The position numbers and the translations under genes were made by a program. The notes below the pieces were generated by a model. The model ran no database searches. It was given only the letters and a program-made list of their open reading frames with translations, and was not told the origin of the DNA. From Taxawa tesnikishii (nom. ined.) (Eukaryota > Ascomycota > Dothideomycetes > Dothideales): a stretch of 64,000 nt of DNA. Positions 1 to 64,000 of the stretch are shown here, piece after piece; within the stretch, counting starts at the first letter, position 1, and every line of letters begins with the position of its first letter. The stretch is from positions 434,001 to 498,000 of the forward strand of contig JAPDRO010000011.1 in NCBI GenBank assembly GCA_030247885.1, written 5' to 3'.

Positions 1-1639
1 AAGAGAGCAAGATCCGAAAACTTGGTGGGCACGCCGCCAAACGGACATCCTGGGTTCCATTCGGTCTCGAGATCATCTACGACTCCGTAGTTTATCTTCT
101 CAAGAACCAGTTCCTGGAGCTCTGGCTTAGACTATTCAAGACTTATGGAAACCCCACCAATCCCTGGACAATCGAAGCCCGTGCCGCGGGTCAGAGGGTT
201 ATCATGACGGCGGACGAGGAAAACATCAAGGCGATCCTGGCTTCGCAATTTGGTGAGTACGGGAAGGGGAGAGTGTTCAACGAGGAATGGCATGACTTCT
301 TGGGGGACTCGATATTCACCACCGACGGAGAGAAATGGCACGATAGTCGTCAGTTGCTGCGGCCGCAGTTTATCAAAGACAGAGTCTCGGATTTGCATAC
401 GTTTGAGAACCACGTCAAGGAACTATTGCCTCTACTTGCCGGACAGCGCCCTGGCGAAGCGGTCGATGTGGTGGATTTGTTCTTCCGGTTCACGTTGGAC
501 GCTGCTACCGAGTTTCTGCTGGGCCAGAGTGTACACAGCTTGAACAACCCAGATGACAGGTTCGCCGATGCTTTCAGCAAGGTACGTACTCGTGTCTCTT
601 GCCGCAAAGCATCTCCGCTCTCATGTCTGACCGAACGCGTCAGGTTCAACACACCCAGGGTATAATTGCCAGAGCCGGTCCGCTAAACCGTTTCATTCCA
701 CGCAAGCTATTCTACGAGAAGCTGAAAGTCATGGACGGAGTTATCCAGCCATTCATCGAAAAGACTTTGCGCCTTTCACCCGGAGAACTCGAGAACAAGG
801 GCAAATCCGATGAAGGCTACAACTTCCTGTACGCACTTGCGGGCTACACACGCGACCGCACCGTTCTCCGCGACCAGATCGCAGCCGTGCTCCTCGCGGG
901 CCGCGATACAACCGCCTGCACTCTTTCCTGGATGTTCTATGAAATCTCACGCCAACCGCACATCGTGGAGAAACTCCGTAGCGAGGTTCTCAACACTGTT
1001 GGCTCGGAGAAGCTACCAACCTACGCCGATCTCAAGTCCATGCGGTTTCTGCAGCACACCATCAACGAGACGCTCAGAATTTACCCGATCGTTCCTTTCA
1101 ACGTGCGTGTCGCACTCAAGGATACTACTTTGCCGCACGGTGGTGGACCAGATGGCTCGCAGCCTATCGGTGTATTGAAGGACACCCCTGTCGGTTATTC
1201 GACGCTGGCGCTGCAACGCAGAGAGGACATCTACCCACCGACTTCTGCGTCGTTTCCCGATCCCACCAAGTTTGCGCCTGAGCGGTGGGAAAATTGGATC
1301 CCGAAATCGTGGACTTGTATGTGCAAACGCCACTACACCATTGTCTTCCATCTGTCCGCTCGGTGCTAACATACGGTCAGACATTCCCTTCAATGGAGGT
1401 CCGCGCATTTGTATAGGTATGTCATTATTCTTCGCTACGTATGAGGTTGTTTGCTGACCGGAGTGTGCGATGTAGGCCAGCAATTTGCTCTGACGGAGGT
1501 TGCGTACACGACCGTGAGGATCTTGCAAACCTTTTCGAGGCTCGAGAGCCGGACGGATAAGCATCCTGGGCTCAAGAGTGATATCGTACTTCAGCCGGCC
1601 GAGGGAGTCAAAGTGGTGTTCTCCAAAGACGAGAAATGA
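1..1639 (+). CDS. CYP52-like cytochrome P450 (5' end outside window)
   Basis: Heme-thiolate monooxygenase of the CYP52-type clan, which in fungi hydroxylates n-alkanes and fatty acids at the omega end on the ER membrane. The reading frame is already open at base 3, so the N-terminal membrane anchor (roughly 40-50 residues) lies outside the window; about 483 residues are visible. Exons: up to 581, 644-1316, 1381-1416, 1476-1639, all with GT-AG junctions and compatible phases. Visible motifs are the proximal segment KIRKLGGHAAKRTSWVPFG, the I-helix AGRDTT, the K-helix ExxR (ETLR), the FAPERW segment, and the heme-binding FNGGPRICIG, which is split by the last intron. No internal stop or frame break is seen. 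The family assignment is firm; substrate and CYP number are inference. Confidence 0.93.
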
Positions 1640-1672
1640 GAAGACCATGACTGGGTCAGGGTGTTGTTGCGG

Positions 1673-2294
1673 TTAGGTTGGAGTTTTACGAGTGATGACA
1701 AGCCTCGAGGTCCGAAACATTTGGGGCATGACGTAGTCTGCATACCCAAGCGCTACTGTATACAGTCCAAACAAGTGCTCGCTCCGTTGGTTCAGCTTTC
1801 GGGATACCATGTGGTCCACGCTTGAGCTGCGCTGCTCGCACCTCGAAAAAATGTTGCGTGAGGTGAGGGAAAGGGCAACGGCGGGTGACAACGTAAGAGT
1901 GGAAGAGGGCACCGCCACAAGTGTCCTAATCAAAAGAGTCATCTCGTCTTCGGATGCCTGTGTAACACAGATCCCGTCTTTGGTTGTCCGGTCCACTCCG
2001 CCGTCAGCGAGCAGGGTTGTAAAGACTTTGTTCGTGGCTTCGTGCGGAATCATCATTTGTTGGTCGTGGGCATGACAAACGAGCTGAGTCTGTGACCGTG
2101 TCAGTATTCTTCGTTACCGTGTGTGGAAGGGCAAGCTTGACATACCTCATCGTTGCCGTCGCTTCGGTGAACCTTGGAAGACAGCGCGTTCTTCGTGGAG
2201 ACAGGTCGTGACCATCGGCCAGTCGGTCAGTAAGTCATAGATTAGAGGTGCGGGCATTGACACTAGCGGCGACGTCCTGGACTGGTTCGCTCAT
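1673..2294 (-). CDS. Possible uncharacterised gene (weak model)
   Basis: A 127-codon open frame on the minus strand ends at 1673. It extends upstream through a plausible intron (2090-2145, GTATGT donor, CACAG acceptor) into a short reading frame, and an ATG at 2294 opens MSEPVQDVAA, but a stop separates this start from the intron-proximal part unless a further intron is used. The predicted text contains nothing I recognise. The splice sites look real and the ORF is long for this base composition, but the case for a gene rests only on these points. It could equally be chance ORF sequence downstream of the P450. Confidence 0.2.
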
Positions 2295-2732
2295 GGTGTT
2301 CGCGTTTCTGCATCTGTCGTGCGGAGATGACGGATAGGATGAAGGATAGTATAGAAGATAGAAGGGGTCGGTGACGGTCAAGGCAGCAGCCGCAGGCGGC
2401 GCACGTGTTTCATTAAGCGAGCTGCAAGGGTGATTCACTCGAGAAGCTTCACCTTCACATTACATGTGGAGAGGGACTTGTTAGGAGAAGTGAAGCAGAA
2501 TAAGAGTGGACAAGAAGAAACGTTATTAACCTCATTACTAACCCAAGCCAAGCCCAGCTCATGAATCATTAAGAATGTGGCATCGCAGCCAGTCCGTCTC
2601 ATCAAACACCATCGAACCTCGGATCGCCCGCGATAACATCATGCCAACCCCTTTACCCCTTCCATCATCGTCGTCCTCTTCACTCCCAAAGTACTCATGA
2701 AGGCAGAACCCAAACGCACGAGCCGGGCGTCC

Positions 2733-5700
2733 CTAACGCTTCCTCCTCCTCCTCCTCCTGCCACCATCTCTTTCGCTATCCCTGTCACCACCCAAGATAT
2801 CGCCAGTCAGCTTCTTAAGCAAACCACCCGCCACCCCACGTCCGTTGAGCAGGTCGTCAAGCCTGTCGGCCAGCGGATCATCGCCCCGTTCAGGCATGCG
2901 TCGGCCCTCTACGTCGAACCTGGGTGGCAGCTCAACCGTCTCGCCCGAGTCGACGGAATCAGGAGACTCAGGACGACGAGGACCAGACGAAGGATTATAG
3001 CTGCTATGACGTCTCGAGCTCCGGTTTTCCGCATCGGAGGAAGAGGTCCCAATCTCGTCACTTCCGCGATCGTGGTGTCTATGTTTGCGTCTACGTCTAC
3101 GACGACGACCTTCGCCATCCGATTGCACGCCGTCGCGGTCGTCTTCGTCTCTGCGATGGGCACTTTCCTCCTCTTCGCGGCGCTGCTTTGCCCTCTCTGG
3201 CGAATCGGGAAGGTCGAACGCCACGCTCTTGGCTTGAGGGGTTCTCACACCATCTGTTTGGAGATTCTGTCAGCATGCCTGGAGTAAGAGAGGACCGCAG
3301 TGGCTAGACGGAACAAACCCACCGGGCAGGTCGTGCTCGTCAACAGCCGAAGAAGGTCGAGCACTCACATTCTCAGGCCCCGGCCGCCCGCGACCGGGTT
3401 CATGATAGCGCGGATCGCCTGCATATGTTTCGTTGGCTGGTGGGTAACCAGGATTAGGGTCTTCGGTGTATCGGTCGTCGAGGGTGCGATTCGGGTGATT
3501 TGGTGCTGGGGTACCGCCAGGTGGTGCGTAGTCGGCAGGGTTGTAAGGCGGGTACTCTTGTGGCGGGTAATCTGCCTCGCGTCTATATTCTTCAGTTGGC
3601 GGCGGAGGGAATTGTTCGGTATTAGGTGGTGGCGGGAAATTGTTGGTTGCTGGGTAGTATTCCTGACGCTCAGGTGGTGGATAGGCAGCGTTGGGTCCCA
3701 TGGGCGGCGGAGAGTATGGGCCAGGCTGGTGATCGCGCGCATAAGGATCAGCGTGCTCCTCCTCGTAGCCTACTGTTTGTCAGTACGATACTTCACACTT
3801 GCTGCTGTGGGTGGAATGGCGCTCACGTCTCCGATCTCTCTCGGCCCGCTGGCGCTCTTTCCTCTTGGTGATTTCGTGAGCCGCCGCGCCGGCAATGCCG
3901 GCAGCAGCGGCAGCTTCCGCCAGGCCCTTAGCCCGACTTCTGCTCCTGCTCCTGCTCCCGCTCCGGTTAGATCGGCTCCTCCGGCGTCTGGTATCCGGAC
4001 TCGACGAGCTCGAACCGCCACGGTGTCTCCTCCTGTACTCGCCAGGCTCGTCGTAACGGCGCTCAGGGGAAATCGGGGCGTCACCATACTCTATAAGCGC
4101 ACCGTCACTCGCAGTCCGACGCAAATGGGGATCGTCATCATAAGGTACGGACCTGCCACGAGACCTGCTCCTTGATCTGGACAGGCTCCTTGCAATTGAA
4201 TTGTCCCTTCGTTCTTCCTTGCGTGCCTTGTTGCGTTCGTAGAGGCCGGCTACGGCAGCACCGCCGAGACCAGCTGCTGCGATGGGAACGCCAGTTCGGA
4301 GGCGGCTGCGCGAACGTGACTTGCCACGCGCACCTCGTGAGCGACTTCGTACTCGTTCCCAGATTCCAGCTGCAGCGGCGGATGCCAGACCCGCCTGGGC
4401 AATGCGTCGGTTGCGGTGTTCGGGATCTCGGTGTTTGCTTTCGCTTCTGGCGCGTTCCTCGACGAAGGTACTGCTCTCGACCGATCCACGACGTCTTCGC
4501 GATCTGCTGCGACGCGGGACTTCGTTGATGATGACGGTTTCCTTGGGTTGGTTCCGATTTCTCAGAGCGTAGCCCGCCAAAGCACCAACAACAGCAACGG
4601 TGCCGAGTCCAGCGATTGTACGTGCGCGTGAGGTGCTTCTGCTTCGGCGCCTACTTTTGCTGCGGTGTCTGCGGCCTCTGCGGCTAGAGCGGTAGGAGTC
4701 CTCGGAACGAGATCTTGAGCGGATGCGGCTTTTAGCGCGGCTGATGACTTCTGCACCGACTGCACCGAGGGCAGCAGCACCCAAGTCACGCCTGCCACGG
4801 TGGCCAGGATCTTCGCCTTGTCGCTTGCGGTGGTGGCGAAGAAGTTCTGCGGCACCAATGCCCGCAATAGCGCCTTCGGCCAGATGACGACGGTGTTGAG
4901 GAGAGCCTGAGCGAGAACGACCGCCTTCCGAGATGCGCTCCTTGCGAACGACTACGAGGTCGTCGTCGCTGCTGTAGCGGTCGTCTCCGTACTGAGAGGC
5001 AGAATCTCTTGGGTCGATATCGCGGTAACGGCCACGGTCGTAGCGTTCATCGAAGAAGTCTTCGCCTTGTCCACCAGCTCCGCCTCTCGGACCGCGGTCG
5101 ACTTCGCGAACCCGACGTTCGTAGTAGTAATCATCCTCGTCTCGCCGTCTTGGTGCAGGAGGCTCCTCCTTCGCTTCTCTCCGAACCAGCGCTCTATTGT
5201 CGCGCACCTCATCGCGCTCGATAATCTCGTATTGTGGCTCCTCACGTTGGAGCACAATGGGCTGGCGTGGAGCCTCTTGGATGATGATGGGCTGCGGATC
5301 TTGGCGGATGATGATGGGTTGAGGCTGGGGTTGAGCGTAGTAGTCGGTGACCTTGGAATACTTCTCCAGCTCGTAAGGCTCGCGCTCTCGTCTCGGTGCT
5401 TCGCGCTCGATGTCGCGCTCGAAGCGATACTCACGGACGCGCTCCGGCTCTGGTGACGGTGGAGAAGGCGCTCTCACCACTTCTCGTTCGTAGCGATAGT
5501 CGCGGCTTTCGCGGGCAGGTGCTCGATCGACCTCGCGCTCCCTTTCGACAACACGGTACTGGACGTCGCGCCGTTGTGCAGGTTCTCGTTCGACTTCGCG
5601 CTCCACTCGGTATTCTCTGACTTCTCTCTGGGGCGGTGACTGCTCGCGGCGCCTGACAATCACCTTCTTCTCGGCGTAGACATCGTCGGTGTCGTCGAAT

Positions 5701-5816
5701 TTGCGCTCGGGGACTTTGTAGCGGCGGACAGTTGTGAAGGTCCTCGGCTGATCGCGGTCATCGTAGTCGTAGTCACGCTCACGTACGCGCTCGCGCTCCT
5801 TGTAGACGACCGACAT
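2733..5816 (-). CDS. DUF3824 Arg/Ser-rich protein
   Basis: Fungal-specific DUF3824 family, function unknown. Three exons: 5816-3827, 3769-3323 and 3253-2733, giving about 985 residues with consistent phases. The N terminus starts MSVVYKERERVRERDYDYDD, typical of the family. It is followed by a very charged region with many Arg-Glu pairs and a PQPIII/PRQPIVL stretch. Repeated units then combine short Ala/Gly hydrophobic patches (such as GLGGAAVAGLYERNK) with RS dipeptide tracts (SRSRSRSRGRS). The middle exon is Pro/Tyr/Glu-rich, and the last exon opens with DGVRTPQAKSVAFDLPDSPE, a conserved C-terminal block. RS tracts suggest a phosphorylated, possibly RNA- or membrane-associated scaffold, but that is inference. 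The donor at 3322 gives the conserved DGVRTPQ junction; the alternative GTGAGT site upstream would break the frame. Confidence 0.88.
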
Positions 5817-5955
5817 GGTGACGGCGCAGAGCGACGAGTCAGAGGAGCGTTGGCAGATGTAACGGTGCGGTCCCTAGTGTGAAGGGCGGGCGTTGAGATG
5901 GCGATAGGAACAGGACGTAGACCGAGGACACTGATCAAAGGTTGCGTCAGGATGT

Positions 5956-5990
5956 GGATGGGGATGGGGATGGGGATGGGGATGGGGATA
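5956..5990. repeat. (GGGGAT)n hexamer repeat
   Basis: About six copies of GGGGAT in a row, 140-175 bp upstream of the DUF3824 ATG. Confidence 0.9.
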
Positions 5991-6060
5991 AGGATGAGGA
6001 CGAGAATGAGGATATCGGGGCGTAGAGATAGGTGGTCGAGCTTCGTGTTGATCAGGCGGG

Positions 6061-6109
6061 TGCGGGTGCGAGTGCGAGTGCGAGTGCGAGTGCGAGTGCG
6101 AGTGCGAGG
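6061..6109. repeat. (GTGCGA)n hexamer repeat
   Basis: About eight nearly perfect copies of the hexamer GTGCGA. Confidence 0.9.
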
Positions 6110-6189
6110 CGCGAATGACCTTGGCAGCGGAGGATGCGGAAAGATGGTGGGCTGCGGATGACGACGAGGGGCAGCAGCGCCCTCTCGCG

Positions 6190-6215
6190 GCGATGCGATG
6201 CGATGCGATGCGATG
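6190..6215. repeat. (GCGAT)n pentamer repeat
   Basis: Five copies of GCGAT, ending in GGGG. Confidence 0.88.
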
Positions 6216-6484
6216 GGGTGCACGGTTCGCGTCCGCTTTCTCACAGGGGTGGGGTTGAGGGCGAGTGAGCGTGAGCGAGGGCAGTATTGAATACCTTGAT
6301 GATGACAACAACAGCAACAGCAATAGCAACAACAACAACAAACATAAACCGTCACCGGCCTCCAGCGAGCAACAAAAGCAAACGGCGAAGGTTGGTAAGG
6401 GCAAGGGCATAAGGCTAAGGGTGGAACGGCAGCGACGAGGACAAAGATCGTCAGGAGGCCCGCGAAACTTGATTTGAGACGCTG

Positions 6485-6520
6485 TTTCGATTTCGGTTTC
6501 GATTTCGGTTTCGGTTTCGG
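6485..6520. repeat. (TTTCGR)n hexamer repeat
   Basis: Six copies of TTTCGG or TTTCGA, the fourth tandem array in this upstream region. Confidence 0.88.
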
Positions 6521-7413
6521 GCACGACTGCCAACGCTGGCCACGACTGCCCCAATATATATTGCGCTGACGCAATCGAGCAGCAGCGACCTCCACCACTT
6601 CACCCTTCACCACTCGACTTCAATTGCAAAGTCCGGTAGGCGCGGTGTACATGTAGTCAGGGAAGCGGAGCGCGAGAGAAACAACAGAGATGCGACAGTG
6701 AGGTGCTTGTCGTGTGCTCGGCCGAGTCCCACCATGTCTATCAACAGGCACAGCAACGCACGTTGGGTGGCATACGGGGTAGAGAGGCTGTCTGCACGCC
6801 CCGTTTCTGTTCCTGTAACTCTTCCCTGATTCGCAACGCTGTTTGTAGTACTTGGGTAGCGACATACTGCAGGGCCAATCGAAGCAAGGTTCCAGGAACC
6901 GCTCCGTTTAACATCCACTATGGCTAACACCACTTCATCATTCGCCGGCCAGTCTTCACCCTCATGCGCCCAGTCCTGCTTTCAGGCGCTTCCGCTGCCC
7001 ATCACCCCTATGTGCTGTCACCGGTGAGCAAACTGCGTGGCTGAGCATCATACCACCAAAATCTCTCAACAGGGTGCTTTCTAGTAAGCTGCATCACCAC
7101 AAGACTTGATCCCTATCTTTCACGCGCATGTGACACATGGGCTCCACTTTGGGGTCTCTCTGCCGCCCGTGAGGACAAGACGCGCACAAGGCGCCCCATG
7201 TGCACAGAGTCTAGTGATACGAGGCAACGGGACACTGAAGGACACGGCATAGTTCCACTGCGCTTCTCACTAGAATGCCCAGATCAACCGCGTCTCGTAG
7301 AACAGCTATTGACAGCATTGTGTGGGCAGACCAATTCGTCGCCTTCCACCGACATCTGCTTGATGTGTTGTCGGCAATGCTCCATCTCTGTCTTCACCAT
7401 AAGCCCAAAACTC

Positions 7414-8576
7414 TCAAGCCGCCGCAGCGCAGATGCCACTCTGCACCTGCGTTCCGTTGAGTCCCACATTGTTCATCGAAGGGACATGGAGGTTCCGGCA
7501 CAGGTACTGAAGCCAGTCGCTCACAGTACCGGCGTACAGAAGCTCCTGAAGGTAGATCTCCGAGCTCCACTGGACGACGGCAGCCGCGCCCTGCTCGATG
7601 GTGAGAGGAGCCTCCTGGCCGCAGATCACGGAGCGGATGATGTCGGTGTCGAGACCCTCCTCGGCCAGGTTCTGTTGCACATATGGGTACTGGCTGCACA
7701 TCATGTAGAGGTCAGCGCTTGTGTTAGATGTAAGTACGAATTCGTAGGCGTAGAGGTTTGAGGCAGCCTTGATGACGGCATCGTGTACCGAGGTGGTGAG
7801 GTGACTGAGGAGCACAGGATCAGTGACGACCGGCATGTTGTTGGAGTTGAAGCCGGCAGCCTCACAGATGCTTTCGCGGCTACGCTCAGCTTCGAGGCCG
7901 ATCACGGTGAGCACAGCGTTCATCAGGTGCGAACACAGCCAGACCAGGGAATCAGTGGATCCAGGAGCGAAAGAATTAATGGCCTGGAGAACGAAGATGT
8001 TGGTAGCGTAGACGGTGACGTTGGCGGAGGCTGCAACGGGGTCCGCGACAGCGTTGGCTGTCTGACAGATTGGAGCTGTAGTGTGTTAGAGGCAGTGCAG
8101 ATCCAATCATGATAGACTAATGGTGGGTCACTGTCAAGTTGAGAAAACGTAATGGCAGAGCGAAGGCGAAGTGACAGGTATGGATGAGTGAACTTGCCTT
8201 TGATGAGCTCGGGGACATAGTTGATAGCGGCCCACTTGCCGTGGCCAAGGGTGCCGATATCCTTGCAGTTCATCTGAGCTTGCTGCATGGTAGGAGCAAC
8301 ACCAGCGAGCTGCCAGCCCAGAAGGAGGGAAGCGTTGCCGAGAATGTAGTAGAATGCCTCGGCTGCACCATATCAGTCATTGTTGTACAGCTTAACGTGG
8401 AAGGCTCTCGCACTGGAGTTGGACTCACAGGGAGCCCGACGCTTGACAATGGCAGTCGGATTGGACTTGGATTCGTCGAAGTGGACGTCACCGGCTCCCT
8501 TGGCACCGAAGCGCACCTGACCGGCGGCAACGCTGGCGAAGACGACGATGCCACCAAGGATGGTGGCAAGCTTCAT
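7414..8576 (-). CDS. Secreted protein of unknown family
   Basis: Not recognised. Exons 8576-8429, 8362-8198 and 8075-7414 give about 324 residues. The start MKLATILGGIVVFASVAAGQ is a clear signal peptide with a cleavage site after AAG or AAGQ, and a possible Lys-Arg processing site (VKRRAP) lies about 45 residues in. The mature part contains several Cys (MNCKDIG, PICQTAN, LCSHLMN, ESICEAAG, MMCSQYP, SVICGQ, YLCRNL, SGICAAAA), compatible with disulfides, and Asn-X-Ser/Thr sequons. It ends in a short Ala run without the long hydrophobic tail expected of a GPI signal. Intron 2 (8076-8197) uses a GC donor (AAAG|GCAAGT). No domain can be named; cell wall, adhesive or effector-like roles are guesses. 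Confidence 0.8.
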
Positions 8577-9285
8577 CTTGACTGTCTAGTTACCGTCAGC
8601 CGTCCGCAATCGAGGATAGAGGACCAGAAGGCTCGAAGGTCTGGCAGGGCGGGCACGCGTTGAGAGCAGACGCGACGTGAGTACTTACTGGGATCAAATA
8701 AGTGGAACAAAATCGCGTGTACTAGTCTGGAGGATGGTAGGGAACGTGAGGTGAGGTGAGGTGAGCGATAAGGTCGAGAAGGTGAGAGATAATGTTGTCT
8801 GGAGCAAAAAGGAAGTGCAAGCAGTACAAAAGGGAAGAGATACTTCACGCCGGTGTTAATCCCGCGTTTTACACTAACGCAGGCAAATCCCTGTGTGACA
8901 GAGCCACGGTTTGTGGGCCGTCAGCATTTGTCAAGAAATCAAGAAAGGCAAACGTCGAGAGAACTGACCGCATTTGGGTCGGAAAGAGGATATGAAAGAG
9001 GGCGGGCAGGCGGTTCGCACCTTCCTCCGCATGGTGTTACGCCCACATGGAATGCCAGGTCTCCTAAAGGGCACCGTGCTGCGCTTTTTCAAACAACTCA
9101 AAGGCAAGTGTCCGAACTGGACCATCGATTATCCCTGTCACGTAGCGTGCTTACTGCAGGTGACAGGTGTGCCTGGACGCATGGCTGGCGCCACAGTTAC
9201 ACAGCAGCATTGGTAACTCGGAACTCTACCAAAGCACTGTACAGGGCAGAGAAACTGGCTTACATACTATACACTTGACCATCAC
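8577..9285. other. Intergenic, nothing recognised
   Basis: About 700 bp between two minus-strand genes, holding the promoter of the secreted-protein gene and the 3' flank of the complex I gene. A short GAGGTGAGGTGAGGTGAGC run lies near 8748-8765. No gene is supported. Confidence 0.6.
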
Positions 9286-10306
9286 CTAATCAAGAGCGCC
9301 ATCTGTCCTCATCTTGGCGTTACTCCAAGGCTCCGGGTTGAGCAGGTTAGTCAAACCCGCGGCGTTTTCGCAGCTCTTCCTTCCACTGAGTGGTCCTGGC
9401 GTTGGGAGCTTCACTCCTTGTGCGCTGTATCCCCTTTGCTGGTCCTTGATGTGGGTTCCCTCTCCGCTTGTGCCTTCCGTGCCCTCCTTGCCGGCATCTC
9501 CAGCAAGACCCGCTGCCTGGCCGCTTGCGCCAGTCTTCTGAGCGGCCTCCTCAATGCGCGGAGAAGCGACTTGGTGGTCTCCGGTGTCAAGTCTTCGTAG
9601 TAGTCGTCGTTAATCTGCACCATAGGTGCGTTTGCGCAAGCACCAAGGCATTCGACCTCGGTGAAGGTGAACATGCGTTCCGGGTCCGTCTCGCCGTGGT
9701 GAATGCCGAGTTCCTCAGTAATGGCCTTCATGATACCGTCCGATCCTCTAAGCTGACACGGAGTCTGTCGCCAGTGTTGTCAGCACCGCTCCTGTGACAA
9801 CCAATCAGTATCTCTACGTACCGTTGTGCAACACTGGACGTGGTATCTGCCCACGGGCTCTCTGTTGTACATGGTGTAGAATGTGGCCACCTCGTAAACT
9901 CTCATTGGGGGCATCTCCAATATCCGGGCGACCTCATTCATGACGCTGATGCTGCAGAAACCGTGTTGCCGTTGTCCGAGGTCGAGCAGTGGCATAACAG
10001 CCGCCTTCTTGTACTGGGGTGGGTATCGAGTAAGGACTTCATTGACGAGCTTTTGGCTGATCTCATTGAACTTGAAAGGGATGTTTGGGTTGTTCTCCTC
10101 GGTGTCGCGGTGCTAAGAGTAATAGATGAGTCTTCAGTGCGCGCGCGACAGGCATGGATGCGCATCGGTTGTGTACATACAATGAAGAGGGCGTCGGATC
10201 TGGCAGCGGTGCTGGCGCTGAAAGGACGGAATGGTTGCTGTCTCGAGGCTGCCCGCAGCGCTCTGGAGGCGCTTCTAAAGGCCATAGGGGTGAATTTGGT
10301 GGCCAT
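9286..10306 (-). CDS. NADH:ubiquinone oxidoreductase 24-kDa subunit (NDUFV2/NUO-24)
   Basis: Complex I N-module subunit of the mitochondrial matrix arm, carrying the [2Fe-2S] cluster N1a. Exons 10306-10181, 10112-9822 and 9764-9286. The N terminus is a typical Arg/Ser/Ala import presequence. The thioredoxin-like ferredoxin domain shows [20 protein letters not shown], the cluster ligands CTTTPC (C-X4-C) and [10 protein letters not shown] (C-X3-C), then [21 protein letters not shown]. Directly after this the frame breaks. The expected tail ([19 protein letters not shown] through [12 protein letters not shown] to the end at 9286) is intact in the neighbouring frame, as if one G were missing near 9548-9552. 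With that base the length is 298 residues, close to fungal orthologues. I take it as a functional gene with a sequence error. Confidence 0.93.
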
Positions 10307-10788
10307 TGTGTGGTATATGGGAGGAGACAGTGCAGGACAGTAACTCGAGCAAGCAGCAAGATGGACGAGGTCAATGTATGCGGCGACGAATCGAATCGCA
10401 ATGATTATTCCTGGCCCGTGCTCAGCGCCAAGGGCAGGTCGATCACTTACACCTTACATTCTTCTTGCTCTGCCCTACATCGTCCTTCATCAACGGCGTT
10501 TCACAGCTGTCCAACCGGATGTATACACATGTGCCTCGCTAGCTCTAATATTTGAGCATTGTCCGAGGTTAGCAAAATTAGCAGTGAGCGGCTCCTATCG
10601 CATGAACAGCTGCCTAGGTAGGCTTACGGATAGCAAGAGGCCACGCAAACAACGACAATCGAGCGCCTTTTCGTCCGGGTATATCTCTCTTCAAACGGCC
10701 TGCTGCATGTTCGGTCATCTTGCTCTGCGTCTTTCCTGAGGTTCACATTGGCGTTTCGTCGAATCTAGGGTATACCAAAACAGCGACG
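10307..10788. other. Divergent promoter region, complex I gene / F-box gene
   Basis: About 480 bp between head-to-head genes. No RNA gene or repeat is seen. Confidence 0.55.
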
Positions 10789-11862
10789 ATGGCATACCAA
10801 TCGGCTATCGCTATCACACAGGCATTAATTGCATCCGCTCCAGAACTGTGTGGAAACGTTCACTGGACCACCATCCTTGGCGTGGCTTTGCCTACCTTGT
10901 GTCTCTGCGTGTTAACTGTCAAAGCCTTCATGGATCAGGAGCTTGCCTCACCTGATGCTACCATTCTGACGTGCTCTAAAACATCAGGAGAGCATCCAGC
11001 ATTTCGCAGATCACCTATGGCACATGGGAGCCAGTCATCAGCGGCCGAAGTGTTCGACATATTCGAGCTTACGGAAGCGATTATCTTGCACTTGCCGGTG
11101 CGCGATGCTCTACTCTGCCAGCGAGTCAACTCCACCTGGCGAACCGTGGTGAAAGAGTCTCTGCCTGTCCGACGCGCTTTGTTTCTTGCACCGGCGACCT
11201 GTGGGCCTGTCATGTTCTTTGATTGGCGAATGGACTCTATGATGGTATACGACCGACGCAAGAACGAGGAATGGACGGATGGTATCGACCATCCCCACAA
11301 TGAACGAGATCACGAGTGGAAACGCCCACAGAACCGCAGTTCCACAGGCTCTACAAATCCTAACAAGATCATCACTCCCCGTTGGGGAAAGTTCGAAACA
11401 GACCCCTGGGGTGTTACAGTTCTTGTCAATCCGCTAATCGCAAAAGCCTTCGGCAAGCCCGGCAAGGATCAATGGTGGTCATTAGGCATTTTCAACCCTT
11501 TGGTTCCATCCAAGGGCCCGCTTGCATATCCTGAAGCATCGTGGCGCAAAATGTTCTTCCAGCAGCCACCTGCTCAGCGAGTCCGTCTGCGGGAGGGCGT
11601 GCACAACAGTCTTGAATCTGGAGGCAATTCGTTGCAGTCGTTGTTACGGACGTATGCTGCCTCGCCGACAGGAGTGACGATGGACAATCTTGTTGAGCAG
11701 GCGGCGAAGGACTATGCAGATGGCACATGCGATCACCGCCGCAACTACGTGGTTCTCGGGCATCACGCCTGGGCTCCAGGGGCGTTGGTACAGATGCTAT
11801 CTTTGACCGAAGTCTTGGACAGAGTGGGCAAGATCCGGATTGCACCACCTACACCTCTCTGA
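10789..11862 (+). CDS. F-box domain protein
   Basis: Single-exon gene. The frame is open from about 10720 but the first ATG is at 10789 (MAYQSAIAITQ), giving about 357 residues; a second possible start is the ATG at 11017 (MAHGSQSSAAEVFDIFELTE). The F-box lies at VFDIFELTEAIILHLPVRDA followed by LLCQRVNSTWRTVVKES, matching the Leu-Pro-rich helix and W-x2-V-hydrophobic pattern. Its usual job is to bind Skp1 and bring substrates to an SCF ubiquitin ligase. The C-terminal 250 residues match nothing I recognise but resemble the many lineage-specific F-box proteins of Dothideomycetes. The hydrophobic stretch after the 10789 start (GVALPTLCLCVLTV) could be a membrane segment, or a sign that 11017 is the true start. 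Confidence 0.75.
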   Translation: MAYQSAIAITQALIASAPELCGNVHWTTILGVALPTLCLCVLTVKAFMDQELASPDATILTCSKTSGEHPAFRRSPMAHGSQSSAAEVFDIFELTEAIILHLPVRDALLCQRVNSTWRTVVKESLPVRRALFLAPATCGPVMFFDWRMDSMMVYDRRKNEEWTDGIDHPHNERDHEWKRPQNRSSTGSTNPNKIITPRWGKFETDPWGVTVLVNPLIAKAFGKPGKDQWWSLGIFNPLVPSKGPLAYPEASWRKMFFQQPPAQRVRLREGVHNSLESGGNSLQSLLRTYAASPTGVTMDNLVEQAAKDYADGTCDHRRNYVVLGHHAWAPGALVQMLSLTEVLDRVGKIRIAPPTPL

Positions 11863-12641
11863 CTTGCGCTATACATGTTCCTAAACCGTTTCTTAGGGGA
11901 CTAGCTGTACATATATCCAAAGACTCTGCATCAGTGGCCTCTTTTTTTTTTGGAGGCAAGCCTGGTAGAGCGTACAGATGAGTACGAAGAATCGTGCGGT
12001 CACGCGGTCTCTCGCCGCGTCATTGGCATAGTTTCGGTGGGTATATCAACACCCTCTTCCTACCCCACCTCTACAGCATCAACCACAGAGTCACTGGCCC
12101 GCTCGCCCTAGCCAACGAGTCCGTACAATGCATCGCCCCATCAAAGCACCAGCTCAACTGGTGTTTGAAGGGGAGTCCACGCCTTGGTCATCGGGAGTCT
12201 AATAACAGCCTCCATAGATAAACTGTCCAAGTGTATGCGAACGTGCTAGCGTTGTGGTCGCCTTAGGGTGGTAGAGACTCCGCTAACACATCGCGTTGGT
12301 GAGGGCCATCTTTGCCACGCCCGCAGTGGTTATTGAGGCCAAGCATTGAAACAATCAAAGCGTACTACATACCTCGTACGTTCGTACTAGGACTCCCTAG
12401 TATGTCATCGAAGGTTTGGAGGGAAGCCACGTGCACGGTCTGATTGGCCAATGGCTCAGCGGCTCAGCGACTCAGCTTGGAAGCTTAAACAGCTGCCAGA
12501 GATATCTTCTTTTATCGTTTGCCTGAGGACAAACGCGTTGCTGCGTCCGGTATTGTGCTTGCCGCTTCGTTTTCACACTCGCATGCCGCAGTGAAGAATA
12601 TTGTGTTGGTGTGATAGAGGAGCTTTCCGTCCTGAGCCACA
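11863..12641. promoter_or_regulatory. VTC4 upstream region
   Basis: About 780 bp without a gene. It holds a T9-type run near 11942, a CACGTG at 12428-12433 and, just downstream, a palindromic TTGGCCAA (12443-12450) giving CCAAT-type motifs on both strands. Confidence 0.6.
12428..12433. promoter_or_regulatory. CACGTG E-box / PHO box
   Basis: Core hexamer bound by Pho4/NUC-1 type bHLH factors, about 210 bp upstream of the VTC4 ATG. Yeast VTC genes are known PHO-regulon members, so phosphate control is a reasonable inference. Confidence 0.55.
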
Positions 12642-15229
12642 ATGAGGTCTGCCGCTGCCATCTCCGACCTCACGCACTGCCCTCGCCAGACTATGACTAA
12701 CGCTATGCTGCAGGTTCGGACAACAGTTGCGAAGCTCGCTGATCAAGGATTGGTACTACTACTACATCTCCTACGATGACCTCAAGGCCCTTCTGAAGAC
12801 CGACTACGAGACTGCTCCTACCGCGGACAACCCCAACCCCCCAGGAAGGAATGGAACGACGACTATGAGAAGCGCTTTTGGGATGAACTCGAGCAAGAGC
12901 TGGACAAGGTCTTCACCTTCCAGAAGGTCAAGAGCCAAGAGATCGTGCGCCGGATCAAGGCCAGCGAGAAGGAGGTCAACGATGTGATAGCCCGCCACAA
13001 CGCCGCCCAGCAGCAGGGAGAACAAGCACGCAACGATGCGCCCGAGGACGAAGACTTCGAGTTGCTGGAAGAGGATCTGTCCGACATCATCGCAGACGTG
13101 CACGACCTGGCTAAGTTCACTCAGCTCAACTACACTGGCTTCCAGAAGATCATCAAGAAGCATGATAAGCTCGTCCCAACCAAGCAGCTCAAGCCGTTAA
13201 TGGCTGCGCGCCTGAATGCGAAGCCCTTCTTCAAGGACAACTACGATGCTTTCATCGTCAGGCTTTCAAGACTATACGATGAGGTCCGGACCAGGGGCAA
13301 CCCAACCAAGGGAGACGCTTCTGCTGGAGGCTCCCAGCAAAACTTCGTCAGACAAACGACTAAGTACTGGGTACACCCGGATAACATCACCGAGCTGAAG
13401 TTGATCATCCTGAAGCATCTTCCAGTTCTGGTCTTCAATCCGAGCAAGGAATTCGATCCCAAGGATTCTGCCATTTCCTCCATCTACTACGACAACACTG
13501 ACACTTGGGAATTGTATGAGGGCCGTCTGAAGAAGACAGAAGGTGCTGAAGCTATCCGTCTGCGTTGGTACGGTGGTATGGACACAGATACTATCTTCGT
13601 GGAGCGGAAGACTCACAGAGAGGACTGGACAGGCGAGAAGTCCGTCAAGGCTCGCTTTGCTTTGAAGGAGAAGAACGTGAACGCTTTCCTGAGAGGCGAT
13701 TTCACGGTTGAACAAGCATTCGAAAAGATGAGAAAAGACGGAAAGAAGAGCGAGAAGGAGATTGCGGACCTTGAGCAGCTTGCCAGGGAGATTCAATATC
13801 GTGTCATCGACCGTAACCTCGTCCCTGTCACACGCTCCTTCTACAACCGTACTGCCTTCCAGCTGCCCGGCGACGCCCGTGTGCGTATCTCGCTCGACAC
13901 AGAGTTGACAATGGTCCGTGAAGACAACCTGGATGGCCGCGATCGGGCTGGCAAGAACTGGAGGCGAATGGACATTGGCATTGACTACCCCTTCAACCAG
14001 CTGCCTCCCGAGGATGTCGAGCGTTTCCCCTACGCCGTTCTGGAAGTGAAGCTGCAGACACAAGCCGGCCAACAACCTCCTGAGTGGATCCGTGAGCTAA
14101 CAGCCTCGCATCTTGTCGAGGCCGTTCCCAAATTCTCGAAGTTCATTCATGGTACTGCCACGCTCAACCCAACCAGAATTCACCTTCTTCCCTTCTGGAT
14201 GCCACAGATGGATGTTGATATCCGCAAGCCAATTACCCACCGCTTCGGCATTGAGCGACCAGGCCAAAGCACTGACATCTCCACATCCGGCAATATGGAT
14301 GATGATACCGATGACGAGATGGAAGCGGCTGATGGATACACTGCCAATCAAAACCTACACGCTGGTGAAGACCTCGACAACGAGAACTTCCGCCGCCTGC
14401 GTGCCGCTCGTGATGCCCTGGAGCAGCATGAGCAAGAGCAGCGCATGGATTACGGAACCACCCGCCTCGATGGCGACGCGGACCCTAACTCACTCGACGA
14501 GGAGGAGCGCATGGCCGCCAAACCACTTACAGACGATGACGATTACCCCTCTATGACAGCGACGACGAAGACGACCTAGAGGAGGCCAAGCGTGTGGGCG
14601 GATGGCGGTACCGCGTCAAGCTCGTCAAACGTCACTTCGAAATGTTTGGGGACAAGGTGCTTGATATGCTCAAGCACGCCAAGCCCGTGCCGCAGTCGAC
14701 GGACATTCCTGCCGCCGCATCTGCGGCGATGGGCGACCCGAGGAAAGTGCCGGGCGCCAAAGTCGAGGAGAAGAGGTTCAAGGCACCTAAGGGCAAGAAG
14801 ATCCACGTTCCTGTGAGGGTGGAGCCCAAAGTGTATTTCGCGGCTGAGAGGACATTTTTGTCTTGGGTAAGTTTTCTCTAGCATTTTCCTGAAAAGCTCC
14901 ATGCGTACTGACGCCATTTGTAGCTCGAGTTCTCGATCATCCTGGGCAGTATCGCTGCCACTTTGCTCAACTTCGGCGATTCTGTCTCGCTCGCTTCGGC
15001 CTGGGCGTTCACCATCGTCGCATGTCTTTCTCTTTTCTACAGCATGGGGCTCTACCTCTGGCGTGTAGATAAGATCCGCAATCGGAATGCCGTCACGTAC
15101 CACGACAAGTATGGCCCCACGGTGTTGTGTCTGGGTCTGCTCGTTGCGGTCGGTATCAGCTTTGGGTATAGATTCGCGAAGGGTGGAGAGGGTAGTTTGA
15201 AGGGTCACTGGCGAGGCGAAAGAGAGTAA
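12642..15229 (+). CDS. VTC4: Vacuolar transporter chaperone 4, polyphosphate polymerase
   Basis: Catalytic subunit of the VTC complex, which makes polyphosphate from ATP and moves it into the vacuole or acidocalcisome. Exon 1 is only 5 nt (ATGAG, 12642-12646); exon 2 is 12714-14866 and exon 3 14924-15229, about 821 residues. The order is: SPX domain ([24 protein letters not shown], through [15 protein letters not shown]) sensing inositol pyrophosphates; the tunnel-shaped polymerase core with [27 protein letters not shown] and the Lys of [14 protein letters not shown]; then a C-terminal DUF202-type membrane domain with three helices. Two single-base deficits break the frame, one in a C run at 12837-12842 (expected PRKEW) and one in a C run at 14546-14549 (expected [14 protein letters not shown]). 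The protein is otherwise complete, so sequence error is more likely than loss. Confidence 0.95.
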
Positions 15230-15519
15230 ACCGTGTGAATTGCCAACGCCGGCACGGCTTGTAAAGTTGGGAAGTGCTAACAGCGGAATTGTACAATGTA
15301 TGAATGAAGTATGTCCGTAATTAGAATAGAAAGAATTGTACATAATTCCATGAAAACATCATCGTATGCGCGCAGCGCGGAATCCGTTCGAAGAAAAAAT
15401 ATAAAACGCAATCGTGTCCTGCCTATACCACATGCGTCTTGCCACCGTATTCAAACCGCGATTGTCCTGCCGTATTCAACGCCACCCATTCGCCCAATCA
15501 CTACAGTACCTTGAGCCAC

Positions 15520-18500
15520 TTACGCAATAGCAGTGACGCGCCTGAGGCTCCTCCTGGCGCCCTCGCCGACAACCTGCACTTGACCCTCCCGCTCGAGTTC
15601 CTTAACCACCTCACCAAACTCCCCGGCATCGACAACAACACTACTCCTTTCGCCCAACACTCGGACGACGTCCGTATACCTCACGCCACTACCGCCACCC
15701 CTGGTCATCTCATCCAGCACGCCCTTGACCGCATTCTTCAAATCTTCCCTCTGCTTCCTCTCGCTCGCGCTCGTGCCCTCGGTCAGCAGACTCATATCGA
15801 TCAAACCCGTCCGGGCGTCTGTCGCGGCCTGCTTCAGCGCGCTCTGGATCAGCCGTACGGCTTCGTTCACGTCGGACGATTCTACGGTTGGTGAGAGCCG
15901 CATCTTGGCGTGTGCTTCGGAGAGCCGGATCATGGATTCGAGCTGTCGGGTCGTGGCGGTGATGCGGCGCGCTTGCGCGGAGATGGAGGAGCCAAGAGCG
16001 CGCATGGAGACGTAGGCGCTGACGAGGGCGTCGGAGGCGGCTTGGGTGATTGTGGGCGAGACGTTGGTGCGCGCGTAAGAGATGTAGGAGGTTAGGAATT
16101 CAACGGGCTAGGAGGGTGCAAATTAGTTGCTTGCTTCGATTGTGGAATGGGAACAGAGGTAATGGGAGGAGGGAGGACACTTACGAGAACCTCGTCTCTA
16201 CTGGCATTATCCGGCGTGTCTTCAAGGTACATGCCGACCAGATGCCGAGCCAAGCGGCGATCGTTCTGCTCGTCGATGCGGTCGAGTACGAGGTACACAA
16301 GATCGAATCTCGACAGCAACGTCGGTGGCAGATCGATGTTCTGCGGCACCGGCAAATTCGGGTTGTATTTGCTTCCGATCGGGTTCGCAGATGCCAGGAT
16401 TGAGGTTCGAGCATTCAGCGTGGTGATAATGCCTGCCTTGGCGATAGATACTGTCTGTTGTTCCATGACTTCATGCAGAACGGACCGAGTGGATTCGTTC
16501 ATCTTGTCGAACTCGTCGATACAGCAGACGCCACCGTCCGAGAGGACGAGAGCGCCGGACTCTAGCACCAGCTGTCGGGTCTCCGGGTCGCGGGTAACAT
16601 AGGCGGTCAAACCGACTGCAGAGGAACCTTGCCGCTGGTATACACACCGCGAGGGGCAATTTTGTGCACGTATTGCAGAAGCTGCGATTTCGACGTTGAA
16701 GGATCACCGCAAAGAAGGACGTTGATGTCGCCACGGTACTTCGGGGAACCACCTTTTGCGAAGGACTTGTTGGTTCCACCAAAGAGTTGGAGGAGGATGC
16801 CTTTCTTGACATCATCCATCTCGTAGATGCTGGGTGCGAGGGAACGGGCCAAGATCTCATATACGTCCGGACGGGCCGCAACCTCCTTGATCCTGGCTTC
16901 TTCTTCCTCGCTTACTTTACGAGTTTCCTGCGTTCTACTCTTTGGGTTGCCAGCCTGCTCGGCCAGCTCTTCCTCGATAGTAGAGACATCAATACCCATG
17001 CGGCGTTTGTCGACCTTCTGAATGTGCACGACGTCCAAGTACGTCTTGAAAATGTTCTTGACCGACCTCTGACGGGGTTAATTCGCACAGAATTGGTTCT
17101 GAAAACGCCGGTAATCTCAACCCGATCACCAGCCTTGCAGACATCCACCAGCTCGTCGAAACAACAGAGCGACACGGAATGCGGCGTTTGTCCGTCTGGC
17201 ACGTTATCAGGTGTTTCCTGCAACTTGATGACCTGCTTGTCGGCAAACCCGCATCGGTTGTGCACGATCTGCATGGAGTTCTGGGACGCGCAGACTTCGC
17301 GCGGGCAAACAGTCGGCTCCGTAATCTTGCCTCTATCGATGTCGACCCTGACAGTATGATGGCATACCGCACAGCGGAAGAAAGCCTCCTTCATATCCGG
17401 AATGACCGGTGTCGTACGGATGACCAGACCCCTGACACTAACCATCTTGTCTATGTCCTCTGGGTTTAGGTCTCGCAAGTTGATGACTTTATCCAAGTTG
17501 AAAGGTCTGACTCGAGTGGCAAAACCCTCGATTTCTTGAACCAGATCATGGATCTCTTGTTGTTCTCCCGGCGCGGGACGGGGAGTAGAGGCGTCGATGT
17601 CCGAATCAGGCAATGGAGGAGCGGAACTAGAGTCTCTCATCCTGTTGTCGTTCTGAGGTCTGTGCTGGGATTGCGAGCGCTGAGATCTTGCCTCTTGCAT
17701 GCGCTTCTCCGCCATTTCGTACAAGATGTCCTTGAGGGCGGCATCAAATATGGGAACGATTTCTCCGGGGAAGTCCTGCATTTGCTTCCAGACCTTCGTT
17801 GTGGGAGGATACGATTTGAAATCCTTCATGTCCAAGTTGAGCGTTCTCACGCCCAGGTCCAGCATTGTGTTCAGTTGTTTCACATACGGCTTCTCACGTC
17901 CAGGGTGGTGCGCTGCTAGGTTCTGAGTGCTTTCGATGTCTCCATCGCGCATCATACGATACTTCTTCTCGAAGTTGAGCAAGAAATCCATCACTTGCGA
18001 CCGCACGTCTGAAATATTGATGTTCGTGCCCCAGATGAAATTCTCACTGATCGGCTCATCCAGCACGTCAGAGGTGTTGGCGTTCAAGTCTGAGAATGTT
18101 CCTGTGTCAGAAGCAGGGTTCATGTTCGCGTCCACGATGAGTCGCCTTCTCCTTGGATCATAGGGGTCGGAGTCAATATCATGTCTTCTGTTCCTTGCGC
18201 TGGTAGGAGTTCTTGTTGCACGTGCATTGACAAAAGGGCGCTGCTGTCGCTCCTAGGAGCATCGGATCTGGGTACAGTGCCTTGTCTTCCCGGGCTAGAA
18301 CTCGGAGCGTATCGGATAGGGGATGAATCTGTTGTCCATTGTCAGCACTGCTGTTGTTTGTTTACTGTGCGTTGGTGTTGTGCAGTGCAATATACCTCCC
18401 ATAATCTGACCGGCTGCACGAGGCGTTTGTCCTCCATCATCCTCGACCGACTGCTGCCGGAGAGGAGAACTGACGTTGAATGCGTTTGTGCGATCTGCAG

Positions 18501-18768
18501 GTCCAGTGCTTGGGGATGAGCGGAAGAACAAGGGTGAGGAGGTGAGGTTCTGGGAGACGTTCTGAGAAGTGTTCTGCGATGACCGCGCAGGGCGAGGAGT
18601 CTGCTGCTCCGGCAGTTGTAGAGAGTCTTGCGATGCATGTGGGCGCGCTTCAGCATCAGGAGTGGCTCGCACTGGGCTGCGTTGAGGGGCGGCAGAGTTG
18701 CGCTGGCCACTTCTTGGTGTTACAGATGCAGAAGAGCGCTGCGAGCGCCTCGATGTTGGCGACGACAT
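15520..18768 (-). CDS. MCM4: DNA replication licensing factor MCM4
   Basis: Subunit of the MCM2-7 replicative helicase loaded at origins. Exons 18768-18396, 18328-16185 and 16107-15520 give about 1035 residues. The N terminus is Ser/Pro-rich and disordered, with many SP and TP sites for CDK and DDK. Then come the MCM N domain ([19 protein letters not shown]), a zinc motif (FRCAVCHHT with CPREVC), the OB fold, Walker A GDPSTSKS, the [19 protein letters not shown] Walker B block, the [11 protein letters not shown] arginine finger, and a C-terminal winged helix. The start was chosen at [13 protein letters not shown]. Three single-base deficits break the frame: an A4 run at 18232-18235, a G4 run at 17074-17077 and a CC at 16627-16628. 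All flanking conserved blocks continue in the shifted frame. Divergent from the cofactor A gene, with a cell-cycle site between them. Confidence 0.95.
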
Positions 18769-19053
18769 GTTGTTCGTTTTTAATGGTATAGCCTGTGGGA
18801 GTGTGATGGCGGGGCGGAGGGGTTGAGGGCAATGTTTAGAAAATAGAAGCGCGCGAGACACGCGTTTCGCGTTGCCCCTGTTCGTGTTCGTATATGCAAC
18901 CAATTGAACCCCAGTCCGGCTTAGCTTGGACGAGCGTGCAGTATCACATGCTCCGCTCTCTACCTACCTACCTACCTTACACAGGACCGCTATTTTCTCG
19001 TTAACAGTTAGATAGTATACTGAGTTAGAAGAAACAGGAGATTGCGGAGCGAT
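18769..19053. promoter_or_regulatory. Divergent promoter MCM4 / tubulin cofactor A
   Basis: A 285-bp shared upstream region. It holds the MCB/SCB site described separately and a (TACC)4 run at 18961-18977. Confidence 0.6.
18860..18871. promoter_or_regulatory. MCB (ACGCGT) fused to SCB-like (CGCGAAA)
   Basis: The sequence ACGCGTTTCGCG combines a perfect MluI cell-cycle box with CGCGAAA on the other strand, about 95 bp upstream of the MCM4 ATG. MBF/SBF-type factors drive G1/S transcription of MCM genes through such sites. Confidence 0.6.
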
Positions 19054-19510
19054 ATGCCAGCCCCGTCACAACTCGCAATAGCCACCTCGGCGGTCAACCG
19101 CCTGGTCAAGGAAGAAGCAAGCTACCACAAAGAGATGGAGCAACAACAAGCAAGGATCGAGAAGCTGGAGCGGGGCGATAGTAGTGACGAGAATGCCGAG
19201 TTCACATTGAAGCAAGAAGCATGTTTGACACTTATCCCCTAAGCCCATTGACCTGTTAACAGTCCGCAGCGCAAAGTACTCGAAGAGACCAAGGCAGTCT
19301 TTCCGTCACTCAACCAGCGCATAAAGGACGCATTAGCAAAGCTCGAGCAACAGCTTGTACGTCGCACCACGAAGACTTATCATCTGGGCCCTACTGACTG
19401 CTCTGCAGGAGCAAGATAAGGGTCCGGGCGACCAGAGCACTCCAGAGGAGATCACCAAGGCCAAAGAGGCTATTGCCGCTGCCAAGAAGGGCATTAGGGA
19501 GACCATGTGA
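19054..19510 (+). CDS. Tubulin-folding cofactor A (Rbl2/TBCA)
   Basis: Small three-helix chaperone that captures beta-tubulin in the tubulin folding pathway. Exons 19054-19218, 19270-19356 and 19409-19510 give 117 residues, the usual family length. The sequence opens MPAPSQLAIATSAVNRLVKE, followed by the helix EEASYHKEMEQQQARIEKLE, FTLKQE joined to RKVLEETKAVFPSLNQRI, and the C-terminal EEITKAKEAIAAAKKGIRE. All three segments are heptad-like. The first intron starts with GC (GAA|GCATGT) and ends CCGCAG; no GT donor nearby keeps the LKQE-RKVLEET frame, so a GC-AG intron is the simplest model. Confidence 0.92.
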
Positions 19511-19940
19511 CGACTTGTACACGCTGGCTATGATCACAAGAGGCGACTCCGCGCGAAAACATGGAGAGCCTGCCACACGTTTCGAATTCCAATTCGATGG
19601 GGTGCCGTCAAGGTGTGCAATGTACGCGTGCTAGAAGGGGTGACCTCCCTCCTTGCGCACTGGGCTTCCATTGACTCAAGCAACCAACAACGAAATAACT
19701 ATATACCTTAACACCTGTTTTCACAAAGCTTGATTGCCCTCACGCTGTCATAGTCCGTGTGCCGTATAGATGTCTCATTCGCGGCCACGGGCAGACGGTG
19801 CGGCGAGCCGATTTCCTGATCTATTTCTAGCCAAATATGCACCCGTCGTCAGGACGTCAACCCTTGCGCAAGAACTCCTCCATCTTCCATTCTCATAATC
19901 CATTTCCTCGTTCCCTCGGCCGCAGCCCACAACTCACGCC
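19511..19940. other. Intergenic, nothing recognised
   Basis: About 430 bp between convergent genes; no gene is supported. Confidence 0.6.
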
Positions 19941-22411
19941 TCACAAGCCCTCCGCAATCGCCTCACTCATAACTTCCGCGAACCTACCAGCCACATCCCT
20001 ATCCTGCCTCGCCGTCTGAATGCCCGTCAACACCCCCGCAACACCGACTCCGATCCTCTTCCCACCCGTAGTGTCTTCGATCTCCCTAACCACCCTTTCA
20101 ACATCCTGCTCACTAAAAACGCCGCTTTTCTGCATAACAAACGCCAACTCCTGCTGCGTGTTGACATTGGGCACAGCAATCTGCGCCATGAAGCTGAGCT
20201 GCAGCTGCTGAAGCACTGTCCTTTCCGTCGTCGTCGCGAAGACAAGCAAAGGCCGACCCTTGGGCGGCTTGTTTTCCATCAACCCCTTGAGCGCCGCGAG
20301 CACGCTGGCGCTGAAGCGCGGGCCTACGGGCACCCAGTCGACCAGCAGCTCGATATTGTCGATGACGAGCACGTTCAAGGGTGACTTATACGCGTCGGTG
20401 AAGACCTTTTGCAAGTGCTGGATCTTCTGGATCTCATTCATGCCGATCAGGTCGATTGGGCGTACCATTTTGATGAAGGGAAGCCGGAGTCCATGGCCAG
20501 TTGCGCGGCGAGTGCAGTCTTGCCGCTGCCGCGCGGGCCATGGAGCAGTACGGAGAGCAGCGGAGTGCTGTTGTCGCGGACCTGGTTGATGAAGAGACGG
20601 CCGCGGTTGAGGATCGTCTCGATGTGTGGGGAGAAGTGGATGATGCCGCCCTCGACGCAGCGTTCCAGTTCTTCTTCATTAACGCCGAAAAGAGGCTTCA
20701 CTTCGTCCAGAGCGTTAAGAAAGTCCTGTCTCTGGACTTTCATGTTCACGATGTTGTCGTCGATGGCTGCAACGGTGCCGACCTTGATGTGGCGGTTGAA
20801 CGCAAAGAGGATGCGCTCTTCACCAGACCGTTGATCTCTGCACCGCTAAAGTTCCGTGTCAGGTGTGCCAGTTCTGCGAGGTCAACGTCGTCTGCCATGA
20901 CATTGTTCTCCCGCATCTTGGTAGTGTGAATCTTGAGGATCTGCTGACGGCCCTTCTCATCCGGGAGCGAAATCTCCATGTGCACCTCAAGACGTCCGGG
21001 TCGCAGGAGTGCCTCATCGATCATGTCCTTTCTGTTAGTCATCCCGATGAGTAGTATGTTGTTGAGCTGATCGACACCGTCCAGCTTAGACAGAAGTTGG
21101 TTGACCACGCTGTCGCCGACACCAGTTCCGCCGCCAGCTCCAGAGCCTCTCTGCTTGCACACCGCGTCAAGCTCGTCGAAGATGATGATGTGCAGTCCGG
21201 ACTCATCGCCCTTCTCTTTGTACTCTTTTTCTGCATCCGCGAACAGTTTTCGGATGTTTTCCTCGGACTGTCCGACGTACTTGTTCAACACCTCAGGACC
21301 GTTGATAACCTTTGGCTCCCGCGCGTTCAGCATCTTACCAATCTGCCGGGCAATGAGAGTCTTTCCAGTTCCTGGAGGTCCATACAGTAGAATACCGCGC
21401 ACGTGCTGGATGCCCAACTTGTCCGCCAGGCCTGGTGGGAAGATCCTGGAGGCAAACGCACGTCTGAAGATGGCGCTGAACTCCACATCGAGACCACCAA
21501 TCCCCATATCCTCAAATTTGAAGTCGGGTCGCACGACGGAGTTGGCAGCGGGCCGTCTGTTGGAACCCTTTAGGTTGATGCCAGTCCGCGCATCCTTGTA
21601 GTAGTTGATGGCAGTCTCCGGAGTCAGAATACCACGAGCACGAGGATCTGTCTGCTGTGGCTGTGAGCCCCCTTCCGTTTTCATCGAAGACAAGTCGACC
21701 AGCTCCACGGTCTTCACGGCCATTCGCAATGGTATGCTCCTGTAATCCATCAAGAGCTGTTGACCGGGTGCAAAGATCTGATTGCGGAAGTTTTGTATAA
21801 AGGCCTTCGCCAACTCATCCTGATCGTATGGCACATCCGTCGTCTTCTTGGTTCCTGCAAAGCCAACTTCAATATCCATGCTGCCAAGATAGCTCTGCCC
21901 TCCCTGCGCAAACGCGTCGTAAGGCTGTACATCCACCATGTCTGTGAGCGCGACCTGCATCCATGTTCTCTGCGCATCGTTGAGACTGATCTGGCCGGGT
22001 GGCAGCGCTTGGTGTGGGCGCGCAGAGAGGACGAAGGAATGGTTGACGAGTAAATACACATCGCTGCCGTCTGGGTTGGGACGGAAATCCTGAGGCGAAA
22101 CGGCGACACTGCAAGCAGAGTTAGCATGCAGTCTACAGGTCGCAGCGACAACAGTGTGATTACAGATTTCCAAAAGTGTAGGTGTTGTCCGGACTCTTTG
22201 TAGGCCTTAACTGTATGCCGCCCCTTCCGCTTGACCGCATTCCACCTAGTGCATTGCTCTTCTCTTGATAACTTGATGGCCCTGGCGGTGCGGGTGACCT
22301 GAAGCGGCCATCTGGTTCCCTGTGGATCTGGGGAGCCTCACGGCGTCCGGGAGACTGCTGCTGCCCTCCGAAGGGGTTCGGTATCGAAGGAATGTTGTTG
22401 CGATTGAACAT
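19941..22411 (-). CDS. SEC18: Vesicular-fusion ATPase Sec18/NSF
   Basis: Hexameric AAA+ ATPase that, with alpha-SNAP, disassembles SNARE complexes after membrane fusion throughout the secretory pathway. Exons 22411-22164 and 22108-19941 give about 805 residues. A disordered N terminus (MFNRNNIPSIPNPFGGQQQS) precedes the NSF N domain. D1 carries Walker A GPPGTGKT and Walker B IIIFDELDAV, then LLIGMTNRKDMIDEALLRPG. D2 carries GPRGSGKT and NVLVIDNIELL. Two single-base deficits break the frame: an A3 run at 20804-20806, in the end of D1 (expected SSFAFNRHIKVG), and a G3 run at 20478-20480, in D2 (expected SGFPFIKMVRPID). Everything else is intact and the end (AEVMSEAIAEGL) is conserved. Confidence 0.95.
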
Positions 22412-23089
22412 GGCCCAATTCGTGTACTGGTCTCGAAGAAGGTTGCGTCTGTAAGTGGTAGATTTAACGGAGTCGAGTCGTACGCTGAGTTGTATCAAGC
22501 AAGCAGGGATCTAGCTTATATATCTAAGAAGTGGCGTTCAGGCTCCAGCATAGAGGTATTGGCACAGGTATTGGCACGGATATCGGTTTAAAGTCGCAAG
22601 TAGTGGTAGGATTACACGTTGCTGCTAAGCCTCGATGTTCTTTGTCTATGTATGTTTCCCTCTACGTCAGCGCTCACATGCCAAGTTCAGGCGAAGAACA
22701 CAACAATGCCGCCACGCAGTAGGACAGACAGATATGTTATTTTGGACAGTAATTTAGCAGGCTTCTCGTCGAAGCACAATGGTATCCTATGTACGAGTCC
22801 AATCCGGCCACCCTTGTTGCCGTTCCCCATCCCCGCCACCCCTCCCTCCACACCGCCCAAGGCCGATCGCATTCGCGCAACGCCAGCGCTTCACGAACAA
22901 ATCCGAATGTACATGCGGCTCCCAAGCCCAGCCCGACACGAGGTATCAACTAATAGAAAGTGAGGAAAAAAATGATGCGACTTGCAGCTCGTCCAGGTCG
23001 GCGGAAATGATTTGGCGGATCGGTATCAGTATCTGTTTCAAACGGCGAGTCAGCTCATCTGTAACTTGGAAGCATGCATGCGACAAGTA
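22412..23089. other. Intergenic, nothing recognised
   Basis: About 680 bp containing the SEC18 promoter and the 3' flank of the next minus-strand gene. No gene or repeat is supported. Confidence 0.6.
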
Positions 23090-23751
23090 TCACCTGCTAT
23101 GCACAGGATACTGGGGGTAGTTTCCGCCAGCATAGAGATCAGGGTCGACTGACCTGTACCCGCCACTGCTCCTCCTTCTGTCCTTTCTTCGAGGTGCGAC
23201 ATCTGAGTGCTCTTCAATAACTTCCACAACATCATCGCCGTCGACTCGGCGCTCACCCCGCTCTTCCACCACGAAGCTGCTTCGGGGCATCGTTTGTGGT
23301 GGTCCTCTGCTTGTCTCTCTGATGATCCTCTCTTGCCGTATGACGCGCTCCGGCCGCGGACTCCTGGTCACTGAGCGCATCTCCGATCTCCTCGACGACC
23401 GCGGTCTCCGCCTTTCTCGAACTACGACGTCTTCCTCCCCACTGCACCGCTCTGGTTGCCGCGCGCTGCAAAGGAGAACAAGTAGATGAGAAGGATGAAA
23501 CCCGCGACTGAGCCCAGGGTAGCTCCAACAACGGTGCCCGGGCTAGGTCCAGCATTGAGGCCTTGGTAAACCGTGGGAATAGCTATGGTGTTTTGCTGGC
23601 GCCGGTGGAAGGACTGCGATTGTTGAGGTTCTACTGCGGGAGCGAGTTGCGACAGGACATTGCGGGCGACATTCTGGACAGTGGAAAGAGCGTGTCGAGG
23701 TTCCAGGAAAGCCAGATCCAAGGAGTCGTGGAGGAGTGGCAGGGCAGGCAT
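23090..23751 (-). CDS. Small single-pass membrane protein, uncharacterised
   Basis: About 220 residues, single exon, starting at the ATG at 23751. One strong membrane segment (GTVVGATLGSVAGFILLIYL) follows a Gln/Asn-containing N-terminal part. The tail is strongly charged: RERRRPRSSRRSEMRSVTR, then TMPRSSFVVEERGERR, DDVVEVIEEHSD and the end YRSVDPDLYAGGNYP. The frame breaks once in a C4 run (plus strand) at 23437-23440; with one more base GAVG continues to EEDVVVRERRRPR. I recall similar TM-plus-arginine-rich proteins from Dothideomycetes, but no named domain or function. The topology is inferred from the hydrophobicity alone. Confidence 0.72.
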
Positions 23752-24404
23752 TGCGCCGGACAGACGAGTGTGTTGGCCGAAACCGAGTGTGGTGAGCGGA
23801 GGGCGGTGGTGTAATCAACAAGCTGCTGCTGGTTGCCGGAGGTGCGACGCGACGTGGGATGGTTGCGGCAACGGCAAGCGCCGGGAAGCGCGCGTGGTGG
23901 TTTGTGGTTTGTGGTTGGTGGAGCGATGGTGCGAAGGGGAAGGTCGGCAAGGGTGTTGGATGCTTGGCGGGCGATGATACTGACACACACGCGTTCGGGA
24001 GGATTGGGAGGATTGGGGTGTGCAGCGTCTGTACGGGTTCGTTCCGAGAGAGAGAGAAGAACGAAAGGCCGAGAGAGGTTCAGATCAGAAGGGAAAGGAG
24101 ATGCAAATGTAGAGAAAGGCGATAGCTGACGCAACGATGCCGCGCCCTGGACTTATCGGGTTGGTTATTGGGGATGGCTGGCAGACAGCAACAGCAGAGC
24201 GCGTGGCTGAACGCGACGAGCTTCCGAGGCCATGCGTGGGTCGTGCCGTGACGTGTGCGATCCAAGTCCAAGCCAAGGCTTGATATGATACTCTCCTCGC
24301 CACTCGATACATACACAAGCACGTGCACACGCACATGCATCTGATCCTGATGTTACTCACTTGCAGTCACATATGCATCGAGCGACCGAACACCACTGTC
24401 AACG

Positions 24405-24440
24405 GGGAACGGGAACCGGGAAACGGGAACCGGGAAATGG
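24405..24440. repeat. GGGAAC/ACCGGGAA short tandem array
   Basis: Five imperfect copies of a GGGAAC(C) unit. Confidence 0.75.
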
Positions 24441-24553
24441 TACAGAACGCCCGGAGCTGCTGCCGTTGTACTCTGTGCCGGCGGGCGGGTCGACTCCGAA
24501 CAGTGGAAACAAGCGAGAAACGCCAAGCCCGTCAGGCCAAGGCCAGCGTGGGG

Positions 24554-24628
24554 GAAGTAGCAAGTAGCAAGTAGGAAGTAGGAAGTAGGAAGTAGGAAGC
24601 AGGAAGCAGGAAGCAGGAAGCAGGAAGT
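24554..24628. repeat. (GGAAGTA/GGAAGCA)n heptamer repeat
   Basis: About ten 7-bp units. The first block is GCAAGTA, the second GGAAGTA and the third GGAAGCA, so the array is made of three homogenised sub-blocks. Confidence 0.9.
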
Positions 24629-25136
24629 GTTCGAGTAGCGCTTCTGTTCAGAATCTGACAGCGAGTCTCTCTCTCTGTCTCTGTGCCGTCTCCAACCAAC
24701 ACCAACACGCTGACTTGTGTCTCTCGTTCCGGAGGGAGGATGCTGTCAGAACGAGCCGAGCAAAACAGAGCACAGTAAAACAGCATGACAGCACCCCACC
24801 ATACCGGCCGTCAGAAAACGCTCTACGGGCCAAGGAAAACGACCCGTTAATCCCGCCCGTTCCCGTTCAAGCTTTCAGTATTGCGTACTCTGCTTCCCTC
24901 GGCATCGAGGCTGTGCCTTCGCCGCTTCGCCCCATACAGTCCACCTCTCGCCCTCCTCTTCCTGTCCGCTTCTTTTCTTTCTCACTGTTTCTTGCCTCCC
25001 ATACAAACCCGACTCTCGCACAAGGCTATAGTTGCCCAGCACCTGCCATCACACCACAACAACCTCGCGCTCGCGCTCGCGCTCGACATCCCGGTAGCCA
25101 CATCTACCCACTTCCACAAGGGTACCACCACCAGCA

Positions 25137-25517
25137 ATGGCGCAAAAGTACGACCCTCCCAACGGTCCACCACCATCCTACCCCCAACAACCACCGCCAG
25201 CACACTACGACGCTGGACCTGCCGACCCTCGCGCCCAAGGCGGCTACTACGGTTCGCCAGCCCCCAACGGCTACGGCCAGCAGCCATACCCTCCACAAGG
25301 CTACCAACAAAATCCCTATGGCTCTCCAGCTCCAGGCCCATACCAGCAAGGTCCGTACGGCCCGCCGCCACCAGGACAGCAGATGTACTACCAGCAGCAG
25401 CCCATGTACGGGCCGGGCTACGTCGATGACGGACGAAGAGGAGGCGCTGGAGAGGGCATCTGTGCGGGATTGCTGGGTGCATTAGCCTGCTGTTGTTGTT
25501 TGGATTTCTTGTTCTAA
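25137..25517 (+). CDS. CYSTM-type Pro/Gln-rich, Cys-tailed small protein
   Basis: A single exon of 126 residues. The N-terminal 90 residues are Pro/Gln/Tyr/Gly-rich (PPNGPPPSYPQQPPPAHYD, YGPPPPGQQMYYQQQPMY). The C terminus is a short hydrophobic Cys-rich segment (CAGLLGALACCCCLDFLF). This is the layout of CYSTM proteins, tail-anchored or palmitoylated plasma-membrane proteins linked in yeast and plants to stress and metal tolerance. The function here is inference from architecture. The ATG context is good (CAGCAATGG). Confidence 0.8.
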   Translation: MAQKYDPPNGPPPSYPQQPPPAHYDAGPADPRAQGGYYGSPAPNGYGQQPYPPQGYQQNPYGSPAPGPYQQGPYGPPPPGQQMYYQQQPMYGPGYVDDGRRGGAGEGICAGLLGALACCCCLDFLF

Positions 25518-26798
25518 GTGTGCGGCCTTCGCTCTGGAATACAGGATGGAGGAAGGAGGTGAGGGAAAGATGACGCTGAAGGAATAGGTGAGAGGGCAAG
25601 AGAAGGGATGAGATTTGTTCGCGTGCGCAGGGTCTTGTGTATGCCCAGCCGGATGGAGTTGGAGAGCAAGTTGCGGTTTGCTCAGGAAGGCATGGTTACG
25701 GGCGGATACCCGGTGTTCTCGGTGTTTGCGCAAGCGCTTCGAAGGCCGCCTTGGAGCGGGCACGATCTCCTTTTGATCTGGGTTCTAGTATTCGGTTTTC
25801 TCCTTGCGATAGAGTGTTGTTCGCGTTGCCATTACTGAAGGACGCTTCCATATCTCTCAACCAAGACCTTTGTTAAGACCGGCTGCATGAAGCAAGTCGC
25901 AAGTCCTGGTGTTTGGATTCGTGATCAACAAAACGCCTGCAACTACTCAAAATGGGCCTCAGACGGCAAATTCCACACCGTTGTGACCAGACTTGACCAT
26001 TGGATTGCTCATCGGACTGGAGCCCATGAGGATTTGCGCCCGCAAAGTTCTGCCGCAGGTTCTTTCTCCTCGATCGACCCACACCGCTACTCTTGAAGCG
26101 ATAGCTCGCTGGCGATGAGCTTCACGTGAATTCTATATTCCGCAGTTTAACCCAGAACGAGGACGCTCCCACACGTCTCCACGAGACAGCAGTAACATGG
26201 ACCAAGACTGACTCTGCGCGCCCGGTGCCAAGCCATGGGCGTGGGCTACTGTTCGGAGCAAGGACTGCATGAGCATTTGGAAAGGGTTGGCAGGAACGTG
26301 CAGCAATTGGGGATAGCATAGATATATGGTAAGACCTCTCTGCCAAGTGTGTGCAGCTTAGCTTAGGTGAGGAAGGAATCTAGCATGAAACACTATCGTC
26401 ATGACCATCACTTCACCTACGGCTTCCACTGTACTCTTATCGCATGCAGAGGGCACACAAAAAAAACGTTCAGCAACGAGGATTCCCATATGGTCACCCA
26501 CTATAGTACTAACTCGTCGGTCGACTGCTTAAGTTCAGGAGAGCGAACGGGATCCTCTGTTTTCAGCCGCCTATGGCCGAACGTGATAATCGCTTACAAA
26601 CCCAAACAATATGATACTTTTGGTCCAAATGCAACAGCCTTTCCAGAGCAATGTCCTTATCGTTTCGGTCGTGACGTGTGTCGTGCTATACCATACTACA
26701 AATTCGTCATTCCGTCCATCGCTCCTCCTTTGACAGCTTTCTCTTGCCGGCCATCAACTTGCAGCAAGTGAGCAACCCCATGTCGGAAAGCAACAAGC
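25518..26798. other. Intergenic, nothing recognised
   Basis: About 1.3 kb between convergent genes; scattered short ORFs only. No repeat, RNA gene or element is recognised. Confidence 0.55.
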
Positions 26799-28056
26799 TC
26801 AACCCTGCATCTCAATACCACCACTGCCGTGGATGGTCTCGCCAGTGAAATAGCTTCCCAGCGGCGAGGCGAGGAAGACGTATGCGGTCGCAACCTCAAT
26901 GGGCATACCGGCTCTGTTCAGCGGGGCCTGGCCGACACCGAGGTTCTTGACACCTTCGGCTGGGTTGCCCTTGGTGGCGGGCTGCAGAGGTGTCCAGCTG
27001 AGGAAAAGGTGAGCTGGCTGCTTCAGTCCTTCGGAGTGGGGGTAGAGGAGGACTTACATGATACCAGGGGCGACAGCGTTGATGCGGATGCCGTTGGGTG
27101 CCTGTTGCTGGGCCAAGCTGCGGGTAAAGGTGGTGATGGCACCCTTAGTCGCGCTGTAGTCGACCAGTTGTGGGTTACCCATGTACGCGGCGACGGAGCT
27201 GTGATCGTTAGAACGTAGGAGCCGAGTGATGGTTTGGTTCGGGGACTACGTACGAAGAGTTGACGATGCTGTCTCCACGCTTCATGTGTGGGAGCGCGAA
27301 CTTGATCATGGCGAGCATCTGAATGACGTTCGTCTGGAATGTCTTCTCAACGACGGACATGTCGATGTCTTTGTGGTCCTCGCAGGCTTCTTGCATTGAA
27401 CCTATAGTATGCTGTCAGCGAATCTTGGTCCTGGGCGTACCATGACGATGAGTGGCCAGCCAGACGAGGTGCAGCTGAAGACTCAGGCATCAAAGCGAGC
27501 TGAGTTCGCCAACAACGGCTCACGGCAGCAAGCGTTGAGCGTCATGCCCGCCTTCGACAAGCCATACTCTCCTGTAATATCTGACTAGTTGATCGGAAGC
27601 CTGATGACTCACTGTTGTTGACCAGCACGTTGAGCTTTCCGTGCACCTTCATGTGTTCCTCAATCGCCTTCTTGCAGTTGTCCACCTCCCTGAGGTTGTA
27701 CTCCATTCCGTGGCCCTTACGTCCCGCCTTCTTGATCTGCTCAAGTGTCCACTCCGCATCTGGTTTCTCGTCTGGCAGATACAGAATGGAAACATCTGCG
27801 CCCTCTCTTGCCATGAGGATGGCAACACTGCGGCCAATGCCGGAGTCACCACCGGTAATCAGCACGGCCTTATCTTTGAGCAATCCGCGGCCCTCGTACT
27901 CCTTCAGGTAGGGCTTGCTGTCGTCACCCCAGTACTCGAGCTGAGTCCAGACGGCCTGGTTCTTCATGTTGGCGTCGAGACCTGGACCGCCGGACTGGTC
28001 CTGAGCTTCAATCTCATGGGGAAGGCAGTCAAGGGCTTCTGCTGATCTTGAGACAT
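26799..28056 (-). CDS. Short-chain dehydrogenase/reductase (YdaD/YhdF-like)
   Basis: NAD(P)-dependent oxidoreductase of the classical SDR fold, close to bacterial general-stress SDRs and their fungal homologues; the substrate is unknown. Exons 28056-27613, 27401-27254, 27198-27058 and 26997-26799 give about 310 residues. Motifs: the cofactor loop VLITGGDSGIGRSVAILMAR, VLVNNSS, the active-site Ser in NSSSVAAY, catalytic YSATKGA, and the end LGSYFTGETIHGSGG. The frame breaks once in a G4 run at 28018-28021; with one more base, AFPHEIEAQDQSGGPG leads into the core. Intron 1 is long (211 bp). An in-frame ATG at 28188 would add 44 residues that look like a mitochondrial presequence, so this start may also be used. 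Confidence 0.9.
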
Positions 28057-28969
28057 CCTGAAGGTAGGGGTAATGAAGGTCCGGTGTGAGAATGGGTTCT
28101 TTGCAAGGTTTCCTGAAAAGGCGGGTATTGACTGAAGTGTTGATCGAAGTGACCTAGCAAAAGAAGATCGAAGAGTAGCGGTGAGCATTAAGTAGCAAAG
28201 GGAAAAAGGGTTTCTTGTCCGGGCCTGCAGTGGATAATGTAGGCAACGTAGCGATTGCCTACAGTGTTGGCTGGATGATGCCCCTCTGGATAAACACAGT
28301 GACCTCATCCATCATACAGTCGTCATCGTACGTTCTCATGAAGTATGGACGGGAGCCATGCTGTACTACGGCACGCTCTGACTACAACATAACGGAGCGA
28401 GAGAGCTGTCGAGGGCGGGGCTCGACCCTCGACCAACTCCGGCGTGACATGTCCTGCTTGTGTGTGTGTGTGTCTCCAATGGTACGAGAGCAACGGCCAA
28501 GAGTCGTTGGACCGAGAAGACAACATCTCGTGATATATGGGACTGGAACTTTCCAGACCCTTTTCTTGGCGTGATTTTGCGGGGATCCCGGACTGGGATA
28601 TTCACCCATCCGAAAATTATATACCGCTTCTCTCGTACGTGCACTGTGCGTGTAGCACTAAAGTACTGCTGTGTTCCGAGGTATGTGGCGTCTTCTCACA
28701 ACACCTGTGCCAGCTGTGCCTTCTTGAGAGACCCTGTCGTTACTCTTCACGTCTCCGTTCCTTCTTCGCGTACCGCGTACGGAAACCAGTTACCACCCCA
28801 GATGAAAGAGCTTGTTTAGTGGTGGTTCCTTCCTAATGCACCCAACCCCTGACCTGTGGAACAAGAACACCTTGCGTTTTTGCAAGCGTGTTTTGCTCGA
28901 AGATTGACCTTCATCCGTCCTCTGTCTAATGCACATCCTCGATTGTCTAGTTTGGAATAAATTCAAAGC
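28057..28969. promoter_or_regulatory. Divergent promoter SDR / ADE1
   Basis: About 910 bp, with a (TG)7 run at 28459-28472. No gene is supported. Confidence 0.55.
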
Positions 28970-30165
28970 ATGGCAAGTGTACCAGACGTTGTGAGCCAGA
29001 TCTCTCCGGAGGGTACGCCTTCTTGTCCATACAAACACACTGCCCCTTCACTATAAGTACATTACTCTGACCAATACCTCAGTAGAGCAGCATGGCCTCA
29101 CCAAAGTTGCCAGCGGCAAAGTCCGCGAAATCTACACCATGACCAGCGACAGTTCATCCCTTCTCTTCGTGGCCACGGACCGTATCTCCGCCTACGACGT
29201 GATCATGCAGAGTGGAATCCCTCACAAAGGCGCCCTGCTCACCCAACTCACCGCGCACTGGTTCTCCCTCTTCGCCACCAAGATCCCGGACCTTAAGACA
29301 CACCTGGTCTCCACTGCCCTTCCTGCCACATTGTCCGAGCCGCTCGGCCCGGAGCTGAAAGCTCAGTTAGCGCTGCGCTCCATGGTTGTTCGCAAGCTCA
29401 AGATCTTCCCGCTCGAGTCTATTGTGCGCGGGTATTTGACGGGTAGTGGGTGGGCGGAGTACAAGAAGAGCGGCACGGTGCATGGAATCCAGATGCCGAC
29501 AGGACTGCAAGAAAGTCAGAAGCTGGAGCAGCCGCTGTGGACGCCGAGTACGAAGGCTGAGGTTGGCGGCAAGGACGAGAATATCTCGCCCGAGAAGGCG
29601 AGGGAGCTGGTCGGGGAGAAGTATGCAAAGAAGATCGAGGAGTTGAGTCTGAAAGTGTACCAAACGGTGAGTCTTTGCATATCCTTGATCTTGTACCTGG
29701 CCCCGAGCGTGGAGAGTGTGCGGATGGGGACGAATCAAATGGAATTCCCGATTGACCACGTGCACAGGCGAGGGACTACGCTGCAGCGCGCGGGATCATC
29801 ATCGCCGACACCAAGTTCGAGTTTGGACTTGACGAGGCTACGGACGAGGTCGTGCTTGTCGACGAGGTCTTGACGCCTGACAGCTCGCGCTTCTGGCCTG
29901 CGGATAGGTACCAGGTGGGCAAGACGCAGGACAGCTTCGACAAGGTAGGCTTGTCTATCTCACTGCCCTTCTTCAACACTCACGTACTGACAGCTCACAG
30001 CAATACCTGCGTGACTGGCTGACAAAACAGGGTCTAAAGGGCAAGGAGGGAGTCGAGATGCCGGAGGCGGTGGCGAAGGAGACTGGACGCAAGTACATCG
30101 AGGCATTCGAGAAGTTGACAGGCGAGAAGTGGGAGGAGGTTGTCAAGGCCGGCGGAAGCGCATAA
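28970..30165 (+). CDS. ADE1: SAICAR synthase (phosphoribosylaminoimidazole-succinocarboxamide synthase)
   Basis: Cytosolic enzyme of de novo purine synthesis, joining CAIR and aspartate with ATP to make SAICAR. Exons 28970-29012, 29083-29666, 29768-29944 and 30001-30165 give 322 residues, typical of the fungal monofunctional enzyme. Signatures: [47 protein letters not shown], the ATP and substrate region [15 protein letters not shown], and [17 protein letters not shown]. All junctions are GT-AG with matching phases and there are no frame breaks. The short first exon ([14 protein letters not shown]) was chosen because it is the only upstream ATG that splices in frame. Confidence 0.96.
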
Positions 30166-30488
30166 GGTCACAATCCAAGGCTCTTCGCGGGACAATGTGA
30201 TGAGTGCAAAAACATTGCGGGGTGGACATGCATCGTCGTTTCCTCATGCTCTGGGCACACAAGCACCGCAAAGATAGACACACTCCAGACTATGAGCCGT
30301 TGACTGCTACGTCACACTGCAGCGATGCGACGTGCCTCATGCGAGAAAAAGCCTTTGATTCAGCCGCTATGCATTTTTGGGGCACTTTTCATTCCGTATG
30401 CCACATCACGACACGCCGCTAATTTCGGAAAAGCCAGAATATGACAAGCCCAAAACTCCCACCACCCATCGTACCTCGGCAGGCACGC
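30166..30488. other. Intergenic between convergent genes
   Basis: About 320 bp of 3' flanks; nothing else is seen. Confidence 0.6.
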
Positions 30489-31033
30489 TTAGATCGTCGT
30501 CTCGTAGGCAAGTGGCGCAATGCTCTCTGGCTTGTTGTCCTTTGCGCTGACGGTGCGGGCCTCCCGGGGCATGGCGGGTTGCCTCTTCAGGTTGAGGTGC
30601 TGTCCGCTCTCCTTGGCCTCCCGCTTCTTCTGGGCGTTGGTCTTGACGCGGGCGAGGAACTCGTCACGGGAGCGGGAGTGCTTGACGTGCTCGATGCGGA
30701 CGTTGATGCGCTTCTCAATGTAGCGGTTGCCGACAACCTTGTAGATGATGACACCGACGGAAGACTTGGTCACGTTGTAGACGACACCAGTCTTACCGTT
30801 GTAGACCTTGTAGGGCATACCCTTCTGGACAGCTGCGCCGACTGTCAGTTTCCTCGTGCCCCCTCTGTTGTGCCCTTTTTCAGTTTCCACGCACCTCCGT
30901 TGGTAACAATGTCCACGATGTCACCAACTCTGTACTGGCGCATGTAGGTGCTGAGCCTGATCATGCCCTTGTTCTTGAAACCCCTGGAGAAAGCATAGCG
31001 AGTGCCAGCGCGAAGACCTGCGGCGTGACCCAT
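30489..31033 (-). CDS. RPL21: 60S ribosomal protein eL21
   Basis: Cytosolic large-subunit protein. Exons 31033-30895 and 30832-30489 give 160 residues, exactly the family length. The sequence [20 protein letters not shown] followed by [36 protein letters not shown] and [19 protein letters not shown] is diagnostic. It lies head-to-head with the uS4 gene over about 560 bp, so the two may share a ribosomal-protein promoter. No frame problem. Confidence 0.97.
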
Positions 31034-31590
31034 TGCGATTGATTACTGTAAAGGCCAAGTGTTAGTGCTTGGTTCAATTGTCAAACGACCGCCTGTGTTT
31101 GGCCGTAAAAAGACAAAAGGATTGTCGAGTGTTGAGTGACGGTATCGGACTGTGGTGGAAGCGATGTGTGTGTGCATGCGAGCCGGCTGCGAAGACTGGG
31201 ATCGGGACTAAAACCAGAGCCTGCTGTTTCGGACGGGCAGAGGCGTTCTCGAGCTTGCGACAACCCGACTATAGAACACGGACGGTTCTGACGACGTACC
31301 TGAAGTGGTCGGAGGGGGGAATGGTTGTCGGTGGTCGTTGGTTGCTGTCGTCTCTCTGCGAAGCCGAACACTGAACACTGAGAAAGATTTCGACAGTCGC
31401 GGCAACCGGCGGTGGGCTTCGCCGCCAAGACCCCAGCCCAGCGCGCTTTCCTAACCAGCAAGCGAAGCCCAGTGTGCCGGAGTTCATCCGATTTTCAATC
31501 CAGCTTTTCTTCAGCGCTTGCTAACTTCTGCAAAGGGAAGACAGGGACGACGCTCCATATCGACAACTACCACCACCACCACCACCAACT
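31034..31590. promoter_or_regulatory. Shared promoter of ribosomal protein genes eL21 and uS4
   Basis: 557 bp between two divergent ribosomal protein genes. A (CAC)n run at about 31571-31588 sits in the uS4 leader just before its ATG. No consensus ribosomal-gene box can be named with certainty. Confidence 0.6.
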
Positions 31591-32419
31591 ATGGCACCAA
31601 GGTCCTACAGCAAGACCTACAAGGTGCGCATACACCCAATGCGCGACACAAAGTCCATTGCTGACATTGCGACAGGTCCCTCGTCGTCCTTTCGAGTCCG
31701 CTCGTCTGTTAGTATCATCCATGGGCCACTGAGCACGAGCTTGCCTCTGCTTAAGTCATGGGATAAAAGACTAACGACTGTTCTTCCGACAGTGACTCGG
31801 AACTGAAGATTGTCGGCGAGTACGGCCTGCGCAACAAGCGTGAGGTGTGGCGTGTCCAGCTCACCCTTTCCAAGAGTGAGTGATGTGAAGTTGCGAAATT
31901 CAACATGCGAGTTGACTGACAATAACTTTCAGTCCGTCGTGCTGCCCGGTACGTGCTTCTGCAAAATGCATACTCCGCCTGCAACTACTGACGGAAACCT
32001 TGCAGTCAGCTTCTCACCCTCGATGAGAAGGACCCCAAGCGTCTTTTCGAAGGTAACGCTTTGATTCGTCGTCTGGTCCGCATTGGTGTGCTCGATGAGT
32101 CCCGCATGAAGCTCGATTACGTCCTGGCCCTCCGTGTCGAGGACTTCCTGGAGCGTCGTCTGCAGACCTGTGTCTATAAGCTCGGACTTGCCAAGTCCAT
32201 TCACCATGCCCGCGTCCTCATCCGCCAGAGACACATCCGCGTCGGCAAGCAGATCGTCAACGTGCCTTCCTACATGGTTCGCCTTGACTCTCAGAAGCAC
32301 ATCGACTTCGCTCTCACCTCGCCATTCGGTGGAGGACGCCCAGGTCGTGTCAGGAGAAGAAGGCCGCCGCCGCCAACAAGAAGGAGGAGGGCGGCGACGA
32401 GGAGGAGGAAGAGGAGTAA
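31591..32419 (+). CDS. RPS9: 40S ribosomal protein uS4 (S9)
   Basis: Small-subunit protein at the mRNA entry site. Five exons: 31591-31623, 31676-31707, 31793-31875, 31933-31948 and 32006-32419. Exon 4 is only 16 nt. The assembled protein ([72 protein letters not shown], the S4 RNA-binding domain [30 protein letters not shown]) is about 192 residues. One base seems to be missing in the AA at 32357-32358. With it, the tail is the usual [17 protein letters not shown] ending at 32417-32419; without it, the frame runs into a long non-conserved Arg-rich extension. Confidence 0.95.
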
Positions 32420-32981
32420 ACGACTCACCATACGGCGTCTTTGGTGCTTTCTCTACGGGTGGCTGAGCGGATGCTGGGATACCGAAAAATGGGCGAGTCG
32501 CATTCTGATAGCGCTATGATATGCCAATGGAATTGGAGTCCAAAAACAAAAAGACCCCTCCAAAAAGAACCAACGAATCACTGACCTTTTGTCGTCCCGT
32601 GCTGCCCACCTTGTATCATCCCTACGGTCATTTATGCTGTACAAAACTTGCTGCGTTCACTCCGATACTAAGCGACGCGGCTCTATTGTCCCACGCTACA
32701 TGCGCAGTTCCTCGTTGCTGCGCACCGTGTGCTCCTCACCGCGCCGCAACATTAGACGCAGTGGAAGTACGCAGACAAGTATATGAGCATACGCGTAACG
32801 AACGAACAAGAGGGCAACTGGCCCCTGTACACGGATATAAGGAGGGGCACGGAGTTATGATAGTCATCCAGATAAGCGAGAGGCTAGTCCCGAGGCTCCA
32901 CCTCCAAGGTGAGCAGTGTAGTAGCTTCCGTACTTACTCTATCGCCTCCCAATCGCCGCTCGCATTGTCAAAGAACTCGTC
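32420..32981. other. Intergenic, DCAF11 promoter
   Basis: About 560 bp between tandem genes; nothing recognised. Confidence 0.55.
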
Positions 32982-35329
32982 ATGAGCGCTTCGTCGGAAT
33001 CCTCACGCAACGAGCAAAACAGCCCAGCTGCCCCCGGTGAAACAGTCGTTATATACGAACCAGCGCACGACGACGAATGGGATGATGATGACGACATGGA
33101 GTTGTACGAGCCGGCCAGCGAGACCACCGACGACTTTGGAGAGTCTGATATAGATGAGTCGCATTACCATGGTATGCTAACATCTGCGAAACGATTTTGG
33201 TGAAATAGGATTGACCAACTTTAGATGCGGAGGAGAGCCTCGATGGCCTTCCTATTGAGATAGAGTTCGAGATCACCGACGAGGAAAGCCGGGAGACTTC
33301 CGAGGAACCGTCTGGCACCAACGACGAGGACGAGAACGAGGAGGACGAAGACGAAGAGGAAGAAGAGGGAGAGCAGACGGAAACAGAAAACAACCAACAG
33401 CAAGCTGGGCAAAGGCGGCCTATCACCAGTGCGTCCAGAAGAACCGAAGACCTGGGTTGTGCTAACCAGGAGCAGTAACACAACGACAGATCCTGCAACT
33501 CCTCGGGCAAGCTGGCTTACGAGGATTGTTTGCTAACCATGGGGGGCGGATGGTATTGCAGCGAGGGGCAGCCGACGGTGATGATGATGACGACGAGGAC
33601 TTTATGGGCTTGCGCTGGGGGCGGCGAAGACGGCGGCCGAGAGGAGATGGAGGCTACCCCAAAGTCCCAAGCGAAGAGGGCAAGAAGTTGATGGATTCTG
33701 GCACGTTCGGACTCAACGATCGGCGGTCAGGGACGTACGGACGGAAGAAGAAATTGGCATACCGGGCCATGATGCGGGAGCTAGGACTGGGGAACCCAGG
33801 CCGACAGCGAAGTAGCAACAATCTCATCTCACAAAGCCTGATACCCTCCTCGAAGGCGGACATGATCATCAACTACAACGATCGCTGCTATTCTGGTCAG
33901 TTCTCGGACGATGGCAATTTCTTCTTTTCCTGCGCACAAGACTTCAGAGTTCGCATGTACGACACGTCGAATCCATACCGCTGGAGATACTACAAGACCG
34001 TTAACTACCTCGGAGGTCAGTGGACTATTACCGATGCCACTTTGTCTCCGGACAACAGGTATCTCGCCTACAGTTCCATCCGCAGCCAGGTATGCCTCGC
34101 ACCAACCGACCCTGACAACACTGCGGATCCATACCTGCTCGAGTTCTCCGATATGGGGGTCAAGGACGCGTCCCTCGGGGATACCACCCCCACTTCGGAA
34201 TCTGGTCCCTGCGGTTCTCCGGTGATGGACGAGAGGTCGTGGCCGGAACGTCAGATAGCAGTGTGTACGTCTACGATCTAGAGACGCGGCGCAGTATCCT
34301 CAGAATTGAGGGCCACGACGATGATGTCAACGCTGTCTGCTTCGGCGACAAGAACTCGCCGCACATCTTGTATTCAGGGTCAGACGACACGACGCTCAAA
34401 GTCTGGGACCGACGATCCATGGCGGACGGTCAGCCGGCCGGCGTCTTTCTTGGCCACACGGAGGGACTCACGTACATTGACTCGAAAGGCGACGGACGGT
34501 ATGTGCTCAGCAATGCCAAAGACCAGACGATGAAGCTGTGGGACCTGCGCAAGATGATCCCGTCGGAAGAGGCTCGCAAAATCGACCCACGCGATTTCAC
34601 GTCCGGTTTCGACTATCGCTTCACGCCGTACGATGAGTCGGAGCACGAAGCGCATCCGCACGACTGCTCCCTCGTCACCTTCCGTGGCCATAAGGTACTT
34701 AAGACGCTCATCAGGTGCCACTTCTCCCCGCCTGGAAGCACGGATGGGAGGTACGTGTACAGCGGAAGCTACGACGGGAGCGTGTACATCTGGAACATGG
34801 ATGCGACACTGGCGGGTAAGGTCAACGTGTACGAGGCGACGAGGAATACGAGGCCGGCGGAGGATGAGAGATATGTGGACCGGTATAACTACAGCCCCAG
34901 TCAGAGCGAGTGGAGCACGATCGTTAGAGATGCCAGTTGGCATCCCAACGCTCCTGTTATTGCCGGTATGTATTTCCTCTCTCGTCCCCAAACCTAACGC
35001 CCAGTTACACTTCCCAGTCACTATACCCTTCGATGAGACATCGCTGCTGTACAAGAGCACACGTTTTGCTAACACGATGCGCAGCTACGAGTTGGAACGG
35101 TTGGGGCAACGGTCTGGGCACCTGCACCGTACACAGCTGGAACGATGGTAACGCCTCGTCCGACGAATGCGATGACCCAAAGATGGGCGCTCGCGTCGAC
35201 GCCACGCTCAAGCACCAAGACCGCTTCTATGCCAGCTCGGGTCCAGGCATGAGTCAGTTCAGGAGGACGAGGTTGAGGGCTAGGATGGGTGGCCTTGCGG
35301 GTCTTACGAACGATGATGACGATGAATAG
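32982..35329 (+). CDS. DCAF11/WDR23-like WD40 protein
   Basis: Probable substrate receptor of CUL4-DDB1 ubiquitin ligases, as known for animal DCAF11 and plant LEC14B homologues. Exons 32982-33171, 33225-33428, 33476-34965 and 35085-35329 give about 709 residues. The acidic disordered N terminus has long Glu/Asp runs. It is followed by RQILQLLGQAGLRGLFANHGG, LIPSSKADMIINYNDRCYSG and a WD40 propeller (QFSDDGNFFFSCAQDFRVRM, LRIEGHDDDVNAVCF, LYSGSDDTTLKVWDRR, MKLWDLRKM, YVYSGSYDGSVYIWN). The frame breaks once in a G5 run at 34155-34159; adding one G gives GYHPHFGIWSLRFSGDGREV, a family landmark. The last exon has the blade SWNGWGNGLGTCTVHSWND. Confidence 0.93.
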
Positions 35330-35811
35330 GGAATTGAGAGGTACTGTAAGAAGAGAGGGAGTGAGCGGGGTCATTAGGGAACGGGGGTTGTGGAGGGAGC
35401 TTTCGGAAGCGTTGGACTGCATAAGGCGGTGTTTTGAGGGAAAGGAAGGGGGAGGGGCTTGGAAACATCTAGCGTCCAGATATGTGAACACGACCTCCAA
35501 GGCGTGCTTTTACGCCAGATGACTAGATCTATTTCTCCCTTTCGCCCAGCTTTTGTGAAATTCTTGTCTCATCTTAGAAGGAATATAGGATTGCTGAAGC
35601 AGTGGCTCTTTTCTCTAGCCCTGCCCTTGAAAATCCCCCGCTACATCAACGCCGTGTGTGCCCGTGTGCTTGATAGTATACAAACTTCCGTCTTCCCCTT
35701 GATTTCGTTGACCAGAAGCTCCCTCGGGTCGTTTGGTGGCATTCTCTTTGCTCAACTCGACTCCATCGCACTTTCAATAGGTTCGCCGTGAGGTACGAGA
35801 ATTGTGAGACT
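35330..35811. other. Intergenic between convergent genes
   Basis: About 480 bp; nothing recognised. Confidence 0.55.
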
Positions 35812-36324
35812 CTACGCGCCTCCCACCAAAATGTTGTTGACGGGGATGTGTATTAGCTTGACGATGTAGCCGATAACGCCCATGACGACTAGGTAATGCT
35901 AGTTAGGAACGCACAGGCGGGTGGAGAGGGAAGTGATAGTGCTTACGGAAACCGACACCGACTGCCCTTGAAATTTGCACAAATTCGCGTCTGTCGGCTG
36001 TGTGAAGCTGTTAGTTTTGTACTTTGTGCAATGATCGGTGGTTGCTCAGAAAGTGTGGTGTCGACAGTAGGCGCGGGTCCGTCGCCGTACTTCGCCGGCT
36101 TGTTCTCCAGCACTGCGATAGGGGGTGGGAATAGGGTGGATGCGCAGAGCTCCAGGAGTAGAGGAAAAGAATTACGAACGCTTTGTGCAACGATTCAGGA
36201 ATTGGGTGCCGTCCTGATCCGTTCTGTCAGCGTCTGGTGTCAACAGAAGGTGCGATCCACATGCGCAACATACCTTAACGAAGTCCTTGGGGACATCGAG
36301 AAGCTCCTTGACTTGGTCGCTCAT
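35812..36324 (-). CDS. SSS1: Protein transport protein Sec61 gamma (Sss1)
   Basis: Smallest subunit of the ER translocon, a tail-anchored helix that clamps the two halves of Sec61 alpha. The gene is split into four tiny exons: 36324-36274, 36213-36180, 35997-35947 and 35888-35812. Together they encode 70 residues: MSDQVKELLDVPKDFVK, DGTQFLNRCTKP, DRREFVQISRAVGVGF and LVMGVIGYIVKLIHIPVNNI ending LVGGA. All four junctions are GT-AG with matching phases. The match to the family is end to end. A GT-rich microsatellite sits immediately upstream of the ATG. Confidence 0.95.
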
Positions 36325-36326
36325 TG

Positions 36327-36395
36327 TGCTGTGTGTGTTTGTGTGTGTTTGTGTGTGTATGTGTGTGTATGTGTGTGTATGTGTTTGTATGTAGG
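36327..36395. repeat. GT-rich microsatellite in the SSS1 leader
   Basis: TGTGTGTG blocks interrupted by TTTG and TATG, directly upstream of the minus-strand SSS1 ATG, so it would be transcribed as a CA-rich 5' leader or lie at the promoter. Confidence 0.9.
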
Positions 36396-37581
36396 TACGA
36401 CGGGCTGCGGGAGGATGAGACGATAGGTGTGTATGGAGTCGAGTGGGCGTGTGCGCGAGAGGATGTGGTGTCGTATATACGTTGCTGAACAGTCAATTAA
36501 TCCTGGAGAGCGACAATGACAGCTGTCCCAGGGATGCGTTGGCGGAGATTGCCGGATGCGGAGGGCGGAGGAAGGAGGCCGAGACCCGTTTTGGCTTTGC
36601 GATAGGTGAGCGCAGCCTACCGACTTTTCTACAACATATCAACGCTCCTGCACCGCTGTTGCTCCCATGTTCCGCAATCCTCGGACATGGTGCTCGTGCG
36701 GGATCGAGACAGCAGAACGTTGGCGAGCACCATCAAGCCTGTGTTCATGCCCCGAAAAGACGCACTCGGGCCAATAGTGCGCGTCTCCCAGCCCAGCTTG
36801 TTGCTTCCCGAGCGCTGCTGACCTTGCCGAGGGCAGCGAAGATCAGGCCACGAAACACGCCATAGCACACGTCTCCTCAGTGCATCGGATCGTGTCGTCG
36901 TCGCTATGTATTGCCGGCCACTGCCCGCTACGAGGACACGGCTCCGTTGACTTCGGCCGGTCCGACCTCTCTTCGGCAATTAAGCGGCCGGCGGCTCTGG
37001 TGTTTTCACCGTGTTCCTGCATGATGAGGTTAAGATGACGGGCTCTCATTGGCGGACACGCCGTCACCAAGACAGATCCAAGTCCCGTTGCCCTGCGAAA
37101 TTAGACCCCACGAGTCCACCCGCTCTTTTCTCGACCTTCACGTCTGCGTCGCACTGCAAGAGGCAAGCATCTCTGCAGGAGACGTTGCCATCATCTTCCT
37201 TCCATCTGGTGTGTTGACAAACATTCCATCGGTTGAAGACTGACAACCAGCATGCCCGTTACCCGCAGTCAGACGGGGCAAACCCCGAGGTACGTGTGTT
37301 CTACGTGTCTACAGGTGCGGATCGGGTGTTCTGTGTATTGCGTGTTCGAGACGCGACTGTCCATAAGCTAGAGTCTTGAGTCGGAGCGAACGGGCGGAAG
37401 AGACAACACGAAAGAGCGCAACCTCCGCCGCACAATTCTGGTGTCTTTCGCGCCTCAGTACACGTTTGTTGATGTATGATATCGCAGAAAGCCAGAACTT
37501 CCCGAGGGCTTCGTCGAGACTCCTACACGCCGGCGTTCCACCCGCAAGTCGACTGCGCCTGCACGATCGCATTCCCCAGAC
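36396..37581. other. Divergent region SSS1 / ERG4
   Basis: About 1.2 kb. A 71-codon plus-strand ORF (36606-36821) is open but matches nothing and has no splice or conservation support. No gene is called. Confidence 0.5.
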
Positions 37582-39239
37582 ATGGCAGAAAAATCCCTTA
37601 CTGCCCTTCCACATACACAAATCAGCGAGTTGAACGGACATGCAAACGGGCACGCAAACGGACATGCGCCATCTGCGGAGAAGAAGAAGCGGGTGGTGGA
37701 TGGCTGGGAACAAGGTTCGGATCCCAAGGTAGACCGAAACCCACACTACGAGTTTGGCGGCTCATGGGGTGTATCCGCCATGATGATTGGCTTCCCGTTG
37801 CTTATGTGGTACATGTGGCTCGGTGCTACCTACTACGATGGACAATTTCCGACGCGCTCTTCCTCCAGTGAGTCCTGGGGTCACTTTGTCAAGCATCTGG
37901 CGCACCTTGTCTACGAAGGGGCATTCCCACACGCCAGAGCCTGGAAGATCTACTGGGGTTTTTCATCCTCGAGGGCATCTTCTACCTCTACATGCCTGGT
38001 GTTTACAGCAAAGGCAAGCCTCTCCCACATCTGGGTGGAAAGCAGTTGACGTACTACTGCTCTGGAGTTTGGTCGTTTTACTCCACCATTGTGCTCGCCC
38101 TGATCCTGCATATCACCGGCATTTTCAAGCTCTACACCCTCATGGACGAGTTCGGTCCTCTGATGTCTGTCGCGATCCTGTCCGGTTTCCTGGTTTCCAT
38201 TGTCGCTTATGTGTCCGCGCGTCTCCGTGGCGCTGAGCACAGAATGACCGGCTACCCGATCTATGATTTCTTCATGGGCGCGGAGCTCAATCCTAGAATG
38301 TTCGGTATTCTTGATTTCAAGATGTTCTTTGAGGTCCGTCTGCCGTGGTTCATCCTTTTCTTTGTCACTCTTGGTGCAGCTGCACGCCAGTACGAGACCT
38401 TTGGGTACGTGACTGGTGAGGTCGGATTCCTGCTCATGGCGCACTGGCTGTACGCCAACGCTTGCTGCAAGGGCGAGGAGATGATTCCCATCACCTGGTA
38501 AGTTACCGGTTCGGCGCACAGCTATCCTTCGAATGCGGTCCACTAACACCCACAGGGATATGTATTATGAAAAGTGGGGTTTCATGCTCATCTTCTGGAA
38601 CTTAGCCGGCGTGCCCTTGAGTTACTGCCACTGCACGATCTACCTTGCCAACCACGACCCGTCTGTCTACTCGCACTCGTGGCCGACGCTCATCTTCTTC
38701 TATACCTCTTACCTCTTCGCGTACTGGGTCTGGGACACGGGCAATTCGCAGAAAAACATGTTCCGCGCCCAGGAGCGCGGCTACGAGCAGCACCGCAAGA
38801 CATTCCCACAGCTTCCTTGGAAGGCTGTCAAGAACCCCAAGACGATCCAGACCGAGAGCGGCGACACTCTGCTGTGCGATGGATGGTACGGTTACGCGCG
38901 TAAGGTTTGTACAGATCAACACCCCTCCCGTGACCTGAAATGCCGTGCCTAGCTAACGTGTATCTTAGATTCACTACACTTGCGATCTCTACTTTGCGCT
39001 CTGCTGGGGCCTGATCACGGGCTTTAACAGCCCCTTCCCTTGGTTCTACCCCGTCTTCTTCTCTATCATGATTGTTCACCGCGCCACTCGTGACATCCAG
39101 CGCTGCAGGCAGAAGTACGGCGAGGCGTGGAAGGAGTATGAGAGACGTGTTCCTTACCTCTTTATTCCTGTAAGTCGCAATCAACCCATCGCTTGCAATG
39201 TCTGTGGTGCTGACAGAGTCAATCTAGTATGTGATATAA
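37582..39239 (+). CDS. ERG4: Delta(24(24(1)))-sterol reductase (Erg4)
   Basis: Last step of ergosterol synthesis: NADPH-dependent reduction of the C24(28) double bond in the ER membrane. Exons 37582-38497, 38556-38904, 38969-39169 and 39228-39239 give about 492 residues. Signatures: [79 protein letters not shown], and the C terminus [17 protein letters not shown]. The last four codons (YVI and stop) come from a 12-nt exon. Many membrane helices are visible. The frame breaks once in a T5 run at 37959-37963; adding one T gives [20 protein letters not shown] and restores the protein. Confidence 0.95.
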
Positions 39240-42200
39240 TGTATTAGCGGTTGCTTGTACAGCCTGAGAGCGGAGTAAAGGCGAGGACCATGTAGTGCTC
39301 GATCGCGTGGCGGATTATGTTCTTGAAAGGGGTTTTCGAAGCATTAAAATTCAGGGGAGGAGTGAGACGGCATGGTTTGGTCTGGGTGGTCTATGCGTTG
39401 GGCTAACATGGCATTTTTATGGCTGCATGGATAAGCGCCTCAGTCTCCTGGTCTTCGCGTTTCTTGTTCATTTATCGTTTTACCGAGCACAATCGCCTGT
39501 ATATACATGCAAGATCACTATATATCACTCGTTGCACGGGAACCGCGGGATGCGAACCTCTCCACCAGCAGAACTGCGGTCAGGGCACCGGTGAGCAGAG
39601 TGGACTTGCAGCATTGCTGCACATCTTTTCCCAGTTCCATGAATTTCGTATCCCATGATGAGCGACTGCAGTGCGCAGGTATGTAATGACACCTCACCCG
39701 CACGCTTGTGCTTGGATGTAATAGGCCAACGCCCTTGTCGGCTGGCAATCCAAGCGAACCTTTACCCTTGAGTACGACCGCCGTATGAATGTACAGCACT
39801 ATGCCCCAATCTGGAGCTGGGCCAGCGTCAATGGCCCGAATATGTATTCTGCAAAGCCCCTCTGCCTCGGAGAGGACAACGACCGAATGATCTACGACCT
39901 AGAAATACGCCAGCTCAACACTGCATCAAGGCTGATAAAACTTGCAGAACAGGCCATCGAAGCTGGATTGGGCGTCCATGGCCTGACCGAGCAATCGGAG
40001 AAACTCAAGTACACAGGTCTATTCCGACCGCAAAGGGTTCCCGTGCACGCTACTGAACCCGTGGAGCGGAGGCAATATACCTCAACGGTCGCGCGAACCC
40101 CGTGATGAAGCACTGCTGGAGATGCTGTGACCCGGTACTTGACTTGTCCTCTTGGTTAGTAAGAGGAAGCCGGTATCTCACGTCCTGGTGTTGGGCGTGT
40201 CGGTGCGGCAAGCGAAAGTCTGGGAGCGAATTGGGGTATCATATGGTGAGCCCATTGTCTCCAGGGAAACGCCAGGACTAATCAATAACATGGTCTAAAG
40301 TCCATCTGGCTCTGCGTCATACACTACAGTCCAGCAGCTTTACGGTCACGGGTTAACCTGACGACATGATTCTGGAGGACGAGCTTGCTGTACAGTAACA
40401 TGCAGAGGCACTGATACCATCACTTGACAACAAAAACGTGACATGTTTCAGGATAAGGCTTAACCCTCTCATACCTCTTCATTTTGCCAACCTCGGCGCC
40501 TAAAAAGCTGGCCGTTTGCTCCGATCGACAGACAACCACAAAGTTGTAACCACTCCTCTTGTCTAGGTAGGTCAATAACCCTGTAGGTTCGGCAAAACTC
40601 TGTACATCTGATTGCTATTGCTTCCAGGTCAAGCCGGAGTACGACAGTAAGCAGCGCAAGGACTTGATTACTCTCATTTCAGTTCGACCTCTTCTCCCTG
40701 GACTGGAGCAGCTATCGACACTAGAGCACGTTGTCATCCAATCCAATATCTAACGCTGCTTTAGTCTGGGTTTCAGCATTAGGCTCTTTGAGCTTCATCT
40801 TCGATGCCGTCCACGTCGCGACTGAATCTGCCGTCGACGCTCCGGAACATCGTCCACGCCCACGTGTGTCTTGTCGACAATCGGCACTCGCAAGTACCAC
40901 AAACAACGCGAATCCGGGTTCACTGATGCACTGAAAGCCAAGGTCCACTCTTCTGGAGGCGATTGTCGTCGAGGTTCAGAATGTTGCGTTTGTCGTGCCA
41001 ATACGAGAGCAGGATGTTTCTCAAAACCTCGAGCTGGAATCTGGAATTGGAGATTGCTGTGACAACTACCAGTCACGTGCATTCAATCTTAGCCTGTGCT
41101 CGCAGGCTGTAGCGACATTCCAGGAGTCCCGCGGCAAGCATTCTGCGGGTTGCTTGTTCGAACACCGGTGTACCACGCCCAAGATGTGCAGCCATTGCTA
41201 CCCCCAATACTTTGCTGCTACAACACGCGAGGTTGTGAAAGTGTTGTAGTCACTGAGGTCTCCAGATATCAGTCCTCAGCAGAGTGTCAAGTGTGAGGTT
41301 GCCTGACGTAGGTCAGCCTTATAACTGCGTTTTGTCACAAGTTGAGAGTGACAGGGTGCATAGGGTTGACCAATCGCCACGTTCTTAATGTTGCGCGGAG
41401 GTTTGCGAACGCGTGCCCTCTTCTGATCGCAACGCTCCCTAGTGTATTCGAGAGCGTCTTATGTCGACAGCGAGGATGACGTCTTCTATACACAGTAAAC
41501 CATAGTTGAGTTGCTTGTGCACGCCATATAAACTAACGCCCTGCCTCACGCCCGGACGATATTGCGGCTGCGTCGAGACAGTTTGAAGCCGCCGGCGGAT
41601 TCGTGTGTACCGTGGCGGATGGCCATCACTCATACTAGACATTCTTGGGGCGAGTTTTCCGCATGCTTCCGCGCGGACAGCGAATGTGCGGTAAAGGAAC
41701 TGGCATAGCCTAATCGCGTGACCTAAAGTAACGTAAAGCCGGATGCGACCAACTTGCTTCTAAGCGTCCCAAGGCGTTTCTCCATCAAACCCTCTCGCCC
41801 CAGACGTTGTCCTCCTTGCTCTCCAGTGCAGTCTGAGATTGGTGGCGTGGGATGGCTAGCCAAAATTTGTGCAAACAACAAGCCGGGAACTATGTTCTTT
41901 GAGCAAGAACATTGTCTCAGACGTAAGATTGCTTGCGCCTTCTGGGCGAAACCCCATGCGTGTCGTGTTTCGTATGAGCGACAGGAGTCCTTGACATAGA
42001 ACGGTCCTATCAACTATAGAATGTGTGGGGATATTCCTTGTGAAGGCTCTATATTCGCATGAACGCAGGCTTTGTAGAAGCTACTGCTCGATGGCAAGCG
42101 TAACAATAATGGAAAGTACAGTAGCACGTGAGAGATCACCTGATACTCGAGCTCTACTAACCTCTGAGTCCTGTCCACTAATCGGTCCGCTTGACTAGCG

Positions 42201-43844
42201 GTGTATCTTACAATACAGGCTTTGCATTGCGAAGTCAATGACGAAAAACGAAATCCAGCCGTGACGCCAAAAGTTGTTTTTTCGGCGTATGACGTGTGAA
42301 CCTCATCTTCAACCACAAGTAGGTTCTTCAAGCATGGGACATTGATGGCGGGACTGTGGGAGCGGAAGTATCTTGCAGATATATTGAAAACTTTGTACGG
42401 CGGTTGGAGTGACGTGATTCCCAATACAAAGGCATCGTAGTGTAACTCATAATACTCATCCAATAGGTGCTCATGGGTTCCTATGCAGCTGTGGCGTCAA
42501 TGAACTGGCCTGACTGTGGGATGGATCTGTGCGCCTGGAGGTTACGAGACTGGCCCAGAATTGTTGAAAGTGAAACCACAATTGGATGTATATAGCGGAT
42601 AGGAACAACCATTGAACGGTAAAGGTTTGTCCGGGAGCCAGACCATCTTGACCTTGAATTTGCTTGGGAGCGAAAGCTGCCATGATGCGTTGTCTTTGCC
42701 GGGGCTACGTGCCGACTAAATAACTTTAGCCGACTAGTCCTATTGCATGTGCAGAGTTAACGAAATAGAGAACGGATGTATATGGTAAAGGGGGACTGAC
42801 ATAGCGCCGGAACTGTCGTAAGTCAGTGACCCTTGAGAGATTTCACGACTATCCATTCTCTTGATTGGTTTCGACTGGTCCTCGGCCTGGCACTTTCCCC
42901 GGGTAGGCGGCGCTCACCGCTTCTGGTGAGGCTGTGTTAGGCTACTTTTGTACTGCTGTGTCGGACATGGCTGTCTGCGCAGGACCACAAACCAATCCTT
43001 GCATGGCCTTAACGATGGTCGCCCCGCGGGCGAGTCTGCCTTGCTGCTCACGGATCCGGACAAGGAAAGCCGTTGACTCATCGCAAGACCCGTGTGCTTT
43101 GCCTGGGGCTTTTCCTGTCCATGAAAAGCGTTCTCGCATGTGGGTACGTGCAAGGTCAGTTTTGTCTTGCTTGACATGAACACGGGCCCAGCAGATGACC
43201 TCCTTGACATAGATAGATTCAAGGCTTCGGTGTCGAAGCAAAGGTCTCACTAACGACTCCGAGAAGCACTGTTTCAGCAGTAGCCACACCATGCTATATC
43301 CGTAGGCAAACAACACAGGCAGAGCTGCAATGTCCTTGCTCTACTTGACCTGGTAGCTTTGTCGCAGCCTACAGAGGCAAACAGGGCCTAGTACTGAAGC
43401 GTCGATGTAGCTGTCGAGTTGCATTGCGATAGCAGTCAATCAATAAACTGACCTGAGTAATGAGAACCCTGAACCTCACTTTCCGACGTACCCTACACCA
43501 AACTCCCTACTCCTACTTGCATCGTCGATTCGAACAAACTTTCGCTTCGCTTGCCTCTCATTTGCGTGTGACAATGTTTTGCTGTCCATTTTGCGCTCCT
43601 TGTTCATAAGAAGCTATTACATCAGAAGAGGGTATAGTGCTCGCTAACCTTGCTCCCCAAGTGCCTACAATACAGAGTATCCGCTAGGACGACAGCGGTA
43701 TCTGGTGTTATGCCCGTAAGGTTACTACACTTGATTTTACCATGCGCTGTCGTTCAATCCTGACGCACCGCTTTCGGCATTCCGTTCGACCGCGCCTTGG
43801 TCACAATCAGACCACCCCTTCCTATGTGCGTGTCCGAATTTCTT
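39240..43844. other. Gene-poor 4.6-kb stretch
   Basis: Apart from the HET remnant at 39725-40246 I can support no gene here. ORFs are short, overlapping on both strands and lack conserved blocks. Base composition is ordinary, not AT-rich, so this is not an obvious RIP-decayed repeat. Confidence 0.5.
39725..40246 (+). pseudogene. Remnant of a HET-domain (heterokaryon incompatibility-type) protein gene
   Basis: A 127-codon open stretch contains HYAPIWSWASVNGPNMY, the hallmark PSWSWASVDG block that follows the HET domain, then LKYTGLFRPQRV, which resembles the following beta-rich segment. Farther on, HVLVLGVSVRQAKVWERIGV resembles the usual C-terminal end of these proteins. The N-terminal HET domain itself is not seen upstream, and the two parts are not in one continuous frame. 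The most economical reading is a decayed 3' part of a HET gene. Confidence is limited because only short motifs support it. Confidence 0.5.
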
Positions 43845-44714
43845 TCAACCACCCTTCCTGATGCCACCCGTAACAGGGGTGCTGTTAGCGATCTTTCTCC
43901 TCGTGCCTTCGAGAACCTTCTTGACTTGATTCAGCGCCTGCTGCTTCTCCTTTGGCGCCTTGCAGTCTTCGAGTCTATAGGGCGGGCTGATGATGACTGC
44001 GTCGCTGACGATGATCGCTTGTTCGTGCCAACGGGTTGGCATCCTACAACACGCACAAAATGTATTAAACCGGCGTCTTTAGCTTCATGTGCCCTCATGC
44101 ATGTTATGCCATCCCGAGACTGAGCAACGAAAGAAAGTCGCAGGACTCACAGTCTGTGAAACGCATCGAAGATGGCCTGGCCCTCCTTGCTAACGCCCTT
44201 GCCCCTCTTGTTCTCAGCCTCTTTGGCCCTCTTAATTGCATTCTGTTCCTTCTCTCTCAACTTTACAATATCTATCTTCGCAACCTGCGGCACCTGGCCT
44301 TCTTTCACATCCGCGAGAGCCAGCACCTCGAAGCTCTGGACCGCCGCGACGGGCACAATGTGGTAGTCGCCAGGCTGGGATGCGAGTGACGTAGATGGAT
44401 TGGGAGGCGCAGGTTTCGTGTTCAGCGCGAGGAGGTTGGTGCGAGGGTCTGCGGTGAAGAGGGTTCCTTCGAGTGTGAGGGAGGTTGGGGGAAGTGTCGT
44501 TAGGCGGATGCTGAAGAGCGGAGGAAGGACGTCAGCATGGGTGTTTCGTGCAACGTGCTACAAGACGTGGAGCAGAGGGAGAAAAGTGCAGGAGACGAAA
44601 GGAGATATGGGCTCACCGTGCGCCAGCAGAAGTCCCAAGCGCTTCGAGGGTATCTTGCATTGCTTTAGGAGCCGCGCTCTTTCCCGCTGTGGAGTTGCGC
44701 TTGGAATCCGCCAT
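43845..44714 (-). CDS. LSM12 homologue (LSM plus anticodon-binding-like domain)
   Basis: Cytosolic RNA-linked protein; in yeast Lsm12 joins Pbp1 and Pbp4 and associates with ribosomes. Exons 44714-44617, 44510-44151 and 44043-43845 give 218 residues. The start is MADSKRNSTAGKSAAPKAMQ. The LSM part runs GARIRLTTLPPTSLTLEGTL, FTADPRTNLLALNT and YHIVPVAAVQSFEVL. The AD domain follows: VAKIDIVKLREKEQNAIKRA, GVSKEGQAIFDAFHRLMPTRWHEQAI split over two exons, then SDAVIISPPYRLEDC. No frame breaks. All introns are GT-AG, just over 100 bp. Confidence 0.9.
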
Positions 44715-45309
44715 TTCTGTGGGGATATACGTGTCGTGTGACTTTCTTCTATGATATAGCAGTGCCGAAAGCCTTGACCTCGCAGGCGCTCGATGTTGTG
44801 AGGCTATCGATACCGGAGAGGAGAAGTGTGGTCGGGAAAGGGAACACGGCCGGTAAAGGAGCGACACGAAGGAAGAGCATGCGGCGGAAAGGCAAGGAAA
44901 CTGAGGGGAGAGACGTGTGAGTCTTGTTCAACACCTCTTCCTCTCCTCACTCAAAGGTAGAACAACCGGGATTGATATGGAGCGACCGGCGATGCTGTTG
45001 CGTCGAAACACACAAACGGGAGGACGCGGCACGTGCCGAGTGTTTCACTTCGAAACGCGGGCGGCCTTCTTCCATACATGGGACGATCTGTCATCTCACG
45101 GCTACATGCAACGATCAAGTACAACCAACTCTGAACTTATTCGTTGACACAGCTTTGTTGATTCCAAATCCATGTACTTCATCGGTATGTCGTGCCTAGG
45201 TACACATCCAAAGGCTCGCTATCGCTGTAGCTGGCCCGGAATACGCGCGCCGTTCCATTCTATGTCTCCCCACCCAATTTCATCAAAAACAAGATATCAT
45301 GCGAACATT
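44715..45309. other. Intergenic, nothing recognised
   Basis: About 600 bp containing the LSM12 promoter and the 3' flank of the GND gene. Confidence 0.55.
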
Positions 45310-47079
45310 TTAGGCGTTGTAGGTGGAGGCGGACACGTCACCACCACGACCGGTCCAGTTGACGTGGATATCCTTGCCCTCGGGGTAGTTCTCGTTGGCG
45401 CACTCGGGCTTGACGCGGAAGGTGTGAGCACCGAAGTAGTCACGCTGAGCCTGCAGCAGGTTGGCAGGGAGGTCTCGGGTGCGGTATCCGTCGTAGAAGC
45501 TCAGAGCAGTGCTGAAGGCGGGAGTGGGGATACCCCAGAGGGCGCCCTTGCTGACCACGTTTCTCCAGCCCTGCTGAGCCTTCTGGATGGCGGCCTTGAA
45601 GAAGTCGTCGAACAGGAGGTTCTCCAGGTCCGGGTTGTTGCGGTAAGCGTTGGTGATGTCCTTGAGGAAGACGGAACGGATAATGCAGCCACCACGCCAC
45701 ATGAGGGCGATCTCTGGCTTCTGAAGCTTCCAGCCGTACTGCTTGGCAGCCTACGAAAAGGTCAGTATCGTGTGACGAAGTTGTTCTTGTCTGTTGCTGC
45801 TACTCACGTCCTGGATGAGCATGAAGCCCTGAGCGTAGGAGATGATCTTGGAGGCATACAGAGCCTGCTCGAGGTCGTCGAGAACCTCCTGCTTGTCGCC
45901 GGAGAAGTTTGGCTTTGGTCCCTCAAGGATCTTGGCGGCGCGGCCACGCTCAGCCTTGAGCGAGGACAGGCAACGGGCGAAGACGGCCTCACCGATCAGG
46001 GTAACGGGCATGCCAAGGTCGAGAGCGTTGATGGCGGTCCACTTGCCGGTACCCTTCTGGCCCGCCTTGTCAAGGATCTTCTCGACGAGGGGAGTGCCAT
46101 CGTTGTCGTTGAAGTAGAGAACGTCACGAGTGATCTCAATCAGGAACGAGTCCAGCACACCCTTGTTCCACTTAGCGAAGACATCGGCGATCTCGTTGAC
46201 GGGCATGCCCAGACCACGCTTCATGATGTCGTAGGCCTGTCGAAAATGTGAGTCTGTCCGTATCATCTCGTTCTCTCATCAATTGGATTTGAGGAAGCCA
46301 CTCACCTCAGAGATCAGCTGCATGTCACCGTACTCGATACCGTTGTGGACCATCTTGACGAAGTGACCAGCGCCCTCGTCACCCACCCAGTCACAGCAAG
46401 CCTCGCCGTCGCTCTTGGCGGCAATGCTCTGGAAGATGTCCTTGATGAAGGGCCAGGCCTCCTCGTTGCCACCGGGCATCAGAGAGGGACCGTAGCGGGC
46501 ACCCTCCTCACCACCGGAAACACCGCTGCCGACGAAGCGGATGCCCTTCTCCTTCAGGTACTTGGTGCGGCGGTTGCTGTCGGGGAAGTGGGAGTTACCA
46601 CCATCGATGATGATGTCACCCTCCTCAACACCACCCTCAGTCAGGAGGAGCTCAATGAAGTCGTCGACTGGCTTTCCGGCCATGACGAGCATCATCATCC
46701 TCCTGGGCTTCTTGAGCTTCTGGACGAACTCCTTGATCGAGTGAGCACCGACAATGGACTTGCCCTTGGCCTCATCGTTCAGGAAGCGGTCGACCTTGGC
46801 GACGGTACGGTTGAAGGCAACGACAGTGAAGCCGTGGTCGGCAGCGTTCAGGATCAGGTTCTGGCCCATAACGGCCAGACCGATGAGACCGAAGTCTCCA
46901 CTGCACACGATCAGTGTCCATGTTTATGTGATGGAGCGGACGACTGCAACGGCTGCGATGCGGTGAAGGTTGCAACACAACGTAAAGCGGCGGCTCCGCG
47001 GAGACGGCAGGCAGAGCAGAGCTGAGGGAGGTGGTGGATGGTGGGGCATCGCGGATACTCACACTGGTTCAGAAGACAT
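45310..47079 (-). CDS. GND1: 6-phosphogluconate dehydrogenase, decarboxylating
   Basis: Oxidative pentose-phosphate enzyme making ribulose 5-phosphate, CO2 and NADPH in the cytosol. Exons 47079-47063 (17 nt), 46900-46306, 46236-45808 and 45750-45310 give 493 residues, the usual length. Motifs: the dinucleotide site GDFGLIGLAVMGQNL, VVAFNRT, DGGNSHFPDSNRR, FVGSGVSGGEEGARYGPSLM, KMVHNGIEYGDMQLI with the catalytic Lys, and the C-terminal RDYFGAHTFRV. Antisense open frames over 350 codons cover this gene but reflect codon bias only. No frame breaks. It is divergent from the RNA-binding gene at 48131. Confidence 0.97.
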
Positions 47080-47584
47080 GTTGACGGGTGTTATGGAAGA
47101 CTTGAGATGGCTGTGGATGGAAGAGAGTCTTTCCAGAGTGGATTGGAGCTGTTCAGGGAGAAGAGGCAGCGTTAGCGGTTTTGTTATGGGTCTTTGGGTG
47201 AGCACGGAAGAAGTTTTGGTGGGATGGTAGTCTCGGAAATCAACTTACGGCAGTGCTGCGGGGCATTGACTTAGTCACTCAGTGCTAAGCTGTCAGTAAT
47301 GATGATAGCATCAACCAGCTCTCCCCGGCTTCTCGTTGGCTGGCGGATAATGTGCAGGGCAGCGTGCGACACGGCGCGGTTCTGTACAGGCTACACACAC
47401 GCTTTTTGCAGCATGCTCAGGCGTCTCTGTAGCAGGAAGACGTCTTCGACCAAGCGTGCCCCTCCACATCCACCTGCCGGAGAAATCTACCACGTCTATT
47501 TAAGTCGTCTCACTCTAGCGCGGTTTCAAAGGCCGAGGGGGGCAGCCCGAACGCCGAAGGACATAGCGGTCACTCTTGGCAGCA

Positions 47585-47640
47585 ACGCGACGAGCGGCGA
47601 GCGGCGAGCGACGAGCGAAGAGCGAAGAGCGAAGAGCCAA
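47585..47640. repeat. Imperfect 7-bp GCGGCGA/GCGAAGA array
   Basis: About seven units of GAGCGGC-, GAGCGAC- and GAGCGAA-type heptamers. Confidence 0.8.
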
Positions 47641-47850
47641 GCACGGCGAAGCAGCCTGGGAAATGGGAAAGAGCGAGCGGGCGGCTGTCTCCGTGCGTGC
47701 GCCTCAGTTTTAGCCGCGTGACGTGGGAAAAGTTTCGTCTCCCCTCCAATCTGGCTTCCTGTTGGACTGGTCAAATCAGGCCTGGTCAGATCGGGACTGA
47801 TCGAATCAGGCAATTTGCGACACAACCACAATCACCGCGACACCTCGGCG

Positions 47851-47881
47851 ACTGCAACTGCAACTGCAACTGCAACTGCAG
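47851..47881. repeat. (GCAACT)n hexamer repeat
   Basis: Five perfect copies, 250-280 bp upstream of the RBM42-like ATG. Confidence 0.9.
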
Positions 47882-48130
47882 CCTCAGCCCGCCGTCTTCA
47901 CGCTCTAGTCAGCGCACGCCCAACACGCGTAACCCGCCCGATCCGCCAGTTCCACGTAAATCTCACACGCGTCATACGACACTGCACCACAGAGGAGCTC
48001 ATCCTCGCGTGAGAATCTACTGTTCACTCGGCGCGCCCTGCTCTGCACCCAGCCTCCTCCGCCCGCCTGCTCCCGCGGCACGAACCACGGCATCTTCTCC
48101 TGTAAGCCTCCTATATATCCTTCCGACATC

Positions 48131-49322
48131 ATGTCGTATCCGCCACCACCAGGCTCAAACGAGCAGTCCAACTCAGGACGCAACACGCCCGCCAACCACG
48201 GCCAGCAATATGGCGCCGTTTACTCTGGCTTCACTCCACGTGCCGTCGCCTCAGCGGCCCCTCACACCTCGGCTGCACCAGCCAGTGCCTCCCACGCCTA
48301 CAACTACTCCGCTCCCGCCAACACCTATGACATGAGCTACGGTCAGTATTCCACTGCTGGTGCTGCTCAGCCCCAATATCCCACCGCTTACCCAGCTGCC
48401 GGCGGCTACAACCAGTATAACCAGCAGTACGGTCAGTACAACAACCAGTATGCCGGCTATGCGCAGTCTCCTCCGCAAATTCGCAACCCCTTCGCACCAC
48501 CACCACAGAGTCGTACAGGTGGACAGAACGGTAACAGCAACAACAACAACAACTTCGACCCGGAGTGGGAGGCGCAGGTTCAGCAGTGGCAGAGCGCCTA
48601 CGCTAGTAGGGACGATAATGCGAACAACAAGGGCTATGGAAAGGGTGGCAGTCGCGACGGAGCTACAGCAGCAGGCAACCCGAACACCACCCCACTTGGC
48701 GGTCGTGCTGCTCCTCTGAACAACTCCGAAATCAGCGCCGCTGCCAACTCCAAGACCGATGTCGCTTCCGTCGTCACCGATGCCTCCGGACAGCACAAGA
48801 CCGTCGTTCGTACTGGAGGAGGAGCGAAATGGGAGGATCCGACTCTGCTTCAGTGGAACCCTGAGGGCTTCCGCGTCTTCTGCGGAAATCTCGCGGGCGA
48901 AGTCACCGACGAGTCTCTCCTCAAAGCCTTCTCCAGATGGCCATCTGTTACCAAAGCTCACGTCGTTCGTGACAAGCGCACAACCAAGAGCAAGGGTTAC
49001 GGATTTGTTGAGTTCATGGATGGCGACGAGTTCTTCCAAGCTGCGAAGGAGATGCAAGGCAAATATGTCGGCAGTCACCCCATCCTCATCAGACGCAGCG
49101 AGACGAACATCAAGCCAGTCAATGTGAGGGACAAGAACAAGAACAACAAGTACAACAAGAATCAGGTAGGGAAGTTACGCTGGACACTGGTTGTACAATC
49201 ATGCTGACGCATCTGCAGGACAAGAAGGAGACGAAGCATTGCGTGCCAACACTGGCGGTGGCGTTCAGAAGAAGCAAGGGAACAAGCAGCAACAGCAGGG
49301 CAAATTCAAGGTCCTTGGCTGA
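48131..49322 (+). CDS. RBM42-like RNA-binding protein
   Basis: Single RRM near the C terminus of a long low-complexity protein. Exons 48131-49165 and 49219-49322 give about 379 residues. The N-terminal 200 residues are rich in Gln, Asn, Tyr, Pro and Ala (QYNNQYAGYAQSPPQIRNPF), a prion-like composition. The RRM has RNP2 FRVFCGNL and RNP1 KGYGFVEF, framed by the RBM42-type lead-in KWEDPTLLQWNPEGFRVF and trailing GSHPILIRRS. The short last exon is out of frame by one base (near 49222-49231); the shifted frame reads EALRANTGGGVQKKQGNKQQ and ends KFKVLG, which fits the family. Probable role in mRNA or spliceosome-linked binding, by homology. Confidence 0.9.
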
Positions 49323-50842
49323 GCGAGTTCGACATTGGAATTTAACGAAAATGATACCCTTACGACTTCGCATACTCAGCGAGGACGTCTTGAGCAAAAA
49401 TTGAGACGTCGACTGTAAAACAATGGAATCGGTCGCGAGAACTTCGGGGCAATGCTCGTCTCGTGAGAACAGTTGGTTTGAATACGGTACGACCAACCAT
49501 GATCCCTTTCCGCCCGAATTCATTGCTTACCCACATCTGGTAGCCGGATGATTGACGGAGAAGAGTGGCGGCCGTTCCTGCTGGACGGGGACAGCAGAGG
49601 ACCATCATACTGCCGCCGCTTTAGTAATCTCAACTAATGAAATAAAATCAATGACAGTTGTTTGTTTCAAGGCCACGCGCAACGCGTGCCGTGTCGGAAC
49701 CCGTTCGTTTCACCGTCGCCTTTGCGGCCGTCTTTTTGGCCGCTCACTAAGAGCTGTGCATATAAGCTCCGCCCAAGCCCATATCCGACAGCTGGACGAT
49801 GACGATAGAATAACCTCTTGCCTTTGCATCTTTGTTTCTTGCGAAAATGTGTATATTCGCATTCCGCCTCTCTACTCACTGATCTTGTGTCGACCTTTTA
49901 CGCCGGCGTCAAATACTTACCTGATTTTGGCCTAATCACACAGCGATTCAGCGCACTCGTCCTGTTGTTGCTGAAAAGACAAACTGATAAAGACTCGTTG
50001 TTCGTTATGCCACCCGCAACCATTGTGTCAGCTGCTTCAATGATTCCGACCTTTTGCCTAATCTAGATCCTTTTCTTTCGAGAGTCGCTATAACAGAAGG
50101 TACTAAAGTGTGGTGACTGTACGGCTCGGACGCCCAATGCGTCAGGAAACATCAGGAACGAAGCTTGTCTTGATGGCTTGCATTGGAGGATAACCACCGA
50201 AAGGTGTTGCGCTTACTCGGCTCTCTTCGCGCCGGTTTGGTCCTTGAGCTATCAGATCAGCTAAAAAGCAAAATGTCTGTACCGGTCGGTTCTAGGTGCG
50301 ACCGGTGTAAAGAGGCGGCAAGTATCTGGTCTCGAGTGTTGATTACAAGTTTCTCATCCTCTAGCTTTGGGCATCTTGTATCATCTACTTTCCAGAGCGG
50401 AGCACTCCATACAAACAAAGTGAGTAGTATGGCTATGCGAATCCCGCCGCGGTTGCAAAGGCATACTACATGCGGAACAATCTGCACGACTACTTAGAAG
50501 AGAAGGCGTTGATTGTCTTGGGTAGACTTGTTGATGTGATGGACAACGAGAGCGTGTTGCTCGTTGATGAGATGGTGCTCCCGAACCGCGTCGTTGAATC
50601 TCAGAGGGTACAGTTGGATATCCTGATGATGACTTTCACCGGAGTGGAACGTACAACTAGGCAGTGGGAAAGCCTGATTGACGTGGCAGGCTTATAGGCT
50701 GAGAAGACCTGGGACTACTATGGGCCGATGAACTATGGTGTCAGCATGTGCAAGAAGAAGTGAGACATTGGTGCAATGTTGAGTATGAAAGATACAAGTA
50801 TGAACGGGGTAGAAATTATTGACTCACCATCCGATGCTGTAG
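49323..50842. other. Intergenic, nothing recognised
   Basis: About 1.5 kb of sequence with no supported gene, flanking the transposon. GACTCACCAT at 50821-50830 resembles an end of the neighbouring transposon terminal repeat. Confidence 0.5.
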
Positions 50843-50844
50843 TA

Positions 50845-50872
50845 TGGTGACTCGTCAAAAGTATCGGAATTC
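50845..50872 (+). repeat. Left terminal inverted repeat of the Tc1/mariner element
   Basis: 28 bases perfectly complementary to the right end. Confidence 0.92.
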
Positions 50873-51951
50873 TTCCGCGATTGATCGTCGCAACGCGTCA
50901 AACCAGAACACCCTCCATCAATTGAACTACCATTATGGCGCCTCAAACTCGTGCTCTTGCTACTATCTCGCGTAACCGACGTCGCTAGACTAAGCTCTTA
51001 CTAGCTACGAGAAATTAGATCGTTAGAGCGGCTGCTACTAGTATGCCACAATATAAGATACGCGACCTTTTAACGTACTAGCTTCTACTATTAACAGGAC
51101 TATTAACAACGCCTCCAACAATCTATAAGGTATCTTAAAACCTCGCTTAGGCCGTCTACAACGTTATATAGAGCGTATAAAGCGTACTATCCTTCGTTAC
51201 GTACGTAACAATTTATTTAAAACTTATAGTAAGCTTTTAAAGGATCTCTAACTAAATTATAGCTACTTAACTATTTACTAGATTCTAAAGGATTAAAGTA
51301 TTTAAGATTAGATTACTAAGAAGCGACCTTTATTATTAGAGGCTACTACTAAAAAGAGAAGAAAATAGTGTAAATTATATAAGTATTAAACTATTAAAGA
51401 CTAGTTAAAAGTTATCTTTTTAGACGAGTATTTTATAAAGCGTAAAGCTAGTAAACTAGCTATATAAGTATAGCGAATATTTAGCTAAGTATATAATAAA
51501 GATAAGGTATAACTATTTAATAAGAGTAAGAATATACGTATTATAGTATAAGGTAATATCTATAATAATTAAAAGACTAAGTTAATTATTATACGTAAGG
51601 ATATAAAGTTAAAGAAGTAAGGCTACTTAGTAAACTTATATATTAATACTCTTACTATAAGCCTACTCTCTATATATAAAGAAGAACGACTATTTTAATA
51701 AGATAATACTAAAGTCTATATAGCTAAAAAGTTAGTAGCTTTTCTAAAGAAAAATAGTATTAATTTATTAAAAGACTAGCCTCTATACTTACTAGATTTA
51801 AATTTAATTAAGTACCTTTAGACTATACTAAAGAAGAAGGTTTTTAAGCTCTTTCCTAATATAAATCGCTAGTTTAATAGTAAGGAATATATTTATAAGA
51901 AGATAGAGGATACACTTATTAGTATATAGGATTAAGTTAATAGTAAGAAAG

Positions 51952-52325
51952 TGTTAACATGTATAACCCTACCTAAGGTATACAAGAGTCGATGCTCACG
52001 TGACGTCACTTTTGTCACAAGTTAAAAGGTTATGAGCCCGGGTTAGCGCGTTGGTTAAATCGTGATCTCGATGTACGACAGAAGGTCACGAGTTCGATTC
52101 CCACCTGAGTTGTGGCAGAAGCGCGTAAAATCCCAAACGGGAGTAGAGCCTCGGCAAGCCGCGGAGTCGGCCAATAAGCCCGGAAGGTTGCGAGCCTCGA
52201 ATCCATTAGCGACGTTGCACGCTTGTACCCCTTACTAGGGTTAGGGGAGTGTTAACATGTATAATCCTACCTAAGGTATACAAGAGACGATGCTCACGTG
52301 ACGTCACTTTTGTCACAAGTTAAAA
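51952..52325 (+). mobile_element. Short non-autonomous insertion with 76-bp terminal direct repeats (TRIM/SMART-like) and a tRNA-like core
   Basis: Two near-identical 76-bp direct repeats (51952-52027 and 52250-52325, both starting TGTTAAC) enclose 222 bp. The whole is bordered by GAAAG on both sides (51947-51951 and 52326-52330), a 5-bp target duplication. This is the layout of terminal-repeat retrotransposons in miniature. A purine-rich stretch (TAGGGGAG) precedes the right repeat. The core begins with a tRNA-like region. It encodes no protein, is GC-rich and lies inside the AT-rich dead transposon, so it arrived after that element decayed and is young. Family naming is inference; a SINE with duplicated flanks is the main alternative. 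Confidence 0.75.
52032..52112 (+). other. tRNA-like sequence with A- and B-box-type Pol III promoter
   Basis: The segment starts AGCCCGGGTTAGCGCGTTGG (acceptor strand and D-arm/A box) and contains GAGTTCGATTCCCACC (T-loop/B box). The two ends can pair over eight of nine positions as an acceptor stem. T-stem pairing is poor, so it is tRNA-derived rather than a functional tRNA gene. It most resembles the general layout of elongator tRNAs. Confidence 0.6.
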
Positions 52326-52543
52326 GAAAGTATATAATTATGTTACTAGTATAATAAATAGGATTTAGACTTACCTTTATAATAATAGCTAGTATATTAA
52401 ATACTAACGAAGATTACTTTTCCTAAATTATAACGTAAATCTATAGTGTTTAAACTATTCTATACTTAGTTTACTAGTCAATTGCTAGTGTTATAAGTAC
52501 AAAGCATATGGTAGTGCATCCGAGGGTAGGATTCAGATTCGGA

Positions 52544-52571
52544 GAATTCCGATACTTTTGACGAGTCACCA
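52544..52571 (-). repeat. Right terminal inverted repeat of the Tc1/mariner element
   Basis: Mirror of the left repeat, followed by the TA duplication. Confidence 0.92.
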
Positions 52572-52781
52572 TAGATTCAAGCAAGAATACACATTACTTG
52601 TTTGCATAAGGTGGAGCGGAGGGGCAGTCCGGCCGCGCGCCAAGCCACGCCATCGACGCACCATCAACATCTGCTTGCTCCTTTGCCGCGAGTATGCACT
52701 ACCAGGGGGCTGTCGTATAGGGATTTCATTTCTTGTAGCAGAAGGAGAAGAGTCTTGAAGATGATGTGTTGATGTCGAGAC

Positions 52782-55700
52782 ATGGCCGCCGATGGAGATA
52801 GCCAACCTCCCAGCCCACTTGCCCGGCGATTTGGGAAGCGCAACCTGAGACATTCGACCTTGATTATCCCTAGAACAGGAGAGCGTGTCAAGAGGGCCTT
52901 TTCACTGCCTTTCCTGCGGGGTCCGCACAGGGTGGAGCTAACGGAGACCTCGAGGAGAATGCGCCGTTACTGGGTCGTCGCGATGACGATAATGACGATA
53001 GGGATGGCAGTGCGCTGAAGAAGCGGCTGGTCAGAGCAAAGAATACCGCAACAAGCCTGGTCGGCTCAAGATTGGCCCAGGGTGTTCTGAAGTGCTCGCT
53101 GGCTTATCTTCTGGGCAGTCTCGCAACCTTCGTCCCGTTCATCTCGAACCTGATCGGGAAGCAGGACGGCAAGCATGTCGTTGCGACCGTCACCGTGTAC
53201 TTCCACCCGGCCAGGTCTGCAGGAAGCATGCACGAGGCGACAGCTCTGGCCTTCTTTGCTTTCATCTACGCTGCGTTCGTATCATTCACTAGCATGGGCG
53301 TGTCGATGTTCTTCGGTCAGCACGATCTGTTGCTTCTTGGACACGCCATCGTACTCATCATCTTCTGCGCTGGCGGTTTGGGCGTTGTCGCCTATACGAA
53401 ACAGAGACTCGGGAATCCTTTGGTCAACGTCGCTTGCTCGCTTGCATCTCTGGCCATCATCACCATTGAGACCAAAGAGGGCTCTATTCAAGCAGCCAAG
53501 TTCTCGGAGGCAAAGATTGTTCAGGTGCTGATCATGATTATAATGGGAATGGTGGCAACTACCTTCGTCAATCTTGTCGTCAAGCCGGTCTCTGCACGCA
53601 AGGAGCTATCTCAGGATTTAACCAAAACCACAGATTACCTCGGAGACTTGTTGGTTGCCATCACAAGGGCCTTTCTTTCCGGAGTGGAAACGGAAATGCA
53701 AAATTCCTTCTTCAAGAAGGTTGCAAGAGATCATCAAGCCAGTCTGGCAAGCCTCAAGAAGAATCTAAGCGAGGCACGTTGGGAGCATTACTTCTTAGGC
53801 ACGGAAGCGGAGCACCAGATCGAAGCAAAACTCGTGCGCTGCTTGCAGAGGCTTTCCCAGAATCTCGGTGGCCTACGTAGTGCAGCAGCTACCCAGTTCG
53901 ATTTGATCAAACAATCACCAACAAGTGTGCAGGCAGATGGCTTCAAAAGTGCGCGCACGGTTTCCCGGCGGTCTTCTTTCCTAAGCTCAGCAGAAATGAC
54001 TGAAGACCCCGTTAGCGTCACCGAATCGGGACACCTCGATCCCATCGATGAAGGGGTTGAGGACGTCGAAAGCAATGCTACCACTACCGGAGCAAGCACG
54101 CCTGCGTCTAATCTCATGCGGCGCCCCACACAAACACCTGCCGATATGTTTGTTACATTCATCTCACAGCTTGGGCCGCCCATGAAATCGCTTGCGTACA
54201 CGCTCAAGCAGATTTTGGATGAACTGCCGTTTGCGCCTGGCTCAGACAAGGAGATTGCGGTGAACAGCAATTTTCACTCTAGCTTATCACAGGCGATCAA
54301 TCTCTTCAAAGACGCTCGTAAAACAGCTCTTGCCACACTGTACAAGAACAAAGAACTCTTCAGGGCGCGCTCGATTGAAGGCGTGGCGGATGTAGAAGAG
54401 GTTGCGGCGAGTTGCGGATACTTCAGTTTTTCCTTGATCGACTTTGCGGAAGACACTCTCGTATATCTGGATATACTGGAAGAGCTGAAGCTGGAATCGG
54501 AGGAGAGGCCTAGGGGACGAACATGGTATTGGTTGAAGTTCTGGAAGAGATTCAGGCGTAGCACGCCGGAAGAAGCGTACGATGACGGCGCACTCGCTGT
54601 GCAGAGTGTGGAGCACGGAACAACAGACATACCGGCACCTATCAAGCGTGCAGATGACTTTGCTGCTCGAGCAAAGGAACAGAAACCGTGGAATTACAGG
54701 GTGTGGCAAGCGCTACGACTCTTCCGTCAAGATGATATCAAATTTGCTACCAAGGTCGGTGTCGGCGCAGGGCTCTTTGCACTGCCGTCCTTCCTCCAAT
54801 CCACACGGTCGTTCTATTCGCATTGGAGAGGCGAGTGGGGTCTTGTCTCCTACATGGTTGTGTGCTCGATGACTATCGGGGCCTCAAACACGACTGGGCT
54901 TGAGCGTTTCCTGGGCACAGGACTGGGCGCCATCTTCGCCATCATCGCGTGGATCATCGCAAATAACAACCCCTGGATTCTCGGCTTCCTCGGCTGGCTC
55001 GTCTCCCTGTTGTGTTTCTACATCATCCTCGGCCGCGGCAAGGGTCCTATGGGCCGCTTCATCCTTCTGACTTACAACCTCTCGGCGCTGTACGCATACT
55101 CTTTATCCGTTAAAGATGACGAGGACGATGACGACGAGGGTGGCATCAACCCAGAGATCTGGGAAATTGTACTCCACCGCTTCGTCGCTGTGCTCGTCGG
55201 TTGCATATGGGGTATCGTGGTCACGCGAATCTTCTGGCCAATTTCTGCGCGCAAGAAGCTCAAGGACGGCATTGCACGCCTCTGGCTGCGCATGAGCTTG
55301 ATTTGGAAACGCGATCCACTTGCCATGTTCCTGATGGGCGAACCGCAGAGCGCGTACATGGACATTCGTGAGGAGCAGGCGCTGCAGAGTTTCCTGCTAC
55401 AGTTGCAGGCGCTTCGCAAAGCTGCGGTTTCGGAGTACCAGCTCAAGGGCCCGTTTCCAGATAAGGTTGTTGCAAGACTATTGGACAGGACGAGCAGCAT
55501 GCTGGATGCGTTCCATGCAATGAACACCGTCATCAGCCAAGATCTTAAGGCAAGTCCCGGTGAGGCGGAGGTGCTGCGCTATACGCGCCCCGAGCGCTAT
55601 GAGCTTTCTGCGCGCATCAGCCATTTGTTCTCTGTGTTGGCGAGCTCGATCAAACTGGAGTATCCTCTAAACGATGTCTTGCCTAACATCGAGCATACCC

Positions 55701-55949
55701 GTGACCGGTTGCTGGCTAAGATCTTTGAGTTCAGAAGGACCGAGAAGGGCGCTCTTGCGACGGATCAGGATTATGAGTTGTTGTATGCTTATGGTGAGTG
55801 TTCCTACTTTTCCTCTAGACATAGACTGTGGCTGACCTTCCACCGTAGCGCTTGTAACGGGACAGTTGGCGCAGGATATCTTGGCTGTAGAAGCGGACAT
55901 TGAAGAGCTATTTGGGACGTTGAACGAGGAGTACCTCGAGCTGCAGTAG
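52782..55949 (+). CDS. BRE4-like membrane protein (DUF2421 / aromatic acid exporter-type)
   Basis: Large integral membrane protein of the family containing yeast Bre4 (brefeldin A sensitivity) with FUSC/ArAE-like transporter bundles. Exons 52782-55793 and 55849-55949 give about 1037 residues. Bundle 1 (from residue 95 or so) has helices CSLAYLLGSLATFVPFI, LAFFAFIYAAFVSFTSMGV, LLLGHAIVLIIFCAGGLGVV and VQVLIMIIMGMVATTFVNLV. A long cytosolic part with Ser/Thr-rich linkers and coiled segments follows. Bundle 2 has FATKVGVGAGLFALPSFL, LGAIFAIIAWIIA, ILGFLGWLVSLLCFYIIL and FVAVLVGCIWGIVVTRIFW, then the helical DUF2421 tail. One base is missing in a G3 run at 52930-52932; with it, GANGDLEENAPLLGRRDDD links the start to the body. 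Transport substrate unknown. Confidence 0.9.
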
Positions 55950-56027
55950 CTATTTCCCTACTTACTCAAGTCTGTTCAGATCTCTCTCTTTTTCTTCTTC
56001 TTTTTTCTTGAAAGCGCGCAACTACAT

Positions 56028-57037
56028 CTATCCCTTGCCTTCGTAATTCCTGGCCCATATCCTGTCAAAGACAGGCTTGTCTACCGCATATTCGCGCACA
56101 AAATCCCTCTCCATCTCATGCATCCGCTTGCCCACGAGCACCAGACTGTGCAGGGGCTTGCCCATGTCCACCTCAGCAAGCTGCTCCAGCGTCCCCGCGA
56201 CGATTGTCTGATCCTCTGCACCCACTCGCGCAACGCCGACCGCTAGCGCTTCTCGCCCGCATATGCCATCCCCCGCTCCTCTTCCGTCTCAATCAACTGT
56301 CCCGCACACTGCGCCACGGTCATGAATCGAGGTGGCTCGTACCGAATCTTCCCCTTTGCCATTGCTATAAGATCAGGCTCCTTGACCTTGATGTCGAGGA
56401 GTACAAGTGTGTGTAGGCCAACAGCGACGTTTTCCTTGACACGATCATAGTATGAAGATGGCTTCCAGTTCTCGGTGAAGAAGACCATGGACACGGTTTG
56501 GCCGAAATTGTAGAGGGAGAGCCCGGTGCAACCAACACCAGTAAGAATACTAGCATTGGGGAGGACGCGGGTGGGGATTGGAGGATTGGATTCGCGTGCT
56601 CGCAGGACGAAGTCTGTGTGAGTTGTTGCGCTGAAAAGGGAGCGGGTTAGCCTGTGACTGGGCCTACACGGTCATGCCAGGAGCAAAGGAGGGCGTTACC
56701 TGAATGGATCACCAACAACAAGGAATGCGACGTCAACTTTGTCAGCGTCCTTCATGATTTCCTCGCTGCTGGACTCGACCATTTCTCGGTCGGCGATGAC
56801 GATGGAACGGCCATAGTAAGCTTCCTACTGCTCGCACAACGAAGGTATCTAGTCAGCGTCACGCTCTGCGCTGGTTCATGGTATATAACAGGCGAGACTC
56901 ACAAGCTGTTCCTTGTCGACCAACAGGATAGCTGTGTAAGCCTCGAGATAGACGCGCTCGGCTTTGCGCACGACTTCAAGGCCTTTGACGGAGATGTCTT
57001 TCTCGTCGGCCAGACCGAGGCCGATTATGTACAGCAT
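56028..57037 (-). CDS. DPH5: Diphthine methyl ester synthase (Dph5)
   Basis: SAM-dependent methyltransferase that methylates the diphthamide intermediate on His of elongation factor 2. Exons 57037-56903, 56824-56700 and 56630-56028 give about 287 residues, the family length. Motifs: [68 protein letters not shown] and [20 protein letters not shown]. Near the end the frame breaks at about 56245-56247; with one added base [20 protein letters not shown] continues to [12 protein letters not shown] and the terminal [16 protein letters not shown]. Its 3' end is convergent with the BRE4-like gene, with only 78 bp between. Confidence 0.94.
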
Positions 57038-57395
57038 CCTGTCTACTTGCTTTACACGCTGTTTGGAGTGGAAGTAAAGTGCAGTGGGCTTCTCCAGCGA
57101 AGGAATTAGTTCACTTGGCTCAGAGAACTGATGCTGTCCTATTAAGATAGTGCGCGGGTAAGGCTGATGCTTCCTCGGGGCCCGGGGATTCTAGTTCAGC
57201 ACGTGACAGGTCAACGACACACAATCTACCAGTACCGCAACTGTGGTGAGCACTACCCATCGTTTGTATAAATCGCTTGTTCTTCCTCTTCTCTCCCACT
57301 CCAAAATAACCCCACCAGTCAAGCACACTTCAGCGCATGGCGTAGCCGCTCAGCAACACTCTGGTCTAACGCGAGCAGCAGCACGTCCAGCAGCC
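57038..57395. promoter_or_regulatory. Divergent promoter DPH5 / SPT3
   Basis: 358 bp shared by two head-to-head genes; no specific site can be named. Confidence 0.55.
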
Positions 57396-58541
57396 ATGGC
57401 GGAAAAGACATCGAAATATCGCACAGAGATCCAACAGGTATGCTGCAGCACTTTAACGCCCTTGTGCTCTTCGCTGACACGCAAAACGCAGATGATGTTC
57501 GTCTCGGGAGAGACGGCAGAGCCAGCCCCGAGACTACCAGCTTGATAGAAGGAATCGTGCAGCAGCAGGTCATAGAAATGGTAGTACTACGGTCGCTCCA
57601 TGATCGCTTTTGCTAGCCGTATGCTGACCTCGTGCGCCAGCTGACACGTGCTACTGCACTGGCCGCGCGCCGCGGGGTCCGCAGTATCAACACGGACGAC
57701 CTCATCTTCCTGATACGACATGACCGCGCCAAAGTTTCACGACTCCGTACCTTCCTCTCGTGGAAAGACGTACGCAAATCCGCCAAAGACTCAGACGATA
57801 AAGCAGGTGGGGGTGGTGGTAACGACGCGCTTGATGACTTCGATATTGGCGCCGCAGACCCCAACCTCGCCACCGGTCCGTCCGTTGGCACACGCAACAG
57901 CAAGCAGAAAAAGGCCAAAGTCGGTTTGCCTTGGGACGTCAGCAGCTTCTATTCCGAACAAGTCCCCGAGCGCGAGGATGAGGAAGACGAAGATGAAGAG
58001 GAGATGACGACCGCAACCCTTCAACGCCTCAAGAACGCCGACGAACGGACGAAAAACATGACGCCCGAGGAGTACCTGCACTGGTCTGAATGTCGACAGG
58101 CGTCTTTCACCTTCCGCAAGGGAAAACGGTTCCGCGAATGGGCGGGCTTCGGCATCGTCACCGATAGCAAACCCAACGACGACATTGTCGACATTCTTGG
58201 TTTCCTGACCTTCGAGATCGTGCAAACACTCACTGAAGAAGCACTCAGAGTCAAACAAGCCGAAGACGTTCAGAAACGTGAAAATGGCGAGGGAGAGGAT
58301 GCACAGAGGAGGAAACGACGCCGGCGAGAAATCGGTCTGTTCGATCCCCTGAGGAGGCCAGAAGTCCCGTCGGCCCGAAGCATATCCAGGAGGCGTTCAG
58401 GAGGTTGCAAAGACAGGAAGCGAAGAGCAGGTATATGAACCACATACCTGGTGGAACAAGGAGGATGCCGTTGAAGCTGGTGAGCGCATCGTGATTTGCT
58501 GAAGTCTAATGCTCTCAGCTGACAAGTTTGCCTAGATTTAG
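57396..58541 (+). CDS. SPT3: SAGA complex subunit Spt3
   Basis: Histone-fold subunit of SAGA that delivers TBP to promoters. Exons 57396-57437, 57492-57580, 57641-58479 and a 6-nt last exon 58536-58541 (Ile and stop) give about 325 residues. The N-terminal fold is [40 protein letters not shown] and [20 protein letters not shown], then [20 protein letters not shown]. The C-terminal half has [32 protein letters not shown] and [22 protein letters not shown]. Two single-base deficits, both in C4 runs, break the frame: 57526-57529 and 58346-58349. With both bases the tail reads [20 protein letters not shown] through [11 protein letters not shown]. Without the last intron the protein would end LVSAS instead. 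Confidence 0.93.
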
Positions 58542-59758
58542 CCCAACGGACTGGACCACTGTACAAGCACGATCGTGGGGTTTCTTTGTGCGTTGGAGCG
58601 GGCGGACAGGTCATTATAGATACCCTTATTTCGGGACTCTACAGCGGGCGTTTTACTCTGTTCCGGAGTTCGTATGGCATAGCGGAGCGTTTGTCACTTG
58701 GCACTTGAGCGTGCCCTTTCATATGAAGGTCCGTAAAACAGCAAGAGGCAGCGGTATGCATCCTGCCGGTAGGTGCACTGCAATCTGACAGCTGCATTGA
58801 GGTAGCTGCAACGCGGCAATTGTCTCGACATCTGAGAAACAACGCCCTCGTCCTGCATTCCTGTCCCTCTTTCCTCCCATAGCAGACATCTGCCATCAGT
58901 CTGCCCCCGCGTACGCAACCTACCTTACCACTAGTTCGAACGCTGACAGTTAAACAACAAAAGGTGCTTCAATTGACACAAAAACTTGGGTCCAATGGCG
59001 CCGGACCGCGAGATACGGCCGTGCACAGCATCCAGAAACAGGCGACATATTTAGCGAAGCTTTTCCCGGAAGGTGTCCTCGCAAGGCATCAAGACGGTAA
59101 CACCTTCGAAAGCTGCAGCTGACGGTCCCATCAATTTCTGCGATGCGATCTTCCCGACCACCGTATTGAGTGAAAGGTGCAGCGCTTGGGCAAGCGGAAG
59201 GAGACCCGGCGGCCGCGTCCACGGTTTATGGCTTGGAAGTGCGGCGCATGTCAATCGTATCAGGAGGGGGCCGAGGTGGGAAGATTGGGAGTACGGGTAC
59301 CTCAATCCCGCCAACCGTTTTGCATATTGGGGCAATGGATGGACTAGCAAAGAGCTGGATCCTGCTGCTGATTTGACACAGTAGGATGGATGGAATAGAG
59401 TGCAATATTCCATGATATCCTACGGAGTGAGGCAATAGTTATAGTACTTCTCATGTCACATGAAGAAAGAGGATGCCGTCAACGAAGAGAAGAGAGGGTC
59501 GTATGTATTCTCTTCCAGACCACTCTAACGAACGCGGTCAGATTCTAGCGTGCTCTATTGTTTCTGTCATGACAGCATATGCGCCCTACAAACAAAAGGG
59601 GAAGAAAATAAAAAGAAGAAAAACAGAGAACCGGTTGTCAGAGGCGCATCCATCCGTTGAACGCCAGCATGCAGCCAACATCAAACACACGCTATGCTTT
59701 TCCATTTGCCAACCCCATGTCACCGATCGAAGCCTTATGCCCCTACCGTCTCCGCTCC
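58542..59758. other. Intergenic between convergent genes
   Basis: About 1.2 kb. Overlapping ORFs of 80-120 codons on both strands around 59050-59410 have no recognisable domain. No gene is called. Confidence 0.5.
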
Positions 59759-61583
59759 TTACGCGGATCCGTTCTCGGTGACGGCCTCGATGCTTCCTCT
59801 CACACCACCTTTGGCGCCAATCTCGCGTACGATGACCTGGACGGCGAGATCCGCTCCCACGCTGACCTGGACCTCGACCTTTCCACCCTTCTTGACGCCC
59901 TTGACGCCGGCTTCGGCAAGAACAGGACCGGTCTTCCAGACCTTCTCCCTGAGGTCCTCTTCCTCTTCCTCGCTCTCATCCTCGTCATCCTCATCGTCAT
60001 CCTCGTCCCTGTTGCCGTTGGTCTCTGGTTTGGCCTTTGGCTCCGGCTTGGTGACGTTGATCTCGCTGAGACCCTCGCAAAGCCTGACCAGGACGTCACC
60101 GCCGTCCTTGGGGGCGGCGATCTGAGCGGTCCGCCGCACCGGCACTGCGGTCTCGGGAAGGATGATAGGTTGGAACTCGTCGGAGCCTACGACGACACCT
60201 ATCGCTTTGCTGAGGTGTGGTGTCACGGTCACAACGGCTTCTGTGCTCTGCTCGATGTCCTCCTTGTCGAACTCGGCAATCAAGCTGGCTTGGATGGCTG
60301 CGCCTCGTGCACTCAGCTCGCTGGGGTTGATGGCGGTAGGGCTGGTGGCGGGAGCCAGGACGGTAGTCGAGTCAGGGAAGTGAGACTGCAGGTTGCGGGC
60401 GATCTTAGGCGTGTGCGAAGTACCACCGGAAAGGATGATCTCGTCGATGTCCAGGACATCGAGACCGGCCTTCTGAACAACGCCCTCGATCAGGCGGGTG
60501 AAGGAAGCGAAAGTCTTGTTCGCAAGCAGCTCGTAGCGGGTCCTGTTCACGCTCAGGCTGAAGTCCACGCCGTCGGCCAGAGACTCAATGCTGAAAGATG
60601 CGGATGCGCCAATGGAGAGCGACTTTTGACAGCCTCAGCCTCGAGTTTCAGCTTGGCCAAACTGCGCTCGTTCTGGCGTGGGTCCGTCTTGTTCTTCTTC
60701 ATGAACTCCTTTGCAGCGTAGTCGATCAGGACCTGGTCAAGCTGTGCGCCGCCCAGGTCGTAGTCGTGTGCAGTCGCCAAAATGGTGTACATGCCTCCTC
60801 TTGACGCGACAACGGCGACATCGCTCCTAATACCACCAAGGTCTGCCACAACAACAGTCTTGTCCTTGACCGGCTCATCCGTCTGCCTGGCGTCGTAGGC
60901 AAGGAGCGCAGAGACTGGCTCGTGGATGTACTGGAGAACGTCGAGGCCGGCAGCTTGTGCGGACTCGGTCAGGGCGCTCTTCTGAGCATCGGAGAAGTTG
61001 GTTGGGATGGTGATGACGGCGGCGGTGACCTGCTGGCCAATGAAGTCGGAAGCGGACTGCTTCAGGCGGCGCAGATGGCGAGTGACGATGTCGGAAACGG
61101 TGACGGTGTTCTTGTCCTCAGACTCGGTGTCGTTGATGTGGAAAGCAACTGCAGAAGAGTGCTCGGTGGGGTGTGCGGAAGCGTGGGATGGCGTCGGGTC
61201 TATCGACTTGAAGCTGTGAGTTTTGTCGTGTCAGCTGTTGAAGGTGGAGAGGGGGTTCGGAAGGACGACGCACTCCTTGCCCAGGTAGTCTCTGAAGTAT
61301 GCAACAGTGTTCTGGGGATTGCGGACAAGCTGGGCCTTGGCTTGAGTGCCCTGGAACTCTTCGCCCTCGACATAGGACAATATCGACGGGATCTGACGAT
61401 CTGTGTTGTATGAACGTCAGCGCCGCGCCGACCACCGAACCACAATGCCTGCAAACGCACCCCCTCCTCGTTGGCGATAACCTGCGCCTTTCCCTCGTCC
61501 GAGGTGTTGGCGACTGAGCTGTACGAATTGCCAAAGGAAATTCCAATGACGACCTTGGCCGCCGTCTCCCCGTCAGAGCTCAT
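59759..61583 (-). CDS. SSZ1: Ribosome-associated complex Hsp70 Ssz1
   Basis: Atypical Hsp70 that pairs with zuotin (RAC) on the ribosome and stimulates Ssb for nascent-chain folding. Exons 61583-61461, 61400-61274 and 61213-59759 give about 568 residues. Motifs: VVIGISFGNSYSSVANTSDE (the ATPase phosphate-1 loop in diverged form), RQIPSILSYVEGEEFQGTQA, TIPTNFSDAQKSALTESAQ, VVVADLGGIRSDVAVVA and IDEIILSGGTSHTPKIARN. The substrate-binding part is short and ends in an acidic linker. Two single-base deficits are seen: a T4 run at 60624-60627 (expected VKKSLSIGASASFSIE) and the C5 run at 61460-61464, right at the first donor. Both are recovered by one base. Head-to-head with RRP40. Confidence 0.94.
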
Positions 61584-62222
61584 GTTTTGGTTGTGGTTGG
61601 AGTGAAGCGTTGGTGAAGAGAGAGAGAGAGTGTGTGTGTGTGTCGTGGAGATGTCAAAGGATAGAAAAGAGCGCAGCGGTGAGAGGGAATGTTGGACGAA
61701 TTCTCTCTGCTGCGACAGTCTCAAGGCAGAGCAGCAGGCAGGCAGGCAGTCTCTCGTGTGTCTCTCACTCTGTCTCTCTCTCGCTCGCCGCCAAAAATTT
61801 GGCCGGAGAGTTGTCGGCTTTTCGCTAGCCCCAAGACCCAACCAGAGACCGCCGGCGCCACCCAGGCGCGCTTGTCATGTATGTCTGTAATCTGTGTCTG
61901 TAATTTATGCTTGTGATTTATGCTTGCGACGTATCCTTGCCATGTAATCCTTGCCATGTAATTTTTGCCATGCATGATACGCTTTGTGATGCATGGTTGT
62001 GATTTATGCCTGTGATGCATGCTCGTAATGCAAGCTTGTATCATAATGCATGCTTGTATCGTAATGCATGTTTCGTTCATAATGCTTATTTGTGGTGTAT
62101 GCTCGTGATGCATGCTTGTAATGATGCCGAGTCGTGAGGCAACCACGCCCAGCCTCATACATCCATGTCCTCTGCAAACGAACATCACTGGTCATACCAC
62201 AGCAAAGAACAACACAGGCACA
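61584..62222. promoter_or_regulatory. Divergent region SSZ1 / RRP40 with minisatellite
   Basis: About 640 bp. A (GA)n(GT)n run lies at 61614-61641 in the SSZ1 leader, and a degenerate minisatellite fills 61872-62128. Confidence 0.6.
61872..62128. repeat. Degenerate 13-15 bp minisatellite
   Basis: About 17 imperfect units built on TGTGATGCATGCTTG and TGTAATTTATGCTTG-like words. The word TGCATGC or GCATG recurs with a period near 15 bp. Strongly strand-biased to T and G. Confidence 0.88.
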
Positions 62223-62948
62223 ATGAGCACCACAGTCGTCCTCCCCGGCCAACCGCTACCGTCCTCCGCTCCCGCTCTCCCCGCGCCTCCCTCAAACAAA
62301 ACTCTCACTCTCGGCCCGGGCTTGCGACATGTTCCACCGTCGACAGTCCTCCCCACCATCGCCGGCGAGCTCTGCACCGACACGCGCAAAAATGCCGTCT
62401 GGGTCGAGTCGTCAAGCGGTCGCTACCTCCCGCACGTCGGAGACCTCGTCATCGCCAACGTACACCACAGCAGTACCGACACCTACCACTGCAGTTTGAC
62501 ACCGCATACCCCCTTCGTGCTGCTGGCTCAGCTGAGTTTCGAAGGTGCGACAAAGAAGACACGACCGCAACTCGGAACGGGCAGTTTGGTATACGCGAGG
62601 GTGAGCAAGGCGGAGAAGTGGGCCGATGTCGAGATTGAGTGCGTCAATCCCGCCACGGCTAAGGCGGATGGCATGGGTCCACTCAAGGGTGGCATGGTAT
62701 TCGACGTGTCTTTGGCGCTGGCCAGGCGCTTGATGATGGGAAGAAAGGGCGGCGTGCTTGTGCTGGACGAGGTGGGTGAGAAGGTCAGGTTTGAGGTCGC
62801 AGTGGGCAGGAACGGCAGGGTGTGGGTGGACAGCGGGAGCATCAGAGAGACGGTGGCCATCGGAAAGATACTGAGAGAGGTGGACGACAAAGATCCCGAC
62901 GTCGAGGCGCAGCGGAAACTCGTCAAGAAGGCATTGAGGGACCTCTAA
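62223..62948 (+). CDS. RRP40: Exosome complex cap subunit Rrp40
   Basis: S1/KH RNA-binding cap protein of the nuclear and cytoplasmic RNA exosome. A single exon of 241 residues. The order is: N-terminal domain (VLPTIAGELCTDTRKNAVWV), S1 domain (RYLPHVGDLVIANV, TPFVLLAQLSFEGATKK, GTGSLVYARVSKAEKWADVE, CVNPATAKADGMGPLKGGMV), and KH domain (RFEVAVGRNGRVWVDSGSIR) with ETVAIGKILREVD at the end. The ATG at 62223 is chosen because the family begins just before this point; the frame is open further upstream into the minisatellite, with no conservation. No frame breaks. Confidence 0.93.
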   Translation: MSTTVVLPGQPLPSSAPALPAPPSNKTLTLGPGLRHVPPSTVLPTIAGELCTDTRKNAVWVESSSGRYLPHVGDLVIANVHHSSTDTYHCSLTPHTPFVLLAQLSFEGATKKTRPQLGTGSLVYARVSKAEKWADVEIECVNPATAKADGMGPLKGGMVFDVSLALARRLMMGRKGGVLVLDEVGEKVRFEVAVGRNGRVWVDSGSIRETVAIGKILREVDDKDPDVEAQRKLVKKALRDL

Positions 62949-63360
62949 TGGCAGGGCAGGAGGTGAATTGGTTCGGTTATGATACCCCGTGATTGGATGA
63001 TGACCAAGAGCATGAGACATGGATGAAAAAGGAAGAATACAGAAAAGCGCAGCCCCGTTCGCCAATACGCCCTCTGCCAGCACCTTCGCTGAGCCATTTC
63101 CAGTATTTGGCCCCGGTGTCCCAACGCACCGGCTACCAGCACGTGCCGTGCAAGGCCACCCAACATTTTACTGTAAATCAACCATTGCCTTGGTGAGCAC
63201 ACCGCCACATCCCTCATAAGGTCTGGTCCGTCCCATGCACCGATGCTCCAGACCCATATCGCACCACTGGACAACCGTCCTCTTGGGCCACCCGCGTGGA
63301 GCAGCTCGCCTTGTGTTATGCCAGTGTAATCGCTACCGACACCGACCCTCCGCATCCCGG
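62949..63360. other. Intergenic, nothing recognised
   Basis: About 410 bp between convergent genes. Confidence 0.55.
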
Positions 63361-64000
63361 TCATTTCGCGGCGCATCTGGCCTCAATCAAGTCGTCTGCG
63401 AGTTGGTTCGTTGTTGTGACTATGTCTCTAACGCCCTCAGGTCTAAGGCTTCCTCTTCCGCCGCCAGGGCTGATGATCGAAACCACCTTTGCCGCGTAGG
63501 TTGTTGGAGCCGATGTAACATTGCACTTTGGACCTTCGATAATGCACGTAGCATCTCTGTGCACGTCGACTTTCCACCTCTTTGCTGCAGCGTCAAATCC
63601 GATGCACACAAGGAATCTGTCGCGGTCCTGGCCCTTTGGCACTGCTTCCCAGTACTTAGCGGTGCTAAGAATCGCACGGCACCAGTTGATTTTCTTGACA
63701 TTACCTGTCCAGAGGATACTTTGCTCCCAGAAAATGGCTAGCTTCCGAGTGTGTCTGAAGTTCTCCTGCCCGATTGCAGCGCCCCACTTTGCCACTGTGT
63801 GCGCGGTGTTCCAGGCCGTTGCGTCGAACCCGAACGTGTTCTTCCCGTAGAACAGTGGTAGCACCTCCTTCCTCAGCTGCTTGTTGACCATCGCCAGATC
63901 CGGTTGCTCTTGGCCTGTCTTCGTGTCCGGCCAAATGAAGGAGTCCGGACGCACGACAACGAGTTCGAAGACCCGTAGCTGTAGCTCCTTCGGCAAATCG
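63361..64000 (-). CDS. Uncharacterised fungal protein (5' part outside window)
   Basis: The frame is open from the right edge to the stop at 63361, about 212 residues visible. The visible start LPKELQLRVFELVVV and the block VNKQLRKEVLPLFYGKNTFG match a very common type in Dothideomycetes: short proteins with an F-box-like LPxELxxxI(F/W)E motif followed by R(K)EVLPLFYGxNTF. Their function is unknown. The C-terminal part (VHRDATCIIEGPKCNVTSAP) is not recognisable. The real start is outside the window. Confidence 0.7.
   Translation of the reverse strand, partial: DLPKELQLRVFELVVVRPDSFIWPDTKTGQEQPDLAMVNKQLRKEVLPLFYGKNTFGFDATAWNTAHTVAKWGAAIGQENFRHTRKLAIFWEQSILWTGNVKKINWCRAILSTAKYWEAVPKGQDRDRFLVCIGFDAAAKRWKVDVHRDATCIIEGPKCNVTSAPTTYAAKVVSIISPGGGRGSLRPEGVRDIVTTTNQLADDLIEARCAAK

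Follow-up and report, generated by a model that had tools for sequence, protein, structure and literature searches.

What kind of element is formed by a 374-bp unit that combines terminal direct repeats with a tRNA-like core, and how would such a unit be copied? The question arises from a window of 64,000 nucleotides (C3:434001-498000, the whole stretch of DNA that was analysed) and was followed through the 29.37-Mb genome of 34 contigs to which the window belongs. The evidence leads with high confidence to a non-autonomous LTR retrotransposon (TRIM) of Copia type. The features of the window copy are as follows.

51947..51951, no strand: left 5-bp target-site duplication (TSD), GAAAG, by direct reading.
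51952..52027, plus strand: 5' LTR, 76 bp, TGTTAACATG...AAGTTAAAA, by comparison of copies and repeats.
52028-52249: internal region, between the two LTRs.
52028..52041, plus strand: primer-binding site (PBS), GGTTATGAGCCCGG, 14 nt, abutting the 5' LTR and complementary to the host initiator tRNA-Met.
52043..52110, plus strand: tRNA-Ile-derived unit, from shuffle tests and alignment with host tRNA-Ile.
52044-52054 and 52092-52100, plus strand: A-box-like motif and B box within that unit.
52151..52213, plus strand: possible second, more decayed tRNA-Ile-like unit, from shuffle tests that are suggestive only.
52238..52249, plus strand: purine-rich tract, GGGTTAGGGGAG, abutting the 3' LTR, by direct reading.
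52250..52325, plus strand: 3' LTR, 76 bp, 74/76 identical to the 5' LTR, with TTTT at 52308-52311.
52326..52330, no strand: right 5-bp TSD, GAAAG, by direct reading and from element-free related repeats.

Direct reading bounds the 374 bp at 51952..52325 with GAAAG on both sides. The first-pass annotation had described near-identical 76-bp direct repeats, a GAAAG target duplication and the absence of a protein, and this description holds in full: the repeats agree at 74 of 76 positions (79 nt at 97% by ungapped extension) with coordinates and length exact, the duplication is exact on both flanks, and the only ATG-initiated reading frames of at least 30 aa, of 58 and 55 aa, provide no mobilisation protein. 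The arrangement is that of a TRIM, with two direct LTRs (76 bp) in an element of less than 1000 bp (374 bp), a PBS at the 5' end of the internal region, a polypurine tract immediately 5' of the 3' LTR (its pure-purine part is AGGGGAG, 52243-52249), and multiple insertions with TSDs of fixed length. LTRs usually end in TG...CA, and the TG...AA termini seen here depart from that. The 5' LTR also contains TTTT at 52010-52013 and two motifs that we take to be an E-box (CACGTG) and a CRE-like site (TGACGTCA).

It had been proposed that copies with different 5-bp duplications and the same ends would establish a family, and that solo 76-bp repeats would support the terminal-repeat reading; all three are found. 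The whole-genome search returned at least 31 matches, comprising at least 21 full-length copies (72-100% identity) and at least 10 LTR-only copies, all of these counts being lower bounds, so that the single copy named beforehand as fatal to a family is not what the genome holds. Perfect 5-bp TSDs of differing sequence flank 17 of the 21 full copies, with agreement at 4, 3, 2 and 0 of 5 positions in the remaining four, and the ends of the copies are constant except for RIP-type changes. Among the solo LTRs, a perfect TSD is present in 7/10, one shows 3/5 and two show 1/5 (for three of them, excess 3' sequence was first removed to leave 76 bp). Two of the three solos that fail are explained by an inversion. 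At L026 (C1:105749-106812), two solo LTRs lie in opposite orientation about 1 kb apart with their TSDs exchanged, the flanks reading GATAA>LTR>TTAAC...TTATC<LTR<GTTAA. They are the reciprocal products of recombination between oppositely oriented 76-bp LTRs, which flipped the intervening segment. Imperfect TSDs are thus left without explanation in 4/21 full copies and 1/10 solos.

Two clusters of three copies were observed, one within 1.6 kb (L015, C30:1421035-1422658) and one within 10 kb (C11:675365-684886), and two of the three copies in each have a perfect TSD of their own. The clusters therefore likely arose by several insertions, each independent, in AT-rich DNA of subtelomeric regions.

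These results bear directly on whether the unit could be a tRNA-derived SINE moved by a LINE, with incidental terminal repeats. Such a reading would account for the A and B boxes in a head that resembles tRNA-Ile. It is barely credible in the face of constant 5-bp TSDs, a PBS, a purine tract, LTRs and solo LTRs, together with the lack of a 3' poly(A) or simple tail, and movement in the manner of a SINE is refuted by them. A core freed of the 76-bp repeats and ending in a poly(A)-like tail, the other outcome held to count against the terminal-repeat reading, did not appear: with the internal region alone as query, the search found the same 21 full-copy places and nowhere else.

The target itself can be seen without the element. 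When the flanks of the window copy were joined with the element removed, 31 matches were obtained. Two of these correspond to the window, and of the remaining 29 places 27, by our count, align in one piece through the junction at 68-81% identity, examples being C13:171451, C8:506452 and C2:846912. Six of the best empty sites overlap matches to DDE_3 transposases of the Tc1/mariner type (the one on C13 below the family cut-off); therefore, the TRIM was inserted in an older repeat of this type. Contig C2 (about 1.16 Mb) deserves separate mention. It holds 34 of the 44 DDE_3 transposase matches, many of them without stops, and none of the 31 TRIM matches. In its interior, near 865 kb, lie two oppositely oriented telomere arrays. 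This contig is possibly an accessory or fused chromosome.

Two age classes can be told apart among the full copies. Seven young copies, including the reference L003, lie 0 to 6 positions away from L003, and three of them share all 374 bp yet have different TSDs, which indicates recent movement. The window copy has six differences from L003, and its own LTRs differ by two. In the fourteen older copies, 1021 differences from L003 were counted, 966 of them being C>T or G>A (polarity is approximate because L003 is a young copy and not the ancestor); 525 of these transitions fall at CpA/TpG and 230 at CpG. The older copies have been decayed by RIP of the CpA type, and in the most decayed ones 22 of 23 CpA and 20 of 20 TpG sites are changed. 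Such decay is near saturation at CpA even though the element has only 374 bp, which is below the usual length limit for RIP in Neurospora; spread from flanking repeats is a possible cause.

Most of the copies also lie towards contig ends. Less than 40 kb separates 17/21 of them from a contig end (14/14 older and 3/7 young copies), against 9% expected, and the proportion is 12/16 when copies less than 12 kb apart are counted once. Among the first six contigs, 10 ends out of 12 bear telomere repeats (TTAGGG). Along with the CpA-type RIP and the first-pass reading of a fungal element, these repeats suggest that the host is an ascomycete. A search of the whole genome for 5.8S rRNA gave no match; the rDNA may be absent from the assembly, masked, interrupted, or missed by the search.

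Which enzymes would move an element that encodes none? The PBS is complementary at 14/14 nt to nucleotides 26-39, in the anticodon arm, of the host initiator tRNA-Met. Where priming occurs at the anticodon loop, the primer is a 39-nt fragment of the tRNA. A search of the genome for the PBS pattern with at most one mismatch found 21 places, against 7 for a control pattern: nine TRIM copies, three initiator tRNA genes, four Copia elements and five others. The position of the PBS agrees with the anticodon-loop priming known from Drosophila Copia and Ty5 (PMC10886601). The four Copia elements found here correspond to the four highest scores among 47 RVT_2 matches, contain 0, 1, 2 and 5 stops, and have LTRs of about 167 bp that start with TGTTA and 5-bp TSDs in 4/4 cases. 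In each, GG and the PBS directly follow the LTR with the same spacing as in the TRIM, and the sequence after the LTR equals that of the TRIM at 19/20 nt in three elements and at 18/19 in the fourth, where AG stands for GG. Their purine tract, GAGGAGGAG, occupies the same place as that of the TRIM, which is shorter. Because the PBS and its spacing are common to the four best-scoring Copia elements, Copia enzymes acting in trans are the likely movers of the TRIM, as judged from these sequence signals.

Beyond the PBS, little is shared. The match between the TRIM internal region and the leader, LTR and 3' end of the Copia element C5 is confined to the first 20 nt (19/20), and the TRIM LTRs have no similarity to those of the four Copia elements beyond the TGTTA-type start, the 3' ends being AAAA in the TRIM and ACT in Copia. 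Therefore, the exact Copia partner is not proven. Kojima (PMC10886601) likewise describes a fungal Helenus family whose LTRs are unlike those of its Copia relative. When 30 of the 47 RVT_2 matches, each taken with flanks of 1.5 kb, were searched by BLAST with the LTR and the internal region of the TRIM, no other partner emerged; this is a weak test given that such flanks miss most of the LTRs and that most RVT_2 copies are heavily mutated. The only strong matches, in L043, were set aside as partner evidence, as they come from a TRIM copy adjoining that Copia element, and three 20-nt matches with E 0.73 were discarded as chance.

The initiator tRNA-Met genes themselves have an unexpected structure. 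Three were found, at L069 (C29:579412-579461 and upstream), L068 (C11:89583-89643 and upstream) and, in reverse orientation, L067 (C1:570375-570424 and upstream), and in all 3/3 the D-arm is split by inserts of 53-59 nt. The inserts start with GTATGT or GTAAGC, contain a branch-like CTAAC, CTGAC or TTAAC, and end in CAG or TAG, with GT...AG boundaries set by pattern; in sequence they look like spliceosomal introns. They lie after tRNA nucleotide 11 (C11, C1) or 22 (C29, C1), the C1 gene having both. With the inserts removed, a 72-nt sequence is obtained in each case, which ARAGORN identifies as tRNA-Met(CAT) in 3/3, the C11 gene showing several exon differences (93% identity). A genome search with the spliced tRNA returned the same three places and no unsplit copy. 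To our knowledge, spliceosomal introns in tRNA genes are highly unusual, and no report of them was found in the literature searched by title and abstract start; the present survey covered the initiator tRNA-Met genes alone.

The tRNA-like core is a separate matter from the primer. A- and B-box-like motifs had been noted in the first-pass annotation, and the B box (GTTCGATTC, 52092-52100) is indeed an exact consensus match; the A-box-like motif (TAGCGCGTTGG at 52044) lacks a single base relative to that of host tRNA-Ile (TAGCTCAGTTGG). The spacing from A to B is 48, against 46 in host tRNA-Ile. Compared with 20 host tRNAs (the matches outside the tRNA-dense and presumably organellar contigs C25, C26 and C28, with 48 of 68 matches dropped), the internal region scores 45 and 40 with two tRNA-Ile(AAT) genes and 26 with the next tRNA. 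The host tRNA search scored 63 of 926 candidates, and "tRNA-Ile" here denotes the best among the isotypes sampled. Shuffled sequences, each given its best of the 20 host tRNAs, average 23.7 with a maximum of 37, and none of 300 reaches 45; against tRNA-Ile alone, 0/2000 reach the internal-region score. Under lenient scoring, 52/63 aligned pairs are identical between 52043..52110 and the host tRNA-Ile L078. That the core is derived from a tRNA, as first suggested, is thus borne out by the shuffle controls.

For 52151-52213, 13 and 19 of 2000 shuffles score as high against the two tRNA-Ile genes, and 20/300 against the best of 20 tRNAs, which is suggestive only of a second tRNA-Ile-like unit. 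With the same 20 host tRNAs, no tRNA likeness was found on the reverse strand of the internal region (66/300 shuffles as high), in the Copia leader (126/300), or in the TRIM LTR, which scores 18 (252/300 on the plus and 207/300 on the minus strand); a tRNA part within the LTR was accordingly rejected. The RF00005 covariance model gave no match at E <= 10 in six copy-bearing loci, ARAGORN reported no tRNA in the window (run with the bacterial code) or in the TRIM loci retrieved, and neither the internal region nor the tRNA-like unit folds more stably as RNA than shuffled sequence does (z 0.13 and -0.53, respectively). Therefore, no intact tRNA or cloverleaf is claimed. These negatives, together with the marginal second unit, speak for a chance resemblance. 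Chance is nonetheless very unlikely and was rejected, as no shuffle in 2000 equals the match to tRNA-Ile and the two tRNA-Ile genes stand clear at the top of the 20 tRNAs. On sequence comparison, then, the core is tRNA-Ile-derived and no longer scores as a tRNA.

Could the core drive transcription? Pol III initiates 5-12 nt ahead of the 5' end of a tRNA, and by tRNA geometry a start is predicted at about 52025-52032, at the LTR/PBS junction, with an end at the TTTT of the 3' LTR. Since a start from its A box would fall at this junction, the core is unlikely to be the promoter of the genomic RNA; most probably it rides along as a passenger or serves as RNA-structure filler. The predicted Pol III RNA would be without a 5' repeat (R), which rules out normal first-strand transfer, and therefore the Pol III mechanism put forward for Helenus does not carry over without change. 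A TRIM that is actively driven by Pol III (TRIMp3) from an internal promoter can still be envisaged, in which the core would recruit TFIIIC and the RNA, running from the junction to the 3' LTR TTTT, would act in trans or by an unusual route, for instance as a decoy for initiator tRNA and Copia proteins. Its B box and box spacing would suit this role, the internal region has no earlier TTTT, and the TTTTG of the LTR resembles host terminators, with a T-run of at least 4 within 20 nt in 19/20 tRNA genes and G after the run in 15 of those 19. Kojima (PMC10886601) takes conservation around the Helenus boxes as a sign of function. The seven young copies here are nearly identical, so box conservation within this genome is uninformative, and with the shortened A box, the missing R region and the lack of an RF00005 match, a Pol III-driven element is possible but improbable. 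Still less probable is the more specific proposal that a captured tRNA (perhaps a tRNA-Ile dimer) between the PBS and the purine tract supplies a functional internal Pol III promoter, whose PBS-to-3'-LTR RNA, carrying 14 nt antisense to the initiator tRNA, would act in trans on the Copia replication machinery.

A putative Pol II promoter in the LTR is the simpler assumption. CACGTG is present in the LTR of 7/7 young copies. The CRE-like TGACGTCA occurs in the window copy only and is absent from the other six of the seven, and therefore the particular Pol II promoter is putative. For a Copia-type TRIM transcribed in this way, the cycle would begin with a Pol II transcript from the 5' LTR through the 3' LTR, which Copia proteins would package and copy in trans. 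Cleavage of the initiator tRNA-Met would yield a 39-nt 5' half to serve as primer at the complementary site, 52028-52041, the purine tract would prime the second strand, and Copia integrase would probably insert the product with the 5-bp duplication that is observed. Recombination between LTRs would leave the solo LTRs found in the genome, and the copies would then decay by RIP, as their mutation pattern indicates. The tRNA-Ile-like core may have been acquired between the PBS and the purine tract by reverse transcriptase template switching into a packaged tRNA, or alternatively by insertion of a tRNA-derived SINE.

The combination of a TRIM with a tRNA-derived part had been called unusual in the first-pass annotation, which knew of no description. 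Such a combination has been described: Helenus elements (TRIMp3; Kojima 2024, PMC10886601) are tRNA-bearing TRIMs of 311-1263 bp from fungi, animals and a plant, and share with the element here a small non-coding LTR structure, tRNA-derived sequence, a likely Copia helper, 5-bp TSDs and solo LTRs. What survives is the layout. By the definition given there, Helenus carries tRNA-like sequence in its LTRs, whereas here it is internal only, the LTR scoring like shuffled sequence. The element could conceivably belong to Helenus in Kojima's sense, if the tRNA part was deleted or truncated in the LTRs and persisted only internally. The PBS in the initiator tRNA-Met anticodon arm, the Copia association (suggested by the shared PBS only), the 5-bp TSD and a length within the range of fungal Helenus in the same text agree with this origin. 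It is improbable, given LTRs without tRNA likeness and fungal hosts recorded there as rusts (Pucciniales) and Agaricomycetes, against a CpA-type RIP that would be an ascomycete sign.

Other small LTR elements show the same partial overlap. The TRIM and SMART elements outlined in PMC10886601 share two short LTRs, a PBS, a purine tract, the lack of coding capacity and mobilisation in trans, and SMARTs (292 bp), likely moved by Copia, have internal sequence but not LTRs in common with their putative helper; unlike the present element, none is given a tRNA-derived core in that outline. The ascomycete TRIMs of Cochliobolus heterostrophus (PMC4112212), partly Copia-related, and of Venturia (PMC4646964) are presented in the available excerpts without mention of a tRNA-like part. 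Cassandra, as outlined in PMC10886601, likewise joins a TRIM to a fragment of a Pol III gene, but this fragment is 5S-derived and lies in the LTR, and its transcript has 18-nt terminal repeats, unlike the element here. Within the literature searched by title and abstract start, no TRIM with a tRNA-like internal region was found beyond PMC10886601. A tRNA part solely between the LTRs is thus an unusual TRIM layout, set apart from Helenus as defined in PMC10886601. One small genome contains recently inserted, identical copies along with solo LTRs, unoccupied target sites and related Copia elements, which makes the layout testable.

Helenus and Cassandra suggested that a Pol III promoter in the LTR still gives an RNA with repeats at both ends, hence the uptake of small-RNA genes. 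That route is closed to a TRIM whose tRNA part lies between the LTRs, and therefore the capture of a tRNA is separable from the use of its Pol III promoter. Ultimately, a TRIM with an internal tRNA points to reverse transcriptase template switching on packaged tRNAs, or to some other role at the RNA level, as the source of such sequences.
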